From: Candidatus Peribacteria bacterium
GTDB lineage: Bacteria; Patescibacteriota; Gracilibacteria; Peribacterales; Peribacteraceae
Assembly: GCA_028286915.1 (NCBI GenBank)
Contig: JAQBQQ010000021.1
Span: 1 to 40,313 of the forward strand
Direction: 5' to 3'
Length of the DNA stretch: 40,313 nucleotides
Within the stretch, counting starts at the first letter, position 1; the number at the start of each line of letters is the position of its first letter. Shown here one piece after another: positions 1 to 40,313 of the stretch. The notes beneath the pieces are model-generated. The model did no database searches and was not told the DNA's origin. It was given only the letters and a program-made list of their open reading frames with translations. Made by a program: the position numbers and the translations under genes.

Positions 1-1
1 C

Positions 2-487
2 ATTATTTCCACCGAAGTCGCCGGCCTCATTAACTGGGCGCTGGTATTAGTGGCAGTCATCGCCATTACCATGATGATTATCAGTGCCATTCAAGCCATT
101 GCCACCAGCTTTAACGAAGACGGAACGGCCAAATTGCGCCGCACGGTCCTGAGTGTGGCAGCCGGTATTTTTATTATCATTCTGCGGGGTGTCATTACCA
201 GAGTCTTCGGCCTTACGCCGGCGGGCGAAGGTATTTCCCCGGTCAACCCCACACCCAATGCACTTATAGCCGTGGATGCGGCGGTATCCATTGTCCGTTT
301 TTTCCTGGGCTTTCTGGGAATCATCGCGCTTGGCATTGTTATTTATGCCGGTATTTTAATGATCTTTAATCTTGGCGATGAAGGCCGGGTGACAAAGGCC
401 CGGGAACTTCTGTACCGCGCCGGCATTGGACTGGTGGTTATTTTGGTAAGCCTGGCAATCGTGAGTTTCGTCATTCAAATAGCGTAG
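2..487 (+). CDS. Pilin/TrbC-like small multi-TM membrane protein (5' truncated by window edge)
   Basis: Frame is open to the window start (IISTEVAGLINWALVLVAVIAITMMI...); three hydrophobic segments, typical of CPR pilin-like proteins. Confidence 0.7.
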   Translation: MISTEVAGLINWALVLVAVIAITMMIISAIQAIATSFNEDGTAKLRRTVLSVAAGIFIIILRGVITRVFGLTPAGEGISPVNPTPNALIAVDAAVSIVRFFLGFLGIIALGIVIYAGILMIFNLGDEGRVTKARELLYRAGIGLVVILVSLAIVSFVIQIA

Positions 488-545
488 GCGTGAACTTGAG
501 TCCCGAGTTTCGAATATCCGTCTTGAAAGATTTATAGTTGAAAAC

Positions 546-1367
546 TCAAGACGTACTGCGGGCAAGAACAGCCGCCGCAATCCCGGCCCCCTGCCTCACC
601 TCCGCCACATCGTGCGTACGGATATAGGTGGCCCCGTGAAGAACGGCAATGGCGGATGCGGCAATGGTGCCGGGCAAACGGCCGGCCACTGGTATATTTT
701 CCGCTCCCGCGATAAACGATTTTCGGGACGGACTCAGCAGCAGCGGACAGCCGAGTGACAGAAATTCTTTCAGCCGCGCCAGAATTTCAAAAGAATAGGC
801 AGCGTCAGCTGATACAAAATGGCCCAAGCCCGGGTCCAGAATAATTCGTGACGGATGAATGCCGGCACTCATGGCGGCCGCTTTGCGCTCAGCCAAGAAA
901 TCCAGAACAGTTTCAACGACGTCGTCATACTGTCTTTCTTCGCGTGTCGTTCGCGGCGTTTTATCTTTGGCGTACATGAGGACAATAGATGCTTTCGCAT
1001 CCGCAACAACGGAAAACATTTTCGGGTCCGCCCTGCCTGCCGTCACATCATTAATGAGAGACGCCCCACTTTTGATGGCCTCGGCCGCCACCTGGCTTTT
1101 GTGGGTATCCACGCTGATGACGACCTGCGGATACACCATGCGAATAGCCATCACAACGGGAATAACGCGCTGCATTTCCTCCAGCACAAACACATCCGCC
1201 GAGCCCGGCCCGGTGGATTCACCGCCTACTTCAATAATATCCGCCCCCTGTCCGATCATCTCCTCCACGCGTGCCATGGCTGCTTCCGGGTTCAGGTACC
1301 GCCCGCCATCGTGGTAGGAATCGGGCGTGACATTCAGAATGCCGATGATGTTCGTAGTACGTATCAT
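546..1367 (-). CDS. folP: Dihydropteroate synthase
   Basis: IIGILNVTPDSYHDGG, GADIIEVGGESTGPGS, SVDTHKSQVA, INDVTAG, ILDPGLGH, SPSRKSFI motifs. Confidence 0.95.
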   Translation of the reverse strand: MIRTTNIIGILNVTPDSYHDGGRYLNPEAAMARVEEMIGQGADIIEVGGESTGPGSADVFVLEEMQRVIPVVMAIRMVYPQVVISVDTHKSQVAAEAIKSGASLINDVTAGRADPKMFSVVADAKASIVLMYAKDKTPRTTREERQYDDVVETVLDFLAERKAAAMSAGIHPSRIILDPGLGHFVSADAAYSFEILARLKEFLSLGCPLLLSPSRKSFIAGAENIPVAGRLPGTIAASAIAVLHGATYIRTHDVAEVRQGAGIAAAVLARSTS

Positions 1368-1445
1368 GTAGTACGTAATAAGAAATAAATTTTTGCCACA
1401 TACTACGTACTACGTACTACTTACTACTTATTACGTACTACTTTA

Positions 1446-1637
1446 TTAAATCTGCATTCCCTCTTCCGGCTCCTCTGCGTGCACTATTCCATCATCTTCA
1501 TCTTTTTCGCATTCACAGGCGTCTTCAAATGTGACGCGGTCTTCGCAGCCGGGAGTGCAATTGTTACCACCGCATTCCTCGCAGGAAACAATTTCGGCAC
1601 CGCATGCGCCGCAGGTAAGTGTATCGTCCATAATCAA
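1446..1637 (-). CDS. Small acidic Cys-rich (zinc-ribbon-like) protein
   Basis: CGACGAEIVSCEECGGNNCTPGC followed by an acidic tail. Confidence 0.6.
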   Translation of the reverse strand: MIMDDTLTCGACGAEIVSCEECGGNNCTPGCEDRVTFEDACECEKDEDDGIVHAEEPEEGMQI

Positions 1638-1702
1638 AAATAGAAGAGAAGTAGATGGGCATTGTGCGACGCGAAAGGCTGGAGCTCAAGAGGATTTTGC
1701 CA

Positions 1703-1760
1703 TAAAAATATTTCCACCCCACAGAGCGCCCATACTTGGGCGCGGTGTACATCGATATTC
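1703..1760. repeat. Dispersed palindromic element, copy 1
   Basis: aaaatatttccaccccacagagcgcccatacttgggcgcggtgtacatcgatat aligns to the 6771-6820 copy. Confidence 0.75.
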
Positions 1761-1879
1761 CATACAATCGCAGCGGCTTGAGAACCGCCGCTACGGAATC
1801 GAACATATCACCCACTGCCATAGTTCGTAGTTCGACAAATGTAATATAGCAACTAATTTTCCCAACCCTAACCCCAACC

Positions 1880-3544
1880 CTAACCCTTCTTCGTCCACGC
1901 CTTCTCTATATATTCCTGCACGGCACGATTGCTGTTGAAGTATCCCATCAGTCCAATGGCCCGCTTCATGCGATGGATCCACCTCTTGCGCTCCGGGTAC
2001 GTGTATTCGGGAATTACCTGATACTGCAGCTGGGTGTATAAATCTTCGGCATCCACATCGCGCGTATCGTTATCATCCAGCGCCTGCGCCAGCGGCCCGA
2101 TTCTCCAGCCGGATTGCGGATCTTTTTCGTAACCTTCTATCCACCAGCCGTCCAGCATGGACAGGTTGAGCACGCCGTTCAAACAGGCTTTCATACCGGA
2201 CGTACCGGACGCTTCATGCAAACGCGTTGGCGTATTCAGCCAGACATCGGCACCGGCTACCAGTACTTTTGCCAGGTCCGGATTGTAATTCGGAATGTAT
2301 ACAATGCGCACGCAGTCACGGAGTTCTTCGCTGCGCTCGATCATGCGGCGGATGACATCCTGTGAAAACTGGTCATACGGGTGCGCGTTACCGGCGTGAA
2401 TAATCTGTAATTTACCGCAACCGATTTCTTTGAGACGGCGCAGGTTGGTATAAATAAGCTCGGGTCGCTTATAGGGAACAACGCGGCGCGCACTGGCGAT
2501 AGTGAGTGTCTCCAGGTCAAACTCAATATCGGTATGATCCTTCACTTTTTTGAGCAGCTCCCACTTATTATCGTAGTGCGCTTCCCACAGTTCATCGTCC
2601 GGAATATCGCGGCAATGCAGGGCAAGCAATGATGGATTCTCGCGCCAGCCCTTAATATACGTATCAAACAATGCCTTTACAGGTTCCGACGTCCACTCGG
2701 TGTGATGCACGCCGTTGGTAATGTATTTGATATTCGGATTATTCAGAATGTTCTGCGACACCTGGCCATGGACGCGGGAGACGCCAAACGTATCGCGGCT
2801 CATGGTCATGGCCAGCTGCGTCATGGACAGCGCATCCTGTCCGGCAATATCTTTTATGTGCCACGGCAGCATGTCGCCGACCATTTTATATGCAAGGTCG
2901 TAGCCGAATACATCGTGACCGGCTTTCACCGGCGTGTGCGTGGTAAACGAACAGGATTGCCGCACATCATCATCCTTAAAATTCCGTTCACGCAAAAGTT
3001 CCAGCGTAAGAAAAGCACAATGCCCTTCATTCATATGGTACGTGCCAATGTCGTTGTAGCCGAGCGCGCGCAACATGCGCACGCCGCCAATGCCCAGAAT
3101 AATTTCCTGGCTGATACGCATGGTGCCATCGCCGCCGTAAAGAATTTTTGTTAAGTCGCGGTGTTCGGGGGAATTTTCGGGCAGGTTCGTATCCAGAAAA
3201 ATAACCGGCACCGTGTGTTCACCATGTTTCATGTCCAGCTTCCAGCCGCCAATGGTGACTGTCTTTCCCTCCACTTCCACCGTCACGCGTTCGGTGAGCG
3301 GTGTTAATTCATCTGCCGGGTTCCACTTGGTCTGCGAATATTCCTGCGTACCATTGGCATGTAACTCCTGATGAAAGTACCCGAACTGCCAGGCAACCGT
3401 GACGCACGCGGCGTTCACATCCATATCGCGGCACGACCGCATAATATCGGCGGCCAAAATACCCAAGCCACCGGCATAAGTGGGAATGGAACTTTTGAAA
3501 CCGATTTCCATAGTGAAGTACGCGACGGTGAGGGGTTGGGTCAT
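1880..3544 (-). CDS. glgP: Short alpha-glucan (glycogen) phosphorylase family protein
   Basis: YFTMEIGFKSSIPTYAGGLGILAAD; YHMNEGHCAFL; PLP-site motif EASGTSGMKACLNGVLNLSMLDGWW. Confidence 0.92.
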   Translation of the reverse strand: MTQPLTVAYFTMEIGFKSSIPTYAGGLGILAADIMRSCRDMDVNAACVTVAWQFGYFHQELHANGTQEYSQTKWNPADELTPLTERVTVEVEGKTVTIGGWKLDMKHGEHTVPVIFLDTNLPENSPEHRDLTKILYGGDGTMRISQEIILGIGGVRMLRALGYNDIGTYHMNEGHCAFLTLELLRERNFKDDDVRQSCSFTTHTPVKAGHDVFGYDLAYKMVGDMLPWHIKDIAGQDALSMTQLAMTMSRDTFGVSRVHGQVSQNILNNPNIKYITNGVHHTEWTSEPVKALFDTYIKGWRENPSLLALHCRDIPDDELWEAHYDNKWELLKKVKDHTDIEFDLETLTIASARRVVPYKRPELIYTNLRRLKEIGCGKLQIIHAGNAHPYDQFSQDVIRRMIERSEELRDCVRIVYIPNYNPDLAKVLVAGADVWLNTPTRLHEASGTSGMKACLNGVLNLSMLDGWWIEGYEKDPQSGWRIGPLAQALDDNDTRDVDAEDLYTQLQYQVIPEYTYPERKRWIHRMKRAIGLMGYFNSNRAVQEYIEKAWTKKG

Positions 3545-3732
3545 AGAAAGGAGAATATCATATTATTATAGCATAATTTTTATACTTACGGGAGGCCTTT
3601 TTAATGCCAACAGGCATCTTGTCCGAACGTACTGTATGCATCTTCCAAGGCATTTTGCGATTATTCGCTGTAAAAGATAGATGACGGCGGGAGCCATACC
3701 GATTACTCTCTTAACATCTTCCTCTTTTGATT

Positions 3733-5109
3733 ATGGCTGATATTGACCCCCGCATCTTCCGCGCTTACGACATCCGCGGCAAAGCGCACTTACAACTCAC
3801 GTCCGAAGCCTGCAACCTTATCGGCCAGGCCTTTGGCGGTGTCGTTACAGAGCGAACCACCGATGAATTCGCCAGCGTGGTAGTAGGCCGCGACGCGCGC
3901 ACGCACAGCCCGGAATTTATGAATGCCGCCATTGCAGGACTTGTTGCCGCCGGTTGCCGCGTGCTAAACATGGGACAGACGCCGAGCCCGCTCAACTACT
4001 TTACCATCTGCACACGGAATCTGGACGGCGGCGTGCAAATTACAGCCAGCCACAACCCTGCCGAAGACAATGGCATCAAGCTGCAAACCAAACATGCCGA
4101 AGCCTACGCCGGCGAAGATTTGCAGCAACTGCGCAAGCAAATCGAAGCGAATGATGTAAAAACCGGTAACGGCTGGGAGGAACATATTGATGCCATTACG
4201 CCGTACACAGAATATCTCACGAATGTTTTTGGCGGCATCGGCATTGGCAAAACCATTGTGGTGGATGGCGGCAACGGCGTGGCAGGCCCGCTGTATTGCG
4301 ACGTGCTGCGCAAAGTCGGCTGCAAAGTAGTGGAACTGTACATAGAACCCGATGGCACCTTCCCCAACCATGCCGCCGACCCGAGCAAGTGGGAAACACT
4401 CGCCGATTTACAGAAATCGACAAAAGAGCTTGGCGCTCATGCCGGCTTTGCGCTTGATGGTGACGGCGACCGATTCGGTATGGTAGATGAAACGGGCACC
4501 ATTCGCACGGCGGATGAAATTCTGCTGCTTCTTGCCAAAGATCACTTAAGCCGCAACCCGGGTGCGCCGGTTATTTTTACCGTTAGCAATTCCGGCACGC
4601 TGCAGACGGAAATAACCAAATGGGGCGGCAGGCCGGTCATGTGCAAAGTGGGTCACTCATTTGTAGAACACGCCATGCGCGAAAACAACGCCCTGCTCGG
4701 CGGCGAACAATCCGGCCACTTCTTCTGCGGCGAAGATTACTTTTCGTTCGATGACGCACTGGTGGGCGTGCTGCGTGTGCTGAGTATTATGAAGAAGGAA
4801 TCCGTTTCAAGCCTCATGAAAGATTTTCCCAAAGTCTACCAGGCACAGGAACGCCGGCCGCATTGTGCCGATGATGTAAAAGCGCAGGTTATACAAAAAA
4901 TCCGCGATCATTTTGCGGCAACATACCCGGTAGTAGACCTGGACGGCGCCCGCATAGATTTTGGCGACGGTGCCTGGGCGGGAATTCGCATGAGCAATAC
5001 CAGCCCGTGCCTGTCAGTATGCCTGGAAGCCAGAAGCCCGGAGAAATTGGCGGAAATAGAAAAGCTGGTACTGGAGCATTTGGGGACGTATGAGGAGATT
5101 GAAATGTGA
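3733..5109 (+). CDS. Phosphomannomutase/phosphoglucomutase
   Basis: FRAYDIRG, TASHNPAEDNGIK phosphoserine loop, DGDGDRFG metal loop, GGEQSGH sugar loop. Confidence 0.95.
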   Translation: MADIDPRIFRAYDIRGKAHLQLTSEACNLIGQAFGGVVTERTTDEFASVVVGRDARTHSPEFMNAAIAGLVAAGCRVLNMGQTPSPLNYFTICTRNLDGGVQITASHNPAEDNGIKLQTKHAEAYAGEDLQQLRKQIEANDVKTGNGWEEHIDAITPYTEYLTNVFGGIGIGKTIVVDGGNGVAGPLYCDVLRKVGCKVVELYIEPDGTFPNHAADPSKWETLADLQKSTKELGAHAGFALDGDGDRFGMVDETGTIRTADEILLLLAKDHLSRNPGAPVIFTVSNSGTLQTEITKWGGRPVMCKVGHSFVEHAMRENNALLGGEQSGHFFCGEDYFSFDDALVGVLRVLSIMKKESVSSLMKDFPKVYQAQERRPHCADDVKAQVIQKIRDHFAATYPVVDLDGARIDFGDGAWAGIRMSNTSPCLSVCLEARSPEKLAEIEKLVLEHLGTYEEIEM

Positions 5110-5230
5110 GTCTTGAGTCCTGAGTTTTGAATTTTGAAACTTCGTATATCAAGACTCTGGACTCAAAAATCAAGACTCAAAATCGTCCAAATTTAACTGC
5201 ACGAAGCCTGCTCTCTGCTATACTCCCCCC

Positions 5231-5395
5231 ATGAAATTCCCCTTTCGTTTCTGGAGAAAGAAGAAAGAGGCCAAGAAGCCGGGTAAGTTTGTAAAGAAGA
5301 TGGTTGTCAGCCTTATTATTGGCGGGGCAATCGGGTCGATTATCGGCAGTAAATATAGCGGAGAGGATGAGGAGGAGAAGGATGAAAAGAAATAG
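5231..5395 (+). CDS. Small single-TM protein with glycine-zipper motif (54 aa, below ORF-track cut-off)
   Basis: MKFPFRFWRKKKEAKKPGKFVKKMVVSLIIGGAIGSIIGSKYSGEDEEEKDEKK*: cationic N-term, Gly-rich TM, acidic tail. Confidence 0.65.
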   Translation: MKFPFRFWRKKKEAKKPGKFVKKMVVSLIIGGAIGSIIGSKYSGEDEEEKDEKK

Positions 5396-5424
5396 GTTCG
5401 CTTTTGCTTGAGTTGCCAAAAATT

Positions 5425-5456
5425 CACCCAAACAGAGCGCCCGTACCCGGGCGCGG
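5425..5456. repeat. Dispersed palindromic element, partial copy 2
   Basis: caccca-aacagagcgcccgtacccgggcgcgg identical through the core to the 6787-6812 copy. Confidence 0.75.
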
Positions 5457-5528
5457 ACAGACAATAAGAATTGCCGAAAGGGCAACAACATTTATAGTGT
5501 GATAAATCTTTTCATGCCATAAAGAAAG

Positions 5529-5557
5529 AACCTCCGCGAAAAAATATCGCGGAGGTT
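5529..5557 (-). terminator. Intrinsic terminator for the minus-strand gene at 5664
   Basis: AACCTCCGCGA-aaaaata-TCGCGGAGGTT, 11-bp perfect stem; T-rich run (TTCTTTCTTT) follows on the minus strand. Confidence 0.75.
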
Positions 5558-5639
5558 CCGGCCTTTGCCTGTTGGTTATGAACCGACAAGCAAGTTTTCA
5601 AGAAGCCTCAAGGGCTTCAAGAGGCAAAGTTCAGGACTT

Positions 5640-5679
5640 CCCGCCTGCGTCCGCGGCGGCGGACTACGGACGGGCAGGC
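5640..5679. repeat. Small hairpin element H1 (overlaps stop codon of 5664-6428)
   Basis: CCCGCC TGC GTCCGC ggcg GCGGAC TAC GGACGGG. Confidence 0.7.
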
Positions 5680-6428
5680 AGAGGAGGCACGGACGACGCG
5701 AGACCGCAGGCGTCGAAGCGGACGTCATCCCAATAGCGGACGACATCGAACCCGCCGGAATCGAAATTGCCGACGACGATGCGGTAACTGATCGAGTCCT
5801 TGTCTTGGCAGCGCACGTAGACGTCCGGCAGCAGGCGCTCGCAGTACACGCGCCAGTAGAGGATGACCATGTAGGTCATCTCACAGGCGAACGGCACCTC
5901 TTCCTCCTTCGTGAGGAGCGAGCACTGCTGGTCGTAGGTCTTATTGCGGGACTCGGGCACCGGCGCACTACGGAGGAGATACCAGCGGACGCTCACCTTC
6001 TTGTCGTTGGCGAACGGCTCCCGCTTGTACCAGTCGGTGTCGTAGAAGTCGCTGTCGGCGATCTTGCGGATCTCGTTGACGGAGAGCGCGCTACCCGCGA
6101 CGAGGACATGGGTGTCCTTGCACGCTTGGAGCGTTTCTTCGCTGAACGGGATCTCCGCGAGCGGCTCGGAATCAAGAGCGATACCGTAGCCCCTACGCAC
6201 CTCTTCCAAGCCGAGAAAATTCTTGCCCATGATCGCACGGGCGCGGCTCTGGACAGCGGTGTCGAGGATCGGGTCGCTGATGGGGACCAGGGAGACAGCC
6301 AGTTGTTTCATGGCAGCATCATCGGCGGCAATCATGCGCAACCACCAGTCCTGATCCACAAAACGAGCCAGTTTCTTCCAACCCTCCTGCTGCTTCTTCA
6401 CGGACAGTCCGTACAGGTTTTTCGACAT
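5664..6428 (-). CDS. Hypothetical protein resembling a multi-copy CPR family, with C-terminal VGxFDSGGFxVxxYWDDxRxDxxGLASS segment
   Basis: Internal start MSKNLYGL preceded by GAGGTG preferred over the ORF-track start at 6488; own leader and terminator. Confidence 0.75.
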   Translation of the reverse strand: MSKNLYGLSVKKQQEGWKKLARFVDQDWWLRMIAADDAAMKQLAVSLVPISDPILDTAVQSRARAIMGKNFLGLEEVRRGYGIALDSEPLAEIPFSEETLQACKDTHVLVAGSALSVNEIRKIADSDFYDTDWYKREPFANDKKVSVRWYLLRSAPVPESRNKTYDQQCSLLTKEEEVPFACEMTYMVILYWRVYCERLLPDVYVRCQDKDSISYRIVVGNFDSGGFDVVRYWDDVRFDACGLASSVPPLPARP

Positions 6429-6670
6429 AACGCACCTCAGCGAGGTTTTGAAACCGGAACCGCCGGCTCGGGCTTGCTCTACATTCATAAACTTGAGACA
6501 AGCGCTTTATGCATGGTCCGACAGACCCACCATGAACTCATACGCAGAGCGCTTGTCTCTTTATCCTAAACCTTGCGATGCTCTGAAAGAACAATGAATG
6601 ATACGGTAAACATAAAGCATAAACTTGTCAAAGTTCCATTGGCATTATCGATCTAATCCTTCTCCCATTA

Positions 6671-6707
6671 CCCCGATGCCGCGTGCACACCGCACATGGC
6701 ATCGGGG
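6671..6707. terminator. Bidirectional-looking hairpin
   Basis: CCCCGATGCC ... GGCATCGGGG, 10-bp perfect stem followed by agatttta. Confidence 0.5.
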
Positions 6708-6756
6708 AGATTTTATGTACACGCATTTTTATTGTGATTGAAACCGCAGCCACGGA

Positions 6757-6815
6757 GGGCTGCTCTGCGGGTGGAAATATTTCCACCCGCAGAGCGCCCG
6801 TACCCGGGCGCGACA
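6757..6815. repeat. Long palindrome plus second hairpin (copy of dispersed CAGAGCGCCCGTACCCGGGCGCG element)
   Basis: 34-bp perfect palindrome at 6762-6795, extended with one bulge to 6757-6799, then GCGCCCG-TACC-CGGGCGC. Confidence 0.85.
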
Positions 6816-6896
6816 TCGATCAACATAACCGCAGCGATTTGCGAATAATTCTTTTCCCTTGTTTCCCCTGCTTCCCTTGTACCACCTGTACCCCTT

Positions 6897-7889
6897 CTAA
6901 TCATCCAACTCCCCCACTAAATTCTTCTCCATGATTTCCCGCAACCGCAGCGGCTTTTTAGTTTGTCGCATGGCCCACATCAGTTTCACCATGGCGCATT
7001 CGTAGGTCATGTTTTTTCCGGAGATGACACCCAGTTCTTCCAGTGCCAGCTGACGGCGATAGCGGTGTAAATCCACGCTGCCTTTAAGTGTCTGCGATGT
7101 AAAGACAATGGGAATCCCCTGTTCGGTGAGGCCGTGCAGCCAGGGAATAAGACTGTCGGCCACCATGCCCACCCCGTAGCTGCAGACAACAATACCTTCG
7201 GGCTTGGCTTTGACGACGGCATCCAGATAGGCGTTCGGCATGCCGGGCGTAAGCGTGAGCACCACCACGTTCGCATTGAATTCCGGGCGCGTGACGAGTG
7301 TGCGCTTACGGCGAACCGTACGAATATCGTTTAGTTCCACCTCGGCACTAAAGTTCGCCAGCGGCGGACAGCGCGGCGTATCGAATGTCTGTAAAAATGA
7401 TTCATCCACTTTCTTGGCGCGGCAGCCACGGAGTACGCGCGGGCCCAATACAATACAGACTTCGGCAATATCCAACTGCGCGGCGCGAATGGCAAAGATA
7501 AGATTCATGCGGCCGTCGCCGGCCATGTCGTTAAGCGGATACGTAGCGCCCGTAAGAATGATAGGCTTACTAAGATTCTGCAACGAAAAGCTGAGTGCCG
7601 CCGCGGTGTAATGCAACGTATTCGTTCCATGCACGATGACGAATCCATCGAAGCGGTCATACAGTTCATCTATTTTCCGCGTAATATCCACCCATAGTGC
7701 CGGCGTCACATCCGCGGAGCTCAGGCTGGCCATGGAAAAAAAATCGAGCGATACTTCGCTCTGCATGGCCGGAATTTCGCGGTAAATCATACTGAGTGAT
7801 TCAATGGGTTCCACCCGACGCGTCTTTTGATTCATCACCATACCCATGCTTCCTCCCACATAAATGAGTGCTATTTTCGGACGAGCCAT
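6897..7889 (-). CDS. Type I-like L-asparaginase family protein (active-site variants)
   Basis: IALIYVGGSMGMVMNQ, GFVIVHGTNTLHYTAAALSF, GDGRMNL, LRGCRAKKV; full-length similarity to AnsA. Confidence 0.88.
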   Translation of the reverse strand: MARPKIALIYVGGSMGMVMNQKTRRVEPIESLSMIYREIPAMQSEVSLDFFSMASLSSADVTPALWVDITRKIDELYDRFDGFVIVHGTNTLHYTAAALSFSLQNLSKPIILTGATYPLNDMAGDGRMNLIFAIRAAQLDIAEVCIVLGPRVLRGCRAKKVDESFLQTFDTPRCPPLANFSAEVELNDIRTVRRKRTLVTRPEFNANVVVLTLTPGMPNAYLDAVVKAKPEGIVVCSYGVGMVADSLIPWLHGLTEQGIPIVFTSQTLKGSVDLHRYRRQLALEELGVISGKNMTYECAMVKLMWAMRQTKKPLRLREIMEKNLVGELDD

Positions 7890-8282
7890 AAAAGAATGGA
7901 AACACTATAAAATAATTAAACAACGGGCTGATAGATTTTTTCGTACGAATGCCCTTTGAAAAGACGAGCAAAACGTGCCATGTCTTTGATAATACCAGAA
8001 AGAGAAAGAGAAGCTATGGGAGTTATATATGGAAGAATTGTCTTTGAAGATTGAGCTATGTGACAATAGGTGGAATACTTATGGCGCTATCGCTTTCTTT
8101 TGAGCGTGAAAATATTTTCCTCTCCAGCAGACGCCGGTTCTAACTATAGCGAATTTATTCTCTTCACCACGACCTTGTTTTCCACATACAAGGCGGGTAC
8201 CCGTTTCCACGGTGGGTGTCCCGCGGAAAAAGTAACAATGGAAAAGTGCCGTATCTTTTTGGAAACGGGTGCGTTTTCTTTG

Positions 8283-8316
8283 GTACTTTCTTTGTCGGGG
8301 CAGACAAAGAAAGTAC
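8283..8316. repeat. REP-like inverted repeat
   Basis: GTACTTTCTTTGTC-ggggca-GACAAAGAAAGTAC, 14-bp perfect stem. Confidence 0.7.
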
Positions 8317-8529
8317 GAACGAGGGAAGATTAATTATATGAAAGAATGACCAAGACCACATTTCGACCCCACAGGGGGCCCTTTGGGTCAGGCTCAATGT
8401 GACAAGGTAAATATGACTACTTTCGCTGAAGCGCTGCATTCCACAAAATTAACAAGTGAGCTTTGCGCCCCAAACTGAAATATGAAAATCAAACACCTTC
8501 ATTATCAATAATGAATTATTCTCACAGAT

Positions 8530-9026
8530 ACTAAAAATCCCCGCATCAATGGCTGAAAATCAGATTGATGCGGGGAAGTGCTTTCTCGACCGCGGGGGCC
8601 AAGAGTGAGCAGTGTGCAGTCCGACAACTACTGCATACTCCCTACCCTTTTGCACGGTTATGGAGACGTGCTCTCGTGTGTATGTGTGTGGGTAACCCGA
8701 ATGCTCGGGTATCGGCTCTTGTGATTGACCCCACAAAAAGGGCGGTGTGTGTTGGTATTCTTCTCTTTCGTCTGCCATACGGCTCTGCATGACAGTGTCA
8801 TGGGCATATGGTGTAAAAAGAAAAGCGAGGGGTGAATCCCTACCCGGACGAGCCCTGGCCGACGCGAGACAAAAGCCTGCGAAAGCCGGGCAACAAAACA
8901 GGAGGGAACCTCTAGGGTGCGTGTTGGGCGCGGTAGAGGCAGGGAGGAGGAAAGGAGGAGGGAATTCCTCGCTTCTTTCTCCCTGCCATATGGAGTATCA
9001 CTGCGGTGGTTTCCAATGAGCAAATC
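8530..9026 (-). ncRNA. Candidate structured ncRNA of unknown family
   Basis: No convincing ORF; TTGCGC-N17-TATCAT promoter at 9060-9032, terminator at 8539-8575, several long-range complementary segments. Confidence 0.4.
8539..8575 (-). terminator. Strong intrinsic terminator of a minus-strand transcript
   Basis: CCCCGCATCAAT-13 nt-ATTGATGCGGGG, 12-bp perfect stem, ATTTTTAG following on the minus strand. Confidence 0.75.
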
Positions 9027-9081
9027 CAAATATGATAGCACAAAAACTTACCGTGCGCAATGGGCAGAGATAGGCTAACCT

Positions 9082-9708
9082 ATGGAGGCAATGACGCAAA
9101 CCGAGCCCAAACCCGGCAAATTGGTGTTAATTATCGGTCCGAGCGGTGTGGGGAAAAGTGTCATTCTGCTGCGCCTCAAGGAGCGTCACTCGGAATTACA
9201 TTTCCCGCGCAGCGCCACCACGCGGGCACGCCGGCCGCGCGAAGGAAACAGCCTGTATTGTTTTACAACCGATGATGAATTCGATGATCTCATAGCCCGG
9301 GAAAAATTACTGGAGTGGGCATACGTTCATGGCGGCGCCCGCTACGGCACGCTTGTTGATGAAATTATTCCATTTGTTCAGGATGGAAAAATCGTTATCC
9401 GCGAAGTGGATGTGCAGGGTTTCGACAGCATTCGTCATCATCACTTATTTGCCGGTGCCAACCCGCTCTTTGCGCTGCAGTCCATTTTCATTCTGCCGGA
9501 AAATGAAGAGCAGCTCATAAAACATATTACCAAGCGCGCACCGATAGCCAAAGAAGAATTGGAACGCCGTATGGACAGCATGCGGACAGAACTGGCTTAC
9601 GCGAATTTGTGTGACAGGCAGATTATTAATAAAGAAGGAAAAATTGATGACACGTACAGACAGGTGGAAGGATTAATTTTTGATGAGACGAAGATCCCAA
9701 AAATATGA
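9082..9708 (+). CDS. gmk: Guanylate kinase
   Basis: LVLIIGPSGVGKSVILLRL, RSATTRARRPREG, EWAYVHGGARYGT, REVDVQG. Confidence 0.93.
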   Translation: MEAMTQTEPKPGKLVLIIGPSGVGKSVILLRLKERHSELHFPRSATTRARRPREGNSLYCFTTDDEFDDLIAREKLLEWAYVHGGARYGTLVDEIIPFVQDGKIVIREVDVQGFDSIRHHHLFAGANPLFALQSIFILPENEEQLIKHITKRAPIAKEELERRMDSMRTELAYANLCDRQIINKEGKIDDTYRQVEGLIFDETKIPKI

Positions 9709-9960
9709 AATACCAAATAAGCCCCACATAAAACCCAAAGTTTTACAGTAAGTACATTTAAAAGCGCTTTTCCATTCGCCGGACGTTATGTGGCGCTTCA
9801 TCAGCCTTTGTCCGCCAGGGCGACTGCACCAAACGAATTCTTCTTGGGATTTTTTCTTCATGACATAAACTTCTATTCACACAAAGCATTCTCTTTGCCT
9901 CCGGAAAAAAGCTCTCGTACATTACACCGAGTATTCTCTTTTTATTCTTTCTTTTTTTGT

Positions 9961-11121
9961 ATGCATTCTTCTTTTTCGCGCGGCACCGCAGCTCTGGCTG
10001 CCGGTATTGCCGTTCTTTCTTTATCCGTGACATCCATGGCCTTTGCCGAAGACGGTGGAACATCTTCCAGCGTGTCTTCTTCCGCAGCTGCTACATGTAA
10101 AACAGCAATGGACACCATCCGCAGTACAACGACAGATGGAACAGATGCCCGCAAAGCCGCTATTACCGAATGGCTGAAAGTATGTCAGTCCGGCCTGCCG
10201 CCTATGCGCATGCCGCCACCGACAGATAAGCCAACTGCACCAACGCAGCCAATGGCTCTGCCAAGCTGTGATGATATGTTGAAGTATCTTACGAACATGA
10301 AGGACAGCGGCAAAACCGGTGAAGATTTTACGCGCGGCATGAAGGCGTACCAGGAAAGGTGTATTAATATTACAAGCGGCGATTCCTCTTCCTCATCTGG
10401 TCCCGCGCCAACCACTCCTTCGTTTAACGGCGACCCTTGTACGTACGTACAAAAAATTATAGACCAGCTTACTGCTTCTCTGGCTAAAGAACCGGGTTCC
10501 AAAGGCCTGCAAAGCCAGCTGGATCTGGCGCAGAAAAAACTGGCCACCTGCGGCACGCAAACAACAGGCGGCAACTCAAAGAAGGAAGATCGCCCAAGGC
10601 CGATGAATACCGCGGGCACGGACGACACGAATATGAGTGATACCAAAAAGCCTATGCCGCCTATGGCCGGCAACTGTGATCAGCTAAAGAGAATATATGA
10701 AGAATTGTCCGCAAAAATGGCAACCGAAACAACCGATACCATGACCAAGCGCATGACCGAACTAAAAAGTAAAATGGCACGCTGCGCTGCCGGTCCAGAT
10801 GCCTCGCAGGCAAATCAGGCTACTTCCGATAACGCCGTAAGCGTTGCCTGCACCAAGAAGGGGGCACTGATTACCTGCGACGATGGTTTTGTCCTGGACT
10901 TGCGGAAAATGATGCGCCCGATGCCTGCCCAGAATCAAAATGATTCCACCAGCTCCATGCCGGCCACCGACATGCCTGCTACGGAAGTATCACCTGCTGA
11001 TATGACCGTTACACCTGCCACGGGTGATGCCACCAAAACAGACGACAGCAATGCGCCCGGCTCACGGCAGAAAGGAAAGTTTCTAAAAAAAGTATCCGGT
11101 CGACCGCCAAGAAATCGTTAA
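9961..11121 (+). CDS. Secreted low-complexity Met/Pro/Thr/Ser-rich protein
   Basis: Signal peptide MHSSFSRGTAALAAGIAVLSLSVTSMAFAED at an internal start; repeated C-x-MLKYL.. helical segments. Confidence 0.75.
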   Translation: MHSSFSRGTAALAAGIAVLSLSVTSMAFAEDGGTSSSVSSSAAATCKTAMDTIRSTTTDGTDARKAAITEWLKVCQSGLPPMRMPPPTDKPTAPTQPMALPSCDDMLKYLTNMKDSGKTGEDFTRGMKAYQERCINITSGDSSSSSGPAPTTPSFNGDPCTYVQKIIDQLTASLAKEPGSKGLQSQLDLAQKKLATCGTQTTGGNSKKEDRPRPMNTAGTDDTNMSDTKKPMPPMAGNCDQLKRIYEELSAKMATETTDTMTKRMTELKSKMARCAAGPDASQANQATSDNAVSVACTKKGALITCDDGFVLDLRKMMRPMPAQNQNDSTSSMPATDMPATEVSPADMTVTPATGDATKTDDSNAPGSRQKGKFLKKVSGRPPRNR

Positions 11122-11137
11122 ATCAGTAGTAACTATA
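11035..11137. repeat. Direct repeat A, copy 1 (3' end of secreted-protein gene)
   Basis: About 103 bp, near identical to 12006-12108. Confidence 0.9.
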
Positions 11138-11138
11138 C

Positions 11139-11168
11139 AAACGGCATGCCGGAAGGTGTGCCGTTTTT
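11139..11168 (+). terminator. Terminator of the 9961-11121 gene
   Basis: AAACGGCA...TGCCGTTTTT. Confidence 0.65.
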
Positions 11169-11180
11169 GAGTTCATAATA

Positions 11181-11216
11181 AAAGCCCGGCTATTCCTTGT
11201 GGGAATGCCGGGCTTT
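11181..11216 (-). terminator. Terminator of the NUDIX gene
   Basis: AAAGCCCGGCtATTCC-ttgtg-GGAATGCCGGGCTTT. Confidence 0.7.
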
Positions 11217-11234
11217 CTTCACATCGCGGGAGCC

Positions 11235-11873
11235 TTACTTGGGCTCCATCTTCCCTGTGGGGGAATACGGGTCCAGGCGCGGGTACTTCTTCTGCCCTTC
11301 GACGGTCTCGTCGATGAGGAAGCATCCGTCGTCGGAAACGAACACACCTTCGATGGGCAGATACTCCTCCGGCGCCTCATTGGGACCCAAGATGGGATCT
11401 TCCAGAAGCGAGAGGCCGTCCCAGACCATGCGGCCCGTTCGTCCGAGTCGGTCGGTGGGGCCAACGAGAGTGAGCGGCACATCCTGGAAGCCGGTTGTCA
11501 TACTAATGCCATCGACATACTCCTTGTGCCGGACCCTAAAGAACCCCTGCTTAAGCTCCGTGGCATTCGCATACCAATGCTGCTTCGCCTCCGAAGTGGA
11601 GACGAGCTGGCCACCGATGACTCGACAAGCATAGGCCACAGCCGTGTCATCATTGAAGACGTGCGGCGGGCCGACCTGTTCCAGCACTTCGATTTCGAGG
11701 CCGGTTTCTTCCCAAACTTCTCGAGCGAGTGCGTCATGGTCAGACTCGCCCTCCTCCACCCGACCACCGGGCAGATTCCATCCCTTCCCATCCTGCCGCT
11801 CCGAGACGAGAACGCTCCTCTTAGCCAGGATAAGCGCGAACACGCCACGGGTCTTCTTCGGTGCATCAGACAT
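11235..11873 (-). CDS. NUDIX hydrolase
   Basis: GGRVEEGESDHDALAREVWEETGLEIEVLE NUDIX box; internal start MSDAPKKTRGVFALIL preceded by AAGGAGAAGG. Confidence 0.92.
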   Translation of the reverse strand: MSDAPKKTRGVFALILAKRSVLVSERQDGKGWNLPGGRVEEGESDHDALAREVWEETGLEIEVLEQVGPPHVFNDDTAVAYACRVIGGQLVSTSEAKQHWYANATELKQGFFRVRHKEYVDGISMTTGFQDVPLTLVGPTDRLGRTGRMVWDGLSLLEDPILGPNEAPEEYLPIEGVFVSDDGCFLIDETVEGQKKYPRLDPYSPTGKMEPK

Positions 11874-11969
11874 GATCCTTCTCCTTGCCCTTGATGTGAA
11901 GTCTTCCCATTGCCAATGCAATGGCAATTAAGATATTACTATAATAATATATCTTTGTCCAGTATTCTC

Positions 11970-12004
11970 AAAACCGTCTCTCCATAACCAACTGCTCACT
12001 CTCC
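11970..12004. repeat. Direct repeat B, copy 1 (fragment of GNAT gene 3' end)
   Basis: aaaaccgtctctccataaccaactgctcactc also at 13136-13170. Confidence 0.9.
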
Positions 12005-12005
12005 T

Positions 12006-12108
12006 AAAACAGACGACAGCAATGCACCCGGCTCACGGCAGAAAGGAAAGTTGGTAAAAAAAGTATCCGGCCGGCCGACAAGAAATCGTTAAATCAGTAG
12101 TAATTATA
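12006..12108. repeat. Direct repeat A, copy 2
   Basis: acagacgacagcaatgcacccggctcacggcagaaaggaaagtt...agaaatcgttaaatcagtagtaattata. Confidence 0.9.
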
Positions 12109-12128
12109 AAAAAAATTATGCAAAAAAA

Positions 12129-12155
12129 GACCCGCGCGTTTGGAACGCGCGGGTC
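12129..12155 (-). terminator. Terminator of the orphan gene at 12172
   Basis: GACCCGCGCG-tttggaa-CGCGCGGGTC, minus strand followed by TTTTTTTG. Confidence 0.8.
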
Positions 12156-12171
12156 GGACAGCTCTTAGACA

Positions 12172-13044
12172 TTAACCGAGACGAGACTTGCGAATACGAT
12201 TCACCGTACCCGCAACTTCCCGCATGAAAGTTTCGATTGGCAGATCCGGAGCCGCATGCCCGAACGTCTCCACGGTATGACCATGGGATTCGAGCAGCAT
12301 CCAGAACGCTTCATCCTGGGCCATGCCGTATGGCGCGCCGGAAGACAGGAGATGATGGCCGGGCGTCGGATTGCCCTGGAGCCATTCAAGAATAGTATCC
12401 TCAGTCGAAGGCCGAACTGGTGAATCGCCTTCTTTCAAGGGCGGCTTCATGGGAGCATCGACGAAGGTGACGGGGATCGCTCGCAATTCCTGGTCGAACG
12501 GAGCAAGGTGCCACAGCGCTTCCATCATCTGCAGCTCAGTCTGGAGATCTCGATCATAATGCCTATCCGCCTCATCAGCAGTCACTTCGCAATCAAAGAC
12601 TTCTTCGACGAGCGAGATCATGGCATTAGGACTTTCTCTATCCTTCAGAAGTGGCCGTTTGCCGCCATGGACCACCGTCTGGTTCCATCGGACGCCGCTC
12701 TTCCAGACGGTATTGAGATCCTTGAGCCGTGCCAAGGCACGGGGCAGGAGTGCTCCCGGCCAATCGGCGTACTCGGCGGCCCAGCAGCGCGGGATGCTGC
12801 AGTCGATAAAGCCGCAGAGCCGGAGGTGAAGCCGGATGCGGTCAGCCGGACACATGACTGCGCTGGCCTCAAGCTCCCATCGCTCGAGTGGCTTGCCGTC
12901 GGGCCCTTTCTGGAAGAAGCGGGCCTGGAGCGCGGCGTCGATACTGATGAGATCATTGCCAGGAACTTGCACGTCCCGCAGGAACTGTGCGAAAGCCTTG
13001 GTCGGACCATTATCGGTTGTAAAGAGCAAAGTGGAGCGACGCAT
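12172..13044 (-). CDS. Hypothetical protein (orphan cassette gene)
   Basis: 290-aa ORF with RBS-like AGAGG upstream, promoter-like TTGACT...TTAATAAT, strong terminator. Confidence 0.75.
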   Translation of the reverse strand: MRRSTLLFTTDNGPTKAFAQFLRDVQVPGNDLISIDAALQARFFQKGPDGKPLERWELEASAVMCPADRIRLHLRLCGFIDCSIPRCWAAEYADWPGALLPRALARLKDLNTVWKSGVRWNQTVVHGGKRPLLKDRESPNAMISLVEEVFDCEVTADEADRHYDRDLQTELQMMEALWHLAPFDQELRAIPVTFVDAPMKPPLKEGDSPVRPSTEDTILEWLQGNPTPGHHLLSSGAPYGMAQDEAFWMLLESHGHTVETFGHAAPDLPIETFMREVAGTVNRIRKSRLG

Positions 13045-13133
13045 CGGAGACCTCTTTCTTGCTGTGAAGTATCTGAAACAAAAGAACCACTAACTACCAT
13101 TATTAACTAATAACTTAATTTAGTCAATGCATC

Positions 13134-13655
13134 TTAAAACCGTCTCTCCATAACCAACTGCTCACTCCCCTGCCCTGTTCGGTCCGGATTTATAGACTTT
13201 TCAGTAACTACAAACCCGGTTTTCACATACGCCTTCTGCGCCCGCTCGTGAACGGCGTTAACCAGCAGCCAGACACAAGGCACATGCAATATATCTCGCG
13301 CGTACTCAGTCATCAGTTGCACCGCTTCCGTTCCGTAACCTTTTCCCCATTCTTCCTTTTCGCCTATAAGTAAACCAACCTCCACGCCTTCCCTGTGTGC
13401 ATGCCTGGGCTTGGGATTTTTCATGTGAATACCGCAACTGCCAATTGGCTGCGCAGTTTTATGGAGCACGATAGTAAACTGAACCAGATTCGGGTCTGCC
13501 AATGCTGTCTCCAGCCAGATTTTTTCTTCTTCATACGTAAACGTACGGTTCACAACATGCCGCATCACCTCTTCATCCGCCGCCCACTTGGCCATCAGCG
13601 GCAAATCATCCATGGTGGAAAGCCGGAGCATGATATGTAATCCCGTACATTCCAT
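13134..13655 (-). CDS. GNAT N-acetyltransferase (RimJ/RimL-like)
   Basis: GSCGIHMKNPKPRHAHREGVEVGLLIGEKEEWGKGYGTEAVQLMTEYA. Confidence 0.88.
   Translation of the reverse strand: MECTGLHIMLRLSTMDDLPLMAKWAADEEVMRHVVNRTFTYEEEKIWLETALADPNLVQFTIVLHKTAQPIGSCGIHMKNPKPRHAHREGVEVGLLIGEKEEWGKGYGTEAVQLMTEYARDILHVPCVWLLVNAVHERAQKAYVKTGFVVTEKSINPDRTGQGSEQLVMERRF
13136..13170. repeat. Direct repeat B, copy 2 (3' end of intact GNAT gene)
   Basis: Same sequence as 11970-12004. Confidence 0.9.
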
Positions 13656-13737
13656 ATTAATAGTGTGGCTTTATTTTTTGCTTTGTCCAATCATAGACAG
13701 GTGCCGTAACCGTCTTATGGGTATTCCCTCCTTTCCC

Positions 13738-14040
13738 ATGCCAAACCTGCACTTCACTATTCCGCATCCGCTTTCGGAGCAAGAAGCACTTACGCGCATT
13801 AAAAGTTTGCTGGAAGAATTAAAAAAAGAATTTGGCGGCAAGATGACAAACCTGCAAGAAAAATGGCAGGGCAATACCGATGCCTTCAGTTTTACGGTTA
13901 TGGGTTTTGATGTGTCGGGCACGCTGATTGTTCGTGACAAAGAAGTGGAGCTACAAGGTTCTCTGCCTTTGGCGGCGCTGCCGTTTAAAGGGAAGATTGA
14001 AGAAACCATACGGAAAGAGGCGCAGAAAGTATTGAAATAA
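13738..14040 (+). CDS. PHA granule-associated-like (PHA_gran_rgn type) small protein
   Basis: MPNLHFTIPHPLSEQEALTRIKSLLEELKKEFGGKMTNLQEKWQGN..FSFTVMGFDVSGTLIVRDKEVELQGSLPLAALPFKGKIEETI. Confidence 0.75.
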   Translation: MPNLHFTIPHPLSEQEALTRIKSLLEELKKEFGGKMTNLQEKWQGNTDAFSFTVMGFDVSGTLIVRDKEVELQGSLPLAALPFKGKIEETIRKEAQKVLK

Positions 14041-14150
14041 ATTAAATAGTTAGAGCTATATGCAGTTTATAAGTCTATTTTAGCCATAAATATGAATTTG
14101 CTTTTTTATTAAAATGTGATATTTTATGTAAAGTAACCGCTTAAACACTC

Positions 14151-14687
14151 ATGTTTCCCTCTCTCAATTGGCATCGGCAGTCGCGCAAGCAAGCTTCTCC
14201 TGCAGAAGAAATAGCTGCACCCGTGCAAAAGAAAAGCAATCCTGTTGCCGGTTTTTGCAGCGGAATCAAGAAAAGCATCAGCAGTCTATTTGGAGCCAAA
14301 GCTCTGGAGACCGCACCTGCACCTGCCTACCCAACGCAATTAATTTCGATTCCTCTCACCCGTACATACGCAGGTGAGGTAAAAATAACGAACCCCGTGC
14401 CTGTGCCTGCATCAATACGGATGTCACATTCCGTTACGCCAACATTTAAGCCTAAAGTGCCTTATCAGTATAAGACAGAGGATCCTTCTCCAGACGAAGA
14501 ATCTGCCTATACTATCAGAATCCAAAAGCCACATATTGTCTCTCTTGAGGAATCTAAAGATAACAATGGATATACAATGAATATCATTGCCGCCCGTAAA
14601 GCGAGTGCTATTTCTATTAACCAAAAAGCAGAAATCGAAGCACTTGCGTCTGATACAGCACGACAAATATGGCGTATTGCTGCTTAA
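14151..14687 (+). CDS. Hypothetical protein
   Basis: Complete 178-aa ORF with no strong competitor. Confidence 0.55.
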   Translation: MFPSLNWHRQSRKQASPAEEIAAPVQKKSNPVAGFCSGIKKSISSLFGAKALETAPAPAYPTQLISIPLTRTYAGEVKITNPVPVPASIRMSHSVTPTFKPKVPYQYKTEDPSPDEESAYTIRIQKPHIVSLEESKDNNGYTMNIIAARKASAISINQKAEIEALASDTARQIWRIAA

Positions 14688-14854
14688 GTCAGCTCATAAA
14701 AGAAAAAGGACCAAAACTATTTAACATAGTAGTATGATTTAGGGTTTGCTGCGTTTATACAAAAAAGAACCTTCTTCGCGAAAGCGTCATTCTATTTGAA
14801 TTTGACATTATATATGTAATGTGTCACTTTATGTTTAATCATGCGCCAGTTGGA

Positions 14855-14894
14855 GGATTCATTCCTTGAGCTGCGTGTGCAGCTCATTGAATCC
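14855..14894 (+). promoter_or_regulatory. 5' leader hairpin of the 14954 gene
   Basis: GGATTCA ttcctt GAGCTGC gtgt GCAGCTC at TGAATCC: two nested 7-bp stems. Confidence 0.6.
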
Positions 14895-14953
14895 AGCGGC
14901 ATTTACAGTAATCTCGCAACTAACAGCCATGATGCAACCCGAGGAACTCAACG

Positions 14954-16288
14954 ATGAGCACTTTTCTCCGACGACGCAACATCGTGATCCGATCCGAAGG
15001 CCTCGAGAAGCGCGAAGTGCTTAGCACTCTGCCTCTCGCCCCGGCCATCCCGGCTCCAATGGATGTTGTGACCACGAAAGGCCACAGCGTCACGGATGTC
15101 AACCCGTACTCCATCAGCACGTCAAACCTGTCCGCCGACGGCAGCGGCTCGTCGCATTCGTGGTATACCAATACCATGACCACGACCGGGCACGAAGAAG
15201 TGAAGAAAGACGGCCCCAGCGGAACTGGCGTCACCACAACCGACACCAAGGAAACGCTGAAGGCCACGGACAACGTGGTCACCACCGCCGATATCAGCGG
15301 CAACCTGAAAACGGTGGAGAAGCAGACCCTGTCGGACCTGATGACCACGATCATCACCGGCAACTCCACCGACCCGGATGGCACCGTGCACGTCTCCAAG
15401 GAGACTGACACAACTGTTACCACCGGCGATTCCACTGATACGTGGAATACCTACGCCGACGGATCCGGCGACCACACCGGCATCGCGAACTCGAAAACCG
15501 TCTATACGACGGTCATCGACACTACCGACACGCACAGCGATGGCGAGGTGTATACGTACCACGGCACCTCCACCAGAACTGAAAGTTCGGTGACTACCAG
15601 CGAGGGCCAGAACGACGCGACCGGCAATTTCTTTGCCATGGTGGACACCGCGTCTACCAGCAAGGCCAGCAGCACCGACGAGTACGGCAGCGACAACCTC
15701 AAGGGCATCACGTCAAAAGAGACTTACGTGAATATGTCGAGTGCCACCAGCGATGACACGATCATCGACGGCAGCGACGAGATCGGCACTTACCATCTGG
15801 ACTTTTACGGCATGAGCGGCAAGAACGCGCTCGTGTACACGTTCTCGTCCACCACGCCCACGTCCAACTCCAGCGGAGTCGAGACGACAATCGACACCTT
15901 CAGCGTCAACACCGAAGATGATATCTTCGGCAACGCCGACGGAAGCACCGACGAATACCATTCGTACAACTATATCGGCCACACAGTGGCCGACAGGATC
16001 TCCAAAGTCGCCACGGTTCCCGGCTCGGATGATGGCGGCGGGTACTATGACACCTATGCCGTCACCACGGCCAGCCCGGTACTGGCAGCTGCCAGCACCC
16101 CCAGCGTCAACAGCCTGCAGAAGACCGCGACACCAGTCATCGTGACCGGCTCGCTTAACCCGACATCCTATGCGGCCACGCCGCAGGCGCTCGCCTTCGA
16201 CAGTGTCGCCTTTAACCCGTTCGACATGCCCATCATCAACCTGTCCACGCTGATGAACAGAAGAAAGAAGGTCAAAGTTCTGAGTTAA
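14954..16288 (+). CDS. Thr/Ser/Asp-rich repetitive surface protein with planctomycete-like N-terminus
   Basis: N-term RSEGLEKREVLSTLPLAPAIPAP (LExRxxLS-like); TTTDTKET/DTTDTHS-like low complexity. Confidence 0.75.
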   Translation: MSTFLRRRNIVIRSEGLEKREVLSTLPLAPAIPAPMDVVTTKGHSVTDVNPYSISTSNLSADGSGSSHSWYTNTMTTTGHEEVKKDGPSGTGVTTTDTKETLKATDNVVTTADISGNLKTVEKQTLSDLMTTIITGNSTDPDGTVHVSKETDTTVTTGDSTDTWNTYADGSGDHTGIANSKTVYTTVIDTTDTHSDGEVYTYHGTSTRTESSVTTSEGQNDATGNFFAMVDTASTSKASSTDEYGSDNLKGITSKETYVNMSSATSDDTIIDGSDEIGTYHLDFYGMSGKNALVYTFSSTTPTSNSSGVETTIDTFSVNTEDDIFGNADGSTDEYHSYNYIGHTVADRISKVATVPGSDDGGGYYDTYAVTTASPVLAAASTPSVNSLQKTATPVIVTGSLNPTSYAATPQALAFDSVAFNPFDMPIINLSTLMNRRKKVKVLS

Positions 16289-16317
16289 TACTGTGAATGC
16301 CGCCACCAATAAGCGGC

Positions 16318-16352
16318 AGCGCCTATCTCCACCCGGGGATAGGCGCTTTTTT
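16318..16352 (+). terminator. Terminator of the 14954 gene
   Basis: AGCGCCTATC-tccacccggg-GATAGGCGCTTTTTT. Confidence 0.85.
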
Positions 16353-16571
16353 GTATATGCAAAAAAGCAATTTTCTTCTCGAGCTCTAAGAAAACAGCAA
16401 CTAAAAGACATTATTTGCTCTGAAGATCAAGAGCTCCTTGTGAAGAGAAAAAATCCGATCTCAACATTTCCCGAAATCGCCTTAAGTACAAAGATTCTTT
16501 CTGAAACTGTATTTTTATCTTGCTATATTGATAGTGGTGGAGATGAGGGAATGAGTTTCAAACTTTTCTAT

Positions 16572-17318
16572 CTAAAGATTGAACATGAGCTTTAAGCCAA
16601 GCACCATTCCAACAATTGCAAACATGGTCTTAATGAATTTGTTTCCTTTTCCTTTTGCAAAAGCAGAACCGATATAATTTCCTGCAATGGAACCGACGAT
16701 CCCTGAAACCATCAGTGGAATGTCATGAATGCCATACTTAAAAAGTAAAACGGCAGCAAACAACGTCCAGAAGAACGCGATGATATAGTAATGCCCAAGA
16801 GCGTCGATAAAGTCGAAGCCGCGCGTTTTCATCGAAACTATTGCGAATAATATTCCATTTGCCGAGCCTAAGATGCTTTCATAGAAACCTAGCAGGAGGG
16901 CAAAGGGATATGCGGCGATGCGGTGCTTAATTGAAATAGTCAGTTTTTCTTTTAGCCCCAACTCTTTTTGGAATGAGATATAAGCAACTACGAGCAGAAT
17001 GAGGATCCCGACAAATACTTTCAACAATCTTTCATTAATTTCTGTTATAGCTAGTACTCCTAGATATGCACCGAACAATCCAATTCCTGTAAATAAAAGA
17101 AGAAACTTCCAGTCTATAGAACGGTTCTTCAGATAGTTATATGCGGCAGGAGGCGCGCCGAAGACACCACCGACTTTCATAATGACCGATGCCTGTGGGA
17201 AAGAGAGCCCGAGTGAAAGAAAAATCGGGAGTATCAATACTGAAGATCCGCCACCAGCCATAGAGCTGAAGAGCGTTCCGACGAAAGTTGTGATGAAAAC
17301 AATGATGATTGTTAGCAT
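16572..17318 (-). CDS. TauE/SafE (TSUP) family permease
   Basis: FVGTLFSSMAGGGSSVLILPIFLSLGLSFPQA, multi-TM, GSIAGNYIGS. Confidence 0.88.
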   Translation of the reverse strand: MLTIIIVFITTFVGTLFSSMAGGGSSVLILPIFLSLGLSFPQASVIMKVGGVFGAPPAAYNYLKNRSIDWKFLLLFTGIGLFGAYLGVLAITEINERLLKVFVGILILLVVAYISFQKELGLKEKLTISIKHRIAAYPFALLLGFYESILGSANGILFAIVSMKTRGFDFIDALGHYYIIAFFWTLFAAVLLFKYGIHDIPLMVSGIVGSIAGNYIGSAFAKGKGNKFIKTMFAIVGMVLGLKLMFNL

Positions 17319-17357
17319 GCAGTAAAGTTACAGGAAAGGCTGGAATCATGACATGAC

Positions 17358-17516
17358 TTAATACAATCGCGTCCCATCATCATCAATCTTGATCATATTC
17401 GGACCATCAAGTGGTTCCTGTTCTTGAATCTCTTTCATGAGTAACAGAAGGCCAATCGCATTTGTGAAATCATAGTTCTTCCATTCCGCAGGGAGCTTGT
17501 CTCTAAAGTCGTCCAT
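17358..17516 (-). CDS. Small hypothetical protein (52 aa, below ORF-track cut-off)
   Basis: MDDFRDKLPAEWKNYDFTNAIGLLLLMKEIQEQEPLDGPNMIKIDDDGTRLY*. Confidence 0.4.
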   Translation of the reverse strand: MDDFRDKLPAEWKNYDFTNAIGLLLLMKEIQEQEPLDGPNMIKIDDDGTRLY

Positions 17517-17661
17517 AGTGGGCAAACCGTTGCTCTCTAGTGCAAAGATTGCAACTTAATGGACTGGACTGAAGTTCGAATCCCTTCAGCTCGAGCTGTT
17601 CCTCTTCGAACCGACTTTTGATCTTCCTATAAACAAAAATTCGGTGTTGTGTCATATTCGT

Positions 17662-17738
17662 TGGTGGAGATGAGGGGACTTGAACCCCTGACCCCTTGCA
17701 TGCCATGCAAGTGCTCTAGCCAACTGAGCTACATCCCC
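17662..17738 (-). tRNA. tRNA-Ala(GGC), CCA encoded
   Basis: GGGGATG/CATCTCC acceptor, anticodon arm CTTGC-ATGGCAT-GCAAG, GTTCAAGTC T-loop. Confidence 0.95.
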
Positions 17739-17831
17739 AGGCCGCTACGCGGAAATTCTAAATTCCAAGCATCAAATTCTAAATTGGTTCTTGATTTTTA
17801 GAATTTGGAATTTCTCTGTAAAACAGAGTTA

Positions 17832-17909
17832 TGGTGCACCTGGCAGGATTTGAACCTACGACTTCCAGATCCGCAATCTGGCGTTCTATCCGGGCTGAAC
17901 TACAGGTGC
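17832..17909 (-). tRNA. tRNA-Arg(GCG), CCA encoded
   Basis: GCACCTG/CAGGTGC acceptor, anticodon arm CCAGA-TTGCGGA-TCTGG, GGTTCAAATCC T-arm. Confidence 0.95.
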
Positions 17910-17957
17910 AATATAATAAAGAAAAAGAACAACTGAATGATAATTATGCACTTCTCG

Positions 17958-17987
17958 CCCACCGAAGCTCAAGAGAGCGAAGGCGGG
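17958..17987. repeat. Small hairpin element H2
   Basis: CCCACC GAA GCTC aaga GAGC GAA GGCGGG. Confidence 0.75.
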
Positions 17988-18080
17988 AACTACAGGTGCA
18001 ATATAATAAAGAAAAAGAACAACTATGCGCACTTTACAGAGAAAGCTTCAACTTCTACATATAAAAGGAGAGCTGAACTC

Positions 18081-18112
18081 TTGTCGGCCGTAGCCAAAAG
18101 GCGAAGGCTGGA
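18081..18112. repeat. Small hairpin element H3
   Basis: ttgtcgGCC GTA GCC aaaa GGC GAA GGCtgga. Confidence 0.75.
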
Positions 18113-18378
18113 CAGGTGCAATATAATAAAGAAAAAGAACAGTACTGAGGCACGAACGCCTTCGACAATAAGCTGTGCTCCATTTGAAGCTGGGAAACGG
18201 TAGCATTGAGCGGAACAGAAAACAAATCTTCTAAATATATTCAGATGTTTTTTCCTTTATTTATGTATAAAAAATTTGATCACCATGTAATCTTTGCGAT
18301 AAATGTACGTCTTATAACTGATTTAATTTTATACTTATTCTGGCTCTTTTCCATAAACGGCAATAAATACACCATAAT

Positions 18379-18424
18379 GAGCGGCACATGTAGCGTCCCG
18401 CTACGGACTTTAGCTGTGCCGCTC
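18379..18424 (+). promoter_or_regulatory. 5' leader hairpin of the GH6 gene
   Basis: GAGCGGCACA...TGTGCCGCTC, 10-bp perfect stem with inner GTAGC/GCTAC. Confidence 0.6.
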
Positions 18425-18507
18425 ACGTGCACAACCGGTAATTTTTTCCGGACTATCGGGAATACCGAGCTTCTCTTCGTGAGCCTATCCTGAAAGGAAC
18501 GGCACCC

Positions 18508-19482
18508 ATGCGACGTCTCACACTCCTCATGGTCCTCGGCACTTTCTTCGGTTACAGCGATGCGTCGGCTCAACGGACCCAGGCCAAGAAGAAGGTCGAA
18601 GCCATGACCAAGAACGCTAATCCGTTTAACGGGGCCAGACTGTTCGTTGACACAAACTCGTTGGCCGCCCGGGCTGCCAGGCAGGCCGGCGGCGAGGAGC
18701 AGAAACTGCTTCAGAAAATCGCCAGCCAGCCTCAAGCCTTCTGGATCGTCGGCGGTGAGGATCCGTCCGCGCAGGTGAGAGAAATCGTAGATGCCGCGGA
18801 GAAAGAAGGCCGGCTGGTGGTTCTGGTGGCATATAATATTCCACTGCGGGACTTCGGCGAATACTCGGCGGGCGGAGCCAATACCAAGCAAGGATACAAA
18901 ACATGGATAAGGAAATTCGCGGACGCCATTGGCAAACGGCGGGCTGTCGTCACGCTAGAGCCCGACGCTCTTACGCAACTGGAGCGGTTGCCGGAGCAAA
19001 AACAACGTGACCGCATGGAGATGCTCAACTACGCCATCACCACTCTAAAGACAAATCCAAGCACTGCTGTGTATGCGGATGCCGGCCACAGCGGCTGGAA
19101 ATCCGTCCAGGAAATTGCTCCGCGGCTGCGGGCGGCAGGTGTTGCGAAAGCTGACGGCTTTAGCCTGAATGTCTCCAACTTCCGGGCGACGAATGAACTG
19201 CTTGCCTACGGTAAGCGACTTTCGGCCGCTGTCGGTAACAAGCCCTTTGTCCTCGATGTCGGCCGAAATGGAAACGGTCCGGCAGCAAATGGTGAGTGGT
19301 GCAACCCGCCCGGGCGAGCCCTGGGTACGCCACCAACCGCAAAAACCGGTGAGCCGCTGTGCCATGCGTTTCTCTGGATCAAGCCACCTGGCGAAAGCGA
19401 TGGCAACCGCGACGGAGCGCCGAGGGCCGGTGAGTGGTATCAGAAGTACGCCCTTGAGCTGGCACGGAACGCCAAGTGGTAA
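18508..19482 (+). CDS. Glycoside hydrolase family 6 (cellulase/cellobiohydrolase type), secreted
   Basis: Signal peptide; FVDTNSLAAR, YNIPLRDFGEYSAGG, VVTLEPDALTQL, YADAGHSGW, GFSLNVSNF, DVGRNGNGP, WCNPPGRALGTPPT, LWIKPPGESDG. Confidence 0.95.
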   Translation: MRRLTLLMVLGTFFGYSDASAQRTQAKKKVEAMTKNANPFNGARLFVDTNSLAARAARQAGGEEQKLLQKIASQPQAFWIVGGEDPSAQVREIVDAAEKEGRLVVLVAYNIPLRDFGEYSAGGANTKQGYKTWIRKFADAIGKRRAVVTLEPDALTQLERLPEQKQRDRMEMLNYAITTLKTNPSTAVYADAGHSGWKSVQEIAPRLRAAGVAKADGFSLNVSNFRATNELLAYGKRLSAAVGNKPFVLDVGRNGNGPAANGEWCNPPGRALGTPPTAKTGEPLCHAFLWIKPPGESDGNRDGAPRAGEWYQKYALELARNAKW

Positions 19483-19498
19483 TGAGCTGTAAATACAT

Positions 19499-19533
19499 GC
19501 CCTTTCATCCGTCACACGATGAAAGGGCTCTTT
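19499..19533 (+). terminator. Terminator of the GH6 gene
   Basis: GCCCTTTCATC-8 nt-GATGAAAGGGC TCTTTATT. Confidence 0.8.
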
Positions 19534-19591
19534 ATTGTTGGCTGCCATAAATTTATGGCTCTCCTGTTATCTCAACACTATAGTATCCATC

Positions 19592-20152
19592 ATGCCCATT
19601 ACGCTGGATTACCTGCAGGCGAGACTGAAAGAATGGAAAGGCGTGGAGCTGGCCAGGACAGCCAACCCCGTACTGGGCGAAGGCAACCCGCATGCCGACA
19701 TTATGTTTATAGGGGAAGCGCCGGGACAGAAAGAAAATGAGCAGGGCCGGCCGTTTGTGGGTGCTGCCGGAAAACTGCTGAATGAGCTTCTGGAATCCAT
19801 TGGTCTTAAACGTGACGATGTCTATATTTCCAATGTGGTCAAATACCGTCCGCCACAAAACCGTGATCCGACAGACCAAGAAAAGCAGGCGTGCCTGCCA
19901 TGGCTTCTGGCCGAAATCGCTCTTGTCCAGCCAAGGCTGATTGTTCCGCTGGGCCGTCATGCGCTGGGACATTTTCTGCCCGATATCACCATTACCAATG
20001 CGCACGGCAAGCCCCAGAAACTTATGAATATGGATGGCGTGACCGTATTCCCCATGTATCACCCGGCGGCCGCTCTGTATAACGGCGGACTTCGCGAATC
20101 ATTATTTGATGATTTTACGGCACTGCGCGCGTTTCTGGATTCACAGAGCTGA
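19592..20152 (+). CDS. Family-4-like uracil-DNA glycosylase lacking most Fe-S cysteines
   Basis: MFIGEAPGQKENEQGRPFVGAAGKLLNELL, NVVKYRPPQNRDPT, MYHPAAAL. Confidence 0.9.
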   Translation: MPITLDYLQARLKEWKGVELARTANPVLGEGNPHADIMFIGEAPGQKENEQGRPFVGAAGKLLNELLESIGLKRDDVYISNVVKYRPPQNRDPTDQEKQACLPWLLAEIALVQPRLIVPLGRHALGHFLPDITITNAHGKPQKLMNMDGVTVFPMYHPAAALYNGGLRESLFDDFTALRAFLDSQS

Positions 20153-20252
20153 TAGCATCTGCAGCTTATAGTTTGTAGCCATGAGTCGTGGTATCGTTCT
20201 GGCAGAAAATAGTTGGCGTACACACTGCCAGCCAATGACTACCAACTGACCC

Positions 20253-20615
20253 ATGACCAATCTTCTGTTCGGCATCTCGCTCTCGGCATTGCTTTCCACG
20301 ACATCGTTACTGGTAGTGCTCTTCCGCGTGAGTCCTCTTAGCTCACCTTCGCAAGCCATTCCGGCCTTTCTGCTGAGCGTCTTTCTAAGCGTGGCATCCG
20401 TCGGCAGTCTGTTGTTTTACGCACTGTGGACTAAATTTCCGGTACACACCTGGGACACGGGCAAGTTGCTCACCGTATCCATCCGGCAGGGGATGCTTTT
20501 AAGCATCGGTACCGTCGCCGTTCTTATCTTCGGCATGCTCGGCCTGCTTAGCTGGTGGGTAATACTGCTTCTATACGCCGTATGTATTTTGATCGAACTG
20601 GCGATTAATGCGTAG
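20253..20615 (+). CDS. Small multi-TM membrane protein
   Basis: 120-aa ORF with three hydrophobic helices, directly upstream of pheS. Confidence 0.65.
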   Translation: MTNLLFGISLSALLSTTSLLVVLFRVSPLSSPSQAIPAFLLSVFLSVASVGSLLFYALWTKFPVHTWDTGKLLTVSIRQGMLLSIGTVAVLIFGMLGLLSWWVILLLYAVCILIELAINA

Positions 20616-20737
20616 CGATCTATGGAATATGAGCTATAAACTTTGAGCTTTCCTACCATCTCCAGGCGTGCATTAACGTAGCAAGACTTAAGATTCAAAA
20701 GTTGGCTGATAGCATCCGGTCACTGTATGATGACGCC

Positions 20738-21751
20738 ATGATTCCTTCCTCCGATACGTGGCAATTATTTCTGGAACAGATTTCCATGGCTCCTTCGGCC
20801 GACGCGCTGGAAACATTGGACTTACAGATTTTCGGACGAAAGCAGGGGAACATGACGGCAGCGTTTAAAGAACTTGGAACACTGTCCCAGGAGGCGCGTA
20901 TACAGAAAGCTCAGGAGCTGAATGGATGGAAACAGAAGCTGACCGATGCAATGGAGACAAAGAAAAAAGAATTAACAGCTGCATCCCACGGCTCACTGGC
21001 CGGGACAGATGGCATAGATGTCACGCTGGAACTCCCGGAGCAGGAAACAGGCCATTTGCATCTGATACCGGAATTCATTGAGCGCGTGGAAGAAGTATTC
21101 GGCCGGATGGGTTTTGAAATCGCCGAAGGACCCGAAATAGAAACGGAGGAATTCAATTTCAATATGCTGAATATCCCGGCAACGCACCCGGCGCGCGACG
21201 GACAGGACACATTCTGGCTGGAAGGCAGTGAAGATTTGTTACTCCGCACGCAAACATCCCCTGTGCAAATCCACTACATGCAGACGCACAAACCGCCGTT
21301 CCGCATGATCTGTCCGGGCCGCGTATACCGCAAGGATGCGGATGCCACGCACTCGCCCATGTTTCATCAGTTCGAAGGACTCATGATCGGCAAAGATATT
21401 TCACTGGCCAACATGAAAGCAGTCATGATCACCGCTATCCGCGAACTCATTTCACCCGATGTGCATTTCCGTTTCCGAACCGGCTTTTTCCCGTTTGTGG
21501 AACCGGGTCTGGAAGTGGATATCCGCTGGCAGGGCGATGAAACCAAGAGCCGCGAAGGCAAATGGCTGGAAGTAGTCGGCTGCGGCATGGTACATGCCAA
21601 TGTCTTAAAAAACGTAGGTATTGATCCGGATGAATACCAGGGCTTCGCCTTCGGCTTCGGTATTGAACGCATGATTATGATCAAGCATCAGATCCCGGAC
21701 CTTCGCGCATTCTATACAGGTGATTTGAGATTTTTGAGACAATTCTCATAG
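20738..21751 (+). CDS. pheS: Phenylalanyl-tRNA synthetase alpha subunit
   Basis: GFEIAEGPEIETEEFNFNMLNIPATHPARD, HQFEGL, FRTGFFPFVEPGLEVD, GFAFGFGIERMIMIKHQIPDLR. Confidence 0.95.
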   Translation: MIPSSDTWQLFLEQISMAPSADALETLDLQIFGRKQGNMTAAFKELGTLSQEARIQKAQELNGWKQKLTDAMETKKKELTAASHGSLAGTDGIDVTLELPEQETGHLHLIPEFIERVEEVFGRMGFEIAEGPEIETEEFNFNMLNIPATHPARDGQDTFWLEGSEDLLLRTQTSPVQIHYMQTHKPPFRMICPGRVYRKDADATHSPMFHQFEGLMIGKDISLANMKAVMITAIRELISPDVHFRFRTGFFPFVEPGLEVDIRWQGDETKSREGKWLEVVGCGMVHANVLKNVGIDPDEYQGFAFGFGIERMIMIKHQIPDLRAFYTGDLRFLRQFS

Positions 21752-21796
21752 AAACCTGCTTCGGCCGACACGGTGATCTGCGGTTTTAAGGCAACC

Positions 21797-22396
21797 CTAA
21801 GAATGCATTACCCGCAGCATTAAATCGCGTAAAGATGCAGTTAGATCGTCCAGCATGTATTCTCTTTTTTCGAATTCCGAAGTCCGCAAGCCTTCTTCAT
21901 CTGTAGAAAGATGATGCAGCTCCATAGCTCTTCCAGATGCGATAAGACTGAATTTTTCCAGCATGTTGGATCGAAGTTCTTCTCTTTGAGCAGTACCAAG
22001 TGCATTCATCATAGTTTTAATGTCGTCCGATCCTAAAAAGAATTCGATTGCCCTGGCAAAATTCATACTGGAAAACTCAGCATCCATTTTTAGACTTTTT
22101 AGCATGTTCACAGCCATTTTTACCTTCACACGCTCGGCTAATCTCTCTTCCGCCGTCTCCGCTTCTTTACTGTAAAAATTCTCCAGAAATTTCTCTGCTG
22201 CCAAAAAATTGTCTTGTGTCCAATCGAGCATGCTGTCAGGCAGAGCATTTTGTTCCGCGTAATTCGCAATATCTTCATCGGATACCTGCGCATCTTGTAT
22301 GGCATCCGCAAAGAATTCACGAATTATAACGATGATCGGCACTTTCTGTTGAGATGCCGTTTCAAGTATGTCTGCCGGTACGTTAAAATCATTCAT
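21797..22396 (-). CDS. Hypothetical helical protein
   Basis: Complete 199-aa ORF. Confidence 0.65.
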   Translation of the reverse strand: MNDFNVPADILETASQQKVPIIVIIREFFADAIQDAQVSDEDIANYAEQNALPDSMLDWTQDNFLAAEKFLENFYSKEAETAEERLAERVKVKMAVNMLKSLKMDAEFSSMNFARAIEFFLGSDDIKTMMNALGTAQREELRSNMLEKFSLIASGRAMELHHLSTDEEGLRTSEFEKREYMLDDLTASLRDLMLRVMHS

Positions 22397-22430
22397 ATAT
22401 AAACTATATGATGAAATTTGAATTCGTCAA

Positions 22431-23075
22431 CTATAATCCCATTTTTCTTGCCCATTCCTGCGGCTCTTCGGCAAAGCTGCGGATCATATCCACGTCTTCC
22501 GGGTTGATTCTGGCCTGCTCTACCGCAACAGTCAAAAGCGTGGCCAGTGACGTGAGCGGGTGCAAGTGAATATTGCTACAGACAGCTGCTTCATGGGCGG
22601 CATCAAAACCATAACTGAAAATAGACACAATATCGGATACGCTGGCCTGTCCTTCGTCACGCAGCGCTTCTACGGTAGAAATGGAGCTGCCAGCGGTGGA
22701 AATAAGATCTTCAATAACAACCACATGCCTGCCCGGCTGCAAATCCCCTTCTATGCGCTTCTTTGCGCCATGCTCTTTGGGCTTGGAACGGACATAAATA
22801 AATGGCAAATGCAAACGGTCTGCCACCAATGCGGCCCAACCAATGGCTGCCGTAGCGGTTCCGGCTATAACATCCGCCTCTATATGCAACGAACGAACGC
22901 GCGATGCCAGGGCGTCCACCACAAAATTCCTCGCTTCCGGGTGACTGTAAATCATGCGGTTATCGCAGTAGACAGGAGACTTTATGCCGCTCGCCCAAAT
23001 GAAAGGATCGTTCGGCTGCAGGCGCACGGCGCCAATACTCAGAAGAAACTCGGCAATACGTTGTCCGTGAGGCAT
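22431..23075 (-). CDS. pyrE: Orotate phosphoribosyltransferase
   Basis: FIWASGIKSPVYCDNR, IAGTATAAIGWAA, VRSKPKEHG, VVVIEDLISTAGSS. Confidence 0.95.
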   Translation of the reverse strand: MPHGQRIAEFLLSIGAVRLQPNDPFIWASGIKSPVYCDNRMIYSHPEARNFVVDALASRVRSLHIEADVIAGTATAAIGWAALVADRLHLPFIYVRSKPKEHGAKKRIEGDLQPGRHVVVIEDLISTAGSSISTVEALRDEGQASVSDIVSIFSYGFDAAHEAAVCSNIHLHPLTSLATLLTVAVEQARINPEDVDMIRSFAEEPQEWARKMGL

Positions 23076-23137
23076 ATCGTCATCATATCATGTAGTTCCG
23101 CTTTCACAATGAACTATTGGACGGCAGATTCGTTTAT

Positions 23138-23171
23138 TCAGCCGTCGTCCGCTTCGGCGGACTATGGCCGA
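23138..23171. repeat. Small hairpin element H4 (reverse orientation, overlaps ORF-track rsmG start)
   Basis: Reverse complement TATCGGCC ATA GTCCGC cgaa GCGGAC GAC GGCTGA. Confidence 0.75.
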
Positions 23172-23196
23172 TAAATGGTTTTTAGTTTTTGGTTCT

Positions 23197-23889
23197 ATGG
23201 CTACACTGATGCCGATGAATACTGACACAGAGCAACGGCTGCGTGAATTACAGACTGTTTTTTTGACATTAAATGCTGAAATCAACCTATCTGCCTTTCG
23301 TACCGAAGACACCTGTTGGAACGGAAATATTCTGGATTCACTGCCATTTCTGGATGTACTTCCGACTTTGGGTCTTTCTCCGGCGCTTACCCTGTTGGAT
23401 ATCGGTACAGGCGGAGGATTTCCGTTATTGCCGCTTGCCTTACAGTTGCCGGATGCCGCACTCACCGGAATGGATGCCACGCAGAAAAAATTGAAAGCCA
23501 TTCAGCAAATGGTGGATGAACTGGGCATTAAGAATGTGTCGTTACTCACCGGCCGCGCGGAGGAGCTGGGGCATAAGCCGACATACCGCGAACAGTTTGA
23601 TGTTGTAACATCTCGTGCCGTGGCCGAGCTACCGGTTCTGCTGGAATTCTGCAGTCCGTTCGTAAAACCGACCGGCTATGTCGTACTTTGGAAAAGTTTG
23701 CAGATAGACCAAGAGCTGGCATCGGCAAAGAACGCACTAAAAGAACTCATGCTCCACCTTATTCATACGCACCAATACGAACTGCCCGGGGATTTCGGAA
23801 AACGCCAATTGCTCGTCTTCCGCAAGGCATCAAAATTGCCCAAAAAATACCCGCGCGGAGTGGGAGTGCCGAAGAAAAACCCGCTTTAG
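23197..23889 (+). CDS. rsmG: 16S rRNA (guanine527-N7)-methyltransferase
   Basis: INLSAFRTED, LLDIGTGGGFPLLPLA, VTSRAVAELPVLLEF; start moved downstream of hairpin H4. Confidence 0.9.
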   Translation: MATLMPMNTDTEQRLRELQTVFLTLNAEINLSAFRTEDTCWNGNILDSLPFLDVLPTLGLSPALTLLDIGTGGGFPLLPLALQLPDAALTGMDATQKKLKAIQQMVDELGIKNVSLLTGRAEELGHKPTYREQFDVVTSRAVAELPVLLEFCSPFVKPTGYVVLWKSLQIDQELASAKNALKELMLHLIHTHQYELPGDFGKRQLLVFRKASKLPKKYPRGVGVPKKNPL

Positions 23890-23985
23890 TCTGTAATTGG
23901 TAGATAAGTAGGTTCTAGCCACTCAATCTGATTACAGTTGAACCCTTCTCCATTGTATGCAACAAAATCGACTCACTACTCACTC

Positions 23986-24020
23986 TTGTCGGCCATAGCT
24001 CTTAGAGAGCGACGGCTGAA
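23986..24020. repeat. Small hairpin element H5
   Basis: TTGTCGGCC ATA GCTC ttaga GAGC GAC GGCTGAA. Confidence 0.8.
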
Positions 24021-24037
24021 CTCACTACTCACTCATT

Positions 24038-24631
24038 ATGCCAAAACCCTACCAGCCTAACGACAAATGGAGCCAGAAGGCGGCCGAAGAAGGCTACCGT
24101 GCGCGGTCCGTGTATAAACTGATGGAAATTGATACGCGGTTCAGGCTGCTGAGGCACGGCATGACAGTGCTGGATTGCGGTGCGGCGCCGGGAAGCTGGC
24201 TGCAGTACGTGGCACAAAAAATAGGACCAAAAGGAAAAGCCATTGGTATCGATACAACGGACATTGAACCCATAGCCGATAACGTGCATTTATACCGGCT
24301 GGATATGATGAACGAAGCGGCACTTGAGGCAATGCTGGCACAGGAAAACATTCACCAGTTCAGCGTTGTTTTGTCGGACATTGCCCCCAATACCACCGGT
24401 ATAAAAGACGTCGACCAGTGGCGTTCTGTGGAACTGACGGAAGCCGTCTTAGTACTTGCACAAAAATATTTGAAACCGGGCGGCAAATGCGTGATGAAAG
24501 TATTCCGTGGCGCCGACTTTGATGAATTTCTCCGCAAAGTGAAGCGCGACTGGAAGAATGTAAAAGTAATGACCCCCAAAGCCACCCGCGACCGCAGCTT
24601 TGAGGTGTACGTGATATGTGAAAAGCACTAA
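24038..24631 (+). CDS. rlmE: 23S rRNA 2'-O-ribose methyltransferase (FtsJ/RrmJ)
   Basis: RARSVYKLMEIDTRF, VLDCGAAPGSWLQY, VLSDIAPNTTG. Confidence 0.93.
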   Translation: MPKPYQPNDKWSQKAAEEGYRARSVYKLMEIDTRFRLLRHGMTVLDCGAAPGSWLQYVAQKIGPKGKAIGIDTTDIEPIADNVHLYRLDMMNEAALEAMLAQENIHQFSVVLSDIAPNTTGIKDVDQWRSVELTEAVLVLAQKYLKPGGKCVMKVFRGADFDEFLRKVKRDWKNVKVMTPKATRDRSFEVYVICEKH

Positions 24632-24736
24632 GTACCAAATACTAAATTCCAAACAATGGTGTTTAGAATTTAGTGCTTAGAATTTAGTATTTCCATACCG
24701 CAATCGTATTTCCTGGAAAATCTTCGTATAGTGCCA

Positions 24737-25543
24737 TGTATGTTAGAACTAAAGAATGTAACCAAGCGGTTCGGTGATATGATTGTCCTGGACGATGTGT
24801 CGTTTGCCGTGCAGCCGCAGGAATTCCTCTGCATTACCGGGCCCAGCGGCGCCGGAAAATCCACGCTTATCTCACTTATTATCGGCGGAGACATTGCCAC
24901 CGGCGGCAGCATTGAAATTGACGGCATGGATTTACGCAAAGTACCGCGCAGTGCCTTGCAGCTGTTTCGTCGCAGAGTGGGTGTGGTCTTCCAGGATTAC
25001 AAATTACTGGACAACAGAACGGTCAGCGAAAATATCGCCTTCCCGCTGGAGGTGTGCGGCGCACCGGATGACGTTATCCGCGTACGCGTGCCGGAACTAC
25101 TGGAGCAGGTAGGCATGACCCGGCATGCGGGCGCATTCCCCCGCGAGCTTTCCGGCGGAGAGAAAACCCGCGTGGCCATTGCACGGGCCATTGTGCATCA
25201 GCCGATTATTATTCTGGCGGATGAGCCGACCGGCAATGTGGACCCCGAGCAGGCGAAAAGTATTCTAAGCCTGTTTAAAAATATTCACGAAAAGGGAACG
25301 ACTGTTATTCTGGCCACTCATGACGCCACGCTGGTGGATAAATTGCAGACGCGCGTCATCCGGCTGGAAGATGGAAAAATAGTGCGCGACAGCGTGGGCG
25401 GTTACTACGGCTCAAAAGGTCACAGCCATACCCATGCTCCCGCGGCCAAAGAACAGCCGGAAGAAAAACCAGCCGCATCCGAGGATGCCAAAACGAAGAA
25501 GAATGAAACAAGCAAGATCCGCATCACGTCTATTGGAGGCTGA
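24737..25543 (+). CDS. ftsE: Cell division ATP-binding protein FtsE
   Basis: LELKNVTKRFG, GPSGAGKST, VGVVFQDYKLLDNRTVSENIAFPLEV, LSGGEKTRVAIARA, DEPTGNVD; charged C-terminal tail. Confidence 0.92.
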   Translation, partial: CMLELKNVTKRFGDMIVLDDVSFAVQPQEFLCITGPSGAGKSTLISLIIGGDIATGGSIEIDGMDLRKVPRSALQLFRRRVGVVFQDYKLLDNRTVSENIAFPLEVCGAPDDVIRVRVPELLEQVGMTRHAGAFPRELSGGEKTRVAIARAIVHQPIIILADEPTGNVDPEQAKSILSLFKNIHEKGTTVILATHDATLVDKLQTRVIRLEDGKIVRDSVGGYYGSKGHSHTHAPAAKEQPEEKPAASEDAKTKKNETSKIRITSIGG

Positions 25544-25626
25544 TTTTATATGTTGTAGAAGCGAACAACTCTTTTGAAAAGTCTGAATACATTGGCAGGC
25601 CGCCAAAAAGACTTTACGGTCATACC

Positions 25627-26265
25627 ATGCAAACGCCGGAAGCGCGTGAGTATCGGCATACCGCTCCGGGGGCAGTCACGCGATTGCGAGCCTATACACT
25701 TGCCCTGTTACAGGCCGTTCATTCACCGGCCATGTACGGCGAAACTCCCAGGCCGAAAGCCGACATTGCAGCCATTATACGCAACACGCAACACCTGCTA
25801 TTCACCGGGATTCACATTCAGCCATTCGAGCACTGTATGGATCTTCGGGATCTGCCGGCAGGCGCATCATTGCTCGGGCGCCGGTTAAAAATATCCGGCA
25901 TTCCGGTCTGCATTCAGGTGACACATGATATTCTCCGTATCCAGGTGGGTGACAAGGAATATGAAGTGCCGGACGTGGAGTGTGCCGGCATACCTATTCA
26001 CGCACCGGATGTCATTACCAACATTCACCGTGAGGCGAAAGGAATTATTAAAGTCACTTCTTCCAGTTCGCTCATTTATTCGGTGGAGGTGACAGATGAA
26101 GATATTGCACGGCTCGTGACACAGCTGCAGTCCAATGAGAAGACACTTGAACGGTTCCCGCTTCCGTATTATGCCGAGGGTCCCGCCATGGTTGCGCCCA
26201 ATGGCCTGGCCTGGCTCAGCGGACAACGGCTGCCGCCGGCCTCCATACCATTCCGAAGAAAATAA
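25627..26265 (+). CDS. Hypothetical protein
   Basis: Complete 212-aa ORF. Confidence 0.7.
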   Translation: MQTPEAREYRHTAPGAVTRLRAYTLALLQAVHSPAMYGETPRPKADIAAIIRNTQHLLFTGIHIQPFEHCMDLRDLPAGASLLGRRLKISGIPVCIQVTHDILRIQVGDKEYEVPDVECAGIPIHAPDVITNIHREAKGIIKVTSSSSLIYSVEVTDEDIARLVTQLQSNEKTLERFPLPYYAEGPAMVAPNGLAWLSGQRLPPASIPFRRK

Positions 26266-26451
26266 CAGTTCTTAGTATCAATTCCAGAGTGCTTTACAGC
26301 AGACAGGCAGTCCGGAAGGAGTATCGGATACTCTTTATAGTTGGCTTAAACATGACATAAATTACATATTCATCCATTTATGACTATTTTTTCTCGCCTT
26401 TTTGGGAAAATCTTCTAACCTATAGCGAATTTTGCCTTTCCCTCGGCCACT

Positions 26452-26862
26452 ATGCAGCCCGCACTCCAGGTAAATATTTCTGTCTCCAACCAGCCAAGTT
26501 CACTCGCCCGCGTGTGCGATACGCTGCGCGCGCACTCCATTAACATCAGTGCCATTACCTGCACGGAAATGAAGGAGCGAACGACTATTCATCTTATTGT
26601 GGATGATCCGGAATCCGCCAAAATTGTTTTACGTGATCTTGGAACAGTGAGCAGCACTTTTGTCCTTGGCTTTAAAGTAAAAAACCAAACCGGTGCCATC
26701 GCCTCGCTGGGCCGCGCATGCGCGGTAGCCGGCGTGAATATCCACAATATTTTTGCCACTACCTGCGGCAAGGAAGCCATGGTCTATATATCGGTGGATG
26801 AAATAGAAAAAGCCGCCGAATCGCTAAAGGCCTGGGAACATAATCAGACCAAGCATCATTGA
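26452..26862 (+). CDS. Tandem ACT-domain protein
   Basis: VNISVSNQPSSLARVCDTLRAHSINISAITC and FKVKNQTGAIASLGRACAVAGVNIHNIFA. Confidence 0.85.
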   Translation: MQPALQVNISVSNQPSSLARVCDTLRAHSINISAITCTEMKERTTIHLIVDDPESAKIVLRDLGTVSSTFVLGFKVKNQTGAIASLGRACAVAGVNIHNIFATTCGKEAMVYISVDEIEKAAESLKAWEHNQTKHH

Positions 26863-26967
26863 TTCTCTTGCTCCTTACAGCCGGTAGTCATGCAATGCGG
26901 TTTTTCCGTTTCCACTTGCCTGTCCGGCCGCAAAATTTATGATATACGCACATTCCCCTCTTTTTCT

Positions 26968-27462
26968 ATGAAAAAACTTTTGCTCATTACTCTATCCGCA
27001 CTTTTCTTTGCGGGTTGCAATAAGCAGCAGGCTGTCACTCCTCCAGAAAGCGTACCGGTACCGCGTAGCCAGGCTGATTCATCCGTCCAGCCTTCCACTG
27101 CAGCCGGTCATCAATTTTCCACAGTCGTATACATCCGCAAGCTCTACACGCGCGGCGGCCAGCATCGCATAGAAGTTGGCACAGCAAGTGCGGCGACAGC
27201 AAGCAGTGCACAGAGTGGCTCAGTTACCGCTGCCGATACGACCACAAAGACGTACGCATTGGCAAAAGCTACCGACTTCTATATGCAGACGCGCAACCCG
27301 GCAAAGCCCGTAGCCAATGAACAAATTTCTTATGCAGTTTTTTCCTCTGCCATGAATGGCGAAGGCAAGAATATTCTTGACCGTTATACTACAGTCTCCT
27401 TCGGTCTTGAGCTGAATGATAAGGGCGAAGTAACAGCTATCCGCGAACAGCCACATTCATAA
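26968..27462 (+). CDS. Putative lipoprotein
   Basis: MKKLLLITLSALFFAGCNK lipobox. Confidence 0.75.
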   Translation: MKKLLLITLSALFFAGCNKQQAVTPPESVPVPRSQADSSVQPSTAAGHQFSTVVYIRKLYTRGGQHRIEVGTASAATASSAQSGSVTAADTTTKTYALAKATDFYMQTRNPAKPVANEQISYAVFSSAMNGEGKNILDRYTTVSFGLELNDKGEVTAIREQPHS

Positions 27463-27475
27463 GCACCTAAAAATT

Positions 27476-27504
27476 CTCTGTCGTCCGGCTGGCGGACGAC
27501 AGAG
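27476..27504 (-). terminator. Terminator of the PEP-CTERM-like gene
   Basis: CTCTGTCGTCCG-gctgg-CGGACGACAGAG, minus strand followed by AATTTTTAGG. Confidence 0.8.
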
Positions 27505-27527
27505 AGATTGCTCTTGCAGGCACAGAA

Positions 27528-28133
27528 TTATGTCTGGCGTTTGCGTCTCCAGACACATGCGGAGCCAATGCCGCCAAGCAGAAGAAGTGGCAGGCTTGCC
27601 GGCCCGGGTACGGCTCTGGACGGAGATACGGACAACGTGTAGGGCGCAAATACATTGCGTCCGGGGCTATCCGGCAGAATGACACTGGATTCCGGACCAG
27701 CCGCCCAATGCACGGTAAGCTGAGCGTTGGCCAGGCTGCCGTTATTGAACAGCGTCGTCTGCCAGTCCACCGTGGCCGAGCCGGTGTCGCGATCGATATC
27801 GATGTCGGCCCCGAACGAGCGGCTGCGTGTGAAGCCTGTAAAACTCCACTCAAGAACATCGGATCGGCCGGCATTATTCAGCGTGTCCGGCGAGAGCAGG
27901 GTAATCCCCAGACCGGATGACTGCGTGGTAATGCGGGCGTAGTCGAAATTTTTCGACATATCGCCGATGGTGAGCGACAGCCCGGTAATTTCCTCCGGGC
28001 CGTTATTGAGGCCCGTAAAAAGCAGTGAATCAACTGTCGTCTGGGACTTTCGCTCCATGGTGAGCACAAAATCCGCACGCGCCCCGGCCGCCAAGCCTGT
28101 GAGCGCGGCCAGAACAACCAGAAACCGCAGCAT
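27528..28133 (-). CDS. Secreted protein with PEP-CTERM-like sorting signal
   Basis: Signal peptide MLRFLVVLAALTGLAAGARA; C-term VPGPASLPLLLLGGIGSACVWRRKRQT; AGGAGG RBS 6 nt upstream of 28133. Confidence 0.8.
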   Translation of the reverse strand: MLRFLVVLAALTGLAAGARADFVLTMERKSQTTVDSLLFTGLNNGPEEITGLSLTIGDMSKNFDYARITTQSSGLGITLLSPDTLNNAGRSDVLEWSFTGFTRSRSFGADIDIDRDTGSATVDWQTTLFNNGSLANAQLTVHWAAGPESSVILPDSPGRNVFAPYTLSVSPSRAVPGPASLPLLLLGGIGSACVWRRKRQT

Positions 28134-28229
28134 GACATACCTCCTGTGACAAAGAGCAGAGTTCATCCATTCCACGCGGAATGGAAATCAGTACACCAGT
28201 TCTCAGGCGACAACACACGGGTATGTCAT
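28132..28229 (-). promoter_or_regulatory. Leader hairpin overlapping RBS end and start codon
   Basis: ATGACATACC (28220-28229 on minus) pairs with GGTATGTCAT (28132-28141); inner TCCATTCC-gcgt-GGAATGGA. Confidence 0.6.
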
Positions 28230-28325
28230 GTATGAATATTTGGCATAGTCTATTTTTGCTCTTCTGCCTAACAAAAAATCGGTTCTGCGGGTGAGTGGAA
28301 CGCCCCCTGCAGGAACCTCCAAACG

Positions 28326-29315
28326 TTACCGGGAACTTTCCTGAAACGGCTTGTTATCACACTGGTCATTCTCCGCCGAACAACCGAGCTGCACCCAATC
28401 GTAAAACGCTTTTGTGTCACCATCAAACGCCATAATGACGCGCTGGATTTCCGGGAATTGCGTAAGCGTGGCATCTACCTGTGATAAAAATTCGGCGCTG
28501 CCGCAACTGGAAGAGGCATTGGGAATCTGCTGACGCAGATCTTTCAAGTCCAGGTAGGCCGTTCCGTTTTTGAGCCTTAGGCTTCGTACGGCACCGGCTG
28601 TCTGGCGCGAAAAGAAGGACTGATAGCCCTGCTTCTTTTCTTCATCGGTCGGCCCGGCAAAAAGTTTTTTAATCATCGCCAGGGGGATATTCTGCTTGTC
28701 CTCCACGTTCCGCATGACCGGAAACGTAGCCGCACATTCTTTATGCAGGTTGAAGGCATTATTACCAAAAAAGACATAATATGACACGTAGGTGTAAGGC
28801 TCTGCGCCCGGCAGAGAAAAGCTGTTGATAATTTCATCTATATCCTGCGCCATGCGGTTGTATTCCTGCTGTACCGGCCCGGTATAGGCAGTATCCAATG
28901 CGCGCGTAACGGTAAACACATGTGTTTTTGTTCTGGCGAATGCCTCAATATTCAGAAGCGGCTCCGTCCCGTTCACCATTTCATTCCAGGCTGCGGTTGA
29001 GTAGGCGATAATACGAAAAATAAATGACGCTGGCTCACCGCCACCGGTATAGTCAAACGATGTAACGATGACATTCTCATCGTGCGTGTCAGTGGTAATG
29101 CGGTATCTGCCTTTCCACGAAGGCGGAATTTCCACCGTAAAACCAAGCAAAGGATGCCGGTATAGTTCCGGCTGCAACTGTGCACTGCCCGAGGTGGTCA
29201 ATGTTCCATCACCATTCGTTGCAGGCGTACAACCGATCGTGAGCGTGAACATAAGAAAACCAATAATAATGGCAAGCCACTGGAAACGCATCGCCAGCGG
29301 ATGAGGATGGTACAT
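28326..29315 (-). CDS. Putative lipoprotein with C-terminal GerMN-like domain
   Basis: FTLTIGCTPA lipobox; LAMIKKLFAGPTDEEKKQGYQSFF...SLRLKNGTAYLDLKD. Confidence 0.75.
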   Translation of the reverse strand: MYHPHPLAMRFQWLAIIIGFLMFTLTIGCTPATNGDGTLTTSGSAQLQPELYRHPLLGFTVEIPPSWKGRYRITTDTHDENVIVTSFDYTGGGEPASFIFRIIAYSTAAWNEMVNGTEPLLNIEAFARTKTHVFTVTRALDTAYTGPVQQEYNRMAQDIDEIINSFSLPGAEPYTYVSYYVFFGNNAFNLHKECAATFPVMRNVEDKQNIPLAMIKKLFAGPTDEEKKQGYQSFFSRQTAGAVRSLRLKNGTAYLDLKDLRQQIPNASSSCGSAEFLSQVDATLTQFPEIQRVIMAFDGDTKAFYDWVQLGCSAENDQCDNKPFQESSR

Positions 29316-29410
29316 GGTGGAGAAAGTACATCCATTACAACGAACAACGGGTCCGATTGTGACACGGAACCGCTCGACGAATGCACACTCTTTCGCTTTG
29401 GTGTGATCTA

Positions 29411-29887
29411 TTATGAGTGCGCCTGTATATCCTGCAACACTTCCCGGGGGTGTTCCTCCGGCGATACGTTCTCATATATTTTTACTATAGTTCCCTCCGG
29501 GTTTATGAGGAAACTCGTCCGAAGGGTACCAAGATATTCGCGTCCCATAAATTTTTTCGGCTTCCAGACATTATAGGCCTGCACCACTTCTTTCTGCTCA
29601 TCGGCCAATAAGGTAAACGGCAAAGCGTACGTATCGGCAAACTTGCGATGACTCTTAACCGAGTTCGTACTGATGCCGAATATGCGGGCATTTTTGGCGG
29701 CAAATTCTTTTTGCAAGTCTCTAAAACCGCACGCCTCTTTCGTACAGCCCGGCGTATCATCTTTCGGATAAAAATACAGCAACACCCACTGGCCTTTGTA
29801 ACTGCCAAGCGTGTGCATGGTTCCATCCTGGTCCGGCAGTGTAAAATCCGGGGCCGGCGAATGAAGATCAGGAGACATATGCATCAA
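29411..29887 (-). CDS. bcp: Thioredoxin-dependent peroxiredoxin (BCP type)
   Basis: APDFTLPDQDGTMHTLGSYKGQWVLLYFYPKDDTPGCTKEACGFRD. Confidence 0.95.
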   Translation of the reverse strand: MMHMSPDLHSPAPDFTLPDQDGTMHTLGSYKGQWVLLYFYPKDDTPGCTKEACGFRDLQKEFAAKNARIFGISTNSVKSHRKFADTYALPFTLLADEQKEVVQAYNVWKPKKFMGREYLGTLRTSFLINPEGTIVKIYENVSPEEHPREVLQDIQAHS

Positions 29888-29935
29888 TCATACATCTCTT
29901 ACAATCTCAAATGCCATACTTCCGGCCATATAATA

Positions 29936-30616
29936 TCAGTGATTTTTCAATCTCTTTTTTACGGCGTCACTTTGTAGTTCTCTGATTGCATCTCTGCCAA
30001 TCCATTTTGCCGAACGGCTGTCCATGACAACCAGTTCTTGCGCCACGGCCATTGCCAGCGGGTGAAGCGAAGCGCTGCGCTTACCGATTTGCCGGAGCGC
30101 CCAGTTGACCGCTTTCTTTACAAAGTTCCGGTCATCATGGGCATATTTTTTGATGAGCGGGAAAAACTGAACAAATTTTGTATCCGTACTTTTCTTGTCA
30201 TGAACAGCAAGTGCAGCCATAAGAGCAAACCCGGCACGACGCGTATATTCCACCTCGCTCGCGGCCCATTCTGCAGCTTTGGCATACGCAAAGGGCGTGC
30301 GGTCAAACACATTGCCACATACCTGGTCACACACATCCCATGAATCAAAGCCGGCAACCCAGCTGTCCATCTGCTGCCCGGTCACGCGTAACGGGTCTTC
30401 AATCATGCCGGCCAGAATGCGCGCTTCATGAAAACCGGACTGCCACAAACCCTGCGCCAGCGCATGATCTTTACCTGTCTTCCTGGCAAGTGCGCGCAGA
30501 ACAGGAATAGAAATTCCCATGAGTTGTTTCCCCTTCACGCCGAAGCGCGCCATACCTTTTACGTTATCCGGGTTGGCATGGGAGTGGAGAACGGCTAAAA
30601 CCTCTTTGGTGGTCAT
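29936..30616 (-). CDS. DNA alkylation repair protein (AlkD-like HEAT repeats)
   Basis: [61 protein letters not shown]. Confidence 0.9.
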
Positions 30617-30762
30617 ATAATCGCATGAAGCTGATACAAAGACATATCACAACGAACCGGCTGGAAAACGATGGAAATATTCTTCCCGGTGCACGCCGGC
30701 AATCTGGCAGAAACACGGCCAATTCACGGGAAATACGAAGGCGCCTGTGCTATACTTATACC

Positions 30763-31242
30763 ATGTCATCCACTCAACTTGCTACATTTGGCGCCGGCTG
30801 CTTCTGGGGCGTAGAGGAAACATTCCGCCAATTACCGGGTGTCCTGGAAACAGCTGTAGGTTATACCGGCGGCACGCTGGAGAACCCGACATACGAAGCC
30901 GTCTGCAATAATTCCACCGGTCATGCGGAAGCCGTGCAGATAACATACGACCCGGCTCAGGTTACCTACGAGCAACTGCTGGATGTGTTTTGGAATAACC
31001 ATAACCCCACCACGCCCAACCAGCAGGGGCCGGACTTCGGCACACAGTACCGGTCGGCGATTTTCTTCCACACGCCCGCGCAGGAAGAAGCGGCCAAAAA
31101 ATCAAAAGAAACACTGGATGCATCCGGTAAATGGAAAAAGCCCGTTGTTACGGATATTGTCCCGGCCGAAAAATTCTGGGAAGCCGAAGAATATCATCAA
31201 AAGTATTTACTAAAGCGCGGCCTGGATGCGTGTCATATATAA
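30763..31242 (+). CDS. msrA: Peptide methionine sulfoxide reductase A
   Basis: [59 protein letters not shown]. Confidence 0.95.
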
Positions 31243-31525
31243 CGACTACAAGGTCGTATCAAGCACACAAAATCATACCGGACGCTACGACACTATTGGC
31301 TATTCGGCTGCATAACAGATTGATCATTACGCTGCCTGATAATCTGAATCCCAGGCTCCCGCATTTTCGTACCGGCTCCGCATATATGGCATGCGATTGT
31401 CAATGCCAGGAAATATCGAAATATACACGATGTGATGAGTGGAAATACCGGACCGGCATGACCCCCTGTCTCTTTATATTGTGACCTGTATTTTCCTGCT
31501 ATTCTACCGGTGACCTTACCGCACT

Positions 31526-33463
31526 ATGGCTTTTCATTCCGGTTCCGAAGCAGCTCAGAAAAAATCTCTTGAAGAAGTACATGGCACCGTACCTGTCCGC
31601 TTCCCCCGCTTCTGGCGGCGGCTATTTGCATTTGCAGGACCGGCTTATATTGTGAGTGTCGGCTATATGGACCCGGGGAACTGGGCGACGGATATTGCCG
31701 GTGGCTCCCGATTCGGGTATGAACTGCTGTGGGTATTACTGATGTCCAACATCATGGCGCTCATTTTGCAGACGCTGTCCGCCCGAATGGGAATCGTAAT
31801 GGGCAGGGACCTGGCACAGGCGTGCCGCGAAACATATTCGCGATCTGTTTCCCTGGCTCTGTGGCTGCTCTGTGAAGTTGCCATTGCCGCGTGCGATCTT
31901 GCCGAGGTAATCGGAACGGTCATTGGCCTGAATCTTCTTTTTGGCCTGCCACTGGAGATCGGCATTATTCTCACTGTATTTGATACATTCCTGCTACTGG
32001 CCATTCAGAAACTCGGCATGCGTAAAATGGAGGCGTTCATTTTACTTCTGGTGGTTACCGTCGGCGCGTGTTTCTTTGTAGAAATTATCTGGTCTCAGCC
32101 GCAGTGGAACGGCGTGCTCCGGGGACTTTTACCGTCACTTTCTGCCAGGCCGCCGTTTATTTTTAAGGATAACGGGGCACTGTATGTGGCCATTGGTATT
32201 CTTGGTGCAACAGTGATGCCGCATAATCTGTATCTGCATTCGGCGCTGGTGCAATCCCGAAAAATCGAGCGAACACCGGAAAAAATGCGTGAAGCGTGTC
32301 GCTTCAATCTTTTTGATTCATTCATTGCCTTAAATGCAGCATTCTTTGTGAATGCCGCCATTCTCATATTGGCAGCGTCCGCTTTTTACCGGCACGGGCA
32401 GGTAGTCGAGAGCATTGAGCAGGCATATGCACTGTTGCCGCAATTCCTTGGCGCATCAACGGCCAGTAGTCTGTTTGCCATTGCCCTTCTTTCATCGGGG
32501 CAAAGTTCCACGCTTACCGGCACACTCGCCGGCCAGATTGTCATGGAGGGCTTCCTGCATTTACGCATCCAGCCATGGCTGCGGCGGCTTATTACCCGTT
32601 CCATTGCCGTTCTGCCGGCCATGGTGACTATCTATATTCTTGGCGCACATCATTTGCAGGATCTTCTTATTTTAAGCCAGGTGGTGCTGAGCCTGCAGCT
32701 GCCATTCGCCATCATTCCGCTTATTCATATTACCAGTGACCCCCGCCGCATGGGCAACTTTGCCAGCAGGCAATGGCTGAAAATTATAGCCTGGCTTGCA
32801 GCCGGCATTATCATCGCTCTGAATGTCTATCTTGTCGTGTCGCAAATCGTCAGCTGGTCTGCCGCTTTGCAGGCTGCGGGCTACTCGCCATTATGGATTC
32901 AGCTCACTGCCATACCGCTGGCCATTGCCTGTACATGCCTGCTCGTCTGGCTTTTAGTGCAGCCGATTATAGCCTGGCGGCCATCCCCGTCTGCCGTGAG
33001 AAGCTTCCCCATTCAAGATACACAAGCCATGATGCATGGCTTAACCCGGCCTCGGTACACAAAAATCGGCGTTGCGGTGGAGAACAAGCCGGAAGATATT
33101 CAGGTACTGCATCATGCGGTGGCTCTGGCAAAAAGCCATCATGCCGAACTGCTGATTATCCATGTAGTGGATGGTGTAGGCGGCCAATGGTATGGCAAAG
33201 AAACGAGTGATCGCGAAAGCCAGTCGGACGCCACATATCTGGATGAACTGGTGACGGCGCTGGAAAAAGAGCAGGTACGCGCCCGGGGCATTCTGCGCTT
33301 CGGCAAACCCGCGAACGAACTTCTACAAACCATACGGGACGAAAATATCGATTTCTTTATTTTACGCTCGCACGGTCACGGCTTCTGGGCGGATCGCTTT
33401 CTTGGTCACACCATTGAAATTATCCGGCATAAGGCTTCCATTCCGGTTCTAGCCGTACGCTAG
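31526..33463 (+). CDS. mntH: Nramp-family metal transporter fused to C-terminal UspA domain
   Basis: MDPGNWATDIAGGSRFGY and GATVMPHNLYLHSALVQSR motifs; C-term KIGVAVENKPEDIQVLHHAVALAKSHHAELLIIHVV...HGHGFWADRFLGHTIEIIRHKASIPVLAVR. Confidence 0.92.
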   Translation: MAFHSGSEAAQKKSLEEVHGTVPVRFPRFWRRLFAFAGPAYIVSVGYMDPGNWATDIAGGSRFGYELLWVLLMSNIMALILQTLSARMGIVMGRDLAQACRETYSRSVSLALWLLCEVAIAACDLAEVIGTVIGLNLLFGLPLEIGIILTVFDTFLLLAIQKLGMRKMEAFILLLVVTVGACFFVEIIWSQPQWNGVLRGLLPSLSARPPFIFKDNGALYVAIGILGATVMPHNLYLHSALVQSRKIERTPEKMREACRFNLFDSFIALNAAFFVNAAILILAASAFYRHGQVVESIEQAYALLPQFLGASTASSLFAIALLSSGQSSTLTGTLAGQIVMEGFLHLRIQPWLRRLITRSIAVLPAMVTIYILGAHHLQDLLILSQVVLSLQLPFAIIPLIHITSDPRRMGNFASRQWLKIIAWLAAGIIIALNVYLVVSQIVSWSAALQAAGYSPLWIQLTAIPLAIACTCLLVWLLVQPIIAWRPSPSAVRSFPIQDTQAMMHGLTRPRYTKIGVAVENKPEDIQVLHHAVALAKSHHAELLIIHVVDGVGGQWYGKETSDRESQSDATYLDELVTALEKEQVRARGILRFGKPANELLQTIRDENIDFFILRSHGHGFWADRFLGHTIEIIRHKASIPVLAVR

Positions 33464-33569
33464 ATATATACCCATATACCCGGTCTCATTTGACAGGGAA
33501 TTATGTAAGCAGGTTACTTAAAATCCGTCAGCAACTGCGTAACTTTCTTATTTATTCCCCCCTCTTTTT

Positions 33570-33758
33570 ATGTGGCAGCAATGGGTTAATGGAGTTCTGG
33601 GTATCTGGATCATCGCGGTGCCGTTTCTTGGCCTTTCCGCGGCACAGAATTTGTGGGTTCTTGCCATTACAGGCCTTGTCATCGCTATTCTCGGCTTCTG
33701 GGGAGCCATCCAGCACCGGACAATGCATGAGGAAGGACACTCGATGAGCCGGGCATAA
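33570..33758 (+). CDS. Small two-TM SPW-repeat-like protein
   Basis: MWQQWVNGVLGIWIIAVPFLGLSAAQNLWVLAITGLVIAILGFWGAIQHR. Confidence 0.6.
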   Translation: MWQQWVNGVLGIWIIAVPFLGLSAAQNLWVLAITGLVIAILGFWGAIQHRTMHEEGHSMSRA

Positions 33759-33919
33759 CCCGCCAGGGTATAGAGTGCCTGCAAGTAACAACCTATGGGT
33801 ACGCAGCGGAAGAGTCCTGAAAACCGATTACTAACGGGGCTCCCCGCTGTGGAACGATGTGCAAACTTTTGATGTGACATTCCCGTAAGAACGGTCTTTT
33901 GCCGCCGTCACAGAATGGT

Positions 33920-34282
33920 ATGGCAGCCGTCCATCCTCCAGCCTCTGCATCCGATAAACCTTCTCCCATGGAAAAGGAAGCCGAGCAGGAAAAGGCCGAG
34001 GCAGAGTTGCAAAAGTGGCGGGCCCGGCTTTCGGAAATGGAAGTGACGGACTCCGAGTTGCTGGCGGAGGCCAAACGAAAACACCAAGAGTACCGGCAGC
34101 AACTCCATCATCAGATTATAAAAGCGGCCCATGCCGTTGAGACTCTTAGGGTCGTAGGCGAAGATGCTCGCGAGGATGCCAGAATCCATTTGCAATACCT
34201 GTGGGAGGCACTGGAAGACACATGGGCATTCTGGACGAGCCTGCGTAAAAATGAGAGAGCGACCTTTGGCAGTGAATTCTAA
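33920..34282 (+). CDS. Hypothetical coiled-coil protein
   Basis: EKEAEQEKAEAELQKWRARLSEMEVTDSELLAEAKRKHQEYRQQL. Confidence 0.55.
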   Translation: MAAVHPPASASDKPSPMEKEAEQEKAEAELQKWRARLSEMEVTDSELLAEAKRKHQEYRQQLHHQIIKAAHAVETLRVVGEDAREDARIHLQYLWEALEDTWAFWTSLRKNERATFGSEF

Positions 34283-34471
34283 AAAGATCACCTATGTTTA
34301 TCGGCTGACATTTTCTGATTTATTATACGTCAGGCTGTCTGGAGGTTGTAACGATGCCTGTTTTGAAGGTAGCAGGGCAAGCGGGTCACCCTGATACTAT
34401 GAGACGACAAGTCCCCGTGTCATGGGATGCGACTTGTTCGCTATTTCGGTCATACGGAGTATTCTTATGCC

Positions 34472-34888
34472 ATGCGTAGACAACTTCTCATCAATATACC
34501 GGTGAGTGACCCCAAAAAGTCCAAGCGTTTTTTTGAGGAAGTAGGATTTTCACTGAATAAGGAACTGACCGATGAACAGGCCACCTGTTTCGATATAGAT
34601 GACAATATCAAGATCGCCTTGTTGCCTATCGATCATTTTATGTCTGCCATCAATAACCATGAGGTGGCCGATACATCAAAGTGCAATGAAGTACTTCTTT
34701 CGATTGGGGTAACGGGCAGGGAAGAAGTTGATATAATCATGACCAAAGCAATCGCTGCGGGGGGCAACAAACTGAGTGAGCCAACAGATTATGGTTCGAT
34801 CTATGGTGCAACTTTCGCAGATCCAGATGGCCATCAATGGAATATTTACTATATGGAACCCACGAAAAATCTGCCAAAACGCCCGTGA
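34472..34888 (+). CDS. VOC/glyoxalase family protein
   Basis: INIPVSDPKKSKRFFEEVGFSL, YGSIYGATFADPDGHQWNIYYMEP. Confidence 0.85.
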   Translation: MRRQLLINIPVSDPKKSKRFFEEVGFSLNKELTDEQATCFDIDDNIKIALLPIDHFMSAINNHEVADTSKCNEVLLSIGVTGREEVDIIMTKAIAAGGNKLSEPTDYGSIYGATFADPDGHQWNIYYMEPTKNLPKRP

Positions 34889-35155
34889 CCTAAGTGAGGA
34901 GCTTTGAAAAGATAGAGACAGACGGGTCTGGAATATTTGTACACGCTGGTAAGACACTGGCGACTCGAACTAGCAGCCGGGCACTTTAGTGTAGCTCTTG
35001 GCCGGTCAACCGGTCCTATTAATCACAATTGGGAATTGTGGATGATTTTTTGAAATTTTACTTGTTTGGATCTTGGTAATATCAAAGATTTCATATTAGC
35101 TTTTAAGCTATATTACTATTCCCTGATGTCAGGATGGTTCCCTTAGCACTAAAAT

Positions 35156-35563
35156 TTAAATTTGAATAATTTCTAAACAATTCGTAAATTTAGAAAGATG
35201 TCCCATTCTAGAGTCTGTTGTTATAAGAGTAGCTTCTTCATCGTCACAAAATGCAATAATCCACATATCATTGTCTTTCTTGCAGCCTGTTTCTTTACTT
35301 GCAGCTTTAAGTTTTGCATGTCTAAAAGCAACTGTCTCAGTAATAGGTAGAACTGGGAAGCTATGTATAGCTAGCATTATTTCATCAACTTCATTACTTT
35401 TAATCTTTGGTATTGTAAGAATTCCATAATATGCTTCTGAAATTGTTATTGGGGTAATATATGTTTGTGATCTTGGAAGTTCATTAATTCGGCGCACTAC
35501 TGTCTCTCGCCCTTCAAGTAAGTGTGAGATTGTGCAAGTGTCTATTATGTATTTAATTGCCAT
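35156..35563 (-). CDS. vapC: PIN-domain ribonuclease (VapC-type toxin)
   Basis: YIIDTCTISHLLEG, SEAYYGI, DNDMWIIAFC, LITTDSRMGHLSKF. Confidence 0.85.
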   Translation of the reverse strand: MAIKYIIDTCTISHLLEGRETVVRRINELPRSQTYITPITISEAYYGILTIPKIKSNEVDEIMLAIHSFPVLPITETVAFRHAKLKAASKETGCKKDNDMWIIAFCDDEEATLITTDSRMGHLSKFTNCLEIIQI

Positions 35564-35714
35564 TTCTAACTTCTCTCATATTCCTTAAAGCTGCTTTAAT
35601 CGCAGGGCTTGCATTGGCAAATTTGCCAGCAACATCCTGCCACTCCTGACGAACTTTAAATGTTCCACCGTCTCGATTCTTTTGCATGCCATTAGTGCTG
35701 AAGCTACTTTCCAT
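35553..35714 (-). CDS. Candidate cognate antitoxin (53 aa, below ORF-track cut-off)
   Basis: MESSFSTNGMQKNRDGGTFKVRQEWQDVAGKFANASPAIKAALRNMREVRNGN*; overlaps the vapC start by 11 nt. Confidence 0.6.
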   Translation of the reverse strand: MESSFSTNGMQKNRDGGTFKVRQEWQDVAGKFANASPAIKAALRNMREVRNGN

Positions 35715-35838
35715 AAATTTATTATGGTTTTTTTATTATAAATTTCAATCAATCAATGTAGCCGGAAAGACAATGGGTTATCCCCACGAAATTACTTTGC
35801 CATCCGCGATGCATCCCACGTCCATCTAATATCCCGAA

Positions 35839-36402
35839 ATGGACGTGGACAAGTTGTCCGAGACGGGATACCATACGGACAATTTTCTTTTTGCTCCTAT
35901 GCATAAACTTCCAATCACTGAGCTGAATAAAATTATCGAAGATCTTGTGAGTCAAATTACGCGTTCGAAAGAAAGTGAAAACCAAGCCATGGAACAACTT
36001 AAAGCATGTCAGGAAAAGACTGCAATTTTTGAGCATCAATATGGAGTAGCTATTGAATTCCGTGCAATGCAGTATCCGGAAACCGCAAACTTAAATCCAA
36101 ACCTGTCAAAACAAATTCCGGTAGCCATTATGGACAGCAAGCGTCCGGTTAGCTTTTCTCTAAAAGAATACCAAAGCCATTTTGAGCCCTATCTAACCTT
36201 GCGCGGATCGTCACATTTTAAAGAAATTCATAAGTATTTTAATTCCACTCTTAAACAAAAAATCTCTGTCGATCAAGTTTATCGCGCGCTTAAAAGGCTA
36301 GCAGAGGATAAAACTTCAACAATCGGTTTTGATATAGACAATAAGAAGCCTCCATATACAAGAGGTGGGTATTTCAAAATTAAGAAACCCGCACATGAAT
36401 AA
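35839..36402 (+). CDS. Hypothetical protein with coiled coil and wHTH-like C-terminus
   Basis: Complete 187-aa ORF. Confidence 0.6.
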   Translation: MDVDKLSETGYHTDNFLFAPMHKLPITELNKIIEDLVSQITRSKESENQAMEQLKACQEKTAIFEHQYGVAIEFRAMQYPETANLNPNLSKQIPVAIMDSKRPVSFSLKEYQSHFEPYLTLRGSSHFKEIHKYFNSTLKQKISVDQVYRALKRLAEDKTSTIGFDIDNKKPPYTRGGYFKIKKPAHE

Positions 36403-36444
36403 GATGTGTGAGTTTCGCTGATCTTTATATTATGGGTAGAGGGT

Positions 36445-36524
36445 GTTGCTGACGGGGACGGGATTCGACCGGCAATAAGTTCCAACCTTATTGCACTTCT
36501 CCTCCATCTAGGACCGTCGGCAAC
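36445..36524. other. 80-bp cloverleaf-like (tRNA-like) element
   Basis: 11-bp terminal stem GTTGCTGACGG/CCGTCGGCAAC; inner 8-bp stem GCAATAAG/CTTATTGC with 7-nt loop; GATTCGAC motif. Confidence 0.5.
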
Positions 36525-36721
36525 GCTTTCTATCTATAGAATACTCTATTTACCTCTTTTTTGGTAGATTATTTATTATAGGCGATATGTTATACTGCTT
36601 TCGACCCAAGACACCGGCGGGCTTTTCGTGTCCGCATATATCATCCACCACCAACGTAGAAAGGGGCATCTGCGCCTCAACCAACGCGCTGTCGACTGAA
36701 AAAATTGCTACCAAGTTAACT

Positions 36722-37042
36722 ATGGAATTGAAAGATTGTGCTCTGCTGGCAAAACGAGTGCGTGGGCTCTATGAGCAATATGAAAAAAAGAAATATGGGA
36801 AGTCCTGGAGTACAGAAGAACTCGCTATGGGTTTTGCGGTGGATGTTGGTGATTTGCTTAGAATTATTATGGCGAAAGAAGGTCGTCGTACGCTTGAAGA
36901 TATAGATAATAAACTGACACATGAGCTCTGCGACTGCCTCTGGAGTATCTTAGTCATTGCAGATAGATATAATATTGATATGGAAAAAAGTTTTATGAAG
37001 GAAATGGAACTATTAGAGACGCGAATGCAAGAAAAGATATAA
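36722..37042 (+). CDS. MazG-like nucleotide pyrophosphohydrolase
   Basis: WSTEELAMGFAVDVGDLLRIIMAKEG...HELCDCLWSILVIADRYNIDMEKSF. Confidence 0.75.
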   Translation: MELKDCALLAKRVRGLYEQYEKKKYGKSWSTEELAMGFAVDVGDLLRIIMAKEGRRTLEDIDNKLTHELCDCLWSILVIADRYNIDMEKSFMKEMELLETRMQEKI

Positions 37043-37128
37043 ATGGATATCAGATACGTAAACACCTCCTCTCGGCAAAGAGACGCGCAGCACTATAGGC
37101 CGGAACGTTTGTTCTGATAAAACAAGAG

Positions 37129-38487
37129 TCAGAGGGCGGAAGGATACGTCTCCGGCAACTCCCCTTCCGGCCACGGCGCCGTCCACTCAAGCGGTCGCAC
37201 CGCCTTCGTGCGCTCGAAATGCAGGATGCCATCGAACTGATCGGCAAGCCGCGCATCGAAGTAATGGCTTGCTCGCTCCGTCTCAGGACGATAGATGACG
37301 CCGATGGCGCGTTCCAGACGCGGCCGCTGCAACTCGTAGCGCAGATCACCGTCTCGTAAACCGTCTCGTAAGCGGAGGAAGAATTTCGACAGACCGGTTT
37401 CATGGAAAAGTCGCTCGTAACTCCCTTCGAGGGAAGGATTGACTCGCTTGATCTGCGCGGGCTCGCCCCAATCATCGGCTGCCGTGACGGTTCCCGTGTG
37501 CGTCGTGAAACCGATGAGGACGGCGTCGTTTCCGTGCTTCTCCTTCATAAGCTGACCGATATTGAACTCCCCGGCTTCGCCCATGTAGGTCGCCTTGGCG
37601 TTGCCGATGTGGGAGTTATGCGCCCACACGACGATCTTGTTTGTTCTTCCCTGGGCATCCAGATGCGCCACGAGTGTTTCGAGCATTTCCGACATGTGAC
37701 TGTCACGCACGTTCCAGGACGAGACACGTCCCATGAACATCGTACGGTAATACTTCTCCGCGTTCTTCACGAGCCGCGCGTTCTGTTCGACTGAGAAGAA
37801 TTCCTGATTCGTCGAATCTTCAAGGCGTCTCTTTCGCAGTTCAAGGAGCTGGGCGATGACTTCTTCTTCGCAACTTTTCGTAAGGCCGAAACTCGCACGG
37901 TAGCCGTAGGACTGCGGGTCTTCCCCGGACTGATCGAAACAGGAGTAGCGGTACCTTGCTCTCTTTGCAGACTCCGGATCGGTACGGTCGAGGTAACTGA
38001 GTACGACGCCAATGGATTGGAACATGCTGTAAAGATCGAGTCCGTAGAAACCGATGTGAAATTCAGGCGGCAATGCCGCATTGTAGGCGTAGAGCCAGTC
38101 TACGAAATTCAGCACATCTGCGTTGCGCCACATCCACTGAGGGAATCGCTTGAAATCCAGCAGGGCTTCATTCGCGTTTCTGTCCTCGCTCTCGTGGCGA
38201 ATATAGCGGTTCACACGGTACATGTCCGGCCAGTCGGCCTCAGCGGCGACTGCCGTGAAGCCCGCCTCCCGGATCAGTATTCGCGTGATCGCGGCCCGCT
38301 CTCTATAGAATTCATGCGTGCCGTGCGTCGCTTCACCGAGCAGCACGAAACGGGCATTGCCGATGAGATCGAGAATGGGTTCATAGTCGGATTCGTCATC
38401 GCCCGTCAGCAGGTGAGCTCTGTCTCGGATTTCCTCTGCCAGTGCTGATCGGATGGCGGTGACAGGCATAGGTTTCTTAAAAGGCAA
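37129..38487 (-). CDS. Erythromycin esterase family protein
   Basis: FVLLGEATHGTHEFYRERAAITRILIREAGFTAVAAEADWPDMYRVN, VVWAHNSHIGNAKATYMGEAGEFNIGQLM. Confidence 0.93.
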   Translation of the reverse strand: MPFKKPMPVTAIRSALAEEIRDRAHLLTGDDESDYEPILDLIGNARFVLLGEATHGTHEFYRERAAITRILIREAGFTAVAAEADWPDMYRVNRYIRHESEDRNANEALLDFKRFPQWMWRNADVLNFVDWLYAYNAALPPEFHIGFYGLDLYSMFQSIGVVLSYLDRTDPESAKRARYRYSCFDQSGEDPQSYGYRASFGLTKSCEEEVIAQLLELRKRRLEDSTNQEFFSVEQNARLVKNAEKYYRTMFMGRVSSWNVRDSHMSEMLETLVAHLDAQGRTNKIVVWAHNSHIGNAKATYMGEAGEFNIGQLMKEKHGNDAVLIGFTTHTGTVTAADDWGEPAQIKRVNPSLEGSYERLFHETGLSKFFLRLRDGLRDGDLRYELQRPRLERAIGVIYRPETERASHYFDARLADQFDGILHFERTKAVRPLEWTAPWPEGELPETYPSAL

Positions 38488-38705
38488 TCCCTGACGATAC
38501 GATTATCTCGAATTTTCGGCAAAAATTTGCCGAAGATTCCCGTCATAGATGACGGATATCATAGAAAATTCTCTCCATATTTCCGAACCTGATGGATGTG
38601 GAGAACAGGATTACTGCCCATTGGCGCATAACGGTGTTGCATAAGAAAATAGCTACTGCGAAATGAAAGTGCTTTCGGCTACTGCACTGCTACAATTGCA
38701 TCACT

Positions 38706-39614
38706 ATGCAAAAAATTATTCCCCATCTCTGGTTCGATACGGAAGCGAAGGAGGCCGCTGAGTTCTATGTGTCCGCGTTCGGCGACGGGTCGAAGGTCAC
38801 GAATGTGACGACCCTCCACGATACGCCTACGGGCGACTGTGACGTAGTGTCATTCGATCTTCGCGGCTACTCATTCATGGCGATCAGCGCGGGGCCGCTC
38901 TTCCAATTCAATCCGTCGATCTCATTTATGCTTAACTTCGATCCCTCGACGGACAAAGATGCGCGGAAGAATCTGGATGTGCTCTGGGAGAAACTCTCCG
39001 ATGGAGGCGAGGCTCTCATGCCGCTCGACAAGTATCCCTTCAGCGAACACTACGGATGGATCAAGGACAAGTATGGCGTCACGTGGCAGCTGATCCTGAC
39101 GAATCCAGAGGGCGAGCCGCGGCCGTTCATCATTCCTTCCCTCATGTTCGTGGGAGACATGACGGGAAAGGCCGAGGAAGCGATCGATTTTTACGTCTCG
39201 GTGTTCAAGGATTCGAAGCGCGGCATGACTGCACGCTACTCGGCCGGCTCGGCGCCGGATACAGAAGGAACAATCATCTTCGCTGATTTTATGATTGAGA
39301 AGCAGTGGTTCGCAGCCATGGACAGCGCGGGTCCGCATCGTTTCTCCTTCAACGAGGCCATCTCCCTCCTCGTGCGCTGCGACACTCAAGAAGAGATTGA
39401 TTATTACTGGAGCAAACTTTCCGCCGTTCCCGCAGCCGAACAGTGTGGGTGGCTGAAGGACAAGTACGGCATCTCCTGGCAGATCAGCCCGGACATCATG
39501 GATGATATGCTGCAGAGCGGCGATCAGGAAAAGACCACACGGGTTACCCAGGCGTTCCTGAAAATGAAAAAAATCGATCTTTCGGCTTTGCAGAAGGCCT
39601 ACGAAGGACGGTAA
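38706..39614 (+). CDS. Tandem PhnB-like (VOC) domain protein
   Basis: Two copies of (I/L)x(F/D)..A..A..FY(V)S(A/V)F and CGWLKDKYGxSWQ/YGWIKDKYGVTWQ. Confidence 0.88.
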   Translation: MQKIIPHLWFDTEAKEAAEFYVSAFGDGSKVTNVTTLHDTPTGDCDVVSFDLRGYSFMAISAGPLFQFNPSISFMLNFDPSTDKDARKNLDVLWEKLSDGGEALMPLDKYPFSEHYGWIKDKYGVTWQLILTNPEGEPRPFIIPSLMFVGDMTGKAEEAIDFYVSVFKDSKRGMTARYSAGSAPDTEGTIIFADFMIEKQWFAAMDSAGPHRFSFNEAISLLVRCDTQEEIDYYWSKLSAVPAAEQCGWLKDKYGISWQISPDIMDDMLQSGDQEKTTRVTQAFLKMKKIDLSALQKAYEGR

Positions 39615-39625
39615 CCGATTTCTCT

Positions 39626-40313
39626 ATGCCAAAACTTTTTGCAGACAAGACCATCGAGATCGATGCCCCGGCTTCCGTCGTCTGGGATGTCCTTATAAAG
39701 GACGCTGATGTATGGGCCTTCGCCTTCGCAGAGGCCCGGGTCGAGTCTGACTGGAAGCCTGGCAGCCCCGTCCGTTGGAAGAAATCCGATGGCAATGTGT
39801 TCGTCGAGGGAACAGTGACTGCATTCAAGCCTCAAAAACTCCTTCGATTTACGGTGATCAGCACCGGGGAACCCGAGCATCGCGCACTGGCGCGAACGGA
39901 AGAGGACGGCATCACATTCGAACTGTCGGAGCGTGATGGAGGAATCACGCTGCGTGTCCGACATGGGGATTTCTCCGTTTTGAAAGACGCAGAGGAAGCT
40001 CTTCGCGGAACGATGGAGGGATGGGGTCGAACGCTACCGAAGATCAAGGCAACGGCCGAATGGATCGCAACACTGGAACGGGAAGGATTCAAAGACATTG
40101 GTGTTTGCCCGATCCCGCCGAATAAGGATCTGCCGGAGCATATGCATGACCAGCATACAGTGCATATGATTCTTGAAGGGGAGCTGATCATCAAAGATAA
40201 CGAAGGCACGAAAACGTACCGCCCCGGCGACCGGGTGGAATTCCCAGCCGGTACCACGCACAAGGCAAGAGGCAGTACAGACACCGGGAAGATGATCATC
40301 GGCGTAAAGGCGG
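39626..40313 (+). CDS. SRPBCC (AHSA1-like) domain fused to a cupin (3' truncated by window edge; not in ORF track)
   Basis: MPKLFADKTIEIDAPASVVWDVLIKDADVWAF...HGDFSVLKDAEEALRGTMEGWGRTLPKIKA then LPEHMHDQHTVHMILEGELIIKDNEGTKTYRPGDRVEFPAGTTHKA. Confidence 0.88.
   Translation, partial: MPKLFADKTIEIDAPASVVWDVLIKDADVWAFAFAEARVESDWKPGSPVRWKKSDGNVFVEGTVTAFKPQKLLRFTVISTGEPEHRALARTEEDGITFELSERDGGITLRVRHGDFSVLKDAEEALRGTMEGWGRTLPKIKATAEWIATLEREGFKDIGVCPIPPNKDLPEHMHDQHTVHMILEGELIIKDNEGTKTYRPGDRVEFPAGTTHKARGSTDTGKMIIGVKA

Follow-up and report, generated by a model that had tools for sequence, protein, structure and literature searches.

The window, that is, the whole stretch of DNA that was analysed (40,313 bp), is one complete contig (C37) of a Candidatus Peribacteria genome of 1.43 Mb in 48 contigs; the genomes of the relatives' family range from 0.7 to 2.1 Mb. 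The structure described here lies in a variable gap (9709-17661) between gmk (9082-9708) and the tRNA-Ala and tRNA-Arg genes (17662-17909). In this gap, a secreted-protein gene on the plus strand (9961-11121, 386 aa, an open reading frame) and a GNAT acetyltransferase gene on the minus strand (13134-13655, 173 aa; PF13302, 7.3e-24) are convergent. The secreted protein has no Pfam match, and no homologue of its gene was found in 74 genomes of the family, the fragment A2 described below being the only other copy.

The 3' ends of both genes occur twice. A1 (11035-11141, plus strand) is the 3' end of the secreted-protein gene and comprises its last 28 codons and stop, plus about 20 bp, while A2 (12006-12112, plus strand) is a diverged copy of this end (KTDDSNAPGSRQKGKLVKKVSGRPTRNR, then the stop). 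Similarly, B2 (13132-13171) is the 3' end of the intact GNAT gene, covering about its last 12 codons, and B1 (11966-12005) is a copy of it with the stop TGA instead of TAA. An earlier note on this DNA had placed both pairs correctly; A is slightly longer than proposed there (107 bp instead of 103 bp) and B measures 40 bp instead of about 35 bp, with one base differing between the copies within the 35-bp core. The A copies are identical at 99 of 107 positions (93%, E 4e-39) and the B copies at 38 of 40 (95%, E 7e-11), which corresponds to differences of 7.5% (8/107) and 5% (2/40). At E <= 0.001, no further copy of A or B was found in the genome. A terminator-like hairpin of the secreted-protein gene, read by eye (ACGGCA..TGCCGTTTTT, 11141-11168, plus strand), follows A1 and is absent after A2.

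As also claimed earlier, B1 (..CTCACTCTCCT) directly adjoins A2 (AAAACAGACG..), without a spacer, at 12005/12006. The break falls where B1 stops after ..CTCYCCT and A2 starts with AAAACAG.., and the microhomology at the junction is 0-2 bp, or up to 3 bp if one base differs between the alleles. Folded as single-stranded DNA, the junction gave 0 kcal/mol and no hairpin, and neither A nor B showed inverted repeats at its borders. Within the coding part, six codons separate A2 from A1; three of the changes are synonymous and three nonsynonymous (conservative), giving pS 0.145 and pN 0.047 on small numbers; the stop codon is retained in A2 and, as TGA, in B1. Judging from these changes, A2 resembles a coding allele of the end of the secreted-protein gene that has diverged, and the pattern would fit two alleles from related strains, each under coding constraint until the two met; with six changed codons, the numbers are too small to prove coding evolution.

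In agreement with the earlier description, the two intervals between A and B hold different genes, both on the minus strand and each equipped with a promoter and a terminator of its own. Between A1 and B1 lies cargo X (11235-11873, 212 aa), a NUDIX hydrolase (PF00293, 8.7e-16) that presumably hydrolyses a nucleotide-type substrate, with a promoter-like site (TGGACA-17-TAATAT, 11933-11961, minus strand) and a terminator-like hairpin read by eye (11181-11217). Between A2 and B2 lies cargo Y (12172-13044, 290 aa), an orphan with a promoter-like site (TTGACT-17-AATAAT, 13099-13127, minus strand) and a strong terminator (12129-12155, minus strand). Both promoter-like sites are located beside B. The two proteins show no relatedness to each other, as had been proposed. 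Y has no match in Pfam, PHROG or NCBIfam and none in phages and viral contigs; its predicted fold is of low confidence (pLDDT 65), and the PDB matches were not significant.

X and Y have a foreign look. Good homologues of X (43-56%) occur in 4 of the 74 family genomes, all at unrelated loci. Outside the family, two further families of the phylum have full-length homologues of Y (59% and 57%); the 74 family genomes contain none, with a single match of 71 residues. Furthermore, the GC3 values of X and Y fall in the 97th and 91st percentiles of 235 sampled genes of the genome, those of the flanking genes being ordinary. Since both genes are patchy in distribution and unusually GC-rich, they were most likely acquired by transfer. 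The left border of X lies beyond the terminator of the secreted-protein gene and that of Y about 20 bp after its stop; as the left insertion points differ, X and Y would be two separate insertions. Both right borders lie at the GNAT stop codon, and X and Y start at equal distance from it.

The regions upstream of X and Y were also compared. X carries the leader motif ACTTCACATCAAG (11890-11902, minus strand) and Y the leader motif ACTTCACAGCAAG (13058-13070, minus strand), and ACTTCACA[T/G]CAAG precedes the start of both, in the same register relative to B. The two promoter-leaders align in this register, sharing ACTTCACANCAAG (shuffle p 0.0026). Common descent of the two leaders was rejected, as other leaders of the family reach equally high scores (30 for X paired with the G005 NUDIX leader, against 11). 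The same motif also precedes clpC-like and lemA-like genes (named by eye), and the same layout is seen ahead of NUDIX homologues located at other loci and of further family genes. Being no more alike than unrelated family leaders, the leaders of X and Y are therefore not a common cassette end; they are a common leader type of the lineage. Nothing at or near the gathering score was found in Rfam. This recurrent leader consists of a TTGACA promoter and an AT-rich spacer, in many cases followed by a small hairpin, then TTCACA, which mostly lies 48-57 nt beyond the -35 box and often continues as TTCACANCATCGG, and a ribosome site; it precedes accessory genes and was also seen at L032, L033, L034, L064, L076, L090 and L108.

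The gap between gmk and tRNA-Ala/tRNA-Arg was compared across 14 genomes of the family. The order asparaginase, gmk, gap, tRNA-Ala/tRNA-Arg and window genes 19535, 20253 and 20702 is kept in the relatives, with gmk inverted in some. The gap ranges from about 10 bp (G028) through 0.5 kb (G022), 0.6 kb (G029) and 1-3 kb in most others to 4.7 kb (G012) and 8 kb in the present genome. One gene of the gap, identified by eye as PurE-like, sits close to the tRNAs; otherwise hardly any of its genes is common between genera. With conserved flanks and contents that differ among the 14 genomes, the gap is a turnover spot. The earlier note had suggested looking at the junction in relatives: their gaps do hold other genes, and none of those examined holds a frame like the present one. 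In one of them (L126), repeats were seen, but inside a long repetitive gene. A scan of the genome contigs found no close relative, and the genomes covered included neither a strain with just one of the two alleles proposed below nor an empty A-B junction. In the window, the 5' end of tRNA-Arg(gcg), together with 25 bp upstream, is accompanied by two further copies upstream (17897-18148), spaced 90 and 120 bp apart, and a similar set lies upstream of tRNA-Arg(gcg) in the relative G023 (L126, 3942-4229). A 38-nt intergenic element around CAGAGCGCCCGTACCCGGGCGCG occurs in three copies in the window (1707-1744, 5418-5455 and 6775-6812).

Other duplicated frames, whose presence the earlier note had raised, were sought in the sampled half of the genome (about 52%, taken as stretches), and three inserts with repeats of 30-48 bp were found. 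At L079 (contig C46), a 38-bp direct repeat (37/38; 10407-10444 and 11554-11591) frames one low-GC minus-strand gene of 333 aa, which has its own promoter-like site, convergent neighbours and no family above the cut-off. At L142 (contig C6), a direct repeat of about 48 bp with an identical core of at least 32 nt (2518-2565 and 4232-4282) frames two ORFs in a low-GC stretch of 1.7 kb. At L062 (contig C5), an array-like run of low-GC single genes (547-3743) lies beside a tRNA-Gly-like gene; a 231-bp repeat (2669-2898 and 4362-4592) accompanies it, and a hairpin repeat of about 30 bp, GGAGCTCC(A/C)TATGGGAGCTTATTCGGAAC, is located at or near the 3' ends of the genes (547, 1280, 2258, 2893 and 3713). 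A further copy of the hairpin repeat, near 1590, is degenerate. This run is integron-like in layout, shows no attC consensus by eye, and its hairpin repeat does not occur elsewhere in the sample. L050 was rejected as a second frame of the A..B kind, being plain tandem paralogues, and the frames at L075, L071 and L141 were ordinary, with IS200/RAYT-like genes or hairpin repeats. Y1-transposase-like genes are present elsewhere in the genome.

We consider it barely better than an even bet that the structure arose by fusion of two alternative alleles, with different cargo, of a single variable locus. One strain would have carried X between the convergent secreted-protein and GNAT genes, and a related strain, about 5-7% diverged, would have carried Y. 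A single illegitimate join of B to A' would then have fused secreted-A-X-B to A'-Y-B'-GNAT, giving A-X-B/A'-Y-B', with the X allele broken off 35-40 bp into GNAT and joined there to the start of the Y allele, which lies 87 bp short of where the secreted-protein gene ends. One new junction would thus account for all four repeats, and the A and B copies have diverged by like amounts, which fits two strain alleles. We infer this two-strain origin and, likewise, the direction and enzymatic route of the exchange. Most likely, a linear fragment with one allele would have been taken up, with homologous exchange on one side and the illegitimate join on the other, the whole being one step; the homologous side would be GNAT if Y came in and the secreted-protein gene if X came in. 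ComEC is present in the genome, over the Pfam cut-off; this Pfam family also gives matches in 10 of the 14 control genomes, which makes it a weakly specific sign. Alternatively, a small circle A'-Y-B' might have recombined through A or B with an identical product, and to this extent the circular intermediate of the earlier note would serve. Some observations weigh against the fusion of alleles: X and Y start at equal distance from the GNAT stop, which independent insertions need not give, and the junction has 0-2 bp of microhomology and no visible deletion, in contrast to typical one-sided products.

An alternative that we hold to be unlikely keeps everything within one lineage, where A-X-B would have been duplicated in tandem by the illegitimate join of B to A and the cargo of one copy later replaced by Y (or X) through recombination in its flanks. 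Tandem duplication is common, would leave an identical junction and would agree with the A and B copies having diverged alike. Nevertheless, it calls for two events, and a donor A'-Y-B' is needed anyway; moreover, a free A2 fragment would not be expected to retain coding-like changes, and the difference between the X and Y promoter regions is far greater than that between the copies of A or of B.

An assembly chimera, in which the strain variants A-X-B and A'-Y-B' were set in series in the draft, is quite unlikely. The genome is a 48-contig draft, probably a metagenome bin, and a mix of two strains would yield exactly such alleles. Against this, the copies of A share no exact word longer than 26 bp, those of B none longer than 32 bp, and the junction offers 0-2 bp, leaving no overlap for a join, and the 739 kb sampled contain zero N.

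The earlier note had read the locus as a cassette-capture system without an integrase in view, and its description of two acquired one-gene units in a shared frame, whose junction requires a recombination step, remains sound; the dedicated capture system is not supported. That one-gene circles were inserted serially by a dedicated or host recombinase, to give A-X-B-A-Y-B, appears improbable to us. The low-GC single-gene inserts framed by direct repeats of 30-48 bp at L079 (10407-11591) and L142 (2518-4282), as well as the array-like run at L062, speak for it. Equally doubtful is the broader form, in which the lineage would repeatedly gain single genes at a few spots, integrase-free, every unit bringing 30-110 bp copies of the local flanks, with units piling up as A-X-B-A-Y-B and L079, L142 and L062 as further products. 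The genome has one match to PF00589 (C21, 19350-19880), whose best match is of XerD/XerC type, and models of the integron integrase stayed below the cut-off in the genome; the view of the locus as free of a dedicated integrase is borne out, and a capture system is left with this sole XerC/XerD-type recombinase. In addition, the junction of B1 and A2 has no hairpin, A and B are gene ends and not sites, and the relatives' gaps carry other genes and no such frame. In most comparisons, no motif common to A, B and the repeats of the other frames was found beyond chance; the lowest p values (0.007 and 0.037), both with the L062 hairpin repeat, do not stand out in a set of 30 tests. A2 and B1 look like diverged alleles of the neighbouring genes and point to two strain versions recombining, not to serial capture at a dedicated site. 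Finally, that X and Y are old neighbours, with A2 and B1 as scraps from an unrelated later duplication of the flanks between them (the outcome that the earlier note had named as refuting its reading), is very improbable: nothing was found in its favour, their distributions are separate and patchy, they occur together in no other of the 74 family and 379 phylum genomes searched, and one event less simply places both scraps in the right order.

If the fusion of two alleles is correct, the structure would preserve an intermediate stage of gene turnover, frozen at a hot spot of a bacterial group with small genomes. It suggests that competing cargo alleles can persist as neighbours following one illegitimate join and with no mobile-element machinery. 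Should additional strains carry further A-Z-B units, integrase-free cassette accumulation would become directly testable. As it stands, the locus is a record of gene swapping rather than clear evidence for a new cassette machine.

Integron gene-cassette arrays and CALIN, the integrase-less clusters of attC sites, consist of serial single-gene units with repeats between them. The present locus resembles them in having single-gene units in series with a repeated sequence between. Unlike them, it lies in a genome without an integron integrase, its junction lacks an attC-like hairpin, its repeats are the ends of two neighbouring genes, and its cargo genes each retain a promoter and a terminator. 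Known integration hot spots lie next to tRNA genes or are variable loci between conserved genes. Like these, the present gap has a conserved frame (gmk and tRNA-Ala/Arg) and contents that differ per relative; it differs in the lack of a mobile-element integrase in the gap, the single-gene cargo and the unusual tandem frame of alleles. Unlike units moved by IS200/IS605 or RAYT elements, the A/B units have no hairpin or inverted-repeat ends at their borders.

Another close comparison is with homology-facilitated illegitimate recombination (HFIR), an integration that is homologous on one side and illegitimate on the other and that is established during natural transformation in three naturally competent species, S. 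pneumoniae, A. baylyi and P. stutzeri (PMC3240628). Its products usually show 3-10 bp of microhomology (in most, not all, cases) and a deletion (PMC3240628). Natural competence is also known in the Saccharibacteria (PMC10633639). In contrast to HFIR products, the present junction has 0-2 bp and not 3-10 bp, no deletion is seen, and the experimental observations of HFIR come from other lineages. As in HFIR, there would be one homologous end and one illegitimate end, with about 1 kb of new DNA per step; one junction lacks homology, and the remainder is consistent with homologous exchange. Most likely, the locus adds one more case to a kind of event that is already known and is not a new system.

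Follow-up and report, generated by a model that had tools for sequence, protein, structure and literature searches.

Palindrome-broken copies of tRNA 5' ends in the leaders of Peribacteria tRNA genes

Introduction

tRNA genes are usually conserved and compact. How, then, did the 5' end of a tRNA-Arg gene in a Candidatus Peribacteria bacterium come to stand three times in succession, with a hairpin against each extra copy? The initial annotation of the window (the whole stretch of 40,313 nucleotides analysed here) took the repeat for a triplicated promoter and tRNA 5' end, which looked as if it had arisen by hairpin insertion with a long target duplication or by template switching at the hairpin. 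We examined the locus itself, the other tRNA genes of the same genome and the corresponding loci of related genomes. About a quarter of the tRNA genes in this genome have broken copies of themselves, with palindromes at fixed positions of the cloverleaf. Being natural and countable, these events can be used to study the spread of palindromes, the part of hairpins in setting off template switching and the survival of an essential gene under insertion.

Results

The tRNA-Arg(GCG) locus

The repeats of the window are exact and beyond chance (Table 1). The 38-bp sequence GAACTACAGGTGCAATATAATAAAGAAAAAGAACAACT, consisting of 25 nt of leader and tRNA-Arg nt 1-13, is identical at 17897-17934 and 17987-18024, and the 30-mer ACAGGTGCAATATAATAAAGAAAAAGAACA is found at 17902, 17992 and 18112, where the third copy comprises 22 nt of leader and nt 1-8; the initial annotation had all of these right. 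We found no fourth site of the 30-mer on either strand of the window, and no further copy in the genome. H2 adjoins copy 2 and H3 adjoins copy 3, as first described, and they are the only two window matches to the hairpin pattern GCCTTCGC..GCNNCGG (0.06 expected). The adjacency of H3 to copy 3 thus stands, but H3 does not merely precede that copy: tRNA nt 9-16 resume past it, and it therefore lies inside a copy of tRNA-Arg. The same insertion site, nt 8/9, recurs at tRNA-Arg(TCG) on contig C16 of the same genome and in a relative (G003).

Table 1. Features of the tRNA-Arg(GCG) locus (window coordinates)
Feature	Coordinates	Strand	Basis
Intact tRNA-Arg(GCG), CCA encoded	17832-17909	-	ARAGORN and Rfam RF00005
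Leader copy 1, 25 nt, directly upstream of tRNA-Arg	17910-17934	-	exact repeat
GTGC, complement of copy 2 tRNA nt 1-4, possible closing stem	17948-17951	-	sequence; weak alone
H2, type A palindrome CCGCCTTCGCTCTCTTGAGCTTCGGTGGGCGAG, directly after copy 2 tRNA nt 13	17954-17986	-	sequence and pattern search
Copy 2, tRNA-Arg nt 1-13	17987-17999	-	exact repeat
Leader copy 2, 25 nt	18000-18024	-	exact repeat
GTGC, complement of copy 3 tRNA nt 1-4	18029-18032	-	sequence; weak alone
Copy 3, tRNA-Arg nt 9-16 (AGTTCAGC), resuming past H3	18072-18079	-	sequence
H3, palindrome CCAGCCTTCGCCTTTTGGCTACGGCCGACAAG, between tRNA nt 8 and 9	18080-18111	-	sequence and pattern search
Copy 3, tRNA-Arg nt 1-8	18112-18119	-	repeat
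Leader copy 3, 22 nt identical	18120-18141	-	repeat
TGCTACCGT, putative extended -10 box, upstream of both units	18197-18205	-	box comparison among relatives

Along the minus strand, TGCTACCGT is followed by leader copy 3 with nt 1-8, H3, nt 9-16 and a degenerate stretch, then by leader copy 2 with nt 1-13, H2, a short spacer, leader copy 1 and finally the intact tRNA. Folded as single DNA strands, H2 and H3 are only weakly stable (z -1.6 and -1.1) because their stems contain an internal loop. Rfam matched two tRNAs in the window and nothing else, so that the unit leader belongs to no known Rfam family. Between tRNA-Arg and tRNA-Ala, at 17753-17806, lies an AT-rich inverted repeat (AAATTCTAAATT...), and similar stretches occur near other tRNAs of the genome.

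Since the window comes from a 48-contig draft, the triplication might be suspected of being an assembly artefact of a metagenome bin. We give this next to no credence: G027 and G029, each a single contig, show the same architecture, as do numerous independently assembled genomes. The locus has 0, 1, 2 or 3 units among relatives, the comparison of siblings that the initial annotation had called for, in keeping with its proposal that the extra copies are tied to hairpin insertion.

Self-copies at other tRNA genes of the genome

The tRNA-Arg locus is one case of a genome-wide pattern and not peculiar to tRNA-Arg. The window is contig C37 of a 1.43-Mb draft (G000), in which 43 tRNA matches reached the Rfam cut-off; 42 distinct intact tRNA sequences were used in the flank tests. 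A copy of the gene's own nt 1-13 was present within 400 nt upstream in 11 of the 42 (0.48 expected from a control with non-cognate tRNAs), against one copy downstream and one inverted. Broken upstream self-copies occur at Lys-TTT, Val-GAC, Asp, Asn, Arg-GCG, Thr-TGT, Met, Arg-TCT, Phe, Glu-CTC and Leu-CAA, and shorter ones at Arg-TCG and Val-TAC. Two single-contig relatives gave upstream copies at 5 of 47 tRNA genes (0.30 expected) and at 6 of 43 (0.77 expected, at least one of the six being chance-like).

Not all loci have the same make-up. At Thr-TGT, as in the window, the leader is duplicated together with the tRNA 5' end. Val-GAC on contig C5 arose by simple duplication of a block, and the tRNA copy in the second block subsequently acquired palindromes in the D-loop (type B) and the anticodon loop (type C). 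This Val(GAC) copy also serves as a warning for annotation, as ARAGORN calls it a tRNA-Gln with a 16-nt intron (L058, G000 C5:67276-67380; C5:67733-67806). Intact tRNA-Thr(GGT) and tRNA-Ser(GGA) were not found in the genome, which incompleteness of the draft may explain.

Palindrome types and points of entry

Three types of palindrome recur. Type A (GCCTTCG-loop-CTACGGC), to which H2 and H3 belong, is inserted behind tRNA nt 8 or nt 13. The D-loop and the anticodon loop are the sites of type B (CCCGAAGGGGNCCCTTTGGG); type C (TCCGCCGCGGCGGA or TCAGCCGCGGCTGA) is found in the anticodon loop as well as in the loop of type A hairpins. The palindromes thus enter at fixed tRNA positions, namely nt 8/9, nt 13/14 and the apices of the D- and anticodon loops. 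Ten of 17 type A hairpins, picked by eye on loop complementarity from the matches to a relaxed pattern, lie within 250 bp of a tRNA, in zones that make up 1.7% of the genome (p 4e-14); the relaxed pattern itself gave 46 matches vs 39 for its backward control, so that many raw matches are due to chance. Type B has seven copies with 0-1 mismatch in the genome, six of them within tRNA copies, including one on C8 in a tRNA-like copy that the tRNA searches did not recognise.

The stems were also inspected for signs of selection as RNA. Wobble of the RNA type was rejected: A.C pairs (8) are as frequent as G.T pairs (6) and therefore give no sign of RNA selection. Small D-loop hairpins were complementary in 11 of 11 cases against 5.9 expected if their arms were unlinked, and since the strict pattern caught two types only, this covariation is only suggestive.

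Hairpins resembling type A also stand directly 3' of the CCA end in Ser, Cys and Leu tRNA genes of the window's own genome (loci L040, L042, L043, L051 and L056), so that tRNA 3' ends are a preferred place too. A further dispersed hairpin-like repeat, CAGAGCGCCCGTACCCGGGCGCG, occurs in the window at 1707-1744, 5418-5455 and 6775-6812.

Distribution across genomes

An exact search for TAGCTCC followed by a type A hairpin in about 85,000 species genomes returned 66 matches in 62 stretches, mostly from Peribacteria or Peregrinibacteria with some from other Patescibacteria; a few matching bins are labelled as other phyla, which may reflect contamination. A related pattern run over 381 genomes of the phylum matched only within the window's own family. 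An intact tRNA follows 47-254 nt downstream on the same strand in 51 of the 66, a set that is biased to young units by its selection for an intact hairpin and TAGCTC. In nearly all 51 the tRNA agrees with the copy over nt 1-13, and many isoacceptors are represented. Identity is 88-100% at each of nt 1-13, where nt 8-13 are fixed by the pattern and nt 1-7 are free, and it drops to roughly 0.5 at nt -1 and to roughly 0.3 beyond. As a rule, copying begins with nt 1 of the tRNA and no earlier; exceptions are the window, Thr-TGT, L128 and tRNA-Arg of G002, where the leader was copied too. The right end of the inserted stretch varies among the matched units, and tRNA nt 14-21 are often present past the hairpin. 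A strict 13-bp target duplication is ruled out by these nucleotides and by the loci with a duplicated leader.

Some units are complex. Exact tandem units were seen in L156 (two of 105 bp), L133 (two of 122 bp) and G008 (three of about 75 bp). Of the 51 units, 13 contain six or more nt of tRNA nt 1-12 as an inverted copy (2.3 expected), examples such as GCGCTCTAACCCCTGA being found in G010 and G028, and units of G010, G028, G005 and G008 contain tRNA pieces in sense-antisense-sense order. Template switching at the hairpin, the other mechanism initially suggested, fits such units. A closed three-way junction was considered as a plan for all units and rejected, the inverted copy being confined to those 13 of 51. 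Units of L151 and L155 have a plan in common, and the Val-CAC units of two genomes align, each retaining 13 of 13 nt. In Parcubacteria-type genomes (L103, L104, L115, L116) a 114-115-nt unit with three hairpins follows one plan before different tRNAs (Val, Lys, Met); these units are the strongest candidates for a conserved structured element.

Empty sites, decay and the position of the promoter

Empty and occupied sites can be compared at two tRNA genes. At tRNA-Ile(GAT), a promoter-like TTGACC-N17-TACCCT precedes the tRNA by about 14 nt in G004 and G012; in G024, G008, L147 and G028 it precedes the copy by a similar interval. At tRNA-Trp, within one genus, homologous upstream sequence adjoins the gene in G369 (empty) and the copy in G017 (occupied). 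These sites give good support to the view that units were gained through insertion, the 5' end of the tRNA being duplicated in the process.

Of 23 tRNA-Arg(GCG) loci (the window and 22 relatives), 20 have a TGnTAnnnT box no more than 110 nt upstream of the first tRNA-like start, where base frequency would lead us to expect one by chance in about one locus in ten. In none of the 23 does such a box lie between the units and the tRNA, with the reservation that our unit finder missed degenerate units in L070, L072 and L074. This distribution suggests that the promoter is upstream of the units, which would then probably sit in the transcribed leader, and it speaks against the stacked promoters proposed in the initial annotation. 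What is present three times is leader together with the tRNA 5' end, and not an established promoter. Some Ile units end with TATCAT just before the tRNA, and these might provide a second, weaker promoter.

Units also decay. Remnants are found at tRNA-Ile(GAT) in the window's own genome and in G017, and at tRNA-Trp of G017 the gene now has T7 while the copy retains the ancestral G7 and has a change of its own. In G035 the Ile copy and its tRNA have C7 in common, which may reflect recent origin.

Discussion

What best accounts for these loci, in our judgement at about an even chance, is the recurrent insertion of palindromes through fold-back or template-switch synthesis or through some enzyme, made viable by the duplicated 5' end. 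Each unit repeats the 5' end of its own tRNA, interrupted at a fixed position by a small REP-like palindrome (H3 at nt 8/9, H2 at nt 13/14) and followed by a short, partly palindromic sequence, and such units arise repeatedly at many Peribacteria tRNA genes. The tRNA gene may fold while single-stranded; a palindrome would then be added at a stem end or loop tip, by either route, and synthesis would restart at the tRNA start. The survivors would be those events that leave one complete tRNA, and RNase P would presumably remove the unit together with the leader, rendering it near-neutral. Palindromes at loop apices, nested palindromes and tRNA pieces in sense-antisense-sense order suggest fold-back or template-switch synthesis on single-stranded tRNA genes. 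Against this counts the fact that type A hairpins form a sequence family, which pure fold-back of the tRNA would leave unexplained. It is possible, if doubtful, that Peribacteria possess an enzyme or replication pathway that reads the single-stranded cloverleaf, adds palindromes and re-copies the gene from nt 1; if they do, insertion into tRNA genes would include a new, self-restoring class.

The chief alternative to fold-back or template-switch synthesis is a specific recombinase. Such a dedicated mobile element would consist of REP-like palindromes moved by a Y1 (RAYT/IS200-like) transposase or another recombinase with tRNA genes as its target. The genome has six Y1_Tnp genes, the insertion points are fixed across different tRNAs, and REPs located within other palindromes have been described in other bacteria (PMC3733652). 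Yet the four Y1 genes examined have no type A hairpin at their loci, the inserted stretch lacks a conserved right end, the copy number is low, and the copy exceeds a simple target duplication, since nt 14-21 often continue past the hairpin; we regard this explanation as quite unlikely. A further possibility, that tRNA genes or their 5' parts were duplicated in tandem in the ordinary way and then decayed, with independently mobile REP-like palindromes landing in the spare copies, is unlikely too, if a little less so. It would suit the Val-GAC block, the repeats of the window and of Thr-TGT that include the leader, and the exact tandem units of L156, L133 and G008. However, random breakpoints would not explain why copies usually begin sharply at nt 1 and leave the promoter behind, nor the excess of upstream over downstream copies of nt 1-13 (11 genes vs 1), and nearly all units examined already hold a palindrome, often at the same tRNA position.

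It is also conceivable that the units serve as functional cis elements, in which the 5' strand of the copy competes with the genuine one for pairing with the tRNA 3' strand, or takes up an antisense segment, and thereby tunes tRNA maturation. Model folding gives the 3' acceptor strand to the copy (0.80 against 0.15), but shuffling the spacers leaves this competition unchanged (0.81 against 0.12), so that the folds are no evidence for an RNA attenuator, which we reject. The excess of inverted copies, the plan common to several Parcubacteria-type genomes and the aligned Val-CAC units would fit a function; the patchy presence between genera, the decayed units in G000 and G017 and the G017 tRNA-Trp copy that did not track its gene at nt 7 would not. 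We consider such a role very unlikely. Because units decay and need not track their tRNA, comparison of these sequences favours a near-neutral passenger over a conserved function. A conserved cis-regulatory leader RNA would likewise differ from what is seen at orthologues, where presence is not conserved (0-3 units, with empty sites within a genus).

Several known systems resemble these units in part. The E. coli tyrT (rtT) repeats are tandem units of about 178 bp, each with the last 19 nt of tRNA-Tyr. Like the present units, they are non-coding, stand in tandem within a tRNA transcript and each contain part of the tRNA concerned, but they involve the 3' end and lie downstream, whereas the present units involve the 5' end, lie upstream, contain palindromes and are spread over many tRNA genes and lineages. 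Rickettsia palindromic elements insert in frame in protein genes, and the gene is retained with its insert. Palindromes insert inside genes in both cases, but here the broken tRNA copy is an extra one. With REP/BIME sequences and their RAYTs our units have in common short, imperfect, mostly intergenic, family-like palindromes with CGTAG/CGAAG in the arms, and Y1_Tnp genes in the same genome. They differ in that REPs have a GTAG-like tetranucleotide at the end of a 20-40 nt imperfect palindrome, whereas here GTAG is inside the stem; REPs are present in high copy, as opposed to about 17 type A and 7 type B in 1.43 Mb; a REPtron arrangement, with REPs flanking a RAYT gene, was not seen at the four of six Y1_Tnp loci examined, where no type A hairpin was found; and the units show a strong tRNA-gene bias, with a copy of the tRNA 5' end in each event. 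Phages, ICEs and genomic islands integrating at tRNA genes likewise leave partial tRNA copies as direct repeats of the intact tRNA (PMC9897764, PMC3293823). Most of our units, however, measure only about 50-250 bp (to judge by the spacing in the matched set), too small for an integrase gene or cargo, and they contain the 5' end from nt 1, broken by a hairpin and stacked in tandem inside the tRNA leader.

A five-genome study of Peribacteria reports 46 tRNA genes (PMC4736985), and neither palindrome nor hairpin came up when its text was searched for these terms. In the open-access literature we met with no account of such self-copying palindromic units at the 5' ends of tRNAs, and it looks as if a recurrent insertion process at Peribacteria tRNA genes is undescribed.

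The window has other features of note. Two families of longer direct repeats are present, at 11035-11141 and 12006-12112 (107 nt, 93%) and at 11942-12005 and 13108-13171 (64 nt, 81%). The region 18508-19482 encodes a glycosyl hydrolase family 6 protein (PF01341, E 1.4e-63), an unusual cargo for a small Patescibacteria genome.
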